Below, piece after piece: positions 1 to 64,000 of a stretch of 64,000 nucleotides of DNA. Positions within the stretch are counted from its first letter, which is position 1, and every line of letters begins with the position of its first letter. Both the position numbers and the translations under genes were made by a program. Source of the stretch: Hydrogenovibrio kuenenii DSM 12350 (GTDB lineage Bacteria > Pseudomonadota > Gammaproteobacteria > Thiomicrospirales > Thiomicrospiraceae); contig NZ_JAGP01000001.1 of the NCBI RefSeq assembly GCF_000526715.1, positions 62,001 through 126,000 of the forward strand, in the 5' to 3' direction. The notes beneath the pieces were generated by a model that saw only the letters and a list, made by a program, of their open reading frames with translations, ran no database searches and was not told the DNA's origin.

Positions 1-1341
1 AAAGTGTCAGGGTTAAATGCCTTCATAAAAAAGTATGATGAAAGACAATTCAATGCACAATGGAATGTTGTTGGGGAAGTTTTGGCGTACACAACGTCAG
101 CTCATGTAATAGACAGTTCGAATGATGAGGGCTTCTTGTTATTGTTAGACCAGTATCTTCGAGAAAGTATTTCTGGAGTGCCGGATGAAAACAGTCCTAA
201 TAAAATCGAGATAATGGATCCACGTTATTTTACACAGTCACTAGATGAGTTCTTTCACAGGACAGATCCAAACTTTCAAACTCATAGCGTAACGAGATAT
301 ACGCTTGTTTCTTGGGGAGAATATTTTGCAATTAACATTTTGTGGAGGCATTCTCCTGAAAGGCTGGTGAACCTTGTTGAAGAAAGTACCAGCCATCTTC
401 AAAATGAAGTTTCGTCTAAAAATGCAAAAAGGGTATCTGTAATGGGGCAAATAGTTGCTGAAATATCCCTTTCCATTGGATTTCGAGTCTTTAAAGGCAG
501 ACACCTTAAAGCTTTGGCTGCAAGTACCAATAGTTTGATGAATTGGCACTGCTTTCTAGGGTTGGAGCTAGTTTTGCATAGGTTCAGGGATCAAAGTACT
601 GCCTATGTGATGAAGTTTTTGTCACAGTATTCACAAGATGAAAAGATAAAAGTGTTAGGTTGGTTGTTACGTCGATTGCCAGAGCAAGATGAACATCAAA
701 AAACAATTCAGGATACTAAGCAGGCTTTATTTGAAATCCTGCCACAAAAAATGAAGCAGTGTGATGTAGAGTTGTTAGTTACAAGTTTGCTTAGTCATAT
801 GCGCCAAATTAAATGGAGTGAACCTTGGCTATTTGATGAAATAATTCAACCTTTGTTGGAAAGCGGCAGAGTTGACTATGACGATATTTGTGATGTCTGG
901 ATTCGTGAGCTGGTTAATGATCTAAATGAGAAGTTTTCTGGAGGAAATGTAACCTTCCAGAAACACTTAGAAGGTAGGGTTACTCAAATCGCATCTTATT
1001 TGTTTGCTATGAGTTCTATAGAAGCCCAAACTAAGCACCTGAAAGCATTTAAGCAGATTTTAGATAAGTCCAAGCGTAACATTCTTCAGCCATTGGCCAG
1101 CACGACAAATTGGTCTAAGTGGAATGATTCTATAACAGTGGTTATATGGATTTATGCCTTTACTAAATGGATTGATTATTTCAAGGGTGAGAATGTTGTT
1201 CACAGTTCTTTCACAAAGTTGCAAGAAGATGCATTTTCAGTGATTGAGTTTCATTTAACAGACAACTTGGGCATATTAAAATATGATTTGCTTGCTTTCA
1301 TTGATGAGTCAGGATGCTTTCGTGTGAAACAAGATCAATGA
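1..1341 (+). CDS. Unknown protein, probably cut at the window's left edge
   Basis: The reading frame is open to base 1, and the first possible start is a GTG at 4 with no visible ribosome binding site, so the gene probably begins outside the window. The visible 445 residues are soluble and mostly helical in appearance, with no signal peptide, membrane segment or catalytic motif that I recognise. It lies about 100 bases upstream of a cyclase-like gene and an ATPase-like gene on the same strand, so the three may form one operon in transposon cargo. A large helical partner protein in a defence or signalling module is possible but is only an inference from context. Confidence 0.7.
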   Translation, partial: KVSGLNAFIKKYDERQFNAQWNVVGEVLAYTTSAHVIDSSNDEGFLLLLDQYLRESISGVPDENSPNKIEIMDPRYFTQSLDEFFHRTDPNFQTHSVTRYTLVSWGEYFAINILWRHSPERLVNLVEESTSHLQNEVSSKNAKRVSVMGQIVAEISLSIGFRVFKGRHLKALAASTNSLMNWHCFLGLELVLHRFRDQSTAYVMKFLSQYSQDEKIKVLGWLLRRLPEQDEHQKTIQDTKQALFEILPQKMKQCDVELLVTSLLSHMRQIKWSEPWLFDEIIQPLLESGRVDYDDICDVWIRELVNDLNEKFSGGNVTFQKHLEGRVTQIASYLFAMSSIEAQTKHLKAFKQILDKSKRNILQPLASTTNWSKWNDSITVVIWIYAFTKWIDYFKGENVVHSSFTKLQEDAFSVIEFHLTDNLGILKYDLLAFIDESGCFRVKQDQ

Positions 1342-1437
1342 ACTTATTTAAGAAGGTAAATGAATAAAAATCGCAAGCAGCGCTCGCTTTTATACGAAAT
1401 TTCTAAAAAAAGCTAACTAGCTTAAATGGTAAAGATT

Positions 1438-2019
1438 ATGTCTGAATGGAAAAATAGTATTGTTACTTATATTGATCTGGTTGGTATAAAAGGCATTGCA
1501 GATCGAGGACAATCCATGGCTACAGATATAATGCGTAGTGTGCATCGTTTGGTTGAAATGGAAATGAATACAAATATGCCAAATCATGACCACTGCTATA
1601 TTTGGAATGATTCTGTTCTGCTTTTATCCGTTCTTGACGGCACATATTCCACTAGAAAAATTGATGATGTAATGAGAGATGCGAATGGTCTCAAGAGAAA
1701 AATAGATCAAATTAATCCTAGTTATGCCATTGCAGTAAAAGGACAAGTGTTTCCCGACGAAACAACATTCTATGCGCCAACGCATGATGGCTGTTCTAGT
1801 CAATCGAGAACGCTAAGGTTGAAAACTTCATCATATGCCATGGGAAATTGTTTCTTTATTGAGTCCGAGCTAGGAAAAAAACTAAAAAAACCATGGTATG
1901 TCGATAGCAGAATAGCAAAACAACTAAGTTCTACACAAACTCATACAAAACATAATGTGAAAATGCTTCCAAACAATAGTGAACGATCAGTGTGGGTATA
2001 CAATGACCACCTTTGGTAA
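1438..2019 (+). CDS. Class III nucleotidyl cyclase-like protein
   Basis: This 193-residue protein looks like a stand-alone class III cyclase fold. The first metal-binding aspartate would be D13 in the motif YIDLVGIKG and the second D58 in WNDSV. They are 45 residues apart, the same spacing as in the CHASE2 cyclase at 31917-34121. Substrate-specifying residues could not be identified, so activity and product are unknown. The ATG at 1438 is preferred over 1426: GGTAAAGATT precedes it, nearly the same start context as the next gene. The next gene starts 7 bases after the stop, which suggests co-translation. Cyclase-like proteins are common in phage-defence cargo, but that role is inferred here. 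Confidence 0.65.
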   Translation: MSEWKNSIVTYIDLVGIKGIADRGQSMATDIMRSVHRLVEMEMNTNMPNHDHCYIWNDSVLLLSVLDGTYSTRKIDDVMRDANGLKRKIDQINPSYAIAVKGQVFPDETTFYAPTHDGCSSQSRTLRLKTSSYAMGNCFFIESELGKKLKKPWYVDSRIAKQLSSTQTHTKHNVKMLPNNSERSVWVYNDHLW

Positions 2020-2026
2020 AGAAGTT

Positions 2027-2596
2027 ATGTCTGAAAACACTGTAAAAACTCTCAAACGAAGACTGAGAGACGGTCAACACACCATAATTTTAGCTAATCG
2101 AACCGTTGATAAAGCACCAATAATTTTTAGTGCGGTTGAGCAATACAAAAGTGAAGAAGATATCACCATTATTCATATTGATTTATGGGAGGTAAATTAT
2201 TTTTGTGAGGCCGCTATAAACTTAATTGATAGTTATCTTCTGGAGGAAAAGTTAAGTATCCCTAAGCCTGATATAACTAATGGAGGTTCTTCTTTAATAA
2301 ATCTAATTAGCTTTATTTTGGAACGCGAACAGTTGCTTGGGAGACGAGTTCTTTTGTATATAGACGAATTCCAGAAGTTGTCAGAGTTTGATGATATGTC
2401 TGTATCAGAAAGTGAAGGGATTTCATTAACGCCAGGATCAGTCTTTTTGCGACGATTGAGAACATTAATACAAAGTCAAACTGTAACCTTGTTTGCAACG
2501 GGAAGTGATGCTAGTTTAATTGACTTATTTAGCCAATATCATGCGCCCTTTTATAAGGCAGCAATGCCATTAATTATTCGAGGTGATGAAGAATAG
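2027..2596 (+). CDS. Degenerate AAA+/STAND-like ATPase, probably truncated
   Basis: The 189-residue product has a clear Walker B segment (VLLYIDEFQKL) and a sensor-1-like strand (VTLFATGSD), as in archaeal-type ATPase/STAND proteins. The expected N-terminal Walker A is not recognisable: the corresponding place reads ANRTVDKAPIIF, with no GxxxxGKT/S. The protein ends shortly after sensor 1, where family members normally continue with a lid and a C-terminal helical domain. It may be an inactive or decayed ATPase. The ATG at 2027 follows GGTAAAGAAG and lies 7 bases after the cyclase-like stop. Upstream in-frame starts at 1979 and 2003 would overlap that gene and are less likely. Confidence 0.55.
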   Translation: MSENTVKTLKRRLRDGQHTIILANRTVDKAPIIFSAVEQYKSEEDITIIHIDLWEVNYFCEAAINLIDSYLLEEKLSIPKPDITNGGSSLINLISFILEREQLLGRRVLLYIDEFQKLSEFDDMSVSESEGISLTPGSVFLRRLRTLIQSQTVTLFATGSDASLIDLFSQYHAPFYKAAMPLIIRGDEE

Positions 2597-2705
2597 CAAA
2601 GTGTTGCTATCTTTTACATCGAAGTGTTTTTCACGAGTAATCCAATGGATGTCGTTTTTTGATTGGGTTGGTGTAAAAAGATCAGCTCACTATTGGAACT
2701 TTGCT

Positions 2706-3614
2706 CTAAAGTTTCTTGAGGCTTTGATAATAGCTGAAAGCTTCAATAACTCGTTCCTTGAAACTAAGCTTTCTGCTCATGTCACGGTGTTTATAACTAA
2801 AAAGCCTATCTCCTAATGTACACCTTCCAACTGGTAAATAATCGTCATCATATCTTCTGTCACGCAGGCTCATTTCAATCTTATCAATGTCAAATAAGTT
2901 TTCTTTGAAATGAATTGCATCTAATGGAATTTTTACGATGCCTTTTGGGTGTCTATTTATAACTATCCACTCATTGTGTTCCATAGTTTTTACTTTTGGA
3001 TCATTTGCCGATCCAATGATGTTTGCAAAACACAAAATGTCTGCAATGGGTACGCTCGGAGTTATAAGCAACCCTGGATACGTTGTGTCTGAAGCAAACC
3101 CGTTTAATATATCCATTTCTACATGAATATAGTTATCTCCCTTATTTAGAGCTTCATGGCATAACCGTGCAACATGTGAGGCATAGAGATAACTGTGAGA
3201 TTTGTCTTTTATAGCCCTTGAAATTGTTACATGAGATAGGCCAGATTGTTGAAGTATGTCTTGGGTAAAGGAATAAAGCTCAAGAGTTTCGTCAATAATA
3301 GCTTGGTACTGCCTATCTAAGATATCTAGAGCGGTATAAAAGGCGTCCTTGAATTGACCATAACGCCAGTCGCTTAATATTCGATCCTCTAGGAATGGAT
3401 ATCGGTGAAAACCTAACGCTTGCCTGACAATAAAAGCCAAAAAAACATAGCCTAGCCCATTTTTAGTTGAGGTATAAGAATGGAAGGAATTAGATTTAAA
3501 GATGGAGTTATTGACGTCGATTGGATGAGCAATACATTGGTAAAGTAATTCGTTTTCAATGCGAAATCTATCTGTGACTTTTGGCATTTTGGTTAGTTGA
3601 ATCTCTTCATGCAT
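2706..3614 (-). CDS. Unknown soluble protein in transposon cargo
   Basis: A 302-residue soluble protein without signal peptide, membrane segment or motif that I recognise. The ATG at 3614 is chosen because AAGAGAGA lies about 10 bases upstream; GTG 3617 and TTG 3623 are alternatives. It is transcribed away from the transposon end and converges on the cyclase/ATPase genes. Its promoter must lie within the roughly 200 bases that also carry the transposon end. The text is rich in His, Tyr and Asp, and the middle (about 120-200) looks helical. It could be a single-gene accessory trait such as a defence or immunity gene, but nothing in the sequence proves this. Confidence 0.7.
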   Translation of the reverse strand: MHEEIQLTKMPKVTDRFRIENELLYQCIAHPIDVNNSIFKSNSFHSYTSTKNGLGYVFLAFIVRQALGFHRYPFLEDRILSDWRYGQFKDAFYTALDILDRQYQAIIDETLELYSFTQDILQQSGLSHVTISRAIKDKSHSYLYASHVARLCHEALNKGDNYIHVEMDILNGFASDTTYPGLLITPSVPIADILCFANIIGSANDPKVKTMEHNEWIVINRHPKGIVKIPLDAIHFKENLFDIDKIEMSLRDRRYDDDYLPVGRCTLGDRLFSYKHRDMSRKLSFKERVIEAFSYYQSLKKL

Positions 3615-3746
3615 CACGAACAATCTCTCTTAATGTTTTATTTCTATTGATAGGCTATGGCGTCCATATTGTGTATGGGGTTACAAAACATAAATGTTAT
3701 GAGTCACATTTTATAAAATAATACATATTAAAATAATGCTATTAGT

Positions 3747-3832
3747 GTGTAGACTTTATTGTCTTCTGAGGCCATAGTCCATAGGGACAAACTTTATTGT
3801 TTTTTTCTAGTCTTAAGGACAAACTTTATTGT
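3747..3832 (-). repeat. Three TnsB-type binding-site repeats
   Basis: Two copies of GGACAAACTTTATTGT lie at 3785-3800 and 3817-3832, and a third, diverged copy (GTGTAGACTTTATTGT) lies at 3747-3762. Repeat ends are 32 and 38 bases apart. On the minus strand the core is ACAATAAAGT; the third copy reads GACAATAAAGTCT, which to my recollection matches the TnsB site of Tn7 over 13 bases. The copy nearest the boundary is followed by CTCTGCACA, giving a TGT-initiated terminus. A weaker fourth match may lie near 3660-3671. The region is otherwise AT-rich and non-coding. Confidence 0.75.
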
Positions 3833-3873
3833 CTCTGCACAAATGCCCAAAACGAACAAGAGATGATAAACAG

Positions 3874-4323
3874 ATGAACTTATTAAACCTTGACCCTCAG
3901 ACAAAAGAACCTTTTACAAAAATTGTACAGACGCTGATTCAGAAGCATAAGCTTGATCCAAACGAGATATTTATGAATGTTTTGGAGAGCCAAGAAGAGC
4001 CTGAAATGAATTATTGGATGACTAAGGTGTTGGTTCAAGAGCATTTTGTTTCACCACGGCAAGAAGTTGCGAGAGATGCAGAAGGCGAAGTCGTTAAGCC
4101 GTTGCAAGCAGCTTGTTTGTTGCAAAATGTTGGTATGGTTGCAGCACTGTTAGAAATGAATGCTTTTCAAGGGGGCGTCACAGATCATGACCTTCAGCTT
4201 GCAGCGCGTATGGCTTCTCGTCACGAAGATCAGGCTGTATTAGGTGTGATTATGCGTTATGCGCAAGAGGTTGGTAGCTTAGAAACTTTTATGCGCGAGT
4301 TGCAAGGTGCTCAGCTGCAATAA
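3874..4323 (+). CDS. Unknown small cytoplasmic protein
   Basis: A 149-residue soluble protein, helical in appearance. The segment around residues 75-130 (LQAACLLQNVGMVAALLEMN, then LQLAARMASRHEDQ) has the rhythm of ankyrin-like or other helical repeats, but I cannot name the family. The ATG at 3874 is preferred; an upstream GTG at 3829 would start inside the transposon end. The proposed transposon end lies only 32 bases upstream of this start, so the insertion may have separated the gene from its original promoter. A bidirectional terminator shared with mtnN follows the stop. Confidence 0.7.
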   Translation: MNLLNLDPQTKEPFTKIVQTLIQKHKLDPNEIFMNVLESQEEPEMNYWMTKVLVQEHFVSPRQEVARDAEGEVVKPLQAACLLQNVGMVAALLEMNAFQGGVTDHDLQLAARMASRHEDQAVLGVIMRYAQEVGSLETFMRELQGAQLQ

Positions 4324-4330
4324 GTGGAAA

Positions 4331-4377
4331 ATCTGCCAGGCTGGGGTAAGTTTAAACCTACCCAGCCTGGCATTTTT
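4331..4377. terminator. Bidirectional terminator made from the dispersed palindrome
   Basis: TGCCAGGCTGGG at 4334-4345 pairs with CCCAGCCTGGCA at 4361-4372 around a short AT-rich loop. A T-run follows on the plus strand (4372-4377) and A-rich sequence precedes it. It sits between two convergent stops (4323 and 4377) and can serve both. It is one of the complete copies of the CCAGGCTGGG repeat family seen through this window. Confidence 0.8.
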
Positions 4378-5072
4378 TAGCGAATCTCTTTCAACATTTC
4401 TAGAATAAGTTTTGCTGAGTGGGTAGCCGCCTTTTCTAAATACTGTTCGAAAGTGATGGCATTTTCTTTGCCAGCAATGTCCGAAAGCGAACGAATAATA
4501 ACAAAAGGCACTTCAAAAGCTTGGCAGGTTTGCGCAATCGCTGCAGCTTCCATTTCACAAGCAATCATTTCAGGAAAATCAGAGCGTGTCTTTTCAACAT
4601 CTTCTGGCTGGTGCATGAAGCGATCGCCAGTGGCAATCAAGCCATGCATATGCGAAACCTCTCCCAAAGTTTCAATGCTGTTCTTGGCAATTTCTACCAG
4701 GCTGGGGCTTGGCAGAAAACAAGCTGGTGAACCGGGAACTTGGCCTAGTTCATAACCAAAAGGGGTAACGTCAACATCGTGATGGCAGACGGCTGCACTG
4801 ATGACGATGTCACCGACTTCTAAATCGGTATGAAAGCCGCCCGCAGAACCTGTGTTGATAATATAGTTTGGCTCATAAAGCTTAATTAACAAAGCCGTTC
4901 CGATAGCGGCATTCACCTTACCGATGCCTGATTTCAGTAAGACAACGTCCTTACCGTTTATTTGACCAATGTAGTATTCAAATCCGCCGTGGATTTCGGT
5001 AACTAAATTTTGAATTTTAGAGCGTAGCAGGCTGACTTCCTGCTCCATTGCACCAATAATTGCGATTTTCAT
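4377..5072 (-). CDS. mtnN: 5'-methylthioadenosine/S-adenosylhomocysteine nucleosidase
   Basis: MtnN (Pfs) cleaves adenine from S-adenosylhomocysteine and 5'-methylthioadenosine in the cytoplasm, feeding S-ribosylhomocysteine to LuxS. At 231 residues it is the usual length. The start MKIAIIGAMEQE supplies the catalytic Glu12, and the late motif SLSDIAG supplies the catalytic aspartate. It is the third gene of a minus-strand run bax-luxS-mtnN, about 60 bases after luxS, so the two steps of the activated methyl cycle are encoded together. Its stop lies against the shared terminator. Confidence 0.96.
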   Translation of the reverse strand: MKIAIIGAMEQEVSLLRSKIQNLVTEIHGGFEYYIGQINGKDVVLLKSGIGKVNAAIGTALLIKLYEPNYIINTGSAGGFHTDLEVGDIVISAAVCHHDVDVTPFGYELGQVPGSPACFLPSPSLVEIAKNSIETLGEVSHMHGLIATGDRFMHQPEDVEKTRSDFPEMIACEMEAAAIAQTCQAFEVPFVIIRSLSDIAGKENAITFEQYLEKAATHSAKLILEMLKEIR

Positions 5073-5132
5073 ATGGTTCTCATTTGAGTGGCAAAAAAGA
5101 AGAGTTTCTGTTGTTGTCTACTTAAATAGATT

Positions 5133-5654
5133 TTACAGCTCGTTACCCAGTGCTTTTAGCGTTTCTGCGCTTAGAGCAATGTCTTCGTTTTTGTTAACGC
5201 CAATGCCATGATCAATCACCATTTGTGCGATTTCTTTGGCTTCTTCTAATGAATGCATTTGATAAGTACCGCATTGGTATTCGTTTAGCTCAGGAATCTC
5301 TTCCATGCGCTCAACATTTAGTACGTCTTTCATTGCTTCAAGCCAAGCCTTTCCGACGCGTTCTTCAGAAGGCGTACCGATTAAACTCATGTAAAAACCT
5401 GTGCGACAGCCCATAGGAGAAACATCAATGATTTCAACGCCATCACCATTTAGGTGTGCACGAATAAAGCCGGCAAAAAGATGCTCAAGGGTGTGGATTC
5501 CTCTTTCTCCCATCATTGATTCGTTAGGTTTGTTAAATCTTAAATCAAATACAGTAATGGTGTCGCCTCCCGGTGTTTGCATGGTTTTTGCGACACGAAC
5601 AGCAGGTGCATTCATGATTTTATGGTCTACAGTGAAGCTGTCTAGCAAAGGCAT
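5133..5654 (-). CDS. luxS: S-ribosylhomocysteine lyase (AI-2 synthase)
   Basis: LuxS splits S-ribosylhomocysteine into homocysteine and DPD, the precursor of autoinducer AI-2. The 173-residue protein has the metal ligands His54 and His58 in the HTLEH motif and Cys128 in [10 protein letters not shown], and the catalytic cysteine near residue 83 (MGCRTGFY). It starts 9 bases after the bax stop and is followed by mtnN, so it probably acts mainly in methyl-cycle recycling. No recognisable LuxP/LuxQ or Lsr set lies beside it, although a binding-protein/hybrid-kinase pair of other type occurs at 35317-38553. Confidence 0.97.
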
Positions 5655-5663
5655 AATTTACTC

Positions 5664-6515
5664 CTAATTAGAGGGGGCGTTTTCCGCAATGGTATATTGG
5701 TTAAAACGAGAAAGTTTATTGTAACGAATCATGTGTTGCAATGCTTTTACATATACTTCTTTTCTAGCGGAATAATTAATTAATCCCTGCGTCATCTCGA
5801 TGGCAGAAGGTTTACGGTTTTGTTGGCGTTCCTGATAACGTATTTGGCGAAGCAATTGGTAGCTTGCATGAGTATTTAGGTTTTTCAGGTAGTCCTGTAC
5901 TGAAAAGAATGGATGTTGAAAGCGTTTTACTTCGTGGTTGGCATCTTCATCACGCTGTTTCGGGACAAGACCACATCCTTGTTTATAGCACCATTGGCCA
6001 AAGTAATTATTGCCTTGTTTCGCAAAACGGGAGGTTCCCCATGCCGTTTCATTGGCGGCTTGGGCAAGTGCCAGTGGAATAGGTATGATATCGACACGTT
6101 TTTTGAGCATTAATCGGTCTTTTGATTGTGAAGGATCGAATGTTTTTAGCTTGTACCGCTCTGCTAATTGAGATAGCCATTGTTTGTCAGTTTCAGTAAG
6201 TATTTCAACCCTTTTTAGTACAGAGAGTAAATGAGCTCTGTCCGCTAAAATTTGTTCGTTTGCGTAGTAAACCAATGGTGTTAGAAAGTTGAAAAAAGCT
6301 TGCTTACGCTTTGCCCCAATCTGTATTTTGCTAAAATTTGGCGCAGGAGACAGAATTTCTTTTGCAATAGCGTTCTTGTCAAATGATTTTAACGGAGGCA
6401 AAGCCGGTACGGGGGTGGCCGTTTGATTTTCGTTAGTTTCTTGAGACTCTATTTGGTGACAGCTGAATAAGCTGAAACAGACGACTAAAAGGCTTAAAAA
6501 TTTAATAAATTTCAT
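5664..6515 (-). CDS. Bax-like glucosaminidase lipoprotein
   Basis: A 283-residue exported protein with a lipoprotein signal (LFSC lipobox, Cys about residue 19). The C-terminal part (about 140-230) carries the glucosaminidase signature seen in E. coli Bax: ALAQAANETAWGTSRFA, then NNYFGQWCY. Family members cleave the N-acetylglucosaminyl linkage of peptidoglycan, with the glutamate of NETAWG as likely acid. Residues 25-60 look like a disordered linker from the membrane anchor. It is the first gene of a minus-strand operon with luxS and mtnN, an arrangement with no obvious functional reason. Confidence 0.85.
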   Translation of the reverse strand: MKFIKFLSLLVVCFSLFSCHQIESQETNENQTATPVPALPPLKSFDKNAIAKEILSPAPNFSKIQIGAKRKQAFFNFLTPLVYYANEQILADRAHLLSVLKRVEILTETDKQWLSQLAERYKLKTFDPSQSKDRLMLKKRVDIIPIPLALAQAANETAWGTSRFAKQGNNYFGQWCYKQGCGLVPKQRDEDANHEVKRFQHPFFSVQDYLKNLNTHASYQLLRQIRYQERQQNRKPSAIEMTQGLINYSARKEVYVKALQHMIRYNKLSRFNQYTIAENAPSN

Positions 6516-6643
6516 CCGAGATATTATAGTTTATCTTAAGATATAAGTCATTTAGTGATCAAACCCTCTTACAGCAATAGCTGCAATATTGGACTGAAAG
6601 AGATATTAGCTAGATAGATATACTACACTTGCAGGAGAGATAA

Positions 6644-7603
6644 ATGTCGCTGGAAACGGTTTTGTATCCCTATATTGAGCCCTTTGTTCAACATAGTCTT
6701 CAGGTAGATCAAACACACACTTTGCACTTAGAAGAGTGTGGTAATCCAAATGGCATTCCAATGTTATTTGTACATGGCGGGCCTGGTGGAGGCTATGGTC
6801 CTACGCATCGACGTTTTTTTAACCCTGAACGTTATCGCATTATTCTTTTTGATCAACGTGGTTGTGGTAAATCAACTCCTCATGCTTGTTTGACCAATAA
6901 TACAACTGCGCATTTGATTGAAGACATTGAAAAAATTCGTCGTCATTTAAACATTGAAAAATGGGTTTTGTTTGGTGGTTCTTGGGGATCAACCCTTAGC
7001 TTGCTGTATGCAGAGGCGTACCCTGAGCGTGTTTTAGGGTTGGTGCTTCGGGGTATATTTTTATGTCGAGATGAAGATGTTAAATGGTTTTATCAGCAGG
7101 GAGCAGATCGATTTTTTCCAGATTTTTGGCAAGAGTTTATAGATCCTGTAGCGGAAGAAAAGCGTCACGACATGATTGGTGCTTATTATGAATTGCTGAC
7201 AAGTGAAGACGAAGTTGCTCGTATGCGTGCAGCGGAAGCTTGGTCTGTATGGGAAGGGCGCACATCTACGCTCCAACCTGATGAAGACATAGTTTCACAT
7301 TTTGGTAGCCCTTATCATGCCTTGGCAATGGCGCGCATTGAGTGTCACTACTTCAAAAACCATGCTTTTATTGAGCCTAATCAGATATTGGAGAATACAG
7401 CTCCTATCGAACATATACCTACTAAAATCATTCATGGTCATTATGATATGGTCTGCCCAGTGAATCAGGCTTATGAGCTGGCAGAAAAATTACCCAAAGC
7501 AGAATTGACTATTTGTCATTATGCAGGTCACTCGGCAATGGAGTTGGAGATTGCAAAGCAGCTTGTATTGGCAACAGATGAACTCTTGAACCAAGTTGAT
7601 TGA
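6644..7603 (+). CDS. pip: Proline iminopeptidase
   Basis: An alpha/beta hydrolase of peptidase family S33 that removes N-terminal proline from peptides in the cytoplasm. At 319 residues it has the usual length. The oxyanion-hole motif HGGPGGG is near residue 44, the nucleophile Ser113 is in GGSWGS, and the late motifs HGHYDMVCP (Asp) and YAGHSA (His) complete the triad. A strong ribosome binding site (AGGAGAG) precedes the ATG. The stop overlaps the region holding the ribosome binding site of dtd, so the two genes are probably co-transcribed. Confidence 0.93.
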   Translation: MSLETVLYPYIEPFVQHSLQVDQTHTLHLEECGNPNGIPMLFVHGGPGGGYGPTHRRFFNPERYRIILFDQRGCGKSTPHACLTNNTTAHLIEDIEKIRRHLNIEKWVLFGGSWGSTLSLLYAEAYPERVLGLVLRGIFLCRDEDVKWFYQQGADRFFPDFWQEFIDPVAEEKRHDMIGAYYELLTSEDEVARMRAAEAWSVWEGRTSTLQPDEDIVSHFGSPYHALAMARIECHYFKNHAFIEPNQILENTAPIEHIPTKIIHGHYDMVCPVNQAYELAEKLPKAELTICHYAGHSAMELEIAKQLVLATDELLNQVD

Positions 7604-7611
7604 GGCCGAAA

Positions 7612-8049
7612 GTGATTTGTATTTTGCAAAGAGTGACTCAAGCCAGCGTCGAAGTTGAAGAAAAAACCGTAGGGGCGATTGAACAAGGGTTGATGGTGTT
7701 ATGCGGTTTTCAGCCGGATGATACTTCAGCATCGCTTGAGAAAATGATGAATAAGCTTTTAAAATTTCGAATTTTTTCGGATGAACAAGGCAAAATGAAT
7801 TTGAATATTCAGCAGGTAGAAGGGCGCTTCTTATTAGTGCCGCAATTTACTTTGGCGGCCGATACCTCCAAAGGAAATCGTCCTGGGTTTCATACTAGTG
7901 CTCCGCCACATCTGGCAGAAGCGTGGTTTAACGAATTTGTGCAATTAATGAATAATGTTTATCCAGGAAGTGAAACTGGAATTTTTGGCGCTGATATGAA
8001 AGTCAGTCTAATTAACGATGGGCCTGTGACCTTTCAATTAATCACTTGA
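7612..8049 (+). CDS. dtd: D-aminoacyl-tRNA deacylase
   Basis: Dtd hydrolyses D-amino acids, and glycine from tRNA-Ala, off mischarged tRNA. The family motifs PQFTLAAD (usually SQFTL) and NDGPVT are present, and the N-terminus ICILQRVTQASV is typical. I start it at GTG 7612, with GAGG at 7602-7605 as ribosome binding site. This gives 145 residues, the E. coli length; a TTG at 7600 would add four residues and overlap the pip stop. The serine of SQFTL is replaced by proline here, a small variation in a substrate-site motif. Confidence 0.92.
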   Translation: MICILQRVTQASVEVEEKTVGAIEQGLMVLCGFQPDDTSASLEKMMNKLLKFRIFSDEQGKMNLNIQQVEGRFLLVPQFTLAADTSKGNRPGFHTSAPPHLAEAWFNEFVQLMNNVYPGSETGIFGADMKVSLINDGPVTFQLIT

Positions 8050-8053
8050 TAAC

Positions 8054-8078
8054 TACTTATATATAGATATAAGTTTTT
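8054..8078 (+). terminator. Weak AT-rich terminator after dtd
   Basis: ACTTATAT and ATATAAGT form an 8-base-pair AT-only stem at 8054-8073, followed by TTTTTCT. The stem is weak, but it sits 5 bases after the dtd stop, and the next gene begins about 110 bases later. Confidence 0.5.
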
Positions 8079-8189
8079 CTTGCCTAGGCTCAAGCGATAG
8101 AGCGTTTTATTTTGACGAGAAACCCGTTACACTAATAGTCTTTCAGATACGCTTTTTTGGAGTTTAGGTTGATAACAACTCATCTAGAT

Positions 8190-10241
8190 ATGTCTTCGGC
8201 AGTGATTCTGGTAGTGGATGATGACCAAACGAGTTTGTTAACAACGCAAAAAGTTCTCGAAAAGTCCGGTTATAAGGTCTTGACGGCTGACAATGGTCGT
8301 GATGCCGTGTCTGTGTTTATGGAACACAAGCCAAACCTCATTATTATGGACGTTATGATGCCTGTAATGGATGGTTTTGCGGCGACAACAGCCATTCGTA
8401 ACTACACCACAGATCAGGCCGTTCCCATCTTGATGCTAACCTCGCAAGATGACTTAGAGTCGATAGAGCAGGCTTTTGATGCTGGCGCTACAGATTTTTT
8501 AATTAAGCCGATCAATTGGACGTTGCTTGGGCAGCGGGTGCGTTATTCTTTAAAGTCTTCACTAACTGAAGATCAACTTAGAAAAACGCAAGCGCAGATG
8601 CTTTATGCGCAAAAACTTGCCAAGTTGGGTTATTGGGAGTGGGACGTTAAGGCGGATCAAGTGCTAGCTTCTTCTTCCGCATTTGAAATTTTTGGTATCC
8701 CAAACCAAGCGGATGTCACGCTAGACCAGTTTATTGCCAATGTCGCGCCAAAAGATATTCCTTTAATTCAACAAACCATTGCAGATGCTAGCCAAGGCTA
8801 TCAAGATATACAAGTTAGCTTTAGAGTGATGCATCATGACCAATCTATAAGTCATGTGGATTGTTTGGCAGAAGCTATTTATGAAGATGATGAGTTGATT
8901 AAGTTGATGGGATCTGTTCAGGATATTACCCGTTTGCACAAAGCCGAAACGCTTATTGATTACCAGTCAAATCATGATGTCTTAACCGATTTAGCGAATC
9001 GTTCATTTTTCAATCGACGCATATCGCATTTCCTAGAGTCTGTTAATTATCAAACAATGAGCGCGGTTGTCATATTAGACATCGACCGCTTTAAAAAGAT
9101 TAATGATACCCTTGGTCAAGAAAACGGCGACGCACTCTTACGAAATGTTGCATTACGCTTGAAGCGAGTAACCAGAGAGGAAGATGATATTGCTCGCTTA
9201 GGTAGTGATGAATTTGCGATTCTGATTCGTTACGCTAAAGATGTTGCCGAGCTACATTTGTCCGTAAATCGTATTTTCCAAGACTTGTCTAAAGTATTTG
9301 TTATTGATGGACAAGAGCACTTTGTCACATTTTCTATGGGTGTGTGTGTTGTTGAGAAGGGCGAAGATTCGGCCAATGAGCTAATTGCCAATGCAAACGT
9401 CGCTAGAACTGAGGCCAAATCAGCCGGTGGAAACCAGGTTATTTTCTATCAGTCAGATATGAATGCGGAAGCCCGGTCTCAGTTAATGCTGGAAAACGAC
9501 TTGAGAAAGGCTTTAGAGAGAAACGAAATCGAAGTTTATTATCAACCGCAGGTGGATGCCAAAACCCTCGAAATTATCGGTGCAGAAGCTTTGGCAAGAT
9601 GGAAACATCCAACAGAAGGTTATATTTCTCCAGGTATATTTATCCCGATAGCAGAAAGTACGGGGCTGATTGTCGAAATAGGTCGATTTGTACTGAAGAC
9701 CGCAGTAAAAGATGCAGAAAGATGGCAAAAGTCTGGATATGACTGCGTTCATATTGGTATTAACTTATCAGGTCGCCAATTTACACACAGTGATTTGATG
9801 AAAGATATCCAGGGTATTTTGCAAAACACGTCTTTGCCTGCAAATTGTATTGATCTGGAAATTACGGAAAGCCTTGCTATGAGCAATGCTGATCAAAACA
9901 TATCTATCTTGAAAGGCCTGAAAGCAATGGGTGTTTCTTTGTCGATTGATGACTTTGGAACAGGCTATTCTTCATTAGCCTATTTGCAGAGCTTCCCGAT
10001 TGACACCATAAAAGTGGATCGTTCTTTTGTGTTGAACTTAGGTACTCATGAGGGGCAAGCCATTGTGAAAACGATTTTGGCAATGGCAGAATCCTTACAG
10101 TTGAATGTTGTTGTTGAAGGCGTAGAAGAGGATTTCCAAGTCGAATTCTTGCAAGGCAAACACTGTCAAATATTCCAAGGATTTAAGTTTGGCAAACCAA
10201 TGGATTCTGATGCCTTTTTCAAGGTGTTAACGTCAAAGTGA
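8190..10241 (+). CDS. Response regulator with PAS, GGDEF and EAL domains
   Basis: Order: REC (about 1-120, phospho-acceptor Asp54 in IIMDVMMP), PAS_3-like domain (about 140-250), GGDEF (about 260-420) and EAL (about 430-680). The GGDEF signature reads GSDEF, so cyclase activity may be reduced. The EAL domain keeps AEALARWKHP and later acidic motifs (TESLA, DDFGTGYSS), so c-di-GMP hydrolysis is the likely main activity, switched by phosphorylation. The start is uncertain: ATG 8190 lies just before the REC domain, TTG 8169 has GGAG 6 bases upstream, and TTG 8157 is also in frame. An Hpt gene follows 13 bases after the stop and probably relays phosphate to it. Confidence 0.9.
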   Translation: MSSAVILVVDDDQTSLLTTQKVLEKSGYKVLTADNGRDAVSVFMEHKPNLIIMDVMMPVMDGFAATTAIRNYTTDQAVPILMLTSQDDLESIEQAFDAGATDFLIKPINWTLLGQRVRYSLKSSLTEDQLRKTQAQMLYAQKLAKLGYWEWDVKADQVLASSSAFEIFGIPNQADVTLDQFIANVAPKDIPLIQQTIADASQGYQDIQVSFRVMHHDQSISHVDCLAEAIYEDDELIKLMGSVQDITRLHKAETLIDYQSNHDVLTDLANRSFFNRRISHFLESVNYQTMSAVVILDIDRFKKINDTLGQENGDALLRNVALRLKRVTREEDDIARLGSDEFAILIRYAKDVAELHLSVNRIFQDLSKVFVIDGQEHFVTFSMGVCVVEKGEDSANELIANANVARTEAKSAGGNQVIFYQSDMNAEARSQLMLENDLRKALERNEIEVYYQPQVDAKTLEIIGAEALARWKHPTEGYISPGIFIPIAESTGLIVEIGRFVLKTAVKDAERWQKSGYDCVHIGINLSGRQFTHSDLMKDIQGILQNTSLPANCIDLEITESLAMSNADQNISILKGLKAMGVSLSIDDFGTGYSSLAYLQSFPIDTIKVDRSFVLNLGTHEGQAIVKTILAMAESLQLNVVVEGVEEDFQVEFLQGKHCQIFQGFKFGKPMDSDAFFKVLTSK

Positions 10242-10254
10242 TAGGAAGTCTTTG

Positions 10255-10599
10255 ATGGCAGAATTGATAGACTTTAAACATCTCGATATGTTGAGAGATG
10301 TCATCGGCGATGATTTAAAAGAAATATTAGAGGTATTTATTACAACTGCCCCTAATGATCTTATCGGCATGCAGCAAACGCTAAGTTCGCAGGATGCGGA
10401 AGGTTTGCGTTTGCATGCTCATACTATGAAAGGAAGTGCAGCAAATGTCGGCGCAACAACCTTATCGCTGTTGGCAAAAAACATTGAAGAGATGGCCAAG
10501 TCGGGTGAACTTCCTGTTGAGGGAAAAGAGTTAAATGAGCTTGAAGATACCTTAAACAAGGTTATATCAGCATTACAAGATTACATAAAAAATATATAA
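10255..10599 (+). CDS. Hpt phosphotransfer protein
   Basis: A free-standing 114-residue Hpt domain, a four-helix bundle that relays phosphate between a hybrid kinase and a response regulator. The phospho-accepting histidine is His56 in HAHTMKGSAANVG, matching the HxxKGxA signature. ATG 10255 follows AGGAAG with 6 bases of spacing. It lies directly after the REC-PAS-GGDEF-EAL gene. No kinase is adjacent, so the donor must be elsewhere; the hybrid kinase at 35317-37623 lacks an obvious Hpt and is one candidate. Confidence 0.9.
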   Translation: MAELIDFKHLDMLRDVIGDDLKEILEVFITTAPNDLIGMQQTLSSQDAEGLRLHAHTMKGSAANVGATTLSLLAKNIEEMAKSGELPVEGKELNELEDTLNKVISALQDYIKNI

Positions 10600-10609
10600 G
10601 AGAAAAAGT

Positions 10610-11248
10610 ATGCATTATTCTGTTACATCTGATGAAACTTTTGCGGCTAAAGTGCCTCATCATATTTTCAATATCAACGTTATTATTACGCACCTAGCCA
10701 TTTCTCAAGTGTCTTTAGAGCTTGGTCATGGAAACCCTTATTATTTTATTCTGGTGCCGTTAATTTCATCCATGGTTATTGCCTATATTTACTTTCACGG
10801 TAAAACGGTCGAAAAAACGAAAAGTTGGTTTGTTGCTGCTAATTGGCAGCTTGCATGGCGAAGAAGCCGACGTCTGTTGATGGCTTATGTAGCTGCGTTT
10901 GCAATCATTTTGTTGTTTGGTTTGATGGGCAAGCTATTTGGTGGCGGTTTGATGATGAATGATTTTACCGATGATGGTTCATCGAGTTCTATTGTCGGTA
11001 AAATCGGTTTGTACTTTGGTGCATTGATTGTTTTTGTAACAGTACTGATTAATTTTCTACAAACAGGTATTTCCGTTTACGATGCCGGAAAAGGGATTAT
11101 CGATCCTAAAATCGCCAAATACCTACCGAGAGATGAAAATGCCAATGAAGAGCTTGGAGAAGGCGATGATGAGGTCTCTCACGATGGTCAAAAGCAAATG
11201 GACAAAGCCCCTCACTCAGATGACAAAGGGGCTGGAGAACAAGTATGA
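10610..11248 (+). CDS. Unknown membrane protein with acidic C-terminal tail
   Basis: A 212-residue protein with about three hydrophobic segments: PYYFILVPLISSMVIAYIYF (about 44-63), a second around 90-112 and a third around 129-150. A cytoplasmic-looking tail (about 170-212) is very rich in Asp and Glu. A basic stretch WRRSRR precedes the second segment, consistent with the positive-inside rule. It overlaps the next gene by ATGA at 11245-11248, so the two products are translationally coupled and may act together. I do not recognise the family. Confidence 0.75.
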   Translation: MHYSVTSDETFAAKVPHHIFNINVIITHLAISQVSLELGHGNPYYFILVPLISSMVIAYIYFHGKTVEKTKSWFVAANWQLAWRRSRRLLMAYVAAFAIILLFGLMGKLFGGGLMMNDFTDDGSSSSIVGKIGLYFGALIVFVTVLINFLQTGISVYDAGKGIIDPKIAKYLPRDENANEELGEGDDEVSHDGQKQMDKAPHSDDKGAGEQV

Positions 11249-11889
11249 GCCAGACGTCAAAACCGATTTTGCCTATTTCTCTATGGGTGTTTTTAGCTGG
11301 AATAGGTCTTACCGCACTTTTATTGCTTTTGGTTCCTAGCGAAAAAGAAATTGATCAGAATTTACTGCCTTGGAATAGCCATTATACTGCTGATAACCAT
11401 TTACAAGCACTTGGTTTGACGTTGAATAAGTCAACCGTTTCAGATGCTGAAAAGTTATTCGGTAAGGATGTCGAGGTTCAAATTTTTTCCAAAAAGGATG
11501 AGAGCAATAAGACAGCGGAAGTGTTTTTTCCTTATATCTCTGTTGCAGCAATTACCGGTTCTTTAACGTTAAGTTTAAATGTACCTGGTCAAATGTTAGA
11601 TGAGATGTATTCTAGAGGCGTTAAAACAACGGTTAATTCTTTAGGGAATCGTCAAGTTACGCCAGTGAAAGGTGATGCTCAAAAGCTGCTGGGATACACT
11701 ATTAGAAATGTAACCTTAGCACCCAAGAATAAGCTGACAGAACGTGGTATTCGTTTGAGATTTGGTGAGCCAGACCGCATGACAGAAAATGCAGACGGCT
11801 CTACTCGTTGGATTTATCGCAATAAGGGTGTTGAGGTTATTTTTAACCCTGACGGGCCAGACGCTTTACAATATTATCGCGTCCAGTGA
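11245..11889 (+). CDS. Unknown single-span membrane-anchored protein
   Basis: A 214-residue protein with one N-terminal hydrophobic segment (about 9-29) and a predicted periplasmic domain. The latter part has the sequence [12 protein letters not shown] and then [16 protein letters not shown], a pattern seen in small beta-rich periplasmic domains that look at gene products in pairs of strands, but I cannot name the family. It starts inside the stop of the preceding membrane protein gene (ATGA overlap) and its 3' end overlaps convergent moaC by 16 bases. A joint complex with the upstream product is likely but inferred. Confidence 0.72.
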
Positions 11890-12353
11890 CCGCTTTTTCC
11901 GCCTTTCTTTTCTAATAGTTGTACCTGGTCGATAACCATACCTTTATCGACTGCTTTACACATGTCATAAAGCGTAAGAGCAGCTGTTGTAGCAGCGGTT
12001 AAAGCTTCCATTTCCACGCCTGTTTGACCAACCAGTTTGCATATTGCGACGATCTCAACACAGTTGTTATCAACATTAGGTTCAAGCTCAACCTTAACCG
12101 AGGTTAACATCAGAGGGTGGCACATAGGAATGAGGTCTGGCGTACGTTTTGCCGCCATAATGCCGGCAATACGTGCGGTAGCCATGACGTCCCCTTTTTT
12201 ATGAGTGCCATCCATAATCATTTGGAGAGTGTTAGGTAGCATGTGGATTACAGCCATGGCACGAGCCTCACGCTCTGTATGAGCCTTTTCGCTCACATCT
12301 ACCATTCTGGCTTGGCCTTTTTCATCAATATGAGTAAGTGTTGGTTCTGTCAT
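11874..12353 (-). CDS. moaC: Cyclic pyranopterin monophosphate synthase
   Basis: MoaC converts 3',8-cyclo-7,8-dihydro-GTP, made by MoaA, into cyclic pyranopterin monophosphate, the first stable intermediate of molybdenum cofactor synthesis. Family motifs are clear: [19 protein letters not shown], then IPMCHPL and the late [14 protein letters not shown] 12353 (MTEPTLTH) gives 159 residues, close to the family's 160, with GTGGGA upstream. A longer in-frame extension to 12389 is unlikely. It stands apart from the other mo genes, which lie 3-6 kb downstream on the same strand. Confidence 0.95.
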
Positions 12354-12567
12354 AATTTTCCCACTGTTTGAAGTTTCGAATTTTGTCAAGAGTGTTCCCG
12401 AAGGGCTTCACATACAAAATAATGGGCTATTTTAAACAATCACTATGATTATTGCATGGGATTACTTACTTTCTACATTCCTGAAAGTTGCTTACACTTG
12501 GAAGTAATGCTAATTCTTATGGCAGGGATTAAGTATTTATTTTTGGTTGCTTGTGGATTGCAAAAAA

Positions 12568-12604
12568 GCTATCACGTATGCCGAAGACATCGTCTTCGGC
12601 GTGA
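12568..12604 (-). terminator. Terminator after the chemotaxis receptor gene
   Basis: GCCGAAGAC (12580-12588) pairs with GTCTTCGGC (12592-12600) around a three-base loop, with further pairing of TCAC and GTGA outside. Reading the minus strand, the stem is followed by TAGCTTTTTTGC. It lies 20 bases after the stop of the gene ending at 12624. Confidence 0.75.
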
Positions 12605-12623
12605 CTTGAATTGATAAAAAAGA

Positions 12624-14867
12624 CTAGAATTCAGCCCATTTATCGCCAGAGGCATTAGTTTCTTTACTCGTTGTTTCTGACTTGTTTTCGACTTTTTTAG
12701 ATCCATTTAATGTTGCAACAGTCTTTTTATGCTCAATTTTTGCCACGTTATTTTCTGAGGGTGGGGTCTCATGTTTATGGATCAATTTTGATTCTTCACC
12801 AGTGTTGAAAAATGCCATATCATTTTCTAGATTATTAGCCTGTTCACTCATACTGTCTGCGGCTGCTGCAGTTTCCTCGACCAAAGCAGCATTTTGTTGT
12901 GTCACTTCGTCAATTTGACTGATGGCTTTATGCACTTGCTCTATACCTTCCATCTGCTGATTGGAGGCTTGGGCAATTTGCTCTATCATTTGCGTGACTT
13001 CATCAATGGATTGATCGATTCCAGATAGCACTTCACCGGACTCGGATGCGAGTGAGGTTCCTTGGTCTATACGGGTGACACTCTCGGAGATTAAAGTATT
13101 GATTTCCTTCGCGGCATCAGCTGATTTTTGTGCCAGAGAACGTACTTCCCCTGCGACTACGGCAAAACCTCGTCCATGTTCACCAGCACGTGCAGCTTCG
13201 ACAGCAGCATTTAGAGCCAACAAGTTTGTTTGGAAGGCAATGCCGTCTATCAAGGAAACAATATCAGAGATTTTATGGCTGGAATCTTGAATAGCACCCA
13301 TGGCTTCGATTGTTTGTTTCATTACGGTAGAACCATTGCTGGATTGCTTTTGTACGGCATTCGCCACTTCAGAAACATCCTTTGTAAGTTGTGAATTATT
13401 CCTAACGGTTGAAGTCATTTCTTCCATCGTGGCCGAGGTTTCTTCAATTGCGGCTGCCTGCTGTTGAACGCGTTGGCTCAAATCCATAGCACCTTGTGTA
13501 ACTTCCTGAGCACCCTGTGAAACTGTGTGCGCAGCCTGATTAGCTTGCCTGATGACCTCAGCCAAGTTGCTGATCGTATTGTTGACCGTTTGTTTGAACT
13601 CATGTAGTTGACCTTTGTAATTACCAGTGACGGTTTTGGTCAAGTTGCCATGTTCAACTTCCATCAAGACATTAACCGCTTCATTAACCGGTAGCACGAT
13701 TCCATCAAGTATCTGGTTGACTCCAGAGATCATTTGCTTCCAATCTCCCTGAAATTGGCTGGCATCGGCACGTTTATCAAGCTCGCCATCAACTGCGGCT
13801 TGTATGAGGATGTTGGTGTCTGCAGAGATGGCTTTGAGGTTGGTTCGAACAGTTTCAATGGCTTCGTTGATAAAGGCTTTTTTGCCAGGTAATTTTTCCA
13901 TATCGGCATTGAAATTCCCTTCACCAAAAGACTTGAATACAGCCATAGCTTTTTTGTTTACGGAGATATGGTCATCAACCATAGTGTTCACGCCACGAGC
14001 CATTTTGCGGAAGTCACCCAAGAATTTTTCTTCATTAATGTGTATGTCAATATCTCCTGCGTGGTGCTTTTGATACATTTGGTCCATATCATGCAAAAGC
14101 AATTGGACTGTTTCTTGTAAGCGTTTCATTGCGCTTAATAATAACCCTGTTTCATCAGAGGTATTAACCTCTATAGTGCTGGATAAATCCCCTTCTGCGA
14201 TCGCATTTGCGGTATTAACAGCGTTTTTTAGTTGCTTAGAAATGTTTTTAGGAATGGAATAACCAATCCACAGTGCACCAAGCAAAATTATGGCGAACAC
14301 TGAAAAGGCAATATTTTTGAACTGATTGACCTGGTTTGCCAGTTGTTTCCGGATTTCGGCGGATTTTGATAAAGCTGCTTCGCCGGCTTTATCGAGGTTA
14401 TCTCGAAGCGCAGAAAACCTAAGATCGGCATTTTTGTGTAGTTCCATGATTTCGGCTTCGCCAACTTTATCAATGGCCGTGACTAACTTATCAGATTGTT
14501 GTTTCCAGGCTTTAAAATCAGATTTAAAGGTCGACGACTTGGCGAGCACATCAGGATAATCTTGCATTCTTGAACGATATTCTGCATAACGGTCAGAAAC
14601 CTGCTGAGCATTTTCATTGCGTGACGCATTAGCTTTCTCTGCAGAACCAAGGTGAGTCACTAAATTTAGTTCTGCTACCTTTGCTTGATAAAGGTCGCGA
14701 TCGGCATTTAGGGTTAATGAAATGGCTTTAACAAACTTGTCGGCTTGTAGTTCGATTGAACGTTTTTGCATGTCCAGCATTTCAGAGAAAATGAACAGTA
14801 ACGCAATAATTGAGGCTGCTAAGACTAATATAGGAATTGAGGCTTTGACTCGGATAGTGTTTAACAT
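12624..14867 (-). CDS. Methyl-accepting chemotaxis protein
   Basis: A 747-residue transducer. An N-terminal membrane segment (about 11-29) and a second (about 186-205) flank a periplasmic helical sensor region of about 155 residues. HAMP and HAMP-like segments follow (about 205-430), then the methyl-accepting signalling domain. The highly conserved hairpin tip is intact ([20 protein letters not shown], then [11 protein letters not shown]). The C-terminus ends in KWAEF after a Lys/Glu/Ser-rich linker and may be a pentapeptide tether for CheR/CheB. AAGGAAAT lies ahead of the ATG. No che genes are in the window; the ligand is unknown. Confidence 0.94.
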
Positions 14868-15400
14868 TTATATTTCCTTATTGCGTTGTTGCTTGGCTAA
14901 AACTGTGGCCAGTAACTTTGCACATTTCCATTTTTGTTGTTTACGTTGCCTTTTGGGTTTTCTATTTAGTTGCTCTAGCGTTTCCCAAAAAAGTTATATT
15001 TCTACCCTAAACCCCGTTTATTTTATGTCGCGATAGGGTAAAAAACGGGTTGCATAGAGGATTAATCCTGCATCCAGTTTTAAAGATAACAATATATTAC
15101 ACTATTTCTGGTCGGTTAGTCTTTACTCAAGCAATAGGATTTCTTTAATGGCGCGATTTGCATATTTACATTTAAAGAAAACTCAGCTCAACGAGAAGGT
15201 TGTATTACAAACGTAAGGTTGGGTAGTGATAGAATTTTTAAAGTTAAATTTTGATTAGTAAGTGATTAAAGCTAGCTTTTCAAAAAAACACAGAAACTAT
15301 TGATTGTGGCAGCTAACTTTAACCATAATGCAAGAACACACTTGTAGAAAACTATTTGGATGTGCATTCCTGGCGTCTTTTAATGAATTGTGCAGACACA
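14868..15400. other. 533-base intergenic region with paired inverted repeats
   Basis: No convincing gene is present. TACCCTA (15003-15009) is complementary to TAGGGTA (15034-15040), and AACCCCGTTT (15010-15019) to AAACGGGTT (15043-15051) with one bulged base. The interleaved order would allow either two alternative hairpins or a pseudoknot. A 12-base perfect palindrome, AGGATTAATCCT, lies at 15058-15069. These lie 130-200 bases upstream of the chemotaxis receptor start and may be regulatory. The rest is AT-rich with no recognised signal. Confidence 0.45.
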
Positions 15401-16609
15401 CTAGCTCAGGCTGTTAAAAGGAAAAAAAGCTACTTTATCGCCTTTTGCGATAGTTGTATCTTCTGGAATAACGACAAAACCGTCTGCCCAGGCGGTTGAG
15501 GTCAAAACATTAGAACCCTGTTTTGGAAAAACCTCAACCTTTGTTTCTTGAGTTTTCTCATCATTTACCAATCTACCGCGGGCGAAATCGCGACGGAAAT
15601 TAGGTTTGGTCCAATCAAAATCAGCCTTTAACCATAAAGGAGTAGGGATAACATTTTTAGCACCTTGCATGGTTAGCAAGAAAGGTCTAGCGAAAAGGTA
15701 GAAGGTTGCAAAAGCAGAAACAGGGTTGCCCGGTAAACCGATAAAAGGTGTGCCCAGAATATTTCCATAAGCTAAAGGCTTACCAGGTTTCATTTTAACC
15801 TTCCACATGTCTAATGCACCGAGTGAGTCGACAGCCGGTTTGATATGGTCTTCTTCACCAACAGAGACACCACCAGTGGTGACCACCACATCAGCTTGTG
15901 AGGCAGCATTTTTCATTGCTTCGATTGTCGCTTCCAAGCTATCTTCAACTTTACCCAAATCAATCAATTCAAACCCCAGCTGAGGGATCGCACCTGATAG
16001 TGTAAAACGATTGGCATTAAAAATTTTGCCCGGCTGGGGAGTTTCCCCTGGCTCTAATAGTTCATCACCAGAGGTAAAAGTTGCAATACGCAGTGGGCGA
16101 TAAACTTGAATGTGAGAAATGCCGATTGAAGCAATTAGCCCTAGATCTTGCGGGTTGAGTCTATGGCCTGTTTCAAACAATGTTTGACCAATGGAAATGT
16201 CTTCACCAACCACGCGTACGTTATCCCCCAGCTTGGCAGATTTTGTCAAAATCTTAATTTGGTTTTCACCAAATGCTTCAGTGTCTTCTTGCATGACGAC
16301 AGTATCAGCACCTTCAGGCATGGGGGCGCCGGTAAAGATACGTGCGATGGTATTGGGTTCAAGTTTTGTGCCTTGAGAACCGGCAGCAATGCGTTGGCTA
16401 ACGGTAAAAACATCATTGTTTTTTAAGTCTTCAGCACAAAGTGCATAGCCATCCATTTGACTGTTATCAAAAGAAGGAACATTCAGTTCTGAGCGGATAT
16501 CTTGAGCTAAAACATAGCCTTGCGCTTTTGCAATAGGTAAAGTCAAGTGGCCATCTGTTGGTTGGGCTTGTTGAATAAGGTAATCTAAAGCTTCATCAAA
16601 AGTTTTCAT
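15401..16609 (-). CDS. moeA: Molybdopterin molybdotransferase
   Basis: MoeA inserts molybdate into adenylated molybdopterin in the last step of cofactor synthesis. The 402-residue protein has the expected order: N-terminal domain with SFDNSQMDGYAL, then TGAPMPEGADTVVMQED, the MPT-binding fold with TTGGVSVGEEDH, and the C-terminal GLPGNPVSA. ATG 16609 is preceded by GGAAG; a TTG at 16621 is in frame but lacks support. A strong hairpin with a T-run lies immediately before the ribosome binding site, between moaE and moeA, so expression may depend on readthrough or on its own promoter. Confidence 0.95.
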   Translation of the reverse strand: MKTFDEALDYLIQQAQPTDGHLTLPIAKAQGYVLAQDIRSELNVPSFDNSQMDGYALCAEDLKNNDVFTVSQRIAAGSQGTKLEPNTIARIFTGAPMPEGADTVVMQEDTEAFGENQIKILTKSAKLGDNVRVVGEDISIGQTLFETGHRLNPQDLGLIASIGISHIQVYRPLRIATFTSGDELLEPGETPQPGKIFNANRFTLSGAIPQLGFELIDLGKVEDSLEATIEAMKNAASQADVVVTTGGVSVGEEDHIKPAVDSLGALDMWKVKMKPGKPLAYGNILGTPFIGLPGNPVSAFATFYLFARPFLLTMQGAKNVIPTPLWLKADFDWTKPNFRRDFARGRLVNDEKTQETKVEVFPKQGSNVLTSTAWADGFVVIPEDTTIAKGDKVAFFPFNSLS

Positions 16610-16617
16610 AATATCTT

Positions 16618-16644
16618 CCAAAAAAATCCCCGCGATTGCGGGGA
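16618..16644 (-). terminator. Terminator or attenuator directly before moeA
   Basis: TCCCCGC (16627-16633) and GCGGGGA (16638-16644) form a 7-base-pair stem with a four-base loop. On the minus strand it is followed by a run of T ending one base before the GGAAG of moeA. It has all parts of an intrinsic terminator, and in this position it would stop transcripts from moaE. Confidence 0.75.
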
Positions 16645-16674
16645 AATGACAGATTGTTTGTTTAAATTTCGTTG

Positions 16675-17166
16675 TTAAGCAGTTTGCTCATTATCTACAG
16701 TTTGATGCCAGCGTGCTTCCGCTTCTTTGTCTGAAACTCGTGCATCAACCCAGCGCGTTTCGCCATCTGGAAAGGTTTCTTTTTTCCAGAAGGGAGCGTT
16801 GGTTTTTAAATAGTCCATAATAAAGTGAGCTGCCTCAAACGCAGCCTCACGATGGCGTGAACTGACCGCTACCAATACGATTTGATCACAAGGCATCATT
16901 TCACCAATGCGGTGAATAATGAGGCTACTTTGCAGTGGCCAGCGCTCGTGCGCTTGAAGACGAATGGCTTCAAGAGCCTTTTCTGTCATCCCAGGATAGT
17001 GTTCTAATTCCAACACTGAGATGTCATCACCTTCATTTATATCGCGTACAGTTCCGATGAAAGAAACGACAGCGCCTATATCTTTATGCCCTTCACGCAA
17101 GGCTTTGATCTCTGTTGATAAATCAAAGTCTTCTTGCTGAATTTTAATGAAAGGAAAAGTGCTCAA
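16675..17166 (-). CDS. moaE: Molybdopterin synthase large subunit
   Basis: MoaE binds cyclic pyranopterin monophosphate and, with thiocarboxylated MoaD, adds the two dithiolene sulfurs. Typical motifs are GAVVSFIGTVRD near residue 32, LELEHYPGM near residue 53, HRIGEM near residue 85, SSRHREAAFEA near residue 103 and a C-terminal PFWKKE with the catalytic lysine. At 163 residues it is slightly longer than the E. coli protein. It follows moaD by 3 bases, as expected for the two synthase subunits, and is followed by a terminator-like hairpin before moeA. Confidence 0.95.
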   Translation of the reverse strand: MSTFPFIKIQQEDFDLSTEIKALREGHKDIGAVVSFIGTVRDINEGDDISVLELEHYPGMTEKALEAIRLQAHERWPLQSSLIIHRIGEMMPCDQIVLVAVSSRHREAAFEAAHFIMDYLKTNAPFWKKETFPDGETRWVDARVSDKEAEARWHQTVDNEQTA

Positions 17167-17169
17167 GTG

Positions 17170-17421
17170 TTAGCCTCCGGTTACCGGTGGAAAGAAGGCA
17201 ATCTCATCGCCAGGTTTTAGCTGTGTGCTACGATCCGCGACATCGTGGTTAACGGCAATTTGCAAATTTGTATTGTCTGCAAGTGCCACTCTCCATTGTT
17301 CACCTCGATCTGCAAGTGCATTTAGCACACAGTCTACGGTTTTAAAGTTATCAGAAGGTAAAGATTCTTGGCTTTGTCCCAAGACTTCTCTAAAGTTTGC
17401 AAAGTATAAAATCTCTAACAT
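17170..17421 (-). CDS. moaD: Molybdopterin synthase sulfur carrier subunit
   Basis: An 83-residue ubiquitin-fold protein ending in the Gly-Gly that is adenylated and then thiocarboxylated (FFPPVTGG). It donates sulfur to the MoaE-bound precursor. It lies 31 bases after moaA and 3 bases before moaE, in an operon moaA-moaD-moaE-(moeA). No moeB homologue for its activation is seen in the window. Confidence 0.94.
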   Translation of the reverse strand: MLEILYFANFREVLGQSQESLPSDNFKTVDCVLNALADRGEQWRVALADNTNLQIAVNHDVADRSTQLKPGDEIAFFPPVTGG

Positions 17422-17452
17422 TTTGCGTTCCTTAGTTTAATTGCCTATTTGA

Positions 17453-18448
17453 TTAGCCACCTAGGCTAACCATTTGACGGAATTCAATATTATGGACATT
17501 TTCATTGAAGAAATGGCGCTCTGGTTTTTTTAGCATCGCATCCACAATTAGTTGTTTTAACCCTTCATCGCTAATGCCTTCTCTAATCGGAGTGCGCAGG
17601 TCAACTGAGTCTTCTTGGCCTAAGCATAATGCTAGTACACCACGTGCTGTTAGGCGAACTCGGTTGCAGCTCTCACAGAAGTGCTGGGAGACTGCTGAAA
17701 TAACGCCGATGCGCGTGTCAGTGCCCTTAATGATAAAATTCTTAGATGGACCATCATGCGACTTGCCTGTTGAAGGGATAAGATCTGTACCAACATGTGC
17801 CTTGATGCGCTTCATAATTGCATCCATAGGGTAGTGCTGATCCATTAAACTGATGCCGGCTTCACCGATAGGCATGGTTTCGATAAAGCGTACTTCTACA
17901 CCTTTTTCCAAACCGTAATCAACCATGCGCTCAATTTCACTATCGTTAGTGCCTTTCATAACAACCATATTGAACTTGATCGGGTTTAAGCCCGCTTCTA
18001 GCCCGGCATCGACACCAGCAAGAACTTTCTCCAAGTCGCCGCCTCGGGTAATTTCTTTAAATAAGGCAGGCTTTAAGGAGTCAATTGAAATATTTGCACG
18101 AGTAATGCCTGCTTTTTTTAAAGCCACAGCGTGTTTATCTAAAAAGTGAGCATTGGTCGATAATGCAATCTCTTTAAGGCCTTCTAGTGGACTAATGGTT
18201 GATACAAAATCAGCCAAGCCCTTTCTGACCAGAGGTTCGCCGCCTGTTAGGCGTACCTTGGTGACACCAAGCTCAACAAATGCTTTGATAATGCGACTAA
18301 GTTCGTCAAAGTCTAAATATTCGGTATGTCGACCTTCTGGATGTGCACCTTGCTCAGGCATACAGTAGCCACAACGGTAGTTGCACTTGTCAGTCACTGA
18401 CACGCGCAAATATTCTATTTTTCTGTTAAAGGGATCGATTAAAGCCAT
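17453..18448 (-). CDS. moaA: GTP 3',8-cyclase
   Basis: A radical SAM enzyme that cyclises GTP in the first step of molybdenum cofactor synthesis. The N-terminal 4Fe-4S site is CNYRCGYCMPEQG (Cys near residues 22, 26 and 29), and the SAM motif TGGEP is near residue 68. The C-terminal cluster motif is CESCNRVRLTARG, followed by C-ALCLG. The chain ends in Gly-Gly as in other MoaA proteins. It is the first gene of the mo operon, just downstream of soxD but separated from it by a terminator. Confidence 0.97.
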   Translation of the reverse strand: MALIDPFNRKIEYLRVSVTDKCNYRCGYCMPEQGAHPEGRHTEYLDFDELSRIIKAFVELGVTKVRLTGGEPLVRKGLADFVSTISPLEGLKEIALSTNAHFLDKHAVALKKAGITRANISIDSLKPALFKEITRGGDLEKVLAGVDAGLEAGLNPIKFNMVVMKGTNDSEIERMVDYGLEKGVEVRFIETMPIGEAGISLMDQHYPMDAIMKRIKAHVGTDLIPSTGKSHDGPSKNFIIKGTDTRIGVISAVSQHFCESCNRVRLTARGVLALCLGQEDSVDLRTPIREGISDEGLKQLIVDAMLKKPERHFFNENVHNIEFRQMVSLGG

Positions 18449-18578
18449 TACGTTATATCTGTTTGGGAATAACGGGCTATTCTACGGCTTTTGATTGGTT
18501 TTTCAAGTATTTATTGATGAAAAGTCAGGGTTTAGACAGGGTTTGTTTCGTTGAGCTTTTTATATTCTTTAGATAATA

Positions 18579-18607
18579 AAAAAGCCCGCATAAGCGGGCT
18601 TTTTTTA
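18579..18607. terminator. Bidirectional terminator between soxD and moaA
   Basis: AAAAGCCCGC (18580-18589) pairs with GCGGGCTTTT (18594-18603) around ATAA, and T or A runs flank both sides. It lies 25 bases after the soxD stop on the minus strand, so it ends the soxC-soxD transcript before moaA. Confidence 0.9.
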
Positions 18608-18631
18608 GGTCCTAAACTTAAAAAGTTTAGA

Positions 18632-19717
18632 TTACATTCCTGCGTGACCTACACCTGGAGGTGCTTCATGTAAACGTTGTGGAACGTTGTACTGGAAGCT
18701 TCCATCAGGAAGTTTACGTGCTTCAACGAAGTCATGTGCATTACCTTTACCGTCACCAACCATGTAGTCAGGACAGTCTTTCATGCAACGTGCGTTGTGC
18801 ACAACTGGACGGTGATCACAGAAGAAGTTACCTTGGTTTTTCATGAACTTGTTTTGCTTCATTAGCAATACAGAGTTGTAGAAATCATCATCTTCTAACT
18901 GTACTGGGTTACCATCTTTGTCATAACCTTTAGGGATGTAGTTAGATTGCATGATGTAACCAACCATACCCATGTAACCAGCGTCTCCGATAAATGGAGC
19001 GTTTGGCGTCCAGAAAGGCATTGCACGACGGATGTAGTCAAACAAAGTCGTAGCATACGGCCAGTAGTTACCTACAGTTTTCATAGGTGCTGGCGCACGT
19101 GGGTCAGTCGAAACAAGGCTTTCGTCAACTGCTAGAGGAAGATAACCTTTAGCACCTTCACCGAATTCACCGTGACACATACCGCAGAACTTAACGTAGA
19201 CTTCTCCACCTTTTTCTACAGTCATACCAACTTTAGGATCAGGAAGACCATTACCGTCACCATCTACAGAGATGTTCCAGATTTTCAATGCAGATTCAGC
19301 GATTGGCGTACCAAAACCGTTTGCAACGAAAGTCGTATCATCATAATAGTGCTTCTTAGCAGCATTATGAACATCTACGAAAGCCGCAGGAACCTTACAT
19401 TGACCATTTCCGTGGTCACCACCGTCGATAGCGTCATCAACTTCGAAAGAGTATGGGTTTTTTGGATCCAACTTTCCGACTAGACCAGCACGACCGTTCA
19501 TGTTGTCTTTACCAAGAATCTGTTCGATAACTTTTGAATCTAGGTATTTACCACCATTCGCATCGATGATTTCTTTGTAGTTAGATGCATATTTGCCATC
19601 TGTTTTTGAAGCATCACCAGCGTTGCTACCAGAATTGCCAGACATTGCGAATGCAGAACCTGCAAATGCGAAAGAGACAATACCTGCTGCTAAAAGAGTT
19701 TTCTTAGTACTGAACAT
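18632..19717 (-). CDS. soxD: SoxD-like c-type cytochrome of sulfane dehydrogenase
   Basis: A 361-residue periplasmic cytochrome with a Sec signal ending in AFA around residue 24. One heme motif is visible, CGMCH, near residue 179; the later cysteines (CDH, then CMKDC) do not form a second CxxCH, whereas Paracoccus SoxD carries two hemes. It would take electrons from SoxC during oxidation of the SoxY-bound sulfane sulfur. Its start overlaps the soxC stop by 14 bases, so translation is coupled. Downstream motifs include FDYIRRAMPF near residue 224, as in SoxD/SorB-type cytochromes. Confidence 0.88.
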   Translation of the reverse strand: MFSTKKTLLAAGIVSFAFAGSAFAMSGNSGSNAGDASKTDGKYASNYKEIIDANGGKYLDSKVIEQILGKDNMNGRAGLVGKLDPKNPYSFEVDDAIDGGDHGNGQCKVPAAFVDVHNAAKKHYYDDTTFVANGFGTPIAESALKIWNISVDGDGNGLPDPKVGMTVEKGGEVYVKFCGMCHGEFGEGAKGYLPLAVDESLVSTDPRAPAPMKTVGNYWPYATTLFDYIRRAMPFWTPNAPFIGDAGYMGMVGYIMQSNYIPKGYDKDGNPVQLEDDDFYNSVLLMKQNKFMKNQGNFFCDHRPVVHNARCMKDCPDYMVGDGKGNAHDFVEARKLPDGSFQYNVPQRLHEAPPGVGHAGM

Positions 19718-21074
19718 TTTGAATCAAGCCTCCGTTTTTGCCACCTTCCCAAGGATGTACTCTCCAAGTTACCATCGCTGTACGGTGATAAACGTTGTTT
19801 GTACCTTCAATTGCACGCATTTGCGGCATTGTAGGCTGTACATATCCAGTTTCGTCAGTCGTACGGCTCATCAAGAATGCTTCAGAACCATCCCAATCCC
19901 ATTCAATTTCGAAACGAGTCCAAGCTTTATCTAGAACAGGTGAAGTAAAGTGTGCTTCTTTCCAGTTTTTACCGCCGTCGAATGAAACATCAACGTGAGA
20001 AACTTTACCACGACCAGACCATGCTAGACCACGTACATAGTATTTACCAGGACCTTGCATTTTGAAGTCTGGAGATGGGTAAGTGATTACAGAGTTTGCT
20101 TCCATGTACCATGAGAAGCGTTGTGCAGTACCATCAGGCATAAGCTCTGTGTACTTAGAAGTTTCTTCACGGTGTTGTAGAGGAACATCATGTACATAGA
20201 TACGACGTAGGTATTTAACCCACATGTTCGCTTCACAACCAGGAACAACCAAACGAATTGGGTAGCCTTGTTCACGACGTAGTGCTTCACCGTTTTGAGC
20301 GTAAGCAACGTAGCAGTCATCCATAGCCATATCAACAGGGATAGAACGTGACATACCAGAAGCATCAGAACCTTCAGGAATGATCCACTTACCTTCTGGC
20401 TTGATACCAGCTTCTTTCAGAAGGTCAGATAGACGAACACCAGTGTATTCAACACATGACATCATACCGTGAGTCCATTGAACAGAGTTCAACTGAACAC
20501 CTTTCCATTCCATCGCACCGTTAGCAGGACATTCGATGAAGTGAATACGCGAGATTGATGGGAAACGCTTTAGATCGTCCATAGTGAAGATCAAAGGACG
20601 CTCAACCAAACCGTGGATAACTAAACGATGCTTTGCAGGATCGATAGTTGGAACACCACCGTGGTAACGTTCGAAGTGAAGACCGTTTGGCGTGATGATC
20701 CCGTTCAAGCTTTGAATTGGACACATAGTGATTGACGCCATTGAGTCAGGCGTTAACCATTCAAGCGTACGACGCTGAACTTCTTTCTCATAAGGAGAAG
20801 GCATACCGTATGGGTATTTACGAACACCAAAACCAAGAGATTTACGTTCCATCTGATCAGGTAGAACAGTTGTAATTTCTTTTTCGCCTTTGTAAGGTGC
20901 GACGGCTTTATTTGGGTCGAACTTATTGACTCCATCAACCGAGTCAGCTAGAGCGGATTTGGTGAATAATACACCACCCGCTACCGCTGCACTTCCTTTT
21001 AGGAAAGCACGACGGCTTTGATTGCGAGATTCCTCAGTTTGGACCGCAACCTTTTCAACGATTTTATCTGTCAT
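19704..21074 (-). CDS. soxC: Sulfane dehydrogenase molybdenum subunit SoxC
   Basis: A molybdopterin enzyme of the sulfite oxidase family, 456 residues. A Tat signal (SRRAFLKGSAAVAGG) begins near residue 20, which implies export with folded cofactor. The molybdenum-ligating cysteine is in IHFIECPANG, followed by WTHGMMSCVEYTGV, typical of SoxC. The C-terminal immunoglobulin-like domain contains SGRGKVSHVDVSFDGGKNW. It forms SoxCD with the next gene, removing six electrons from SoxY-bound sulfane so that thiosulfate is fully oxidised. AAGGAG precedes the ATG. The Moco genes immediately downstream supply its cofactor. A related sulfite dehydrogenase is the alternative. Confidence 0.92.
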   Translation of the reverse strand: MTDKIVEKVAVQTEESRNQSRRAFLKGSAAVAGGVLFTKSALADSVDGVNKFDPNKAVAPYKGEKEITTVLPDQMERKSLGFGVRKYPYGMPSPYEKEVQRRTLEWLTPDSMASITMCPIQSLNGIITPNGLHFERYHGGVPTIDPAKHRLVIHGLVERPLIFTMDDLKRFPSISRIHFIECPANGAMEWKGVQLNSVQWTHGMMSCVEYTGVRLSDLLKEAGIKPEGKWIIPEGSDASGMSRSIPVDMAMDDCYVAYAQNGEALRREQGYPIRLVVPGCEANMWVKYLRRIYVHDVPLQHREETSKYTELMPDGTAQRFSWYMEANSVITYPSPDFKMQGPGKYYVRGLAWSGRGKVSHVDVSFDGGKNWKEAHFTSPVLDKAWTRFEIEWDWDGSEAFLMSRTTDETGYVQPTMPQMRAIEGTNNVYHRTAMVTWRVHPWEGGKNGGLIQNVQY

Positions 21075-21220
21075 TTAATGCTCCTTGATTGACATCCCTG
21101 CTTAACAAAAATGCCTCAGATTCAAGAGTTTACTATTTAATATAGCTTATTTTAAACCCGCGCCATTTTTGCATAGACATAATGCCACGGAATTACTGGA
21201 CGATTATATTAAGTTTAAAG

Positions 21221-21246
21221 GGGGTTAAGTTCAAGCGCTAAACCCC
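21221..21246. repeat. Inverted repeat upstream of soxC
   Basis: GGGGTT at 21221-21226 and AACCCC at 21241-21246 are separated by 14 bases, about 150 bases upstream of soxC. The stem has no clear T-run in either direction. It could be a weak terminator for the gene at 21322-21768 or an operator for soxC; the sequence does not decide. Confidence 0.3.
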
Positions 21247-21321
21247 TAAAAATTAGCAAATCCTGATATAATTTTTTTATGCCCAAGTGACTTTTTTCTA
21301 TTTGTAGGGTTTTAAAGCCTG

Positions 21322-21768
21322 CTATTGAGGTAGGTCTTTTCGGCTACAGATGGGGCCTGTCTTAGGATTTTCTATATCTTCTGCGACTTGAGCTAGAAAA
21401 GCTTGAAGCTCGTCCACTGTGAGTACAGAAAGAATTTTATTCATGATTTCCGGCTTTATAGCGACGGTTGTGTAAAGACCGCTTTCTAGTTTTACCTGAA
21501 CACCACATGCATCTGCTAAAACGCCTTCGGAACTGTTGCCTTCGATCTGGGCTGCTTGCTCGCCAAATAATAAGTCCGAATAATATTCTTCAAGTGCATC
21601 AGCTTGCTCATCGTTCATTGAACCTTGTACGGAAACTTCATAGGAGGTTTCATCAAGTGGCGTTTTTTCTTCGCGGACATTTGCATCTATATTATGTTCC
21701 TTTGCAAAAGCGACAAACTTTTCTGCAATCGGAAGGTCGAAGAAGGTGTACTCAAAATTATCTAACAT
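21322..21768 (-). CDS. Unknown acidic cytoplasmic protein
   Basis: A 148-residue acidic protein without signal peptide or membrane segment. It starts MLDNFEYTFFDLPIAEKFV and has helical heptad-like stretches (NDEQADALEEYYSDLLFGEQ, and MNKILSVLTVDELQAFLAQV). The C-terminus GPICSRKDLPQ is conserved-looking, with a single cysteine. It is divergent from hemB and upstream of soxC on the same strand, about 250 bases away, so it could be co-regulated but is not clearly co-transcribed. I do not recognise the family. Confidence 0.75.
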   Translation of the reverse strand: MLDNFEYTFFDLPIAEKFVAFAKEHNIDANVREEKTPLDETSYEVSVQGSMNDEQADALEEYYSDLLFGEQAAQIEGNSSEGVLADACGVQVKLESGLYTTVAIKPEIMNKILSVLTVDELQAFLAQVAEDIENPKTGPICSRKDLPQ

Positions 21769-21887
21769 AAATTCAACCCCTTTAAGTTGAGTTGTTCGGT
21801 GCTGACTTGCGTGTTATCGGGTTTATTTTGCTAGAAGATGAGAGTATCATCTACCGCACCTTATTCAACACGCGTTCTGCGTTATAG

Positions 21888-22907
<1,020 letters not shown>

Positions 22908-22926
22908 AATCTTGAGCGTCTAACCT

Positions 22927-23772
22927 ATGAATCAAATTGATTGCTATGCGGTAGTCGGGAATCCGATTGCTCACTCCAAGTCACCACAAATTCACCGTTT
23001 GTTTGCTGAGCAGACAAACCAAGAGCTGGTGTACGAAGCGATTCGTATCGACGCTGAGAAAACACCGTTTAATTATGCCGTACGTCAACTCATGGCAAAA
23101 GGTTATAAAGGGTTGAATGTCACCGTACCCTTTAAGCTGGATGCATTTGACTTTGCTGATGAACTGACCGCTAGAGCACAAACTGCACAAGCAGTAAATA
23201 CGCTAGTGTTTCATGATGATGGTAAGGTGTTGGGTGACAACACCGATGGTATTGGACTGGTTAATGATATAGAGCTAAATGGCAAGCGCCTGTTCAAAAA
23301 CCAAAGGGTTTTGATTTTAGGCGCTGGCGGTGCGGTACAAGGCATCTTGCAGCCACTGCTGGAAAAACAGCCGATTTGTGTTCATATTGCAAATCGCACA
23401 GCGGCTAAAGCAGAAGAATTGGCGCAAAGGTTTGCCGGAGACATTTCAATAACTGCCAGTGGTTGGGAGGAAGTTCCTTTGAAACCAGGCTATGACATTA
23501 TCATTAATGGCACTTCTGCCAGTTTGGAGAATAAAGTTCCGCCCATTCAAGAAGATTGTTTAAAACTGGATAGTTTGGTTTACGACATGATGTATGGCGC
23601 TGAGCCGACAGTGTTTATGGCTTGGGCAAAACAACATCAGCCAGACTGTACAGTTATGGATGGGTTAGGAATGTTGGTGGGGCAAGCAGCGGAAGCTTTT
23701 AACTTATGGCGAGGCGTTCGCCCTGAAACAGCCAGCATTATTCAGCAGATTCGAGACAGTATTTCAGCTTAG
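22927..23772 (+). CDS. aroE: Shikimate dehydrogenase
   Basis: AroE reduces 3-dehydroshikimate with NADPH in the aromatic amino acid pathway. The 281-residue protein begins with the substrate-binding motif GNPIAHSKSP near residue 11. It has NVTVPFK with the catalytic lysine near residue 65, the NADP Rossmann motif GAGGAVQG near residue 130, ANRTAAKAEEL with the phosphate-binding arginine, and DGLGMLVGQAAEAF near the end. It is co-oriented with hemB, 19 bases after it. A partial copy of the dispersed palindrome follows the stop. Confidence 0.96.
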   Translation: MNQIDCYAVVGNPIAHSKSPQIHRLFAEQTNQELVYEAIRIDAEKTPFNYAVRQLMAKGYKGLNVTVPFKLDAFDFADELTARAQTAQAVNTLVFHDDGKVLGDNTDGIGLVNDIELNGKRLFKNQRVLILGAGGAVQGILQPLLEKQPICVHIANRTAAKAEELAQRFAGDISITASGWEEVPLKPGYDIIINGTSASLENKVPPIQEDCLKLDSLVYDMMYGAEPTVFMAWAKQHQPDCTVMDGLGMLVGQAAEAFNLWRGVRPETASIIQQIRDSISA

Positions 23773-23786
23773 TTTCTAAGACTGTC

Positions 23787-23804
23787 AAAATCTGTCAGGC
23801 TGGG
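23787..23804. repeat. Half copy of the dispersed CCAGGCTGGG-type repeat
   Basis: AAAATCTGTCAGGCTGGG lies in the 48-base gap between the convergent aroE and DUF4010 gene stops. It matches the left arm of the complete hairpins with one change (T for C). A right arm is not recognisable. Confidence 0.6.
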
Positions 23805-23820
23805 TCTGGGCTTGCTAGGG

Positions 23821-25083
23821 TTAATAATAAAACCAGCCAAGCGCAATGGTAATTAACCCAAAAATAATCAACCAGATTGCGCTGTATGTTCCTGACTTTG
23901 GTTCGCCAATAACATAAGCATAAAGCGCTTTTAGTAAGTTGTTCGACCCCGCCGCAATGAGTACCGCACTTGCAATCATTTCACCTGTTGTATGGTATTG
24001 ACCGTTTAGCAGTGACAATACAAACGGGTCTATGTCCGTAAACCCAACAATTAACGACAGATAGCGTAACCCTTCTTCGCCAAAATACTGCGTGATAGCT
24101 TGTGTGATAACGGCCATCAAAACAAAAAGACCTGCAAAAACAAAGGCGATTTTTAGCTCAAGGGGGTTGTGGTGCTCATCTTTGGTTATCTGATGTTGTA
24201 CTCCATGGCGATGTTCTAAACGCACAAAAACAAAACTTACCAAGAAAATTAACAGAGCCAGTAAAGTCATGGGTTGCCATAGGTTTAAGGCAACTTGCCA
24301 GTTAAAAACAGCTGCAATACCTAAGAGTCTTAAATACATCAAACCCGTCGCCACAAGAATGGCAGCAGTCATTTTATAGCTGAGTCTTGGATAGTCGACG
24401 GATTTTTTACTTAAAGCCACTGTGGTTGCTGTAGAGGAATAGATGCCACCAAAAATACCCGTTAACAGTACGCCTTGATTCGGGAAGAAGTATCTTTGCG
24501 AAATATACCCTAAATAGGATATTGAGGAAACCACGACGACCGCGAGCCAAATTTTAAAAGGCGAAACCGGAATCCATTGGTTAATCACTTCGTGTGGCAG
24601 TAGAGGTAAAATCACCACGCTCAGGAGCACCAGTTTTGCTAGTGTTGTGACTTCACTACCATCTAATTTTGCCGCCATTGCATGTATGGCTGTTTTAGAA
24701 CCTAGCAACAGTACGCTGATCACAAACACACTTGCCAAAACCCACAATGGTTGTGTCATCACTAAAGGGGCATAGCTATAAGTAATTGCCCAAACAAGGT
24801 AGTTAAGAATGCTGGACTGCTCTGCATGCAACTTTTGCCAATAGAGTAGTAGGTAAATTGAGGTTAGAGCGAGAAAGCCTGCTAGGTACAAATAAGGATC
24901 GATTAAATAAAATACAAATCCCAGTAACCCAGTAAAAGCATAGGTGCGGATGGTACCAAAAGAATACTGTTTGTTATCTGCGTGAAATTGTTGGTGATAG
25001 TCCCTTAGCTCCATGCCTGTTAAAAAGCTAAAGAGTAAGACTAAAACCAGCTGTCCCCAAAGTGTGTGTTGTAACAGAATCAT
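23821..25083 (-). CDS. MgtC/DUF4010-family membrane protein
   Basis: A 420-residue polytopic protein with about twelve hydrophobic segments. The N-terminal part (about 1-140) resembles MgtC/SapB (LVLVLLFSFLTGMELRDYH, then GTIRTYAFTGLLGF), and the C-terminal part (about 180-420) resembles DUF4010 (TGIFGGIYSSTATTVALSKKS). Family members have been proposed to take part in ion or magnesium homeostasis, but the substrate is not established. It is transcribed toward aroE. The 67-base gap to the downstream-of-promoter gamma carbonic anhydrase gene suggests these two minus-strand genes may be co-transcribed. Confidence 0.85.
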   Translation of the reverse strand: MILLQHTLWGQLVLVLLFSFLTGMELRDYHQQFHADNKQYSFGTIRTYAFTGLLGFVFYLIDPYLYLAGFLALTSIYLLLYWQKLHAEQSSILNYLVWAITYSYAPLVMTQPLWVLASVFVISVLLLGSKTAIHAMAAKLDGSEVTTLAKLVLLSVVILPLLPHEVINQWIPVSPFKIWLAVVVVSSISYLGYISQRYFFPNQGVLLTGIFGGIYSSTATTVALSKKSVDYPRLSYKMTAAILVATGLMYLRLLGIAAVFNWQVALNLWQPMTLLALLIFLVSFVFVRLEHRHGVQHQITKDEHHNPLELKIAFVFAGLFVLMAVITQAITQYFGEEGLRYLSLIVGFTDIDPFVLSLLNGQYHTTGEMIASAVLIAAGSNNLLKALYAYVIGEPKSGTYSAIWLIIFGLITIALGWFYY

Positions 25084-25150
25084 TTTTGGTCGCTCAGGAT
25101 GATGATTATATTTTATTTAATTTGCGGAAAACCTCGTCAAACTGTCTGGA

Positions 25151-25690
25151 TTAAAGGGTTTTTACCGCAGTTTGAAAGCTTTTTTTCAGTTTAACGTAAT
25201 GTGCTGCAGAATACTTAAAAAATGCTTTTTCATCGTCAGTTAATGGGCGAGCCTGTTTAACGGGGGAGCCAACATATAGGTAACCGCTTTCTAGAATTTT
25301 TCCCGGAGGCACTAAGCTATTCGCACCGACTAAGACATGCTTTTGTACCACCGCATTATCCAAGACTACGGCTCCCATGCCGATTAGGCATTCATCTTCA
25401 ATAATGCAGCCATGTAGAACGGCGTTGTGCCCAACAGTGACGTCTTTACCGACAATACACTGAGAGCCTTTTGTGATATCGGATTGATGGGTGGTGTGTA
25501 CGACAGCGCCATCTTGAATATTTGAACGGTCGCCAATTTTGATGTCATTAACATCGCCGCGTAAAGTTGCATTTGGCCAAACGCTTACATCTTCACCGAG
25601 TTCACATTTTCCAATAACAACAGCAGAGTCATCTACCCAGGCACCTGATGCTAGGTTTGGTGAAATGTCGTGATAGCTTCTTAAAGTCAT
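25151..25690 (-). CDS. Gamma carbonic anhydrase-like hexapeptide protein
   Basis: A 179-residue left-handed beta-helix protein of the YrdA/CaiE type. Hexapeptide repeats run from about residue 25 to 135 (for instance VSVWPNATLRGD, then IGKDVTVGHNAVLHGC). The metal histidines appear as H-TTH (VVHTTHQ near residue 66) and GHNAVLHG near residue 88. Many YrdA-type members have no demonstrated carbonic anhydrase activity, so the enzymatic label is provisional. It lies upstream of the DUF4010 gene on the same strand. Confidence 0.9.
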   Translation of the reverse strand: MTLRSYHDISPNLASGAWVDDSAVVIGKCELGEDVSVWPNATLRGDVNDIKIGDRSNIQDGAVVHTTHQSDITKGSQCIVGKDVTVGHNAVLHGCIIEDECLIGMGAVVLDNAVVQKHVLVGANSLVPPGKILESGYLYVGSPVKQARPLTDDEKAFFKYSAAHYVKLKKSFQTAVKTL

Positions 25691-25971
25691 GTTGTTTCCT
25701 CAGAGTTTCTGTGCATTTATTATACGTTTTTGAATTAATTTGTTATCGACATTAGGCTAATGTATTCTATGTTTAAAGCGTTGTTGATTGAATTCGCAAG
25801 GATTTTTACCATGCATTAAAGTATTATTAAATTCTTAAATAATGTTTATTTATCTAGGTAAGGTTTTTTTGAATTGTTGTACAGGCCCAAGCCCTTTAAG
25901 ATAGGCCCCGTAAAGATAAATATAAAATATTAGATAAAAGTAAATATAGATTTTTGACCGGAGACAAATTT
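25691..25971. other. Intergenic region between divergent genes
   Basis: This 281-base AT-rich gap must hold the promoters of the minus-strand carbonic anhydrase-like gene and the plus-strand PilZ gene. No clear sigma-70 pair, hairpin or small gene was recognised. Confidence 0.4.
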
Positions 25972-26346
25972 ATGGATTCAATGATTTCGAAGGAAGGCAA
26001 TTCACCTTATTCCAAATTATCATTGGAGCAGGCTGAAAAAAGGCGTACGATTCGTGTAGCCTCAAACCGCCCAGTTGTAATGAAAGTCAATGAATCTACC
26101 GTTTTCGCAACTATGACAGACTTCTCTAAGCATGGTTTGGGTTTTATCGCCATGTATCAAGTTGACCCTAATGATACGGTTGAAGTGCATTTCGACATTC
26201 CGGTTAAAAACGGATTCAAAAGTTTTTTATTTTCCGCTCAGGTGAAACACTGTATAGACTTGTTCGATAAAAACCATATTGGTGTTCGATTAAATATTGA
26301 CGAAAATGAATATAGTCAATTGTTTGATAGAATCATCGCAAGTTAA
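25972..26346 (+). CDS. PilZ-domain protein
   Basis: A 124-residue protein with a single PilZ domain. RRTIRVASNRPV near residue 20 fits the RxxxR c-di-GMP-binding motif only loosely, while the second motif (TDFSKHGLGFI near residue 50) matches the D/NxSxxG box. It could bind c-di-GMP, but the first motif should be tested. ATG 25972 follows GGAG at 25960-25963; an in-frame TTG at 25954 is less likely. It precedes the T11SS-like cluster by 180 bases with a separate promoter in between, so it is not necessarily part of that operon. Confidence 0.85.
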   Translation: MDSMISKEGNSPYSKLSLEQAEKRRTIRVASNRPVVMKVNESTVFATMTDFSKHGLGFIAMYQVDPNDTVEVHFDIPVKNGFKSFLFSAQVKHCIDLFDKNHIGVRLNIDENEYSQLFDRIIAS

Positions 26347-26426
26347 ATATCTCGCCAAAAAACTCAGTATTTTCATGTCATTATGTGATGCGAAATGCAT
26401 ACATAAATGTTCTGCATCTTTCTTTC

Positions 26427-26455
26427 TTGGTATATACTCGTAATTATTTTATAGC
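26427..26455 (+). promoter_or_regulatory. Predicted sigma-70 promoter of the T11SS/FecR cluster
   Basis: TTGGTA (26427-26432) and TATAGC (26450-26455) are separated by 17 bases. Transcription would start near 26462, about 65 bases before the first gene. A perfect 12-base palindrome lies just downstream, at 26465-26476. Confidence 0.5.
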
Positions 26456-26464
26456 GTTTTTACG

Positions 26465-26507
26465 CATCAATTGATGGGTTATCAACAAATTACATGCTCA
26501 TCAATTG
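26465..26507. promoter_or_regulatory. Candidate operator: palindrome plus half site
   Basis: CATCAATTGATG at 26465-26476 is a perfect palindrome. CATCAATTG recurs at 26499-26507 as a near-complete second copy, 34 bases downstream. They cover the predicted transcription start and the leader, a position expected for a repressor site. Confidence 0.4.
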
Positions 26508-26525
26508 TAAAGTTTAGAGTTAATC

Positions 26526-27857
26526 ATGAAGAAAATATCTTTCTATCTCTTCTGCATTTGTTTGTTTTCATCTTTTAAGGTATTGGCGGCAGTAGATTTT
26601 AAATCCGCTCTTCAACTCTATAAAGATAAGCAATATCAAGCGTCCTATGAAGCATTTATGGCGCTTGCAGATACTGATTATACTAATGTTGATTACAATT
26701 ATTATTTGGCGCGTTCTGCTTTTTTCGTAAAGCATTACAATGAAGCCATTGCAGCTTATGAGCGTGTTTTGATTATGTATCCCAATAATGCGCGTTCAAA
26801 GCTGGAATTAGGCCGAACCTATTATAAAATGCATCGTTATACTGAAGCGCGCAAGTATTTAAATGAAGTCTTGAAGTCCAGCGCCCCTCAGGTTGTTAAA
26901 AATAACATTCGCTACTATCTGGCTCGTATGACTGAAGATGGTAAAAAACCTAAGCGTAATACGGTCAAAGCTACCTTGCTTGGTTCTGTGTTCTATGATT
27001 CCAATCTGAACTACTCTCCCGAATCAGATCAAATGACATTGCCGTCCGGCACTCTAACCTCCTCAGCGGATATAGGTGCATGGGGAAGTGAGCAAATGTT
27101 GCTTGTAAACCATCGTTATGAAAATCCCGATAAGTATGATTTTGCATGGAAAAATGATGCGGTTCTTTACAACAAAGTTTCTCCGGGGAACAGTGAATAC
27201 AACATTTTATACGGCAGTTATTCACCAGCGCTATCATTTCAGAAAGATCGTTGGACGCTTGATGCTGGCGTATCAGTCGATGGTATGAAATACGGTAAAG
27301 ACCCTTATATGGTTTCTTATGGGTTGACGCCTAAGGCAGTCTATATTCCAAACATGACTGAATATATTTCAACGCAGCTAAAGTTGTTGAAACGTGATTA
27401 TCAGACGAGCAGTACGAAAGCAAAAAATTCAAAATTTGTGCAATTGACTGTTTTGTATCAAAAAAGAATGGGGCCTGTTTTTTCTTGGTTTGGACAAGGA
27501 ACGCTTGAAACCGAACTTAAGGATAAAACGCCAACGACAATTGTTAATGTTGATTATCAACTTTTGGGCTTAAAAGTGGGGGCAGGATATTTGCTCCCTA
27601 AAAATATTAGTTTGTCAGGTTCACTAGGCTATCAGTCAAAGCAATTTTTGGACAATGACCGTTTGTTGAAATACTTTAATGCACCGTCTAAAAAAGAACA
27701 TGATAATCGCTACTATGCCGAATTGGTTTTGGCAAAAGAGTTAGATAAAAACTTTACTGCACAGTTTAGAGCTAGCCGAGTACAAAATGACTCAAACATC
27801 TCTGTCTATAAATATCAGAAAAACCTTTACACTTTTAATATCCTGAAGCGTTTTTAG
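26526..27857 (+). CDS. Slam/T11SS-like outer-membrane protein, copy 1
   Basis: A 443-residue protein with a Sec signal ending around residue 21 (VLA). The periplasmic part (about 25-150) has TPR repeats (ALQLYKDKQYQASYEAF, HYNEAIAAYERVLIMYPNNA, RYTEARKYLNEVL). From about residue 155 a beta-barrel begins with FYDSNLNYSP, as in DUF560 surface lipoprotein assembly modulators, and the chain ends in phenylalanine as outer-membrane barrels do. Family members translocate cargo carrying a TbpB-like barrel across the outer membrane (type XI secretion). The next gene, 12 bases downstream, encodes such a putative cargo. It is a close paralogue of 29172-30536. Confidence 0.82.
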   Translation: MKKISFYLFCICLFSSFKVLAAVDFKSALQLYKDKQYQASYEAFMALADTDYTNVDYNYYLARSAFFVKHYNEAIAAYERVLIMYPNNARSKLELGRTYYKMHRYTEARKYLNEVLKSSAPQVVKNNIRYYLARMTEDGKKPKRNTVKATLLGSVFYDSNLNYSPESDQMTLPSGTLTSSADIGAWGSEQMLLVNHRYENPDKYDFAWKNDAVLYNKVSPGNSEYNILYGSYSPALSFQKDRWTLDAGVSVDGMKYGKDPYMVSYGLTPKAVYIPNMTEYISTQLKLLKRDYQTSSTKAKNSKFVQLTVLYQKRMGPVFSWFGQGTLETELKDKTPTTIVNVDYQLLGLKVGAGYLLPKNISLSGSLGYQSKQFLDNDRLLKYFNAPSKKEHDNRYYAELVLAKELDKNFTAQFRASRVQNDSNISVYKYQKNLYTFNILKRF

Positions 27858-27869
27858 GGAGTGGGTGAC

Positions 27870-29135
27870 ATGTTAAGAAGTATGATTTTTGTTTTGACCA
27901 TGTTGTTTGCCATTCAAGCGTTTGCAGCCATTGGAAAAGTTGCTGCCGTAAGGGGCGATGCCCACTTTTTGAGAGATAATCAACTTTTGGTTATGAAAGT
28001 TGGCGATGCTGTTGAAGAAAAAGACCAAATTAAAACGGGTGTAAATACAAAAGTACAAATTGTTTTTAGTGACCGTACGATTGTGACTATCGGTAAGAAT
28101 ACTGATTTCTCGATTCCACAGTATGTTTATGGTAATGCGGCTACCTCAAAGGCTCAGTTTAATCTTGCCAAAGGTGTTTTTAAGTCTATTTCGGGAAAAA
28201 TCGGTAAGCTTGCGCCGCAAAGATTCAAGATAAAAACTAAAACCTCAACCATTGGTATTCGAGGAACAACCTATATTGTTCGTGTAATTGGTTCTGAAAC
28301 AAGCTTAGCTACTTTAAATGGTGCAACCTATATGGAACTCAATAGTGGAAAAACCTATGACGTTCCAGCTGGTAAAGAGCTCGTCTATAACGTAGATACA
28401 GGGCAAGTGACAATACAAAATATTTCGACAACGTCGGTTTCGATTGATTCTCAAACGTCTGATGGTAAAAAAACTGAGACTGCGGAAAACGGTAGTAATG
28501 ATTCGGATGAAGCCACTTCAACGGTTGCAACCACTGTTTCTTCAACTGAAAATACATCACAGAATGTGGATACGAATAGTGTTAAAACAGATAGTACAAC
28601 AGTTAAAGTTGTTGCGGGTTCAGATACTTATAGCTCTTATGGTTATTGGTTAAATCAAACAACACAAGAAAAAACGGATCCATACACTGAGGCTAAAACT
28701 GGTTATGCTGCGACGACGCCATCAGTATTAAGTAGTGTTATTACTGGGCAGTCATCCTTAAGGTACGCTGGTAATTTGGTAGCAATATCGGGAACCAGTA
28801 ACGTCTCAGGGAATGTAACCATGGATGTTTCGTATGGACAGATTTCATCTGGGAACCTTCAGTTTACTTTGAATGGTGATGCTTGGAATTTCTCTTTTTC
28901 TAATGCGACCATTAATACTAATCAAAACACGGACACGGGTTATTCGTTTAGTACAACTTCTCTTACAGATGGGGTCACTGGTAGTGACTTTCCTGATACC
29001 TACTCCGGTACTGTGAAAGGAAGGTTTTATGGTCCGAATGCAGAAGGGGTTGGTGGTATATTTGATGTAAATAGAACGCCAAATTCTGGTGGAACGGCGA
29101 GCAATGCTAAGGGGTCTTTTAGTGCTGTTAAATAA
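27870..29135 (+). CDS. FecR-domain protein with TbpB-like C-terminal barrel, copy 1
   Basis: A 421-residue exported protein. The signal peptide ends near residue 19 (QAFA) with no lipobox cysteine. A FecR-like domain spans about 40-140 (VGDAVEEKDQIKTG, then STIGIRGTTYIVRV). A Ser/Thr-rich linker (190-250) leads to a beta-rich C-terminal domain (about 265-421). Its YAGNLVAISG start and GRFYGPNAEGVGGIF signature resemble the TbpB-type barrel of T11SS cargo. It is therefore predicted to be the cargo of the preceding barrel protein. ATG 27870 follows GGGAGTGGG; a GTG at 27861 is in frame. Not a classical FecR anti-sigma regulator: no sigma gene or membrane anchor. Confidence 0.75.
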   Translation: MLRSMIFVLTMLFAIQAFAAIGKVAAVRGDAHFLRDNQLLVMKVGDAVEEKDQIKTGVNTKVQIVFSDRTIVTIGKNTDFSIPQYVYGNAATSKAQFNLAKGVFKSISGKIGKLAPQRFKIKTKTSTIGIRGTTYIVRVIGSETSLATLNGATYMELNSGKTYDVPAGKELVYNVDTGQVTIQNISTTSVSIDSQTSDGKKTETAENGSNDSDEATSTVATTVSSTENTSQNVDTNSVKTDSTTVKVVAGSDTYSSYGYWLNQTTQEKTDPYTEAKTGYAATTPSVLSSVITGQSSLRYAGNLVAISGTSNVSGNVTMDVSYGQISSGNLQFTLNGDAWNFSFSNATINTNQNTDTGYSFSTTSLTDGVTGSDFPDTYSGTVKGRFYGPNAEGVGGIFDVNRTPNSGGTASNAKGSFSAVK

Positions 29136-29171
29136 GGTGCTAGCAGATAATGGTAGGATAACGGAATAGGT

Positions 29172-30536
29172 ATGAATTTTAAGAAAGCAACGGCGATTTT
29201 AGCGGTTATATTTTGCTCGATAATTTCAACTTCACTAAAGGCACAAGACCAACAAGCATCTGTCGATAGACCGGAAGTTAATTACCCTCAAGCATTAGCG
29301 TTATACAAACAAAAAAACTACCAGGCTGCCTATCAGGCATTTTTACAGTTAGTTTCAACTGATTATGGCAATGTTAATTACAACTACTATCTAGGCCGTT
29401 CGGCATTTTTTGTTAAAGACTATCATGAGTCAATTGCCGCCTATGAACGTATTTTGATTAGTTACCCATATAACCAGCGTGCCAAATTGGAGTTAGGGCG
29501 TTTGTATTATGAACAGGGAGATTTTGTTCAATCCAGGCGTTACTTAACGGAAATTTTGAATTCAAATGCACCGCAAACAGTAAAAAATAATATCCGTGTG
29601 TATTTGGCGAGAATGAATGCGATAGATAATAAGCCTCATAATACTCTTAGAGGCACTCTGTTAGGTTCGGCATTTTATGATTCCAATCTAAATTATTCGC
29701 CGCAATCTGATAGTTTTCAGCTGCCTTCAGGGAAGCTTAATTTTCCTTCTGACATTGGTGCTTGGGGAAGTGAGCAAATGTTGATGCTAAACCATCGTTA
29801 TGATAATCCTAAGAAGTTTGGTTTTGCCATTAAAAATGACATTACGCTTTATAATCGCTGGCTTCCTAACCATTCGGATTACAACATTTTATACGGTAGT
29901 TATATGCCGGCGCTATCATGGCATAAACATGGTTGGACAACAGATGCCGCACTCTATTTTGACGATATGAGTTATGGCAAAAACCCTTATATGATGTCTT
30001 ACGGCATAGCGCCATCTGTCAGTTATATGCCTAATCTGACACAGAATATTTCGGCTCAGTTGAAGTTTATAAACAAAGATTATCAACAATCCGTCTACAA
30101 AGATCGTAATGCGCAATTCACTCAGTTGGCTGTGTTGTATCAGAAACGAGAGGGCGCTTTATGGAGCTGGTATGGACAAGGTGTGTATGAAATGGAACAA
30201 AAACAACGTACTTCCACATCGGTAAATGTTGATTATCAAGCGATAACCGCTCGTGCGGGAGTAAACTACATGTTTCAAAAGAATTTAAGTTTAGGTCTAG
30301 CAGGTGAATATCAACAGAAAAGTTATTCTGAAAATGATTTTTGGCTAAAAAGTCTAAGCGGGCTAAGCAAGCATCAAGTTAATAATAAGATGGCTTTAAC
30401 TGCAATGGTAACAAAGAATTTCCAGAAAACTTTGTCAGCACAGTTGAAGCTATCTGTTATAAAAAATAACTCCAATATTAAAATTTATGAATATCAGAAA
30501 AACGCTTTGACGTTAAATCTGATAAAACGTTTTTAA
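29172..30536 (+). CDS. Slam/T11SS-like outer-membrane protein, copy 2
   Basis: A 454-residue paralogue of 26526-27857 with the same layout: signal peptide (about 1-25), TPR repeats (about 35-155), and a barrel starting FYDSNLNYSP and ending LKRF-type (LIKRF). Long blocks are shared, for example DIGAWGSEQML, YNILYGSY and SYG-P, so the two arose by tandem duplication. It begins 36 bases after the first FecR-type gene and is followed 11 bases later by a second. Divergence is largest at the N-terminal signal and between barrel strands, as expected for surface loops. Confidence 0.82.
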   Translation: MNFKKATAILAVIFCSIISTSLKAQDQQASVDRPEVNYPQALALYKQKNYQAAYQAFLQLVSTDYGNVNYNYYLGRSAFFVKDYHESIAAYERILISYPYNQRAKLELGRLYYEQGDFVQSRRYLTEILNSNAPQTVKNNIRVYLARMNAIDNKPHNTLRGTLLGSAFYDSNLNYSPQSDSFQLPSGKLNFPSDIGAWGSEQMLMLNHRYDNPKKFGFAIKNDITLYNRWLPNHSDYNILYGSYMPALSWHKHGWTTDAALYFDDMSYGKNPYMMSYGIAPSVSYMPNLTQNISAQLKFINKDYQQSVYKDRNAQFTQLAVLYQKREGALWSWYGQGVYEMEQKQRTSTSVNVDYQAITARAGVNYMFQKNLSLGLAGEYQQKSYSENDFWLKSLSGLSKHQVNNKMALTAMVTKNFQKTLSAQLKLSVIKNNSNIKIYEYQKNALTLNLIKRF

Positions 30537-30547
30537 AGGAAAGGCAA

Positions 30548-31894
30548 ATGGTCACACGTATTTTATTGATCGTTTTACTGGTTGTGTCAAGCCAAGCGTA
30601 TGCCTCTATTGCAACGGTAGCTGCCATTAAAGGAGAAGCGAATATTTTGAGGGCGGATCAAAAGTTGCCGGTCCATATGGGCGATGCTCTCGAGGAAAAA
30701 GATCAGATCAAAACGGGACCTAATACTAAAGTACAACTTATCTTTAAAGATAGAACCATTGTTACCATTGGTAAAAACACACTCTTTTCTATACCGCAAT
30801 ATGTCTATGGTGATGCTAAAACCTCAAAAGTACAGTTCCACCTTTCTAAAGGCGTGTTTAAGTCGATGACAGGTAAAATCGGCGCAATAGCTAAGCAGCG
30901 TTTTAAGATCAAAACCGCTACTGCAACCATTGGTATTCGAGGGACAATTTACATTGTTCGTGTCAATGGCGATAAAACACAGCTTTCGACATTGGACGGT
31001 GCAACCTATATGCAACTGAATTCAAATGGAAAGGTTTACGATGTGCCGGCAGGTAAATCTTTAAAATATGATGCAAAAACAGGGCGTGTGAGCTTACAAA
31101 ACCTGACCATTAAGACTGTAATGATTCAAAAAGATCCACCGCAGTCGGACAAAGAGCAGTTGGAAGATGCAATTCAAGCTCAAACGGATGATTCTGGTGG
31201 CGCTCAAGCAGGGCATGACTCATTGCTGCTTAATGTTGGGAATGTAAAGACAGATGATGACAATTCAGGTGATGTTCAATTGGAGAGTCAGACTAATGAT
31301 AGCAGTATTAATTCCATCGTATTAAGTCAAACAAATTTGCCCGCAGGAACCGATGAACAAATAAATCAGACGACTATCTCTATTCCTTATCAGGTAGTAG
31401 CAGGTCAAGACAATTATAATGAGTATGGTTATTGGGCAGATAAAAATTCGGCGCAGTTAACGACGCCTTTTACGAATCCATTGTCCGGTATTTCACAAAC
31501 TCCAGCAGCAAGTATTGATGGCTTTAGCGGTAGCGCCGCTTATACTGGTAATTTAGTAGCCATTTCAGGTACTGAGCACACGACAGGATCAATTTTGATG
31601 CAAGTGGATTTTGGTACTAAGGCTGTAAGCGGCGCACTCAACGATCTGACCATTAATGGTAATAAGTGGGATAACAATTTTACAGGTAGCCTATCATCCT
31701 CAGGGATTAGTGTGACGCATTTTACGCCTAAAAATACCCCAAGCATGTCGAGTATTTCCGGCAGCCTAAACGGGCAATTGTATGGTAATAATGCACAAGG
31801 CGTTGCCGGAACATTTAATCTTTCTGGCACCAAAATTTCTGGAGGGTCGGCTAGTGTATCCGGCTCCTATGCCGCAAAAGGTGACGGTCCTTAG
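30548..31894 (+). CDS. FecR-domain protein with TbpB-like C-terminal barrel, copy 2
   Basis: A 448-residue paralogue of the first FecR-type protein. The signal peptide ends near residue 19 (AYA), again without a lipobox. The FecR-like domain (about 35-140) keeps MGDALEEKDQIKTG and ATIGIRGTIYIVRV. A Gln/Asp/Ser-rich linker (about 195-275) separates it from the C-terminal barrel-like domain (about 320-448), with YTGNLVAISG and GQLYGNNAQGVAGTF. The linker differs greatly from copy 1 while both end domains are conserved. It is predicted to be cargo of the preceding outer-membrane protein and is followed 22 bases later by the cyclase gene. Confidence 0.75.
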   Translation: MVTRILLIVLLVVSSQAYASIATVAAIKGEANILRADQKLPVHMGDALEEKDQIKTGPNTKVQLIFKDRTIVTIGKNTLFSIPQYVYGDAKTSKVQFHLSKGVFKSMTGKIGAIAKQRFKIKTATATIGIRGTIYIVRVNGDKTQLSTLDGATYMQLNSNGKVYDVPAGKSLKYDAKTGRVSLQNLTIKTVMIQKDPPQSDKEQLEDAIQAQTDDSGGAQAGHDSLLLNVGNVKTDDDNSGDVQLESQTNDSSINSIVLSQTNLPAGTDEQINQTTISIPYQVVAGQDNYNEYGYWADKNSAQLTTPFTNPLSGISQTPAASIDGFSGSAAYTGNLVAISGTEHTTGSILMQVDFGTKAVSGALNDLTINGNKWDNNFTGSLSSSGISVTHFTPKNTPSMSSISGSLNGQLYGNNAQGVAGTFNLSGTKISGGSASVSGSYAAKGDGP

Positions 31895-31916
31895 GGCTGT
31901 TTTGTAAGGCTGTGCA

Positions 31917-34121
31917 ATGACAAGACTCGGCAAATGGAAAATTTTTACCCATTTTAGTGTCATAGCTTTAGGGTTGACCATTCTTTTGGGAGGATACCTG
32001 TTTATTCCTCAAGCCTTTCTTTCGTTGGACAATCGTTTAAGAGATTTCCTATTTTTAGCACGCGGCCCTATTCCTACTACAGGCCAAGTGGTGATTGTTG
32101 ACTTGGATGATGCCAGTTTAAAAAAGTATGGTCAATGGCCGTGGAGTCGCGATTTGTTTGCCAAACTTTTACAAAAATTGGCAAATGACGGTGCGGGGAT
32201 TGTAGGGCTAGATATTGTTTTCTCTGAAGCTGATAGAACATCTCCAGCGCGCCTAGCAAAGCGCTATCACTTTCCAGATAAAAATTTACCCGATTTTGAT
32301 CAAGTCATGGCTAAGACCTTGGCGCAAACCCCGACGATTTTGGGGTATGTGTTTCAAATGAACACACCTACACCTGGAGCAGATGCACCTAATATTCCCG
32401 CCATTTTTATTGAAAGGGGCTTTTCGAAAAATACCGATGTGCTAAAGCCAGAAGGTGTGCTTGCCAATATTCCAATATTGCAGAATTCTGCCTATAGCAG
32501 TGGCTTCTTTAATAACGTGCCTGATGAATCGGGTATGGTGCGGAGTGTTCCGTTAGTAATGAAGTATGATGGCATGATTTATCCTTCGCTATCATTAGAA
32601 ATGATTCGAATCGCAACGCAAGTCAATAAAGTCTATGTAAACTATTCGGACTTGGGAGTTGAGTCGATTCAGCTGGGTAAGATGTTTATCCCAACAGATC
32701 CTGGTGGTCGCTTGTTTGTGAACTATCGTGGTCCAGGGCATACCTTTCATTACATCAGTGCAGCAAAAGTTCTTGAAAATAAAGTCGACCCTAAAGAACT
32801 GGAAGGCAAATTCATTTTAATCGGAACCTCAGCGGCCGGGCTATTGGATTTGCGGTCGATGCCTTTTGATAATGTTTACCCTGGTGTGGAAGCTCACGCA
32901 AATGTTATAGATAATATTCTAAAAGGCGATTTCCTAACACGCCCGAGCTGGATTATCGCTGCTGACATGCTTGTTATCAGTGTCACTTTTCTGTTGTCTT
33001 ATTTATTGTTGATTCGTTTGAATGCCCTTTGGGCATTTACTATTTTTCTTGCGGAAGCAGTAGGCCTTTACTATTTCTATTTTCATATGCTGTTTACCGA
33101 AGGTATAGTGTTCAATATCTTGTTCGGTGTATTCGCATTAGTCGCAGCATTCTTCTTCTCGTTACTGGTCAACTTCTTCTTCGAAACACGTCAAAAAATG
33201 ATGTTGAGAGGCAAGCTTTCAAGCAAAGTCAGCCCAGCAGTTATGGAAGAAATCTTAAAAAATGAAGCTGGCAATGTAATGGAAGGCGATACGCGTGAAG
33301 TCACCATCTTTTTCTCTGATGTGCGTAACTTCACCAATATTTCTGAAGCTCTCTCTAATCCGCAAACGCTCATTCACTTTTTGAATGAGTATATGGAACC
33401 AATGACGGACGTAATCGTCCATGCAGAAGGAACTGTAGATAAATTCATCGGTGATGCCATTATGGCTTATTGGAATGCTCCGATAGACGTAAAAGATCAT
33501 GCCGATAAAGCGGTAGCTGCAAGCTTGCGCCAAATCGCTATGTTAAAGGACATTAATGAAAAAATTCGTCAAGATGAGCGTTTTCAAGCCGTGGTCAAAA
33601 TGTCTGATGCGAACGGTGTGCCACCACTGGATATTGGCATAGGCTTGAATACTGGGCAAGCGATTGTGGGGGAAATGGGCTCTGCCGGGCGAAGTGACTA
33701 TACCGTTATTGGTGATGCAATTAACTTGGGATCTCGTTTAGAGTCTTTGTGTAAATTTTATAATTCGAAAGTCACTATTTCCAACTTCACCAAAGAACAA
33801 CTTAAACAAGACTATATCTTCCGTTTTCTAGATTTGGTTACAGTGAAAGGTAAAACAGAGCCAGTTGAAGTTTGGCAAGTCCATGACTTTGGTCAAGCAG
33901 AAGGGCGAATGAAAGAAGAACTGGACAAGCACCATCATGCGATTGCACTATATAAACAAGCGAAGTTTGTTGAGGCAATAGATATGCTTAAAGACCTGGA
34001 AAGCTGGCCGGATAAAACCAATCAAAATATCTATAAGATTTATATAGAGCGTTGTGAGCACTATATTGAAGAGCCACCAGAAGACTTTAATGGCGTATTC
34101 ATACATAAAACCAAAGGCTAG
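31917..34121 (+). CDS. CHASE2-domain adenylate cyclase
   Basis: A 734-residue membrane receptor. An N-terminal segment (about 13-32) leads to a periplasmic CHASE2 domain (about 35-345), then three membrane segments (about 346-425) and a cytoplasmic class III cyclase (about 455-650). Metal aspartates are Asp468 (FFSDVRNFT) and Asp513 (FIGDAIMAYW). Lys509 and the aspartate of SDYTVIGDA fit adenine specificity, so cAMP is the likely product. A C-terminal TPR-like tail (680-730) follows. It is the last gene of the T11SS/FecR cluster; the periplasmic sensor could monitor the exported FecR proteins, which is an inference. Confidence 0.9.
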   Translation: MTRLGKWKIFTHFSVIALGLTILLGGYLFIPQAFLSLDNRLRDFLFLARGPIPTTGQVVIVDLDDASLKKYGQWPWSRDLFAKLLQKLANDGAGIVGLDIVFSEADRTSPARLAKRYHFPDKNLPDFDQVMAKTLAQTPTILGYVFQMNTPTPGADAPNIPAIFIERGFSKNTDVLKPEGVLANIPILQNSAYSSGFFNNVPDESGMVRSVPLVMKYDGMIYPSLSLEMIRIATQVNKVYVNYSDLGVESIQLGKMFIPTDPGGRLFVNYRGPGHTFHYISAAKVLENKVDPKELEGKFILIGTSAAGLLDLRSMPFDNVYPGVEAHANVIDNILKGDFLTRPSWIIAADMLVISVTFLLSYLLLIRLNALWAFTIFLAEAVGLYYFYFHMLFTEGIVFNILFGVFALVAAFFFSLLVNFFFETRQKMMLRGKLSSKVSPAVMEEILKNEAGNVMEGDTREVTIFFSDVRNFTNISEALSNPQTLIHFLNEYMEPMTDVIVHAEGTVDKFIGDAIMAYWNAPIDVKDHADKAVAASLRQIAMLKDINEKIRQDERFQAVVKMSDANGVPPLDIGIGLNTGQAIVGEMGSAGRSDYTVIGDAINLGSRLESLCKFYNSKVTISNFTKEQLKQDYIFRFLDLVTVKGKTEPVEVWQVHDFGQAEGRMKEELDKHHHAIALYKQAKFVEAIDMLKDLESWPDKTNQNIYKIYIERCEHYIEEPPEDFNGVFIHKTKG

Positions 34122-34161
34122 TTTTAAGTTGAAAGTCAGGCTTCGTCGATGGGTTTGGGAT

Positions 34162-34180
34162 GAAAATCTACCAGGCTGGG
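34162..34180. repeat. Half copy of the dispersed CCAGGCTGGG-type repeat
   Basis: GAAAATCTACCAGGCTGGG lies between the convergent stops of the cyclase and the HD-GYP gene, with one change from the complete arm (A for G in CTGCC). No partner arm is visible, so it is not a terminator by itself. Confidence 0.6.
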
Positions 34181-34198
34181 ATCAAATTATGGAGGAAC

Positions 34199-35254
34199 CT
34201 AATCCTGAATCTTGTCCCGAATCGCTAGGAATTCATCGAGGTGCTGAAAGAAAAGATCAATCATTTTAGGCTCAAAGCTTTTACCGCTTTCTTCTTTGAA
34301 ATAATCCAGAATCTGTTCCAACGGCCAAGCGGCTTTATAAACGCGATCATTGCCCAAGGCATCAAACACATCCGCTACGGCACAAATGCGACCACAGACA
34401 TCAATGTCCTCTTCTTTCAGTCCTTGAGGGTAGCCCGTACCATTCCATTTTTCATGATGTTGATAAGCGATGCTAGCCGCCACTTGAAGGATTGATCGTG
34501 TGGAACCTTTTAGGATGTCATAACCTTTTTGGGCATGGGTTTCCATAATGGCTCTTTCTTCAATGGTAAGTGGTCCGGGTTTGTTCAGAATCTGGTCAGG
34601 TATGGCGACTTTGCCAATATCATGCATGGGCGCCGCCTTACGAATCAGTTCGCATGTCTTTGCATCAATACCATATAATTTAGCCAGTAAATAAGCGTAT
34701 TCCGCTACACGAACGACGTGCTGCCCAGCTTCATTGGAGCGTTCTTCAATCGTAGAGCCGAGCATAGTGATAATTTCACCCTGGGTCGCTTCCAGCTCCT
34801 GGTTCAGGGTTCTGATTTCCTGAACTCCTTCCTCTATCTTATGCTTAAGGTGCTGTTGATAGTCATGAAGTTGAAGGTGGGTTCGGACTCTGGCAATGAC
34901 TTCCTCGTTGGCAAAAGGTTTTGTCATGTAGTCCTGTCCGCCAGCACGAAAAGCGTTCAATTTGTCTTCTGTTTCATTCATCGCGCTGATGAAAATGATC
35001 GGGATAGCTTGTGTTTCCGGTGCTGACTTTAAGTGTTTGCTTACTTCAAACCCGTTCATTCCGGGCATTTTAATATCAAGTAAAATAAGATCAGGCGTTT
35101 TCAACGCAATAGACTGCAAAGCCATTTCGCCGTTGATGGCGGCACGTACCTGGTAGCCCTGTTCTTCAAGAATTTCAGCTAAAAGCTTAACGTTGGCTGT
35201 TGTATCGTCAACCACTAAGACTTCATGTTTGGAAGGATCAAATAAATCAGCCAC
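34199..35254 (-). CDS. Response regulator with HD-GYP phosphodiesterase domain
   Basis: A 351-residue protein: REC domain (1-125, phospho-acceptor Asp60 in LILLDIKMPG), a coiled-coil linker (about 130-165) and an HD-GYP domain (about 170-345). The HD pair is at 211-212 (MHDIGKVAIPD) and the GYP motif at about 266-276 (HHEKWNGTGYP), so both metal and specificity motifs are intact. It should hydrolyse c-di-GMP when phosphorylated. The start is GTG 35254 with AAAGGATGG upstream. It is the third gene of a minus-strand run after the PhnD-like protein and the hybrid kinase, its likely phosphate donor. Confidence 0.92.
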   Translation of the reverse strand: MADLFDPSKHEVLVVDDTTANVKLLAEILEEQGYQVRAAINGEMALQSIALKTPDLILLDIKMPGMNGFEVSKHLKSAPETQAIPIIFISAMNETEDKLNAFRAGGQDYMTKPFANEEVIARVRTHLQLHDYQQHLKHKIEEGVQEIRTLNQELEATQGEIITMLGSTIEERSNEAGQHVVRVAEYAYLLAKLYGIDAKTCELIRKAAPMHDIGKVAIPDQILNKPGPLTIEERAIMETHAQKGYDILKGSTRSILQVAASIAYQHHEKWNGTGYPQGLKEEDIDVCGRICAVADVFDALGNDRVYKAAWPLEQILDYFKEESGKSFEPKMIDLFFQHLDEFLAIRDKIQD

Positions 35255-35316
35255 AAACCATCCTTTGATTGGGTATTCGTTTAAATTCTAGCGTATTTTT
35301 CATCATGACAATAAGA

Positions 35317-37623
35317 TTAAGTTGCCGATTTCGTTAAGTCAGCTAGCACATCAAAACGGTAGGCATCCAGCATTTGCGACAAGGCGTCGGCTATAGCTTG
35401 ATCTGTCGGCCTGATGGCATCTATAAGTTGGCTTAGATCTGCTGTTTTGCCAAGTAATGCAGCTTGATGAACTTGTTTAAGCCAGTTTTTATCAAGGTGT
35501 TGTAAAGATTCTGGCGTCATAACGCTCTCGTTAACGGTTTCAACGTTGGTGGGCTCATCGCTGTAACGATATGTCAAAGGTAGATGTTTGGCCATGCAGA
35601 GGAAAATTTCTTCCGAACGATAAGGTTTGCGTAAGAAATCATCCATACCTGATTCGATCACTTCTTGCTTCTGTTCGGAAAACACAGATGCGGTTAATGC
35701 CACGATTTTTACCTCTTTGCCATCAGGGAGTTGCCGGATTTTTTTTGTGGCTTCCAGACCATTCATCACCGGCATGCGTCGATCCATCCAAATAAAATGC
35801 GGATGCCAAGATTGGAATATTTCGACAGCTTTTTTACCATTAGCAGCAGTCTTGATAGTGAACCCCGGAATCTGAAGGATGTTTTCCAGTAATAGCTGAT
35901 TTTCTAACTGGTCTTCAACGATTAGAATACGCCATTCTTGACTGGTATCGACTAGTCCAACAACTTTTTTCGACAGTTTTGTTGCTTGAATTTCCATGTT
36001 ATTGTGAGCTGGCGCAAGAGTGATGTCAAAAGAAACCAAAGTTCCCTGACCGGGAGAGCTTTTTACTGAAATATTACCAGACATCATTTCGATAAATTGG
36101 CGAGTAATTGCCAGGCCTAACCCGGTTCCTTTTTGGTCGGTTGAGCTTGCTAGCTGTTCAAACGGCTGAAAAATCTTTTCAAGGTATTCTGTTTTGATAC
36201 CTGAACCGCTATCTTCGACTTCCACATGAATCCTGAAGTCGGCTTGTTCACTTTCGCGTGAAGCATCCAGTCGCAGGGTGACGCCGCCTTCGTTGGTGAA
36301 CTTTATGGCGTTACTGAGTAGGTTGATTAGGACTTGTCGAATTTTGGCCGCATCCCCATGCACAAACCTTGGAAAACGGGAGCTTTGATCAAGAATGAGC
36401 GTGATCGCCTTTTCTTTGGCTCGAACTTGCATCATATCGATGATGTCCATGATTAAGCTGCCTAGATCGAAATCATCTAAGTCGAGACTCATCCTGCCGG
36501 CTTCAATTTTTGACATGTCTAGAACATCGTTGATTAGGTTTAAAAGATGTTCGCCGGAACGGTTGATAATGTAGAGGTTTGAATGAAGGTTTTTTGGTAA
36601 CTCAGGGTTGTTTTGCATCAATTCGGAAAAACCTAAAATGGCATTTAGCGGCGTGCGCAATTCATGACTCATATTGGCTAGGAATAGACTTTTGGCATTG
36701 TTTGCGGCTTCAGCCTTTTCTTTAGCAATGCTCAACTCTTCTGTGCGCTCTTCTACTTTAGACTCCAATGATTGATTGAGCTTTCTAATTTTTTTCTCGA
36801 CCTTGATTCTCTTTTCGATATCTTTTTCTAAATCCTTTTGGGCCTTTTTCAGCTGCTGCTCATTTTTGTAGAGGTCATCTAGCATAAGGTTAAATTCATG
36901 TGACAGCTTGCGAACTTCTAGCACACCTCGTTCTTCTACTCGCGTTTCTTCCTTACCTTGGCGAATAGCAACCATGGTGACGATTAGACGGTGCAATTGT
37001 CTGGTAAAACCGCTTGCCGTGACATAGGCAAAAACGATTGCGATGATAACGGCGGCCACAGAGAAGATAATAGCTTTGTTAAGGTTGGATTGGAGGTTTT
37101 TCTGGATGGCTTTTTGATCAACTCTCAGGTCAAGCCAAGCCAGCCTCTTATTGTTATATTGAATTAGTTTTGCCACATCAATATAGCCCTTATTCTGAGC
37201 CAAAGTGGTTGACGTATTCGTAAAGGTTTTTTCGGATTGAGGCTGAATGGATTTGAGGTAATGTGTTCTTATCGGGTCGGACACATATTGGCCAATGATT
37301 GAAGGGTCGGTATGCGCAATCACCTTGCCATCCATGTCGATAACGGCCACATAAATCACATTGTCGTAAATTTTTTGGAAGTTTTGAATAACCTGTTCGA
37401 GTCCTTCATAGTCGTTGGCCATCACCCAGACGCTACTGTTGCTGGCGAGCAAAGTACTTCTGTTTTGTGCTTGTTTCAAGGCTTGTTCCGTTAAAAATGT
37501 GCGGTTTTCTTCCGTTACCGATAAAGTGAACAGACTGATGAGTCCAATAATAACAACGCCGAACCCAAGAATTAGTTGCTCTCGGATACTTCGATTAAAA
37601 AAAGACTTAAGGATTGCCTTCAT
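35317..37623 (-). CDS. Hybrid sensor histidine kinase
   Basis: A 768-residue membrane kinase. Membrane segments at about 17-37 and 184-203 enclose a Cache-like periplasmic sensor ([14 protein letters not shown] near residue 94). A HAMP (about 205-258) and coiled coil (255-305) lead to HisKA with His320 (NMSHELRTP), HATPase (about 420-540; GTGLGLAI near 499) and a receiver with Asp614 (FIWMDRRMP). The last 70 residues have no clear Hpt histidine. It starts 9 bases after the stop of a PhnD-like binding lipoprotein, which could be its ligand-presenting partner. The REC-HD-GYP protein follows, 62 bases on. Confidence 0.93.
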
Positions 37624-37632
37624 TTTATGGCC

Positions 37633-38553
37633 TTAACGTATAGGGCGGACTTCAGCCGCGAATTTTTTCAAAAAGACTCTTACCGAGTCATAAGTTTGAT
37701 TACTTGCAGGTTCAAAGCGGCTTAATTCCATGCGTTGTAGGATTTTTTTACCTTTTGCCGTGTTCTGCAAATTGAAAATAACCTGACTGACCTGTTTTAC
37801 AAGCGCTTCGGGGATATCATTTTTGACCACTAAGCCGTTGTTAGGCAGTGGTGGTGTTTGCCATTTGACTTCAACCTGCTGGGCTACCTCGGGGCGCTGC
37901 TTTATAAAAGCCTGCCAAGGTGGTGGCCAGGTTGCAGCAGCAGCAGCCTTGCCTAGATAAACATTCATGATGGAAGACTCTTGAGAACCTACATAGAGGT
38001 TTTTAATATCTTTATTGACGTCGATGCCATGTTGATAAAGATACCATTGGGGCATCATTGTTGCCGCTAGAGCCGTTGGTGCAGGGTAGCAGATCGTTTT
38101 TCCTTTCAGGTCAGATACTTTTTCAATATTACTGTCTTTCCTAACCAGAATAATGCCTCGGAAGTTATTGTCATCCCCCATCTTGCCGAAAATACGGTAG
38201 CCGTGTTCAGTTGCTTTGACGGTTTGGTAGGGATTTGGTAGTGCAAAATCGAAATGGCCGGAAAATAGTTTTTTATTAAAAGCTGAGTAACTGCGAGAAG
38301 CTTCCAATCTTAGTTTTACGCCATTCAAATGTTGGTTTATGTAGTCAATCATCGGTTGGTAGACTTCAAATAGACGTTTAGGATTGTGAAGCGGATGAAC
38401 ACCAAATAATAAAATGTCTTTTTTAAGTGGGGGGTGTTGAGAATACAGGGGTTCAAATTGCGAGTCATGTTGGCGATCACAACCAAACAGTAAGAGAAAG
38501 GCAGTAAAGACAAATAATGTGAAAACAACATATGTTTTTCTTACGATTGACAT
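37633..38553 (-). CDS. PhnD-like periplasmic binding lipoprotein
   Basis: A 306-residue lipoprotein (LLLFGC lipobox, Cys about residue 25) of the phosphate/phosphite/phosphonate-binding (PhnD, type 2 periplasmic binding) family. Domain features include KKDILLFGVHPLHNP near the start, FDFALPNPYQTVKAT in the middle and LKGKTICYPAPTALAATMM. No permease or ATPase gene lies nearby, and a sensor kinase follows, so it probably serves as a sensor subunit rather than a transporter. The ligand cannot be read from sequence. ATG 38553 follows AGGGTG; an in-frame GTG at 38565 is possible. Confidence 0.85.
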   Translation of the reverse strand: MSIVRKTYVVFTLFVFTAFLLLFGCDRQHDSQFEPLYSQHPPLKKDILLFGVHPLHNPKRLFEVYQPMIDYINQHLNGVKLRLEASRSYSAFNKKLFSGHFDFALPNPYQTVKATEHGYRIFGKMGDDNNFRGIILVRKDSNIEKVSDLKGKTICYPAPTALAATMMPQWYLYQHGIDVNKDIKNLYVGSQESSIMNVYLGKAAAAATWPPPWQAFIKQRPEVAQQVEVKWQTPPLPNNGLVVKNDIPEALVKQVSQVIFNLQNTAKGKKILQRMELSRFEPASNQTYDSVRVFLKKFAAEVRPIR

Positions 38554-38671
38554 AAGAGGCAACACCCTACTGTTAGACTATTAAGCATTTTAGCATATAG
38601 GCTGCCAAATGCATCTCATCGAAAATGTTGTTCTGGAAAGGGAAAAATAGATGGTGGATGGGAAGCCTTTT

Positions 38672-38680
38672 TGTTATGCT
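38672..38680 (+). promoter_or_regulatory. Possible extended -10 promoter of the thi operon
   Basis: TGTTATGCT fits an extended -10 element (TG, one base, then TATGCT). No good -35 is seen. Transcription would start around 38687, exactly where the TPP riboswitch begins, which supports the placement. Confidence 0.4.
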
Positions 38681-38687
38681 AATACGA

Positions 38688-38806
38688 CATCTCTCGGGGT
38701 GCGACGTTAAATTCAGGTTTAAAATCTGGAAATTGAACGAAGCTGAGACTGCGCAAGCTAAACCCGTTGAACTTGAACTGGTTAAGACCAGCGTAGGGAA
38801 GAGAAC
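38688..38806 (+). promoter_or_regulatory. TPP riboswitch ahead of thiC
   Basis: The thi-box consensus is clear: CTCGGGGTGCG near 38693, GCTGAGACTGCG near 38742, ACCCGTTGAACTTGA near 38762 and TGGTTAAGACCAGCGTAGGG near 38779, closed by a GAGA. It folds thiamine diphosphate between the two helical arms. The P3 arm is extended by AAATTC and GAA-type pairing at 38708-38736. About 210 bases separate it from thiC, and a strong hairpin at 38857-38926 may belong to the expression platform. Confidence 0.95.
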
Positions 38807-38856
38807 TCCAAGTAAACAGCCGTTCCGGCTCGCCACTTTGATGACTTATAAACCTT

Positions 38857-38926
38857 CAATCAAGAAGAGATGAATAAGCATTAAAGTGATCCAAATTATC
38901 ATCGTTTATTCATTGACTCTTGATTG
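38857..38926 (+). promoter_or_regulatory. Long imperfect hairpin in the thiC leader
   Basis: The arms 38857-38877 and 38906-38926 are complementary at 17 of 21 positions, with a 28-base loop. The mismatched four bases lie in the middle of the stem. There is no T-run directly after it, so it is not a simple intrinsic terminator. It lies between the TPP riboswitch and thiC, about 90 bases before the start. Confidence 0.6.
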
Positions 38927-38951
38927 TGCCGAATCATATAGGTTTTGGTAG

Positions 38952-40916
<1,965 letters not shown>

Positions 40917-40925
40917 GCGATACAC

Positions 40926-41966
40926 ATGAATATCGGAATTGCAGGCGCGGGCTTGGTTGGGCGTGTGCTGGCTCTGATGCTGTTGCGTCAGGGGCACCAT
41001 CTCACGCTGTTTGATTCGGATACGCCGGAGGGTGAAAATGCTGCAGGTTTAACCGCTGCGGGTATGCTTGCCCCCTTTGCTGAACTGGAGACGGCAGAAT
41101 CGGCTATTTTTGATTCTGGTCAAAGGTCCATTCAGCTTTGGCCGGCATTGCTGGCGCAAGTAGGGTTGGATGACGCTACTGGTGCCTTTCAATACAAAGG
41201 TTCGATTATTACTGCACATCCTGCAGATGAAGCGGAGCTAGAAAGCTTTATTCGTCAGCTTCGTACCAAAGTGCCGGCTGCCGAAGATATTGAAACCTTA
41301 AACCAAGCTCGATTGGCAGAGCTGGAGCCAGATTTAAGTCATCACAAAAAAGGCTTTTTTTTGCCAGCGGAAGGTCAGGTGAATGCACAAGCCTTTATGG
41401 CAGCATCGGCAGAGTATTTATTGTCGCATCCAAATGTAACTTGGTATTCACAGGTGGCCGTGAAAGCCGTCTCATCAGGTTTAATCGTAGCGGATAAAGC
41501 ATTCGAGTTCGATTGGGCGTTTGATAGTCGAGGTTTGGGAGCTAAGCCGGAGATGTCGGATTTACGTGGTGTACGAGGTGAAGTCTTTTGGCTCGATGCG
41601 CCAGAAGTTAATTTGACGCGCCCTGTGCGCTTGATGCATCCGCGTTATCGAATCTATATCGTACCTCGCCCGAATCACCGCTATGTGGTGGGGGCGACCG
41701 AGATTGAAAGCGAGGATAAAAGCCCGATGTCGGTGCGCTCCAGTTTGGAGCTTTTGTCAGCGGTTTACAGCGTACACAGCGGTTTTGGTGAGGCGCGTAT
41801 TGTTAAGCAATTGACCAATTGTCGTCCAGCATTAAAAGACAATTTGCCAAGAGTTGATGTTGCTAAAGGCATTGCACGAGTTAACGGCTTGTATCGTCAC
41901 GGCTATTTATTGTCGCCAGCAATGGCGGAAAAAGCCATTCAGCAAAGTTTTAAGGAATCCATTTAA
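40926..41966 (+). CDS. thiO: Glycine oxidase for thiazole synthesis
   Basis: A 346-residue FAD-dependent D-amino-acid-oxidase-like protein. The FAD motif GIAGAGLVGRVLALMLLRQG starts at residue 4, and the late RPALKDNLPRVD and NGLYRHGYLLSPAMAE match ThiO. It would oxidise glycine to the imine used by ThiG. It sits 9 bases after thiC and its stop overlaps the ATG of thiS. Oxygen-dependent ThiO rather than the radical enzyme ThiH fits an aerobic thiazole route; no thiH or thiF is in the operon. Confidence 0.94.
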   Translation: MNIGIAGAGLVGRVLALMLLRQGHHLTLFDSDTPEGENAAGLTAAGMLAPFAELETAESAIFDSGQRSIQLWPALLAQVGLDDATGAFQYKGSIITAHPADEAELESFIRQLRTKVPAAEDIETLNQARLAELEPDLSHHKKGFFLPAEGQVNAQAFMAASAEYLLSHPNVTWYSQVAVKAVSSGLIVADKAFEFDWAFDSRGLGAKPEMSDLRGVRGEVFWLDAPEVNLTRPVRLMHPRYRIYIVPRPNHRYVVGATEIESEDKSPMSVRSSLELLSAVYSVHSGFGEARIVKQLTNCRPALKDNLPRVDVAKGIARVNGLYRHGYLLSPAMAEKAIQQSFKESI

Positions 41967-42178
41967 TGGAAAAACAAATTGAAGTTTCACTTAACGGGGA
42001 ACCCATCCAGTGTGAGGCAGGTGAAAGGCTTTCTGTGTTTTTGGAGCGATTGGGATACGAGAACACGGGATTTGCCGTGGCTATGAATGATACGTTTGTG
42101 CCGCGTAGCCAGTATGAAACACAGCAAATAGAAAGCGGTGACCAAATTGAAGTGGTCGCCCCCATGCAGGGAGGATGA
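41966..42178 (+). CDS. thiS: Sulfur carrier protein ThiS
   Basis: A 70-residue ubiquitin-like sulfur carrier ending in Gly-Gly (EVVAPMQGG), which is thiocarboxylated and supplies sulfur to the thiazole ring. Start and stop overlap thiO and thiG (the thiG ATG at 42175 overlaps the thiS TGA), so these are translationally coupled. The [15 protein letters not shown] segment matches ThiS. Confidence 0.95.
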
Positions 42179-42972
42179 AAATGTTAGATTCACCGTGGCA
42201 AATCGGTGGTAAAACACTGAATAGCCGTTTACTGATCGGTTCAGCACTATATCCTTCACCGCAAGTGATGCAGGATGCCATTCGTGCATCCGGTGCGGGC
42301 ATCGTTACCGTTTCCTTGCGTCGACAAGCTGCGGGCGATGCCGCTGGGCAAGCTTTTTGGCAATTGATTCGAGAGCTGGACTTGGCGATTTTGCCCAACA
42401 CCGCAGGCTGTCATTCTGCCAAAGAAGCGATTACCACCGCGCAGATGGCGCGAGAAGTTTTCCAGACTAATTGGATTAAGCTGGAAGTTATTGGCGATGA
42501 ATACAACCTACAACCTGATCCATTCGAGTTGGTTAAAGCGGCTGAAGTATTGGTTAAGGATGGTTTTGAAGTCTTTCCTTACACGACGGATGACTTGGTA
42601 TTGGCGAAGCGGCTGGTCGAAGTAGGCTGTCGTATTTTAATGCCTTGGGGTTCGCCTATCGGCTCAGGCAAAGGATTGATGAATCCTTATAATCTGAAAG
42701 CGATTCGAGAGCGTTTCCCAGATTTACAGTTGATTGTCGATGCAGGCATTGGCAAACCATCGGATGCAGTGCAGGCAATGGAGTTGGGTTATGACGGTGT
42801 GTTGTTGAACTCGGCAGTTGCTTTGGCTCAGCAACCGGTACAGATGGCATCCGCTTTTAAATCTGCTGTGCAAGCTGGTTGGTTGGGTCGTCAATCGGGT
42901 GCGATGCAAGAGCGTGATTTTGCCTCGCCTTCCACACCGGTTATAGGAACGCCGTTTTGGCATCAAAAGTAA
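42175..42972 (+). CDS. thiG: Thiazole synthase
   Basis: ThiG, a TIM-barrel enzyme, builds thiazole phosphate from DXP, the ThiO imine and ThiS thiocarboxylate. The 265-residue protein has the Schiff-base lysine in WIKLEVIGD near residue 101. It also has the motifs [19 protein letters not shown] and [26 protein letters not shown] (residues about 182-207, partly quoted). The ATG at 42175 overlaps the thiS stop; a second ATG at 42181 is also in frame. A complete CCAGGCTGGG-type hairpin separates it from thiE. Confidence 0.97.
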
Positions 42973-42974
42973 AT

Positions 42975-43026
42975 ATCTGCCAGGCTGGGGGGGAGGATGT
43001 TTCAAACCCAGCCTGGCAGATTTTTA
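42975..43026 (+). terminator. Complete dispersed palindrome between thiG and thiE
   Basis: ATCTGCCAGGCTGGGG at 42975-42990 pairs with CCCAGCCTGGCAGAT at 43007-43021, and TTTTT follows. It lies inside the thi operon, 2 bases after the thiG stop. If it works as a terminator it would lower thiE and thiD expression, or it may mark an mRNA processing site. Confidence 0.75.
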
Positions 43027-43045
43027 ATCTTTTTAGGAGTTTCAC

Positions 43046-43711
43046 ATGAAACCTTTTCCTGATTGCGGTGAAATGCCTTTAGGTATTTACCCTTTGGTTG
43101 ATCGAGCCGAGAAGTTGGTTACGTTGTTTGAAAACGGCATTTCAACTGCGCAGTTACGTATAAAAGATTTGGTTGGCGATGCCTTGCGTGCGGAAATTGC
43201 TCTAGCGATAAAACTCGCTGAGCAATTCAAAGCCAGGTTGTTTATTAACGATGCTTGGCAAGAAGCCATTGCCCTAGGCGCTTATGGTGTGCATTTGGGG
43301 CAAGAAGATTGTGAGGCCTTATCGGAAAAGGATTGGCTAAAATTACGGTCATCAGACATAAGGCTGGGTATCAGCACCCATACGCAAAGTGAAATGACTT
43401 TTGCCCTGTCGGTTAAGCCATCTTACATTGCCATAGGCCCAGTGTTTGAAACCCAAAGTAAAATGTTGGACTATGAAACAACGGGTTTATCGTGCCTTTC
43501 GCAATGGGTGACAAAGGTTAAAATTCCAGTCGTGGCGATAGGGGGGATTGATGATGACAAATTATCAAAAGTGGTGGAAACTGGTGTGGAGGGTGTGGCG
43601 ATGATTGGTGCCGTTCAGGTTTCAAATACTGATCCACGCATTGACGTTGAAAAGTTGAAACACTTGGTTACTGTCTTTGAAACATCTTGGCAAGGAAAAG
43701 CGCATGACTAA
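43046..43711 (+). CDS. thiE: Thiamine phosphate synthase
   Basis: ThiE joins hydroxymethylpyrimidine diphosphate and thiazole phosphate. The 221-residue TIM barrel has TAQLRIKDL near residue 34 (usually QLR-K), FINDAWQEAIALGAYGVHLGQEDC near residue 71 in shortened form, LGISTHTQSE, YIAIGPVFETQSK and VAIGGIDDDK. The family lysine of the usual FxT-TK region is seen in TQSKM. AGGAG precedes the ATG. Its stop overlaps the start of thiD. Confidence 0.93.
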   Translation: MKPFPDCGEMPLGIYPLVDRAEKLVTLFENGISTAQLRIKDLVGDALRAEIALAIKLAEQFKARLFINDAWQEAIALGAYGVHLGQEDCEALSEKDWLKLRSSDIRLGISTHTQSEMTFALSVKPSYIAIGPVFETQSKMLDYETTGLSCLSQWVTKVKIPVVAIGGIDDDKLSKVVETGVEGVAMIGAVQVSNTDPRIDVEKLKHLVTVFETSWQGKAHD

Positions 43712-44510
43712 AACTCCAGTGGTACTGACTATTGCCGGCTCCGACCCTTATGGTGGCGCTGGTATTCAGGTGGATGCAAAAACCATTCATGCATTGGGTG
43801 GTTATGCGCTGAGCGTGCCAACAGCGTTAACGGCACAAAACTCTCAAGGCGTGTTTGGGGTGTTTCCCACTGCCGTTGAGGCATTGCAAAAACAGTTAGA
43901 AGTTTTGCTGGATGATGTTGAAGTTGATGCGGTGAAAATAGGGATGCTAGCTAATGCCGAAGTGGTTCACTGCGTAGCAGAGATACTTGAACGATATTCA
44001 TTAAAGAACATCGTGCTGGATACGGTCTTGGTCAGCTCAAGTGGTAGAGAGTTGCTATCGCCTGATGCGCTGGCAGTTTTGATTAAAGAACTTTTCCCTA
44101 GAGTGGATGTGATTACACCGAATCTTCCTGAATTAAACAGTCTGTTGACCTCATCTTATCTAGGTTTAGACGCAGAAATGAACGACATTGCAAACCAGCT
44201 TTGGCAAATGAATGTGAAAGCTGCCGTCATTAAAGGCGGGCATTCGGTGGGTGATGATTGCACGGATTATTTGCTTCAACCGCAGGCATCGCCCGAAGCA
44301 TTTTATGCCGAAAGAGTGCGAACGTCACATACGCACGGTACGGGCTGTGTGCTTTCTTCAGCGATAGCGACATATTTGGCGAAAGGTAAACCTTTGAGCG
44401 AAAGTATTCAAATAGCGAAAGCCTTTCTCACGACAAAGTTAAAGGCGTCAGACTCTCTTAAACTTTCATATCGCCAAATCAGTGAAAATAGACGAGAGTC
44501 TATTTTCTAA
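43704..44510 (+). CDS. thiD: Hydroxymethylpyrimidine/phosphomethylpyrimidine kinase
   Basis: ThiD phosphorylates HMP and HMP phosphate. The ATG at 43704 overlaps the thiE stop (ATGACTAA) and follows AAGGA. The 268-residue ribokinase-fold protein has TIAGSDPYGGAGIQVDAKT near residue 8, ALTAQNSQGV near residue 36, VITPNLPEL near residue 130, IKGGHS near residue 172, and the C-terminal HTHGTGCVLSSAIA with the catalytic Cys/Gly-rich anion hole near residue 211. It ends the thi operon. Confidence 0.96.
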   Translation: MTKTPVVLTIAGSDPYGGAGIQVDAKTIHALGGYALSVPTALTAQNSQGVFGVFPTAVEALQKQLEVLLDDVEVDAVKIGMLANAEVVHCVAEILERYSLKNIVLDTVLVSSSGRELLSPDALAVLIKELFPRVDVITPNLPELNSLLTSSYLGLDAEMNDIANQLWQMNVKAAVIKGGHSVGDDCTDYLLQPQASPEAFYAERVRTSHTHGTGCVLSSAIATYLAKGKPLSESIQIAKAFLTTKLKASDSLKLSYRQISENRRESIF

Positions 44511-44528
44511 ACATTAGTGGTTAAAAAC

Positions 44529-44858
44529 ATGAAGAAATTGTCTGCAATAAAGCCTATTTTGGGATTAACAATATTTTTAATATTTGGCCTTTTAAGTGGT
44601 TGTTCCTCTACCGATAGTGATCCCGGGCCATTAAAAGGCAAGTGGCATGTTACGGGTATTGTCGATACGGTCATGACTTTCCGCAAGGGTGAAACGGAAA
44701 CCAATAAAATTGTTGAGAAAGCCAGCTACAAAGTCGAACCTCACAAAGTGCTTGTTACCTATGAAAGCGGCATGGCAAAAGGCATGACTCAAACCTATAT
44801 CTTTTTAGATAAAGATACGGTTGAATCGCCTTTAGGCAAAATGACACGAATTAAGTAA
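44529..44858 (+). CDS. Unknown small lipoprotein
   Basis: A 109-residue lipoprotein (LLSGC lipobox, Cys about residue 25), then a small beta-rich domain starting KGKWHVTGIVDTVMTFRKG and including TYESGMAKGMTQTYIFLDKD. I do not recognise the family; it resembles small lipocalin-like or DUF-type domains in rhythm only. ATG 44529 is preferred over an in-frame GTG at 44517. It starts 18 bases after thiD and may be transcribed with it, although it has no clear link to thiamine. Confidence 0.75.
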   Translation: MKKLSAIKPILGLTIFLIFGLLSGCSSTDSDPGPLKGKWHVTGIVDTVMTFRKGETETNKIVEKASYKVEPHKVLVTYESGMAKGMTQTYIFLDKDTVESPLGKMTRIK

Positions 44859-44870
44859 TCTCTTTCTAAG

Positions 44871-44884
44871 CCCAGCCTGGCAGA
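44871..44884. repeat. Half copy of the dispersed CCAGGCTGGG-type repeat
   Basis: CCCAGCCTGGCAGA follows the small lipoprotein gene and matches the right arm of the complete hairpins. Only a shorter CTTGTCAGGCGC tract follows, so no terminator is formed by this copy alone. It lies just upstream of the promoter of the uptake operon. Confidence 0.6.
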
Positions 44885-44904
44885 TCTTGTCAGGCGCTTT
44901 TCAT

Positions 44905-44933
44905 TTGCGTTAGTGTACAAACCACTCTATAAT
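44905..44933 (+). promoter_or_regulatory. Predicted sigma-70 promoter of the thiamine uptake operon
   Basis: TTGCGT (44905-44910) and a perfect TATAAT (44928-44933) are separated by 17 bases. Transcription would start near 44940, about 30 bases before the second TPP riboswitch. Confidence 0.65.
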
Positions 44934-44971
44934 GCGCCAACTTATTGATATTTAAATCAATCCAAATTTTA

Positions 44972-45060
44972 TGATGCCGAGGGGCGGCCGTTGTTGGCCT
45001 GAGACCTGAATAGGGACCCTTGAACCTGATCCAGTTAATACTGGCGTAGGAACGGGCAGT
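44972..45060 (+). promoter_or_regulatory. TPP riboswitch ahead of the TonB-dependent receptor
   Basis: The thi-box consensus is clear: GCCGAGGGGCG near 44976, GCCTGAGACCTGAATAGGGA near 44997, ACCCTTGAACCTGATCCAG near 45016 and TTAATACTGGCGTAGGAACG near 45035. The first arm is short (ATGATGCC) and the variable P3 arm is small, unlike the thiC copy. It lies 75 bases before the receptor gene, and a helix that would hide the receptor's ribosome binding site lies in between. Confidence 0.93.
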
Positions 45061-45097
45061 CTCTAGTCAAACGTTGAATCTTCGCGTTATCGCTTTT

Positions 45098-45129
45098 GCT
45101 TCCTGTTCTAAATTGTTTTAAAAGGAAGC
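45098..45129 (+). promoter_or_regulatory. Helix that sequesters the receptor's ribosome binding site
   Basis: GCTTCCT at 45098-45104 is perfectly complementary to AGGAAGC at 45123-45129, with an 18-base loop. AGGAAGC contains the ribosome binding site of the gene starting at 45134. This is an expected expression platform for a translation-controlling TPP riboswitch. Confidence 0.6.
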
Positions 45130-45133
45130 TTTG

Positions 45134-47269
45134 GTGAAAATCCACAACGCAAACTCATTTATCCGATACTCATTTTCTTTGCTCTCCGCTGCTGTTTTGG
45201 CAACTAATGTTTATGCGGACGATAAAACCCATTCAACCGAAACCAACGAAACTAAGTTGGCTCCTGTCACCGTGCAGGCAGATTTGCGTGGTGCGGAAGA
45301 AAGTAAAGTGCCGGTCAGTACCACGGTGATGGATTCTGCAAATCTGACAGACAGAGGTGCAAATCAATTGGAAGATGTGTTGTTGCAAACGCCAAACGTC
45401 AACTTTGCCGGACAGGATGCGCGTGCCAAGCATATCCAGATTCGCGGTATGGGTGAGCGTGATGATTACACCGGTGCACCGAACCCGAGTGTTGGTTTGG
45501 CGATTGACGGTATCGACTTCAGTGGAATCGGCATGGTGTCGAATCTGTTTGATGCCAAGCAGGTAGAAGTATTGCGTGGGCCGCAAAGCACACGTTATGG
45601 CGATACCGCAATCGCTGGTCTGATTAATATCCAGACCAATGATCCAACTCCCTATAAAGAAAGTATGGTTGAGGCTTCCGTTGGTCAGGACAATATGAAG
45701 GAGTTGGGTGTTATGACTAGCGGCCCTTTTAACAGTAAAAAGGACAGCCCACAGTATCGTGTAGCCATTCAAAAACACTATGATGACGGCTTTCGCCATG
45801 ACGCTTATTTGAACCGCAATGACACCAATAAGCATGATGAGTTGAATGCGCGCGGTAAGTTACGTTTCTTCCCGTCGGCAAAATCACAGCTGGATTTGAC
45901 CTTGATGCATGCCGATTACAATGATGGTTATGATGCTTGGTCTTTGGATAACTCCTTTACGACTTTGTCTAACCAGCCAGGTAAAGACACGCAGAAAACA
46001 GATGCCGGTGTGGTGAAGTTCCAGTATTTCGGAAAGCAAGCGACCTTAATCAGTACCACGACAGCGGGCAATTCCGATATGGAATATAGCTATGATGGCG
46101 ATTGGGCATATCCGGGCTATTACACTAATGTGAATGGCACAACGGTTTTGGATAATGCTTATTTTTATAAAAACATCAAAAACCGTAAGACGGTTAGCCA
46201 GGAACTTCGTTGGGTGTCACAGCCTAATGCGCGTATTCTGAATAAAAGTTCAGACTGGTTGTTTGGGCTGTATGGACTTCATTTAGAAGAGAATAATCAC
46301 ACAACCGATAATTACGGTGTGGATACCAAAACCGACTACACAGTAAACAAGTTGGCTGGTTTTGGGCAACTGGATACGCATTTGAGCGCTAAAACCGTTT
46401 TAACTACGGGGTTGCGTGTTGAAAACCATCAATCAAAATTCACCAGCAATACACCGGAATCTTTTTCACCGAATGAAACCCTAACCGGTGCAAACATCAG
46501 TTTGACTCGTACCTTGTCTGAGCACCAGTCGGCATATGTTTCTATTGCAAGAGGTTACAAGGCCGGTGGATTTAACCCAGGTTTGCCTTCAAATAAAGCC
46601 AGTTTGACCTATTACAAAACTGAAACGGCGATGAGCTATGAAGTTGGTCATCGTATGCACTTGGCGAATAACCGTTTGAAAACCCAAGTCAGCTTGTTCT
46701 ATATGGATAGACAAAATCCACAGTTTGACGGCTATACCTATGTGGGTAACAACTATGTGTTCTATACCGAAAACTTTGATAAAGCGACCAACTATGGTTT
46801 AGAAGGTCAGATGGACTGGCAAGTGACAAACCAATGGAAAACGTTTGCCAATCTTGGTTTGTTGAATACAACGGTTAAAGGGACTTCTGCATCTGGCGCT
46901 TTCTCGATCGATAATCGCCAGCAACCTCATGCGCCAAATTATCAGTTCTTGGTGGGTGGGCAGTATCGTAGTCATGGTTATGTCGCACGCCTTGAATACA
47001 CGGGGATGGATGCATTTTATTTCAGTAACTCCAACAACGCGAAATCGGAGCCTTATCAGCTCATCAATGCGCGTGTCGGCTATGAAGCGAAAAACTGGGA
47101 TGTCAGTTTGTGGGTGAAAAACCTGACCGATCAGCGTTATGCAACACGCGGTTTCTTCTTCTACAACGGGCCGACAGATGCCAGTTATAATCCGCTTGGG
47201 CCATCAAAAAAATACATCCGTTTGGGTGATCCAAGACAGTTTGGTTTGACCACGCGCATTTATTTCTAA
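45134..47269 (+). CDS. TonB-dependent outer-membrane receptor, probably thiamine uptake
   Basis: A 711-residue protein with a signal peptide ending near residue 30 (VYA), a plug domain (about 50-170, starting VTVQADLRG, with NVNFAGQDARAKHIQIRGMG) and a 22-strand barrel ending in TRIYF with terminal phenylalanine. Upstream control by a TPP riboswitch points to thiamine or a thiamine precursor as ligand; the family alone would not. GTG 45134 is 5 bases after AAGGAAG; a TTG at 45131 is in frame. It begins an operon with a thiamine-binding domain protein and a PnuT-like transporter. A TonB box is not clear, perhaps ETKLAPVTV near residue 37. Confidence 0.9.
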   Translation: MKIHNANSFIRYSFSLLSAAVLATNVYADDKTHSTETNETKLAPVTVQADLRGAEESKVPVSTTVMDSANLTDRGANQLEDVLLQTPNVNFAGQDARAKHIQIRGMGERDDYTGAPNPSVGLAIDGIDFSGIGMVSNLFDAKQVEVLRGPQSTRYGDTAIAGLINIQTNDPTPYKESMVEASVGQDNMKELGVMTSGPFNSKKDSPQYRVAIQKHYDDGFRHDAYLNRNDTNKHDELNARGKLRFFPSAKSQLDLTLMHADYNDGYDAWSLDNSFTTLSNQPGKDTQKTDAGVVKFQYFGKQATLISTTTAGNSDMEYSYDGDWAYPGYYTNVNGTTVLDNAYFYKNIKNRKTVSQELRWVSQPNARILNKSSDWLFGLYGLHLEENNHTTDNYGVDTKTDYTVNKLAGFGQLDTHLSAKTVLTTGLRVENHQSKFTSNTPESFSPNETLTGANISLTRTLSEHQSAYVSIARGYKAGGFNPGLPSNKASLTYYKTETAMSYEVGHRMHLANNRLKTQVSLFYMDRQNPQFDGYTYVGNNYVFYTENFDKATNYGLEGQMDWQVTNQWKTFANLGLLNTTVKGTSASGAFSIDNRQQPHAPNYQFLVGGQYRSHGYVARLEYTGMDAFYFSNSNNAKSEPYQLINARVGYEAKNWDVSLWVKNLTDQRYATRGFFFYNGPTDASYNPLGPSKKYIRLGDPRQFGLTTRIYF

Positions 47270-47283
47270 TTTAGGAGCAAAGC

Positions 47284-47556
47284 ATGCAAGCATCGATTGA
47301 AATCTCTATGTATCCATTGCAGGAAGATTATTGCCAGCCAATCATCGATTTTATCGATCAATTGGAAACCCACAAAGACATACGGGTGGCACGTAATGCC
47401 ATGAGCACACAGGTGTTTGGCGAGTTTCGTACTTTGATGTCGATGATGACGGACGAAGTGGAAGCGGTTTTGGCCAAACAACCCAAAACGGTTTTTGTGT
47501 TGAAGTTGATTGGTACGGATCGCTCCAAAGCACGTATTGATGCTTGTAGCGAATAA
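47284..47556 (+). CDS. Thiamine-binding-like protein of the YkoF/MTH1187 type
   Basis: A 90-residue soluble protein that looks like the MTH1187/YkoF-type ferredoxin-like domain (MQASIEISMYPLQEDY at the start, THKDIRVARNAMSTQVFGEF in the middle). Bacillus YkoF binds thiamine. The fold assignment is moderately sure and the function is supported by position: it lies between the TPP-regulated receptor (14 bases) and a PnuT-like gene (6 bases). It may keep thiamine or HMP available at the membrane, which is an inference. Confidence 0.75.
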   Translation: MQASIEISMYPLQEDYCQPIIDFIDQLETHKDIRVARNAMSTQVFGEFRTLMSMMTDEVEAVLAKQPKTVFVLKLIGTDRSKARIDACSE

Positions 47557-47562
47557 GCGCCA

Positions 47563-48192
47563 ATGAGTTTTATTGACCAAATCATTCAATCCGCTCAGGC
47601 GATGTCCGGCTGGGAAGCTGTGGCAACTTTGCTTGGTTTGGCTTACCTTACATTGGCGATTAAGGAGTCCATTTGGGCTTGGCCTTGTGCGTTTGTAAGC
47701 ACGTTGATTTACACCGTCATCTTTTGGGAAGGTCAACTGCCTTTGCAGTCGTTGTTGAATGTGTTCTATTTGGGTATGGCGGTTTACGGCTTTTGGCTTT
47801 GGCGTCGCCCGAAAACAGAAGAAACGCATGTAGATATTCATCGCCTAAGTTGGAAAACTCATCTATTGTTGATTGGTTTCGGTGTGTTGATCAGCGGTTT
47901 GATAGCGGCCTATTTAATCCACACAGGCACCTCTAAAATGCCTTATCTTGATGCAGGCGTAACCGTGTTTTCAGTATTAACGACGATTTTGACCGCGCGA
48001 AAAGTGTTGGAAAACTGGCTCTATTGGGTAGTTGTGGATGGTGCTGCGATTGCATTGTATTGGCAAACCGGGTTTTACTTCACTATGGTGCTAATGGCGG
48101 TGTATGTTGTGATGGTGATTATAGGCTTTTTTGAGTGGCTGCAGCTTTATAGACAAGCGCAAACGAAATCAGTAGCTGAGAGCGTTGAATAA
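47563..48192 (+). CDS. pnuT: PnuC-family transporter, probably PnuT for thiamine
   Basis: A 209-residue membrane protein with about seven segments, of the nicotinamide mononucleotide transporter (PnuC) family. The start reads MSFIDQIIQSAQAMSGWEAVATLLGLAYL (partly quoted), and WAWPCAFVSTLIYTVIFWEG and NWLYWVVVDGAAIALYW match the PnuC/PnuT core. PnuT members under TPP riboswitch control are predicted to import thiamine, and such control is seen here. It follows the small binding protein by 6 bases. The 3' end overlaps the convergent kinase gene by 24 bases. Confidence 0.85.
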   Translation: MSFIDQIIQSAQAMSGWEAVATLLGLAYLTLAIKESIWAWPCAFVSTLIYTVIFWEGQLPLQSLLNVFYLGMAVYGFWLWRRPKTEETHVDIHRLSWKTHLLLIGFGVLISGLIAAYLIHTGTSKMPYLDAGVTVFSVLTTILTARKVLENWLYWVVVDGAAIALYWQTGFYFTMVLMAVYVVMVIIGFFEWLQLYRQAQTKSVAESVE

Positions 48193-49152
48193 CTTCGGTT
48201 GCTTCATCCAGGCTTCAAAATCGGTTTCTCCGAGTACATTCATCATATAGAGTAGAACTCGATAAACGTCACGGACTTCAGTCAGATCCGGTACGGCTAA
48301 AAACTGCGTGTATTCCTGTAAAAACATTTCTGCTTGAGTTGGCGACAGCAAATATTCCAATAATACCCAATCCAACTCTTTGGGGCCATAAACGATGGCA
48401 TCTAAATCAGTTAGCGCGAAGAGTTTGTTGTCTTTTTCAAGAAATTGATCCCAACGCAAATCCGGCATAATTAAACAGAATTCATTTGTTTGAAATTGAG
48501 ATTCGATTTGTGCCAATATGCGCTGCCGCGTGTACTGCGGAATTTCAGGGGAATTTTCCATGTGTTTTCCCATAACCCGCTTAAGGTGGCTTGGCCAATC
48601 ATGCAGGCAGGGAGCAATAGGCTCATCAATCGTACCGAAATGATCAGACTCACTCAGGTGTAAGCAGGCCATGTGCTTGGCTAAATCTTGTACCATTTCT
48701 GGCGTTACATTTGTAATGGCAGAGCCTTCCAAGAAGTAAGCTTGGGTTAGATAAAGGCCTGAGTTTTTTGGTGATTCGGGAAGGTCTGGTTCTATGATTT
48801 GCTGTTTGAGTGTTGGAATTGTTAAAGGACTTATTTCCTTGATTAAAGGGTAAGTGGCATAGAAACAGGCGGTTTGTGCGATTAGTCCTGCATTGAAGCA
48901 ATCATGCATCAATTCCCAAAAGCGACTTTCTTTTAAGGCTGTTGGTCGGAGGACTTTAACAACGCAGGAAGGTGATGAGGCATCCACGTCACGGATGATG
49001 TAGATATCGTGAGTACTGTCATAAAAAGCATTTTCAAGCTGGGTAACTTCAGACCCTTCTGGTAATTCCAGTCGTTTGACAAGTTGCTTTTCTGTCAGTC
49101 GAGAGGGTAAAGCCTTTTTCTTGCTAGCAAAAGGGGAATGTAAGTTCAACAT
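48169..49152 (-). CDS. APH-fold phosphotransferase, possible thiamine kinase
   Basis: A 327-residue protein of the aminoglycoside/choline phosphotransferase fold. The catalytic region reads CLIMPDLRWDQFLEKDNKL near residue 222, with the aspartate of the usual HxDxxxxN motif but no histidine, followed by LTDLDAIVYGPKELDWVLLE for the DxD metal site. The N-lobe is shorter than usual and starts with Lys-rich residues. Substrate cannot be read from sequence. It converges on the TPP-regulated uptake operon and overlaps pnuT by 24 bases, so thiamine kinase is a candidate. It could equally be a phosphotransferase for another small molecule. Confidence 0.65.
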   Translation of the reverse strand: MLNLHSPFASKKKALPSRLTEKQLVKRLELPEGSEVTQLENAFYDSTHDIYIIRDVDASSPSCVVKVLRPTALKESRFWELMHDCFNAGLIAQTACFYATYPLIKEISPLTIPTLKQQIIEPDLPESPKNSGLYLTQAYFLEGSAITNVTPEMVQDLAKHMACLHLSESDHFGTIDEPIAPCLHDWPSHLKRVMGKHMENSPEIPQYTRQRILAQIESQFQTNEFCLIMPDLRWDQFLEKDNKLFALTDLDAIVYGPKELDWVLLEYLLSPTQAEMFLQEYTQFLAVPDLTEVRDVYRVLLYMMNVLGETDFEAWMKQPKLFNALSY

Positions 49153-49198
49153 AATAGTAGGTACCTATTCCTTGGTAGCTCAATTCTACAGGGAACAG

Positions 49199-49225
49199 CT
49201 TGTCGGATTCAACTTATCCGACAAG
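49199..49225 (-). terminator. Strong hairpin after the glutathione reductase gene
   Basis: CTTGTCGGAT (49199-49208) pairs with ATCCGACAAG (49216-49225) around a 7-base loop. On the minus strand the stem is followed by CTGTTCCCTG without a long T-run, so it is either a weak terminator or a 3'-end stabiliser. It lies 25 bases after the stop at 49250. Confidence 0.5.
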
Positions 49226-49249
49226 GTTAGGTCAACTACTGAAGAAATC

Positions 49250-50620
49250 TTACTTCAAAATCATAGGCCGCATGGTGACCAATTCTTCCGAAGAACTTGG
49301 GTGAATGGCGATAGTTGCGTCCAAATCTGCTTTGGTTGCGTTCATTTGAACAGCAACGGCAAAGCCTTGTAGCATCTCGTCTGCACCGTCTCCGACGATG
49401 TGGATACCGACCACACGTTGTTCTTCACCAACACAAACCAATTTCAATGCGGTTTTGATTTGATGTTCGGTAAAGGCATAACGCATAGGTGTAAACACAG
49501 ACGTATAAACTTGAACATTGTCATGCCCATATTCACGACGGGCGTCATGTTCGGCCAAACCAATGGTACCAATTGGTGGGTGTGAGAAAACCACCGTTGG
49601 GACTTTGCTCAAATCCATCTTAATGTCAGGTTGGTTGTTGTACAAACGTTCAGCCAAGTAGCGTCCAGCGCGGATGGCAACGGGCGTTAGTTGTGCTTGG
49701 CCTGTGACATCACCAATGGCATAGATATTCGGCACAGAAGTTTGGTGCTTATCGTTCACGTCGATAAAGCCTTTACCGTTCACTTCAAGGCTGATGTTCG
49801 CCAGTTTTAAAGGTTCGATAAGCGTTTCACGTCCCACCGCCCAAACCACTTGGTCATAGCCTTCTAAACGTTGCCCGTCTTCCGATTCGATGCTGATGGT
49901 GCCATCAGCTTCACGGTTCAGTTTTTTTACACTGAAATGATATTCTTTATGAATACCACTTTCGATCATCGCATCCGTCAAGGTTTCACGTACCATGTCA
50001 TCAAAGCCGCGTAAGACTAAGTCTTTACGGCTCAACAAGCTGGTTTCTGTGCCCAAAGCCTGCAATACGCCAGCGATTTCCACCGCGATATAACCACTTC
50101 CGATTACCGCAACTTTTTTCGGCTGCTCGGTCAAAGCAAAGAAGCCGTCGGACGTGATGCCCAAGTCAGCATTTTCGGTTTCATTAGGGATAAGCGGTTT
50201 ACCGCCAGGCGCGATGACAATCGTTTCTGCCGTATACTGCTTGCCGTTTACTTCTACTGTGTGCTTATTGACGAAATGGCCCCAGCCTTCTAAGACATCG
50301 ACGTTTTTATCTTTCATATAACCGCCATACCAAGTGGTAATGTTGCTGATATATTGTTCACGGCGTTTAACCAACTCTGCCCAGTCAAAGCCTTTCTTTT
50401 CAATATCGAAACCATAGTCTTTCGCATCACGAATAGCTTCGGCAATATGTGCACCAAACCACATAACTTTTTTCGGCACACAACCGATATTGACGCAGGT
50501 ACCACCCAGCTTTTTCGCTTCAACGACGGCACATTTTTTACCGTATTCTGCGGCGCGTTCAACGACGGATAAGCCGCCACTACCTGCACCGATTGCGATT
50601 AAGTCATAGTCGTATTGCAT
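49250..50620 (-). CDS. gor: Glutathione-disulfide reductase
   Basis: A 456-residue FAD flavoprotein that reduces GSSG with NADPH. The FAD motif GAGSGG near residue 11 and the redox disulfide in [13 protein letters not shown] (Cys42 and Cys47) are intact. A second Rossmann motif, [15 protein letters not shown] near residue 169, and the C-terminal His-Glu pair in IHPSSSEE near residue 442 complete the active site. Its neighbour, the peroxiredoxin-glutaredoxin fusion, depends on glutathione, which fits. The gap of about 200 bases between them contains a dispersed palindrome, so the two are probably separate transcripts. Confidence 0.96.
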
Positions 50621-50759
50621 GGTGATCTCCTGACAAGTTAGTTAGAGGTTTTGGTTAATTTGGGGTAGAAATTCTATCACGGAGACAGAGAGATATCTTT
50701 TTTGTCGCTAAAAGAATGGCTCTGGCTTCGAAATAAAACGCCTGGTTTGTGAAAGATGA

Positions 50760-50812
50760 AAATCTGCCAGGGTGGGGTAGTAGGTCCTTCATAACCCAGC
50801 CTGGCAGATTTT
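50760..50812 (-). terminator. Dispersed palindrome after the peroxiredoxin gene
   Basis: AAATCTGCCAGGGTGGGGTA (50760-50779) pairs with TAACCCAGCCTGGCAGATTT (50793-50812), with one G where other copies have C. On the minus strand TTTTCATC follows the stem, so it is a plausible terminator for the gene ending at 50826, and A/T flanks could serve the opposite direction. Confidence 0.75.
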
Positions 50813-50825
50813 GTATGCGATCTGC

Positions 50826-51563
50826 TTATTTAGCTAAATAAGCTTCTAGATCGTCAGAACCACCAATGTATTCACCTTCGATGAAAATTTGTGGCACTGT
50901 ATCCGCATTAGCGATTGCTCGAAGGGTACGAGATGTCACACCCGCATTCGCAATAGTAATTTCCTCATAAGGAATGCCCGCATCTTCAAGTGCTGCTTTC
51001 GCTTTTGCACAGAAAGGACAGCCTGGTTTAGTGAACACAGTTGCTACCTTGCTACCAGAAGCATTAGGGTTGATGTACTTCAACATAGTGTCGGCATCAG
51101 ATACTTCAAATGGGTCGCCAGGTACTTCTGGTTCGATAAACATTTTTTCAACGACACCATCTTTCACTAGCATTGAATAGCGCCATGAACGCTTACCGAA
51201 ACCTAGGTCAGATTTATCAACCAATAGTCCCATGCCAGCAGTAAACTCACCGTTACCATCAGGGATCAAAGTTACATTATTAGACTCTTGGTCTTTTGCC
51301 CATTCGTTCATAACGAATGTGTCGTTAACCGACATACAAACGATTTCATCAACACCGTTTTCAAAGAAAACAGGTGCTAATTCGTTAAAACGTGGCAAGT
51401 GAGTGGATGAACAAGTCGGTGTAAAGGCGCCTGGTAGTGAAAAAACGACGACAGTACGACCTTTAAAGATGTCATCACTGTTTACATTAACCCAATCACC
51501 ACCTTGGCGGGTTGGCCAAACAACACTTGGTACTTTTTGTCCTTCGCGATTTTCAAACGGCAT
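50826..51563 (-). CDS. Peroxiredoxin 5-glutaredoxin fusion
   Basis: A 245-residue hybrid. The N-terminal Prx5 domain (about 1-160) has the peroxidatic cysteine Cys51 in FTPTCSSTH. The C-terminal glutaredoxin (about 172-245) has the CPFC pair at Cys182 and Cys185, then [18 protein letters not shown]. This hyPrx5 type reduces peroxides with electrons from glutathione, so it does not need thioredoxin. Glutathione reductase is encoded about 200 bases downstream on the same strand. The start is ATG 51563. Confidence 0.95.
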
Positions 51564-52338
51564 AAAAACTCCTAGAAATAAATTGTGTATAGATGAAAAA
51601 ACATAGCTTCAGGAGTCATTTTAGAGAAGGTGTTGTATTAAGTAAAATTAAATGTTTTTAACATAGTGATAGTTTTTAGCTATTAATATTGTGATTTGGA
51701 AATAAGGTTATGTTTGGGTGTGTAAACTTGGGTTAGGCAATTGCTACATGTAGCATCATTAGTGTGCTTACCCTAAAGCCCATAAGAGAAACTATGCTTA
51801 GTTATTAGAGATGTTATTTCGTCCCTAATTTGTATATTTTTAATTGTTAAATTTGATTTCATGTTTACTAAAGGGTGTATTTTTTGTGACAAAAATATGA
51901 ATTTTTCCCTAAAACTTGCGGTATGAGGCGTTATTTGGTACAATGCGCAGCAATTAAATAACCCAAAAGGTTAAATTATCTCAGTTTTAAAAGCACTGCT
52001 TGCAAGTGAACGATCACCGGCAGGTAAGAAATTCCAAAATACAATCCTGTGGAACTTTTCTAGGCGCTTTTCTTCTTTAGATTCTTTGCAAGGCATTTCT
52101 TTATGTCAAAAAGAATCGAGTCTAATCCAAAGGACACGTCCGGAGGAATCAATCGTATGGTCAAGCCATAAGCCAATCCCCTGTTTGTTAGATTTTGCTT
52201 ATTCGAAATCGAATAGGAAGCTTATTTTCCGCTTAATTACCATAGTCTCCAAGCCAATAGTGACGTCTGTTATTGCTTCTCTATTGCTGCGATTGGTTGC
52301 TGAACCTAAACGCAACTCAACTAATAAGGCTTATCTGT
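51564..52338. other. 775-base region before ectA, with promoter and long leader
   Basis: A sigma-70 promoter (TTGCGG and TACAAT, 17 bases apart) lies at 51916-51944, so the ectA leader would be about 390 bases. A 14-base perfect palindrome (TGCTACATGTAGCA) lies at 51742-51755. Between 51972 and 52364 one reading frame stays open, but it has no ATG or GTG at its head and I do not regard it as a gene. A short ORF with GGAGGA upstream (ATG 52154-TAA 52168) encodes only four residues. The part from 51564 to 51740 holds nothing that I recognise. Confidence 0.5.
51916..51944 (+). promoter_or_regulatory. Predicted sigma-70 promoter of the ectoine operon
   Basis: TTGCGG (51916-51921) and TACAAT (51939-51944) are separated by 17 bases. 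No other good pair is seen closer to ectA. Osmotic control cannot be read from the promoter itself. Confidence 0.55.
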
Positions 52339-52887
52339 ATGGAGAGTCATACCAAACCACTTAATTCAACAATGAATAATCCTATTCGGTTAAGAAAACC
52401 CACACTTGAAGACGGTGAAGCTATTTTTCGCCTTATCCAACGTTGCCCGCCGTTGGATCTAAACTCAAGTTATCTCTACTTTCTTCAGGCCTCACATTTT
52501 GCAGACACCTGTGTTGTCGCAGAATTAGATGGTGATCTGGTTGGGTTTGTGTCGGCTTATTATTTGCCGCAAGAACCAAGGTCGTTATTCGTTTGGCAGG
52601 TTGCGGTTGATGAAAGGGCGCGAGGGCAAGGTATGGCTAAGCGTCTGTTGATTCAGCTTTTGGAAAACCAGCAAAACAGTTATGTCACTGAAATACAGTG
52701 CACCATTAGCCCCTCTAATAAAGCTTCTCAAGCTTTGTTTAAAGGTTTTGCTGAAAGTAAAAAGTTAGAGATTTCCGTAGAGCCATTTCTGACAGAAGTG
52801 CATTTTTCTGGCTTGGGGCATGAAGATGAAGAGCTTTATAGATTAGCTGCGCCAAATCATCAAAATTTAATGACTTATTGTCAGTAA
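52339..52887 (+). CDS. ectA: L-2,4-diaminobutyrate acetyltransferase
   Basis: EctA acetylates L-2,4-diaminobutyrate to the gamma-N-acetyl form, the second step of ectoine synthesis. The 182-residue GNAT protein keeps RKPTLEDGEAIFRLIQ, CPPLDLNSSYLYFLQASHFA (part of the substrate site) and the acetyl-CoA loop VDERARGQGMAKRL. ATG 52339 is the first methionine downstream of AAGG. Another in-frame ATG at 52372 (MNNPIRLRK) is closer to the conserved start and also possible. It opens ectA-ectB-ectC-ask on one strand. Confidence 0.94.
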   Translation: MESHTKPLNSTMNNPIRLRKPTLEDGEAIFRLIQRCPPLDLNSSYLYFLQASHFADTCVVAELDGDLVGFVSAYYLPQEPRSLFVWQVAVDERARGQGMAKRLLIQLLENQQNSYVTEIQCTISPSNKASQALFKGFAESKKLEISVEPFLTEVHFSGLGHEDEELYRLAAPNHQNLMTYCQ

Positions 52888-52943
52888 TCACAATTATAAA
52901 TTTAAAACTTTATTCCATAGCAAGAATAGAAAAGGATATTAAT

Positions 52944-54212
52944 ATGACAGCTGAAAATCTCAGTATCTTTAGTAAATATGAATCGGAAGTGAGAGGGTAT
53001 ATTCGCTCTTTTCCAACACTTTTTGACAAGTCGAAAATGGCTGAAATCTGGGGAGAAGACGGTAAGCGTTATATCGATTTCTTCGCGGGTGCTGGTGCTT
53101 TGAACTACGGGCATAACAACCCGATCATTAATGAAGCCGTTATTGGCTACTTACAGCGTGACGGTATTGGTCATGCACTTGATATGGCGACTGTTGCGAA
53201 ACGCGATTTTATAGAGTCTTTCGTTAACAATATCATGCTACCAAGAAAGTTGGATTACAAAATCCAGTTTGTCGGCCCAACTGGTACCAACGCGATTGAA
53301 ACGGCGCTGAAAATCGCTCGTAAGGTCAAAGGGCGTAAACAAGTAATGTCTTTCACTAACGGTTTCCACGGTATGTCGATGGGGTCGTTAAGTATTACTG
53401 GTAACAGCTATTACCACGATGAAAGTTATGGTGTGCCTGGTTATACCACTCAGGTACCTTTCCATAACTATTTAGGCGATAAGGTCGATACCATCGCGTA
53501 TTTGAGAAAAATTTTGGAAGATGCGTCAAGTGGTACTGAGTTACCTGCGGCGATTGTATTGGAAACCATTCAGGCAGAAGGTGGTATTAACGTTGCCGGA
53601 GAACCCTGGCTAAAAGATTTACGTAAAGTTTGTGATGACTTCGACATCCTATTGGTTGTTGATGACATTCAGGCAGGTAACGGACGTTCAAGTGATTTCT
53701 TCAGTTTTGAGCGTGCTGGTATTGTGCCGGATATCGTGACTTTGTCGAAATCGATTGGTTCTGGTCACCCTATGTCGATTGTATTGATGAAGCCTGAGTT
53801 GGATAAGTGGAGTCCAGGTGAGCACTCGGGAACCTTCCGTGGTAACAACTTAGCGTTTGTCGCAGCAAAAGCGGCAATTGATCATTATTGGTCGAATGAA
53901 GATTTTCGCAAAGAAATCAAGCAAAAGTCAGATCACGTGCAACAGCGTATGCAGAGCCTTGCATTGAAGTTTCCAAAAGCGATTCGTGAGATCCGTGGTC
54001 ACGGCATGATCTGGGGAGCTGAATTTAGAGATCCAGAACTTGCGTCGAGTATTTGTGAACAATCCTTTAACGATGGCTTGGTGGTAGAAACCGCAGGTGC
54101 CGATGGTGAAGTTATTAAGTTTTTAGGTCCATTGATTATCACCCCAGAGTTGATCGACGAAGGGTTTGATATTTTGGAATCAGCCACGACAAAAGTGCTG
54201 TCAAAAGCTTAA
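52944..54212 (+). CDS. ectB: Diaminobutyrate-2-oxoglutarate aminotransferase
   Basis: EctB makes L-2,4-diaminobutyrate from aspartate semialdehyde, the first committed step. A 422-residue class III PLP aminotransferase: the PLP lysine is in TLSKSIGSGHP, the cofactor aspartate in VVDDIQAGNGR, and GPTGTNAIETALKIAR is the phosphate-binding region. ATG 52944 follows AAGGA. A longer frame open to 52878 is unlikely because it overlaps ectA. It is 56 bases after ectA. Confidence 0.96.
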   Translation: MTAENLSIFSKYESEVRGYIRSFPTLFDKSKMAEIWGEDGKRYIDFFAGAGALNYGHNNPIINEAVIGYLQRDGIGHALDMATVAKRDFIESFVNNIMLPRKLDYKIQFVGPTGTNAIETALKIARKVKGRKQVMSFTNGFHGMSMGSLSITGNSYYHDESYGVPGYTTQVPFHNYLGDKVDTIAYLRKILEDASSGTELPAAIVLETIQAEGGINVAGEPWLKDLRKVCDDFDILLVVDDIQAGNGRSSDFFSFERAGIVPDIVTLSKSIGSGHPMSIVLMKPELDKWSPGEHSGTFRGNNLAFVAAKAAIDHYWSNEDFRKEIKQKSDHVQQRMQSLALKFPKAIREIRGHGMIWGAEFRDPELASSICEQSFNDGLVVETAGADGEVIKFLGPLIITPELIDEGFDILESATTKVLSKA

Positions 54213-54267
54213 TTTTTATACCTACTATTAACAACGAATTTTTACTCTATAAAAATAGGAGAAAACC

Positions 54268-54663
54268 ATGATTGTAAGAAATTTATATGATGACATTATC
54301 GGCACAGATGCGGATGTTGATTCCGAACAATGGACCAGTCGTCGCTTATTGCTGGCAAAAGACGGTATGGGTTTTTCTTTCCACGACACCATTATCAAAG
54401 AAGGTGAAGTTTGCCATTTCTGGTACAAAAACCATTTGGAAGCGGTTTATTGTATTGCCGGAGAAGGTGAGATTTATGATAAAGCTACGGGCATTACTCA
54501 CCCTATTCGTGAAGGAACGATTTACGCATTAAACGAGCATGACCGCCATATCCTGAGTGCAAATAAAGGATCTGAACTTCGTCTTGTTTGTGCCTTTAAT
54601 CCGCCAGTTACTGGGCGTGAACAACATGATGAAGATGGTTCTTACCTGTTGGTAAAGGAATAA
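54268..54663 (+). CDS. ectC: Ectoine synthase
   Basis: EctC, a 131-residue cupin, cyclises N-gamma-acetyl-diaminobutyrate to ectoine. Metal-ligand and substrate motifs include FHDTIIKEGEVCHFWYKNHL, VYCIAGEGEIYD and ALNEHDRHILSANKG, then CAFNPPVTGREQHDEDGSY near the end. It follows ectB by 55 bases. No ectD gene is nearby, so 5-hydroxyectoine is not indicated by this window. Confidence 0.97.
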   Translation: MIVRNLYDDIIGTDADVDSEQWTSRRLLLAKDGMGFSFHDTIIKEGEVCHFWYKNHLEAVYCIAGEGEIYDKATGITHPIREGTIYALNEHDRHILSANKGSELRLVCAFNPPVTGREQHDEDGSYLLVKE

Positions 54664-54672
54664 TCACTCGTC

Positions 54673-56154
54673 ATGTCACAAAAAAAAGAACAATCTGACG
54701 GTAGGCTGTTAAGCGTCGAGAAAATCGGCGGTACGTCGATGAGTGACTATCAAGCGGTTCGGGACAATATTGTTCTTTATCCTGAGAGTCCTTATCAACG
54801 CATTCTTGTTGTGTCCGCCTATGGCGGCATGACGAATGATCTTCTTGAGCACAAAAAGACCGGGCAACCGGGTGTTTACGCATTGTTTGCGCATAATGAT
54901 GCAGATGATGATGGCCTAGAAGATGAAGAAATATCTTGGCGAGATGCTTTGGAAGCTCTGTCGGAGAAAATGCAGGCATTTAATGATGAACTTTTTGAGG
55001 ATGCAGATTTAAAAGCATCAGCAAATGCATTCATTATTGAGCGTATTAAGCACACCGAGAAATTGCTGTCACACTTGCAGAACCTTTGTCTTCATGGACA
55101 TTTTACATTAGACGATCATTTGCTCACGGTTCGAGAGCTTCTTGCCAGTATTGGGGAAGCGCATAGTGCCTGGAACTTGACCAAGCTTTTGCAAGCCGAA
55201 GGTGTCAATACATGCTGGGTTGATTTAACTGGCTGGCAGGATGATGAAAAACTGCCATTGGATGAAGTGATTCGTAACAAGCTTTGTGATCTAGATTTTG
55301 ACAAAGTGTTGCCGATTGTCACCGGCTATGCGCACTGTGAAGAAGATCTGATGAATACGTTTGATCGTGGTTATAGTGAAATGACGTTCAGTCGTATTGC
55401 TGTTTTGTGTCAAGCGACCCAAGCGGTTATTCATAAAGAGTATCACCTGAGTAGTGCAGACCCACGCTTAGTGGGTGAAGATCAAGCGGTTCCTATTGGT
55501 AAAACCAATTATGACATTGCAGACCAATTGGCAAATCTGGGTATGGAAGCTATTCATCCAAAAGCGGCGAAAGGGCTTCGCCAAGCGCAGATTCCGCTGC
55601 TGATTAAAAACACGTTTGAGCCAGACCATCACGGTACGATTATTCGAGAAGATTATGTCAGTCAGTTCCCTCAAGTGGAAATTATTGCTGGCCGTCACAA
55701 GATTCTCGCATTAGAAATCTTTGATCCGGAAATGATGGGTCAGCAAGCCGAGTATGAAAGAGCTGTTTTGGACATTACACAACGTATGAAATGCCAAGTT
55801 TTGACCAAAGATTTTAATGCCAATACCATCACGTTATATTTACAAGCTTCTTTGAAAGTCACTAAGCGTTTGGCTACCCAATTAGGGGAACGTTTACCTA
55901 CGGCAAAAATCTCGACTAGTAAGGTTTCTTTAGTTTCTGCCATGGGTAGTGATATGCGTATAAAAGGTCTATTGGCAAAAGCGGTACAGACCTTATATGA
56001 AGCGGATATCAATATTCAAGCGTTGCATCAAAACTTACGTCAGGTAGAGATGCAATTTTTGGTCAGAGAGCAAGATTTTGAGCGTGCGGTTAAACGACTG
56101 CATGAAAGTTTAATCGAAGTTCATAATCATGGAAAAGCGATATGGGAACACTAA
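54673..56154 (+). CDS. ask_ect: Ectoine-dedicated aspartate kinase
   Basis: Aspartate kinase of the type clustered with ect genes (Ask_Ect), 493 residues. The N-terminal kinase domain (about 10-340) starts SVEKIGGTSMSDYQAV and has VSAYGGMTNDLLEHK; two C-terminal ACT domains follow (SLVSAMGSDMRIKGLLAKAV and a second region). Dedicated copies are usually less inhibited by lysine and threonine, which would keep aspartyl phosphate flowing to ectoine; that regulation is inferred. It starts 9 bases after ectC, and the next gene overlaps its end by 13 bases. Confidence 0.94.
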   Translation: MSQKKEQSDGRLLSVEKIGGTSMSDYQAVRDNIVLYPESPYQRILVVSAYGGMTNDLLEHKKTGQPGVYALFAHNDADDDGLEDEEISWRDALEALSEKMQAFNDELFEDADLKASANAFIIERIKHTEKLLSHLQNLCLHGHFTLDDHLLTVRELLASIGEAHSAWNLTKLLQAEGVNTCWVDLTGWQDDEKLPLDEVIRNKLCDLDFDKVLPIVTGYAHCEEDLMNTFDRGYSEMTFSRIAVLCQATQAVIHKEYHLSSADPRLVGEDQAVPIGKTNYDIADQLANLGMEAIHPKAAKGLRQAQIPLLIKNTFEPDHHGTIIREDYVSQFPQVEIIAGRHKILALEIFDPEMMGQQAEYERAVLDITQRMKCQVLTKDFNANTITLYLQASLKVTKRLATQLGERLPTAKISTSKVSLVSAMGSDMRIKGLLAKAVQTLYEADINIQALHQNLRQVEMQFLVREQDFERAVKRLHESLIEVHNHGKAIWEH

Positions 56155-57104
56155 ATAGTGTCATTAAAACAGGGATGTTACTAGCGGGTTTACTCATGAT
56201 GAGTAATGCTGTTTTGGCGGCAGATACTTCTGCGCAGTCAGCTAAGGTTGCATCATCTGCACAAGATAAACAGGTGGAAAAAGCGGTCGATCACCTGAAA
56301 AAACCTTTATATACGCCGTTTATTGAAAGGTATGTATTGGATGACCTTAAGCAATTGCGTGTCGATATGAATAATCTGCGGGTGGATATGACCAAAGAAG
56401 TTACCGATCGCGAATTAACGGCAACCAATCGTGCAGTCAACTATGCGACGGATACTGTCACCTATTTCTTTTATTTGATCGCCGGGATCAGTTCGGTGTT
56501 GCTACTGGTTGGTTGGACTTCTTTACGGGAAGTTAAGGAGCGAGTACTTAACCTTGCGGATTCTAAAGTTAATGCGGTGGTGTCACAGTATGAAGGCCGG
56601 TTAGCTAAGCTGGAACAAGACCTACAAAAGAAATCCGTCGGTATCTACAATGCGCAGAAGAAGCTGGAACAACATCAGGATATTCATAGTCTCTGGTTGA
56701 AAGCCGGCCAGGAACAGATATTGAGTAATCGCTTGGATATCTATGACCAGATTTTGGAGTTGGATCCGGAAAATGGTGAAGCCATGACCTATAAGGCCGA
56801 CGTTGCGCTAGAAATGGATGAACCACAATGGGCGATAAATTTGTGTAATCAGGCATTGAGTGTTGATCCGGAAAACAAGCATGCGTTCTATCAGCTTGCA
56901 GGTGCCTATACCTTACTTGATCAACCCAATGAAGCTTTATCAAATCTTGAAAAAGCGCTCAAGGATGCCGAAGGGATGGCAGACGAAGTCGTCAATGATC
57001 CCATATTTGCAAGTCTACTCGACAATCCAAAATTCAAAGAACTATTGAGTATTGGTGGTGAAAATGTGCAAGGCGAGTCAGACACACCACAACCCAAAAC
57101 CTAA
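56142..57104 (+). CDS. Unknown exported TPR protein with one membrane anchor
   Basis: A 320-residue protein with a signal peptide (about 1-26, VLA), a helical periplasmic segment, a membrane segment (about 108-128, TYFFYLIAGISSVLLLVGWT), a coiled coil (about 130-180) and TPR repeats (about 190-275; MTYKADVALEMDEPQWAINL, NEALSNLEKAL). The start overlaps the stop of the aspartate kinase gene by 13 bases, so it is translated from the same message. It may assemble with the symporter that follows, 12 bases later, but no homologue function is known to me. Confidence 0.8.
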   Translation: MGTLNSVIKTGMLLAGLLMMSNAVLAADTSAQSAKVASSAQDKQVEKAVDHLKKPLYTPFIERYVLDDLKQLRVDMNNLRVDMTKEVTDRELTATNRAVNYATDTVTYFFYLIAGISSVLLLVGWTSLREVKERVLNLADSKVNAVVSQYEGRLAKLEQDLQKKSVGIYNAQKKLEQHQDIHSLWLKAGQEQILSNRLDIYDQILELDPENGEAMTYKADVALEMDEPQWAINLCNQALSVDPENKHAFYQLAGAYTLLDQPNEALSNLEKALKDAEGMADEVVNDPIFASLLDNPKFKELLSIGGENVQGESDTPQPKT

Positions 57105-57116
57105 AAGTACGGCATT

Positions 57117-58538
57117 ATGATTTTAATAACCTTTCTCTTTTTTCTTGGCCTGTTCTTTTTGATTGGGGTGGCGACCTATTTCTTTTCCAAAAACACCACA
57201 GAGGATTATCTTGTAGCAGGTAAACAAGTGCATCCAGCGCTCGTCGGACTATCCGCAGTCGCTACCAACAATAGTGGGTTTATGTTTATCGGAATGATTG
57301 GTGCAACCTACAGTATGGGGTTGTCATCGATTTGGTTGATGATTGGTTGGATTGTCGGGGATATGCTCGCACAACGCACGACAGTCGGTGCGATTCAAAA
57401 TCATGCCCAAAAAGATGGCGTGCATTCCTTTGGCGGTTTGTTGTTGAACTGGATGGGGCATCATCAATCGCCAAAGGGACATAGATTAAGACAATTGATT
57501 GGGTTGTTGACGATTGTTTTTTTGGTTGTCTATGCCGCTGCACAATTGAAAGCCGGTACCAAAGCTACACAAGTCTTACTGGGCTGGTCTTCGCAAACCG
57601 GGATTTTCTTGGCCGCAGCCATTATTTTTGCTTACAGTTTGGCGGGTGGGTTGAGAGCCTCAATCTGGACGGATGCGGCTCAGTCGGTTGTGATGATTAC
57701 CGGTATGATTTTGATGGTATTTTTCGGAATCACTGCTTTAGGAAGTTTGCCGGAAATTTTGTCGCAATTACACGCTGTGTCTCCTCATTATATGCACTGG
57801 TTTCCCGAGGGAATGACTGGTATTTCAGCAATTTTATTCGTTATAGGTTGGGTGTTTGGTGGCATGGGTGTAATCGGTCAGCCCCATATCGTTATCCGTT
57901 TTATGACGCTACATCCAGAAAGAAAACCAGGTGAAATGCAAGCTTACTATTATGCTTGGTTTATCGCTTTTTATGGATTGACGGTTACCGTTGGTTTATT
58001 AAGTCGTTTGTTGATTCCAACGACTGGAGGGTTCGATGCGGAGTTGGCCTTGCCAACGCTGGCAATTGAGTTGATGCCGAAAATGTTTGCAGGACTGATG
58101 TTGGCTGCGTTATTTGCTGCCACCATGTCAACAGTCGATTCGTTGGTACTTTCCTGCTCGGCTGCTTTAACACGAGATTTGACGCAAAAACCGATAAACA
58201 GTTTGTATTTAACCAAGTTCGCGACGTTCAGTATTATCGTGACCGCCGTCTTGATAGCTATTTCCAACAATCAAACTGTGTTCAAAATGGTGTTGGATGC
58301 TTGGGGCTTGTTAGGTTCTGCATTTGGGCCTCTGATCATTTGGCTGGCGCTGAAGCAGCCTATGGGTCAAAAGTGGGCAGTAGTCACAATTTTATCGGGA
58401 ATTTCTACGTTTGTACTTTTCTCTTACTTTGACTGGATGCCAGAGGTCTACCCAGTTGCATTTGGTATGTTGACTGGGTTGATAGTCGCATTTTTGATGC
58501 CTGCTGTTCCAAACCTTCAAAAACAACCCAACGACTAG
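57117..58538 (+). CDS. Sodium:solute symporter of the PutP type
   Basis: A 473-residue protein with about thirteen membrane segments, of the SSS family. The N-terminus (SAVATNNSGFMFIGMIGATY) and SLAGGLRASIWTDAAQSVVM resemble PutP proline symporters. In an ectoine operon it probably imports a compatible solute such as proline, ectoine or glycine betaine; the substrate cannot be told from sequence. It starts 12 bases after the TPR gene. An AraC-type regulator follows 152 bases later. Confidence 0.87.
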   Translation: MILITFLFFLGLFFLIGVATYFFSKNTTEDYLVAGKQVHPALVGLSAVATNNSGFMFIGMIGATYSMGLSSIWLMIGWIVGDMLAQRTTVGAIQNHAQKDGVHSFGGLLLNWMGHHQSPKGHRLRQLIGLLTIVFLVVYAAAQLKAGTKATQVLLGWSSQTGIFLAAAIIFAYSLAGGLRASIWTDAAQSVVMITGMILMVFFGITALGSLPEILSQLHAVSPHYMHWFPEGMTGISAILFVIGWVFGGMGVIGQPHIVIRFMTLHPERKPGEMQAYYYAWFIAFYGLTVTVGLLSRLLIPTTGGFDAELALPTLAIELMPKMFAGLMLAALFAATMSTVDSLVLSCSAALTRDLTQKPINSLYLTKFATFSIIVTAVLIAISNNQTVFKMVLDAWGLLGSAFGPLIIWLALKQPMGQKWAVVTILSGISTFVLFSYFDWMPEVYPVAFGMLTGLIVAFLMPAVPNLQKQPND

Positions 58539-58690
58539 ATATGAGTCAGGCCTAAAGTGGACAAAAACAATTATTTATCAAATATTTATTGAGGTTTTTA
58601 TTGGGGTTTATTTGAAAGGGTAGTAAACTAATAACCTAGTATTACTCGGGTTTTTACATAAACGGGTATCAGCCACTATAGGTTTGTTTT

Positions 58691-59668
58691 ATGCCCTTAA
58701 ACCCACCACCATGGACTTTCAAGGATTGTGAAATCCATGATGCCAGTGAACAAGCCGCGCTTCAACGTTGGCTACCGCTGAGTTGCCGTCAAATCAGTTC
58801 TGGTCGTTTTCTCGGACATTATAGAGAAGTAGACTTAGGCAGTTTTCTGCTGGTTAACGAATGTCAAAACCAGGATGTTGTCAAAAGTGCAGTGACACCG
58901 CAAGGGGTTTGCACCTTATCCTTTATTGCGAACGAACACAATTTAGAGCGATTTTCACAGTATCGAGGTTCCTCTAAGTCCGCACTTTATCTGTTACCGG
59001 CTGACACCGAGGCGGATATTTTAGCGCCGAAAGATATTGAGACAATCTATGTGAAGTTAAGCCAGGATGTGCTCATGGAAAAGCTTCGGACAGTAAATGA
59101 GCCTTTTTTCCAACTCAATCCTCATTTCCTTCAGGTTTTTCAAGGCGCCAAACATATCGAAAAGCTCACAGAGTCTGTTCGGGTTATGCAATTTCTCGCG
59201 AGTCAGACAATCAACACCCAAGACCTGCTCAAGATGAGAAAGCCTTTCCTTGATCAACTGGTTCTGGCTGTGGATGCCTGTGATTCTGTCATTGGCGGCA
59301 ATGCATTGGATATGGAAGATTGGTATCGAAGGTCGTATATCATCACACAGGCAAAACACTATATTGATGAGTGTTTACACAAAGGAGAGAATGTTTCTGT
59401 CGTTGACCTGTGTGAATACTTTCAAGTGTCTGCTCGAACCCTGCAATACTACTTTCAGGTAGAGTATGGCTTGACCCCAATTTCCTACATCCGTATTGAA
59501 CGTTTAAATCGTGCGAGGGCTGATTTGTTGAACCCTGTTCGATCGGATGTAACAGTCACTGAAATTGCTACACAGTGGGGCTTTTATCATCTCAGTCAAT
59601 TTTCAAAAGACTACTTTTCTTTCTTTGGCGAAAAACCCTCTCAAACTTTAGGTAACGCGCTAGGTTAA
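58691..59668 (+). CDS. AraC-family transcriptional regulator
   Basis: A 325-residue regulator with an N-terminal sensing domain of about 210 residues and a C-terminal AraC DNA-binding domain (about 220-322). The first helix-turn-helix is ENVSVVDLCEYFQVSARTLQYYFQ and the second VTVTEIATQWGFYHLSQFSKDY (in part), with FGEKPSQTL at the end, as in AraC. It could regulate the preceding symporter or another system. No ribosome binding site is obvious. It converges on the tpsA gene with only 6 bases between the stops. Confidence 0.92.
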   Translation: MPLNPPPWTFKDCEIHDASEQAALQRWLPLSCRQISSGRFLGHYREVDLGSFLLVNECQNQDVVKSAVTPQGVCTLSFIANEHNLERFSQYRGSSKSALYLLPADTEADILAPKDIETIYVKLSQDVLMEKLRTVNEPFFQLNPHFLQVFQGAKHIEKLTESVRVMQFLASQTINTQDLLKMRKPFLDQLVLAVDACDSVIGGNALDMEDWYRRSYIITQAKHYIDECLHKGENVSVVDLCEYFQVSARTLQYYFQVEYGLTPISYIRIERLNRARADLLNPVRSDVTVTEIATQWGFYHLSQFSKDYFSFFGEKPSQTLGNALG

Positions 59669-59674
59669 CTACTA

Positions 59675-62600
59675 TTAAATCACCACTTTGTTTAGAATAA
59701 TTTGACTGATTTTGCTCATATCAACGCCCAACTGCTTAAGTGCCTCGAACGAGACTAAAGAAAGTTCTTCTTTTTTAAAGGTGTTTCCGAGTTGAGTTGG
59801 TACATCAATAATGGCTTTACCATCACTAGTGATATGGGTTGTTACATTAATTGGGTTACCCACTTTGTCAGTCAATTGGAATACCACTTTTTTTGCATGG
59901 TCCGCATCCTGATAATTGCTTTGCTCTAATACCTCAGGTAAATCCGCAGAAGAGAAAGGTTCATTTTGTGGAGACATCAATATCATCTGATGACCGACCT
60001 GCATAAAATTAACAGCCCATTTTTTTCCCGAGATGTTCAATGTTGTCGGATTTTGGCGCTGGTCTCGCCAAAGATAATTGTTTTCAAGGCCGTTTAAGAA
60101 GGAAGTGCCGGAACGAGTGTTAATTGTCTGATTCGGAGCTGGGGCACTGTCTGGTTGATTGGAGAAATCTGCTGGATTAAAAGCGGTGTTCTGATTGCTG
60201 CTTGGATCAAGCTTCGGATAATCGCTTGGGCTAGTCGTTGAAGAATTATTTGTTGATTGATTGCTCGCCAAAATATTGGCCGAAGCCGTCGCGCTGGTGG
60301 ATGCTAAGTAATAGTTACCAGCATTCGTTCCCGACAATTGGATATTACTGATATTAACGGTTTTATTGTTCCCCGCGTTTTTATCAACGAAGTTAGCGGT
60401 GCCTTGAATCGACAGCACATCATTAGTGAGTCGGTTGTCGGTGAAGGAAGCAGTTGCAGACGTATTGCCATCATAGGTCTTATTAGCAACTTGATAGTTA
60501 AGAGTCAGTAAGCGTTTTGCAATCGTGAGTTTTGCGGTGCCATAGTTAAAGTAATAATCAGCCGCTGCTCCTTTACTGTAACTGTAGTTCACTACACCTG
60601 TGTCGTTGAAATTATATTGCCCTGCATTCGTCCGCGTTGTGACTGAGGCGGTAACATTGGAAGCCCCAATCCCATCAAGTGAGAAGGGGCTGGCGTTCCA
60701 ACTGCCATAGGTTTGGGAGCTGCTATTGGTGCGGACATAGTAATTGTAGGTGGTGTTGTCGAAATTCTTCAACACCATTAAGTTACTGTTGTTTCCCGTT
60801 TTAGATTTACCCCAGATATTGGTGAAGTCCCAACCCGCGTCGATGAACTTAAATGGGTTTTTCATTTCGGTAGAGGTTAGTCCTGTACCTGTTCCACTGG
60901 ATATACCCGTGACGGAGGTATCCCAAAAACTATTGGAAACTGTTCCTTGAGAGAGTTGCCCCACTAGACCACCTACATATGTAGTTGCCGTTGACGTCAC
61001 CGAGCCACTGGCATAGGAGTTGGTGATGCTGCCCGTGGTAGTCCAGTCTGAAGATCGCACATTTAATCCAACCAGTCCTCCTACATATCCATTCGTGCTA
61101 TTCACACTACCCGTCGCATAGCTGTTTTTAATGGCATTAGCATTTTTGCCGATTAGTCCACCAACGGAAATTTTACCTTTAACCTGTGCTTGACTGTAGG
61201 ACTCATTGATTCTGCTGGCATTATTTCCGACGAGGCCACCGACATTACTTGCAAGTGGCGCAGAGATGTTTACCGTGTTATCGACATAAGAGTGTGATAT
61301 TTTGCCGTTATTGATTGCTTGCCCTGCAATACCACCCGCATTGGCTGTGCCCGTGGCTGTAATTTGAGTGTTTGACACATGAACATTTGAAATGGTTGTT
61401 GACATAGCATAGCCAACTAAGGCTCCAATATTAGCGCTTCCGGTAATGTTAAAGTTAGCTAGCCCTAAATTCTGAATGGTGGCTCCGGAAGTAGTAGCAA
61501 ATATGCCTTTTGCACTGGAGGACGAGTCATTGATGGTTAGATGACTGATGGTGTGGCCTAAGCCATCCAACTTTCCAGTAAAGTATGAGTGTGTTGAAAC
61601 TGTTCCTATTGCAGAAAACCCAGTTCCACCATTCCAAGAGCTGGTAGCAGAGGCATCTATATTAGCACCGAGCACATAGTTGCCTGCAAGATTACCGCTT
61701 ATGCCCTGTAAGTCCTTGCCGGTGGTACTACCTGCTGCGCCTAAAGCGGTAATTACCCTCCAACCGGTTAGTGCGCCGTCCGAACCCTGTTTCGTCCAAA
61801 AATTGAACCCAGTTTGAAGGTTGATTGGTGCATTGATGCTATAGGTTGCAGTATTGCCGGAGGTGACTGAGCCTTGACCATATTCTAAGTACAAATCTCC
61901 GCCTGAACCGCCACGAGCGTTAATGGTTGAGTTGATGGTGATATTGCGTTGTGCAATCAGCTGTAATGAATTGCCACTGCTCCAAGTTATCGTATCATTC
62001 ACAAAGATATCGCCATTACCGGAAGGGTTTGATCCGGAAGTCGACTGAATGTACATGTTACTTGTTGCAAGGATTGAACTTGACAGTGCTCCGGTCATAT
62101 TGCCACCCGAAGCCGCAATGGTATAGTCTCTTGGGTCAATCAACCAAGTACCTGTCTGACCGTTTTGTGCTTGAGTGGTAACTTTTAAATCAGGTTGTGC
62201 CTTAACCGTTGCCGCAGAAGTTTCAATAAACCCACCATTTCCAGTTGTGGGGGCACTGGCATCCAAGGTGCCCGCAGCCGTCACCGTGCCGTTGGTCATG
62301 CCCCCCAACAACAGAATCTTGCCATCTTTTGACGCCAGGGTTTGTGCCTGAACAATCCCATCGTTATTGATTAGGTTTTTATAGATATCATTACGTGCCT
62401 GAGTGGTCATCACCACTAAGCCACCATCGGCTTGAACCAGGCCGCCGTTATGAACAAGCGCATCCACAACCCCCTTATCCACCGACACCTTCATCAAGCC
62501 ATCACCACTGAAGTCTAAGGTGACTTGATCACCAGCCGCTAAAGCGACATTGCCCTGGTTCGATAAGACCGTTCCCTGATTATCAACCTGCTGACCGATA

Positions 62601-63223
62601 AGCGCGACAATCCCGCCATGGGCTTTAATGTAACCAAGGTTTTTAATGGTACCGTTATTCAAGTCCGTTTTAGAGAACTGCAGTTTATTGTTCAAAAAGT
62701 CATCATCACTGATGTTCAGAGTTGAGGCGATTAAGCCGCCAACATCCACCTGAGCGTTTTGCCCAAACACAATGCCGTTCGGATTGATTAGATAAACCTG
62801 ACCATTCGCATTCAGGTGCCCAAGAATCTGACTTGGATTATTATCCAACACACGGTTCAATGACGCACTAGAGATACTCGGTTGAACGAAGTTCACCGTC
62901 GCATTCTCACCGACATTGAAGGTATTCCAGTTAGTAATCAACTTATCAGAGTTCTGTTGGATGGTTAGGGTGTTACCAGACTGACTGATAGCCGCCGACC
63001 CATGAGTGATGTTCGCACCAGTAGGTAGTGCAGAGGAATCAATGGCATAAGCATTCAACGAACAACCCAACAAAAGTGTTGCCAGTGTCAACGCAACATG
63101 AGACTTACCTTTTGCCGAAGAGCCTTCAGCTACGGGAATAAACATCTGTTGAGCATCCGACCACACCAAACGATAAGTGTGGTTCATTGAGGGGCGTTTG
63201 AGTTTATGGTTAGCGTGTTTCAT
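59675..63223 (-). CDS. Two-partner secretion exoprotein (TpsA, FHA-like)
   Basis: A 1182-residue secreted protein. An extended signal peptide (ESPR; MNHTYRLVWSDAQQMFIPVAE) begins at residue 13. The TPS domain (about 62-320) has the anchor NPNGIVFGQNAQVDVGG and follows LNRVLDNNPSQILG. The middle part holds GLUG-like repeats (GGLVGNN, GGLIGKNAN, GGLVGLN, GGLVGQLS). A YDG/MBG-like domain (KTYDGNTSATASFTDNRL) lies near residue 920. The last 150 residues are unrecognised. AAGGAGATAAC precedes the ATG at 63223, making this start likely over the ESPR methionine at 63187. Its TpsB transporter gene lies 9 bases upstream. Confidence 0.9.
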   Translation of the reverse strand: MKHANHKLKRPSMNHTYRLVWSDAQQMFIPVAEGSSAKGKSHVALTLATLLLGCSLNAYAIDSSALPTGANITHGSAAISQSGNTLTIQQNSDKLITNWNTFNVGENATVNFVQPSISSASLNRVLDNNPSQILGHLNANGQVYLINPNGIVFGQNAQVDVGGLIASTLNISDDDFLNNKLQFSKTDLNNGTIKNLGYIKAHGGIVALIGQQVDNQGTVLSNQGNVALAAGDQVTLDFSGDGLMKVSVDKGVVDALVHNGGLVQADGGLVVMTTQARNDIYKNLINNDGIVQAQTLASKDGKILLLGGMTNGTVTAAGTLDASAPTTGNGGFIETSAATVKAQPDLKVTTQAQNGQTGTWLIDPRDYTIAASGGNMTGALSSSILATSNMYIQSTSGSNPSGNGDIFVNDTITWSSGNSLQLIAQRNITINSTINARGGSGGDLYLEYGQGSVTSGNTATYSINAPINLQTGFNFWTKQGSDGALTGWRVITALGAAGSTTGKDLQGISGNLAGNYVLGANIDASATSSWNGGTGFSAIGTVSTHSYFTGKLDGLGHTISHLTINDSSSSAKGIFATTSGATIQNLGLANFNITGSANIGALVGYAMSTTISNVHVSNTQITATGTANAGGIAGQAINNGKISHSYVDNTVNISAPLASNVGGLVGNNASRINESYSQAQVKGKISVGGLIGKNANAIKNSYATGSVNSTNGYVGGLVGLNVRSSDWTTTGSITNSYASGSVTSTATTYVGGLVGQLSQGTVSNSFWDTSVTGISSGTGTGLTSTEMKNPFKFIDAGWDFTNIWGKSKTGNNSNLMVLKNFDNTTYNYYVRTNSSSQTYGSWNASPFSLDGIGASNVTASVTTRTNAGQYNFNDTGVVNYSYSKGAAADYYFNYGTAKLTIAKRLLTLNYQVANKTYDGNTSATASFTDNRLTNDVLSIQGTANFVDKNAGNNKTVNISNIQLSGTNAGNYYLASTSATASANILASNQSTNNSSTTSPSDYPKLDPSSNQNTAFNPADFSNQPDSAPAPNQTINTRSGTSFLNGLENNYLWRDQRQNPTTLNISGKKWAVNFMQVGHQMILMSPQNEPFSSADLPEVLEQSNYQDADHAKKVVFQLTDKVGNPINVTTHITSDGKAIIDVPTQLGNTFKKEELSLVSFEALKQLGVDMSKISQIILNKVVI

Positions 63224-63232
63224 GTTATCTCC

Positions 63233-64000
63233 TTAGAACCAGGCAATGGCTTGTAGCCAAAAGCGTCCGCTATTGGCTTGGTTTTCGGTGTCTTTGCCAG
63301 TGGTGGTTCGGTCATTGACTTGGTCATTGAGTTTCCAAGCGTAACTGGCTTGCAGGCTGTAACGCCCAGCTTGGCTTAGGGTTGCGCCGATGCCGAAATC
63401 TGACATCTGATAGTCATTGGTTTTGTTGGTGTTGGCTGGCACATAGCCAGCCCATGGGTTTGCTTGCAAGGTGACATGACCAGTGTCAATAAAGGTTTGC
63501 AATTGAAGCTTACTGTTGGGAATAAATGATTTGGGGAGGTCATAACGCCCTTCTAAAGAAAGCAACCAACCCAAATCTCCCGTTCCTTCACCGACCGGAT
63601 AGGCTCTAAGCCCATTGGGCCCGCCTAAACTGAATTTTTCAGATGAATCTAGGTTGCCTGATGCATAGGGTTGTAGATTTGCTTTCATTAACAAGCTACT
63701 ACGATGAGTCAGTTTTTGTAGGCGTGAAGCATTTAAGTTGAGCTTGGTGAAGAACCCTTGGGTTTTTGCGGTGCTTTGATCGTAGTTGTAGTCAGTCTGG
63801 TTCCCTTTTCGATCAAGGTCACCTAGCGTCAAGCTGATGCCATAGTTGTTTAAGCCGCCAGCGCGCCAACGATCCCAGTTGTCGCCGTTTAATTCTAGGG
63901 TCAAATTGGTGTATTTTCGGTCACGAATAGTGGCAGCGTTTTGTTTGTCTTCTAAAGATTGGTAGTCAAGTGTGGCGCTGGCATAAAGGTTTTTTTGGCG
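63233..64000 (-). CDS. TpsB outer-membrane transporter, partial
   Basis: Only the C-terminal 255 codons are inside the window; the frame stays open to base 64000, so the 5' end is missing. The visible part is a beta-barrel (GDRGYS-type motif replaced; FSLGGPNGLRAYPVGEGTGDLG in the window) ending in WLQAIAWF with terminal phenylalanine. The motif LGGPNGLRAYP is typical of FhaC/ShlB-type transporters, which export the TpsA protein encoded 9 bases downstream. The POTRA domains would lie upstream, beyond the window. Confidence 0.9.
   Translation of the reverse strand, partial: RQKNLYASATLDYQSLEDKQNAATIRDRKYTNLTLELNGDNWDRWRAGGLNNYGISLTLGDLDRKGNQTDYNYDQSTAKTQGFFTKLNLNASRLQKLTHRSSLLMKANLQPYASGNLDSSEKFSLGGPNGLRAYPVGEGTGDLGWLLSLEGRYDLPKSFIPNSKLQLQTFIDTGHVTLQANPWAGYVPANTNKTNDYQMSDFGIGATLSQAGRYSLQASYAWKLNDQVNDRTTTGKDTENQANSGRFWLQAIAWF

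Follow-up and report, generated by a model that had tools for sequence, protein, structure and literature searches.

Two DUF560 barrel-FecR protein pairs beside a CHASE2 cyclase gene: a candidate trans-envelope signalling locus in Hydrogenovibrio kuenenii

A tandem locus followed by a CHASE2 cyclase gene

It is proposed that five consecutive genes of Hydrogenovibrio kuenenii DSM 12350, encoding two pairs of an outer-membrane protein (OMP) and a FecR-domain protein followed by a CHASE2 cyclase, constitute one trans-envelope cAMP (or cGMP) signalling module, a proposal to which we give roughly even chances. The features are listed in Table 1 by their positions in the window, which is the whole 64,000-nucleotide stretch of DNA analysed. 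A preliminary description of this stretch had recognised tandem pairs of a TPR plus DUF560 OMP and a FecR protein at 26526-31894, and coordinates, order and Pfam matches agree with it; the CHASE2 cyclase gene at 31917-34121 is absent from that description. The cyclase gene starts 22 nt downstream of the cargo2 end and is probably co-transcribed with the two pairs as one operon; scans for promoters and terminators did not exceed what shuffled sequence yields. For cargo1, an alternative ATG start at 27870 fits the start sites of the congeners.

Table 1. Features of the locus, in window coordinates
Feature	Position	Strand	Length (aa)	Description	Support
omp1	26526..27857	+	443	signal peptide, TPR helices, DUF560/SlipAM outer-membrane barrel	Pfam SlipAM 26.4 bits, TPR_19 40.2 bits
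cargo1	27861..29135	+	424 (from GTG at 27861)	signal peptide without lipobox, FecR domain, linker, C-terminal domain with GRFYGPNAEGVGGIF	Pfam FecR 54.0 bits
omp2	29172..30536	+	454	TPR helices, 14-stranded barrel	Pfam SlipAM 38.7 bits; AlphaFold2
cargo2	30548..31894	+	448	FecR domain (about 20-190), disordered linker (195-319), eight-stranded barrel (329-445)	Pfam FecR 55.9 bits, TbpB_B_D 34.1 bits; AlphaFold2
cyclase	31917..34121	+	734	CHASE2-domain adenylate/guanylate cyclase	Pfam CHASE2 213.6 bits, Guanylate_cyc 77.7 bits
segment	28686..29285	+		runs from cargo1 C-domain to omp2 signal peptide; apparent exchange in congener G010	60-base identity bins

The outer-membrane proteins

Both OMPs exceed the Pfam cut-offs for TPR models and for SlipAM (PF04575, DUF560; 22 bits), and the dedicated TPR_Slam model gives 19.3 and 10.5 bits, under its cut-off of 35.2. 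Their SlipAM scores in the genome search are 28 and 39.8 bits, against 73-360 in eight classical loci, and the OMP of G004, from the same operon type, has no SlipAM match at E <= 0.05. The profile used to find OMPs picks up further TPR proteins, including three ORFs (969, 929 and 106 aa) in control stretches, and OMPs were therefore counted solely at 380-560 aa. The AlphaFold2 model of omp2 (pLDDT 88.7) has seven helices past the signal peptide and 14 long strands by our count, and Foldseek searches with it retrieve CymA, BcsC, OmpG and porins. The presence of BcsC (9b8a, 9b8h, 6tzk) among the best matches raises the question whether the OMP exports polysaccharide, as BcsC and PgaA do, with the FecR-barrel protein as an accessory. 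Such a role is highly improbable, given that SlipAM is above its cut-off in both OMPs, that none of the seven genes scanned with Pfam at the locus matches a glycosyltransferase and that the partner protein bears a cargo-type barrel.

The FecR-barrel proteins

The FecR domain (PF04773, cut-off 24 bits) starts straight after a signal peptide of about 18 residues, which contains no cysteine in either protein, in keeping with the earlier view that the cargos lack a lipobox. The FecR half of cargo2 is mostly modelled by AlphaFold2 at pLDDT >90 and, in comparison with solved structures, resembles the PupR signalling domain (6ovk, Z 17.4); together with the Pfam scores of both proteins this upholds the FecR-like N-terminal domain that had been claimed. 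The linker was likewise found in cargo2, where residues 195-319 are predicted to be disordered (pLDDT <50).

In FecA/PupB-FecR/PupR cell-surface signalling, the signal passes from the outer-membrane protein across the periplasm. The present proteins share the FecR/PupR signalling-domain fold with that system and differ from it in the partner, a DUF560 barrel, in the output, a cyclase, and in having neither an anti-sigma domain nor a membrane helix except the signal peptide, none being found ahead of FecR in the Pfam scan or the cargo2 model. A role of the FecR proteins as sigma-factor regulators was ruled out, since the anti-sigma part is missing.

A TbpB-type C-terminal barrel had been assigned to both cargos. 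The assignment holds for cargo2, whose TbpB_B_D score is above the cut-off of 26 bits and whose model has eight strands between 329 and 445 (block pLDDT 79-95), and falls short for cargo1, which scores 22.2 bits, below the cut-off; structure prediction among the cargos covers cargo2, and the cargo1 C-domain is known from its sequence. The closest solved structures to the cargo2 barrel include NHBA (Z 15.7), and NHBA, fHbp, HphA and TbpB together reach Z about 13-16. Ail, an outer-membrane protein that is not a cargo, also matches, at Z 12.5, so that a Z near 12 carries little weight by itself; the Ail score is exceeded by NHBA, fHbp, HphA and the top-scoring TbpB, and not by the other TbpB entries. 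The fold is visible by structure only, phmmer with cargo2 against PDB sequences giving nothing at E <= 1. The NCBIfam model slam_lipo, tested for co-encoded cargo, gives 25.4 and 34.4 bits, far under its cut-off of 80. FecR-TbpB fusions beside DUF560 genes, for which a co-occurrence survey had been suggested, were found in part: TbpB_B_D is matched by 10 of 44 FecR proteins from one set of loci plus the window and by none of 20 from further weak-SlipAM loci, and both counts weigh against the proposed module. A home-made barrel profile drifted on iteration and missed cargo2 of the window, and its counts were discarded.

An apparently exchanged C-terminal domain

The order OMP-FecR-OMP-FecR-CHASE2 cyclase is common to the window and the congeners G001 and G010, which agrees with the tandem duplication noted before. 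Chance or artefact as the source of the arrangement was ruled out by this kept gene order and by recurrence across the host family. Between the window and the congeners identity is 85-87% in FecR and 91% in CHASE2. Comparison of G010 with G001 revealed OMP barrels 93-94% identical (omp1 93%) and a cargo1 C-domain only 48% identical; over 28686..29285 their 60-base identity is 41-58% in nine of ten bins and 74% in the other, against 71-95% in the flanking bins listed, and the window and G001 are 58-87% identical in the same ten bins. From these identities the cargo1 C-domain looks to have been exchanged in G010. The OMP and the C-domain are therefore not closely tracking each other, which weakens the earlier suggestion of two partner-specific pairs. 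Because dS between the window and the congeners is mostly saturated, no claim is made from dN/dS.

Distribution and the question of export

Among 62 genomes of the host family searched for CHASE2, 12 places score at least 208 bits, and OMP and FecR genes accompany all 11 of these for which flanking sequence was covered (L249-L256, the window, G001 and G010), arranged in either of two orders. Eleven of the 23 weaker places were inspected (L258-L268), with a full-length OMP in none and FecR in two. Nine loci of Campylobacterota have OMP, FecR and CHASE2 cyclase inside 4.5 kb. In the class as a whole FecR lies within 3.5 kb of CHASE2 at 20 of 60 sampled loci, that is at 12 of 49 cyclase loci and 8 of 11 non-cyclase loci, and 400 kb of arbitrarily placed control stretches contain no FecR gene. 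Starting from the other side, FecR adjoins 22 of 28 fetched weak, non-classical SlipAM loci of the class, and a CHASE2 gene is present in 23 of 24 genomes in which DUF560 genes are paired with FecR; in one genome set the figures are 17/17 against 141/259 of the other genomes (Fisher test, relatedness ignored), and a second Fisher comparison, in which the number of 57 control windows was arbitrary, was given no weight. Several results count against a signalling module: no FecR was found within 3.5 kb at the remaining 40 of the 60 CHASE2 loci, no CHASE2 cyclase lies within 4.5 kb of 35 of the 49 FecR-OMP pairs with a long FecR partner, G041 has two FecR-OMP pairs and no CHASE2 match (its genome being 75% complete), and CRP-type sites in the window show no excess (28 matches, 33.4 expected in shuffles).

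The locus resembles T11SS/Slam systems with TbpB-type cargo in its TPR OMP with 14 predicted strands and in the adjoining partner, whose C-terminal eight-stranded barrel matches NHBA, fHbp, HphA and TbpB. It differs in that the partner has an N-terminal FecR domain, is not lipidated and is sometimes too short for a barrel, in the adjoining CHASE2 cyclase, and in SlipAM scores far under those of classical members. By 2025 seven T11SS OMPs had been verified as exporters, all from one cluster, and the DUF560 proteins proven functional are described as cargo exporters (PMC12282271), which again speaks against a signalling role. In ordinary T11SS export the OMP would bring the FecR-barrel protein in its entirety to the cell surface or into the medium; FecR would be an effector or ligand-binding domain exported with it, and the cyclase would do no more than regulate these genes or be co-regulated with them. 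This reading is consistent with a DUF560 OMP beside a cargo barrel of known fold, with a signal peptide that lacks a lipobox as in soluble haemophilins and with the variable N-terminal effector parts reported for T11SS cargo (PMC12282271). We nevertheless consider it unlikely. The pairing with an OMP is kept in 16 of 65 pairs although the FecR protein has <150 aa beyond its FecR domain, too short for a barrel, with six changes of label on the OMP tree. A FecR-only protein (139-192 aa) lies near a CHASE2 protein at seven loci without an OMP, mostly delta-type (L103, L108, L110, L115, L119, L120 and L124), and LysM-like N-termini occur in four FecR partner ORFs from three genomes, among about 119 FecR ORFs, a rarity that itself tells against signalling. 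Because of the first two of these observations a trans-envelope relay seems more likely than secretion of FecR as cargo, and all three make a periplasmic FecR domain more likely. The earlier claim that FecR would be new as T11SS cargo stands in one respect, the word FecR being absent from the main texts of two T11SS surveys, and its exported-effector role is weakened.

Related sensory systems

In Campylobacterota, a cluster of a CHASE2 adenylate cyclase, a phosphodiesterase, a FecR-domain outer membrane protein and a TPR protein has been proposed as a single signal transduction pathway, with gene transfer (PMC9239204). This cluster and the present locus are very probably the same system. Their gene neighbourhoods, compared here for FecR, TPR protein and CHASE2 cyclase, are alike, whereas the passages on the cluster in that paper give neither a DUF560 type for the TPR protein nor a cargo barrel for the FecR protein, and the term 'DUF560' is absent from its main text. 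No paper tying the Campylobacterota cluster to DUF560 or cargo barrels was found in our search of abstracts and main texts. The Burkholderia BiofilmReg operon, as described in PMC5192318, likewise places a FecR-domain protein, predicted extracytoplasmic and of LysM-FecR type, beside a CHASE2 receptor, which there is a histidine kinase, so that the output differs; the terms 'outer membrane' and 'TPR' are absent from its main text.

By analogy of working, a further likeness may be seen in S. meliloti, in which the outer-membrane barrel NsrA is reported to be required for signalling by the CHASE2 cyclases CyaK/CyaD (PMC7529298, PMC13001267); NsrA differs in being a single large protein whose barrel lies at 600-1200. 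NsrA, and the short FecR partners found beside OMP and cyclase in Campylobacterota, would also suit an OMP that is a plain receptor or porin, closed by a wholly periplasmic FecR-barrel plug or lid from which a ligand frees FecR for CHASE2, with no export. This arrangement is quite improbable in our view, as the C-terminal domain has the fold of cargo displayed at the surface and the apparent exchange of the C-domain in one congener better fits an outward-facing part.

A proposed relay from surface to cyclase

In the relay that we favour, the TPR-DUF560 protein would be an outer-membrane barrel of the Slam/T11SS type and the FecR protein would reach the periplasm via its own signal peptide. Its C-terminal TbpB-type barrel would then be recognised by the OMP and displayed through or at it, and the N-terminal FecR domain would be kept periplasmic on the long flexible linker, where it could contact the CHASE2 sensor domain of the inner-membrane cyclase. 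Binding of an outside ligand, or an altered displayed barrel, might change the FecR-CHASE2 contact and with it cyclic nucleotide synthesis, the signal presumably running inwards. A secretion-type channel may in this way have been recruited as a component of a surface sensor. Put more specifically, and tentatively, the DUF560 barrel would be the outer half of a receptor that shows the C-terminal barrel only, so that a single protein with a periplasmic FecR half links the surface to a CHASE2 cyclase and strains swap its surface barrel as a cassette.

In 2016 the stimulus perceived by CHASE2 domains was described as unknown (PMC5192318). The locus joins this question to that of the role of DUF560 proteins beyond the cluster of verified exporters, offering the FecR domain as a physical candidate for CHASE2 input and a DUF560 barrel with a cargo-type barrel as a candidate surface route. 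If the relay is true, part of a presumed secretion family is a receptor family, which is testable in a small operon of a sulfur bacterium; if the receptor reading is true, most weak, non-classical SlipAM matches of the class belong to such sensory systems instead of serving nutrient or adhesin secretion. Counted in favour of the relay are the genome G033 of the host family, in which a DUF560 and TbpB_B_D pair without FecR goes with a genome without a CHASE2 match, the LysM-like N-termini, the likeness to PupR, the family-wide co-occurrence, and the conservation of FecR and CHASE2 as against the apparent exchange of the cargo1 C-domain.

Organization of the probable operon

The preliminary description had noticed a duplicated module in the window, and this duplication is real: two pairs, each of a TPR-DUF560-type outer-membrane protein (OMP) and a FecR protein, lie in tandem upstream of a cyclase gene, all on one strand and with spacers of 3 (12 from ATG), 36, 11 and 22 nt. 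The NCBIfam model for Slam-dependent lipoproteins gives 25.4 and 34.4 bits for the two cargo proteins, far under its cut-off of 80.

Genes of the tandem pairs, the cyclase and their flanks in the window
Gene	Position	Strand	Domains and matches
PilZ-domain gene	25954-26346		upstream of omp1
omp1	26526-27857	+	Pfam TPR; SlipAM/DUF560 26.4 bits (cut-off 22)
cargo1	27861-29135	+	Pfam FecR 54.0 bits (cut-off 24); TbpB_B_D 22.2, under cut-off 26
omp2	29172-30536	+	Pfam TPR; SlipAM/DUF560 38.7 bits (cut-off 22)
cargo2	30548-31894	+	Pfam FecR 55.9 bits (cut-off 24); TbpB_B_D 34.1 (cut-off 26)
cyclase gene	31917-34121	+	CHASE2-domain adenylate/guanylate cyclase
response regulator	34199-35254	-	HD domain; after the cyclase gene

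Predicted structures of cargo2 and omp2

An AlphaFold2 model of cargo2, built on an alignment of the window and named-locus proteins only, has a mean pLDDT of 72.7, with the FecR half mostly above 90, residues 195-319 below 50 and eight strands between 329 and 445. The cell-surface-signalling domain of PupR is its top Foldseek match (E 2.6e-6), followed by a putative anti-sigma factor (two entries) and, below these, by NHBA (6.2e-6) and TbpB (4.4e-5). VIA-align places residues 49-196 of the model on PupR with Z 17.4; the other scores are 15.7 and 14.8 for NHBA, at most 14.8 for fHbp, 12.9 for Haemophilus parainfluenzae HphA and at most 12.9 for TbpB, values to be read against the Z of 12.5 for Ail, an outer-membrane protein that is not a T11SS cargo. 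Together with Pfam, the model and these matches bear out the earlier assignment of a FecR-like domain and a TbpB-type C-terminus to cargo2. The omp2 model (pLDDT 88.7) shows helical repeats and 14 long strands on our count; its closest solved structures are CymA, BcsC and porins.

Distribution of the OMP-FecR pair and of the C-terminal barrel

SlipAM matches at E <= 0.001 occur in 35 of 369 genomes of the class, the window's own included. FecR genes are present at 22 of the 28 weak-scoring loci fetched from 30 such places outside the window's genome (L037-L064; three come from the single genome G067, and L059 is unrecognised by the OMP profile), versus none of the eight classical loci (at least 56 bits) fetched from 14 (L065-L072; L066 covers 3 kb only). 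A FecR-barrel alignment, run against 84,980 species genomes, yielded at least 557 confirmed relatives, the best 80 named loci being retained. Among the OMPs of 380-560 aa at all loci fetched to that point (84), a complete FecR gene on the same strand lies no more than 700 bases away for 65, and in 61 of these pairs it is downstream of the OMP gene (median gap 10 nt).

The barrel is less constant. Sequence of at least 150 aa follows the FecR domain in 49 of these 65 partners and a shorter one in 16; the short label needs six changes on the OMP tree, a quick tree with several weak forks, so the barrel would have been repeatedly lost or gained while the pairing persisted. All of 44 chosen FecR proteins (window and named loci) match Pfam FecR and 10 match TbpB_B_D (E <= 0.05); all 20 scanned partners from weak-SlipAM loci match FecR and none matches TbpB_B_D at E <= 1, with many showing a like C-terminus by eye. 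Sequence thus shows the barrel in no more than a part of the family, and a predicted structure shows it in cargo2 alone.

One of the 44 proteins also matches OMP_b-brl (4.2e-12) and OmpA_membrane, as if a FecR-outer-membrane-barrel fusion. FecR partners at L038, L044 and L056 carry LysM-like N-terminal motifs, with Pfam LysM under cut-off in the L038 protein and one L056 protein. A 2662-aa protein at L153:7668-15656 has a FecR domain close to its N-terminus, and a classical SlipAM gene at G177:C1:131151-132033 appears as two adjoining open frames.

Association with CHASE2 cyclases

CHASE2 is found in 28 of 62 host-family genomes, at 35 listed places. Twelve of these score at least 208 bits; one (L257) begins inside the cyclase, and the other 11 (L249-L256, the window, and the congeners G001 and G010) all have an OMP and a FecR gene, ordered OMP-FecR-cyclase or FecR-OMP-cyclase, the FecR gene of L252 running off its contig. 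Six FecR proteins scanned from the high-scoring loci all match TbpB_B_D (20.8-32.5 bits), four over cut-off; a further two (L083, L086) match it at 20.1 and 23.4 bits, under cut-off. At the 11 of 23 weaker places fetched (L258-L268), a full-length OMP occurs at none and FecR at two. The module is duplicated elsewhere in the family as OMP-FecR-FecR-cyclase and OMP-FecR-OMP-FecR-cyclase (L253, L255). A second FecR protein type of about 400 aa, giving no TbpB_B_D match, overlaps the CHASE2 cyclase gene at L264 and L268, and at L268 it is followed by a gene whose 364-aa product matches TPR weakly.

Outside the host family, nine Campylobacterota loci among those fetched hold OMP, FecR and CHASE2 cyclase genes within 4.5 kb, the FecR protein measuring only 213-273 aa in six; seven loci, mostly delta-type, have FecR-only proteins near CHASE2 proteins and no OMP. 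Starting from CHASE2, 60 of the higher-ranking loci listed for the class include 20 with FecR within 3.5 kb and eight with an OMP-profile match within 6 kb, six of 445-498 aa; five of the 60 coincide with SlipAM-found loci, and four of these five have FecR within 3.5 kb. In 20 stretches of 20 kb placed arbitrarily, neither a FecR nor a CHASE2 gene occurs. Of 24 genomes with FecR-paired DUF560 genes, 23 have a CHASE2 gene, the exception, G041, being 75% complete. At L054 (G067:C1:1791500-1804000), OMP, FecR, CHASE2 and cyclase are all in broken frames, as if the module had decayed as a unit; the same genome has OMP-FecR loci L053 and L055. In contrast, the DUF560 OMP of G033, from the same family, adjoins a 384-aa TbpB_B_D protein (28.9 bits) without FecR (L006), and this genome gives no CHASE2 match.

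Comparison with congeners

Between the window and its congeners, identity is 85-87% for FecR, 91% for CHASE2, 68-76% for the OMP barrels and 52-59% for the linkers. The cargo2 C-domain keeps 71-94% in all three comparisons (window, G001, G010); for that of cargo1, the window and G001 share 82% identity, and G010 shares 48-50% with either. Since this drop stays within 28686-29285, a segment whose end falls in the omp2 signal peptide, and identity is at its usual level to either side, the G010 C-domain looks exchanged. The flanking OMP barrels of G010 and G001 are nevertheless 93-94% identical, a poor fit to the tight partner specificity first proposed for the two pairs. This pattern, a single case among three genomes, agrees with a changeable C-domain that faces outward and would be recognised via general features.

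Sensor or secreted cargo

A Campylobacterota gene cluster for a CHASE2 adenylate cyclase, a phosphodiesterase, a FecR-domain outer-membrane protein and a TPR protein has been suggested to form one pathway, with gene transfer (PMC9239204); a Burkholderia biofilm operon combines LysM-FecR with a CHASE2 kinase (PMC5192318); and in Sinorhizobium meliloti the outer-membrane protein NsrA is required for CHASE2-cyclase signalling (PMC7529298, PMC13001267) and a FecR protein is among the cAMP-regulated genes (PMC5498481). A literature search for FecR with CHASE2 leads to these papers. In the main texts of two T11SS surveys (PMC12282271, PMC8406197) "FecR" and "adenylate" are absent, as is "CHASE2" in the latter. 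Our search found no literature joining FecR with T11SS or TbpB, the architecture perhaps being contained in supplementary tables outside its reach; for FecR with "surface lipoprotein assembly" the sole match concerns a siderophore (PMC11233812).

The domains seen in the preliminary description are real, and its reading of the FecR proteins as secreted cargo is possible, but the genes accompanying OMP and FecR speak more for a sensor. In order of inference, FecR-CHASE2 would be the widest association and the OMP the next, with the cargo barrel an optional, putative outer part. Because the window's genome has four cyclic-nucleotide-binding-domain genes (none tied to the operon, one FNR-like by eye), it may possibly encode a receptor for the cyclase product.
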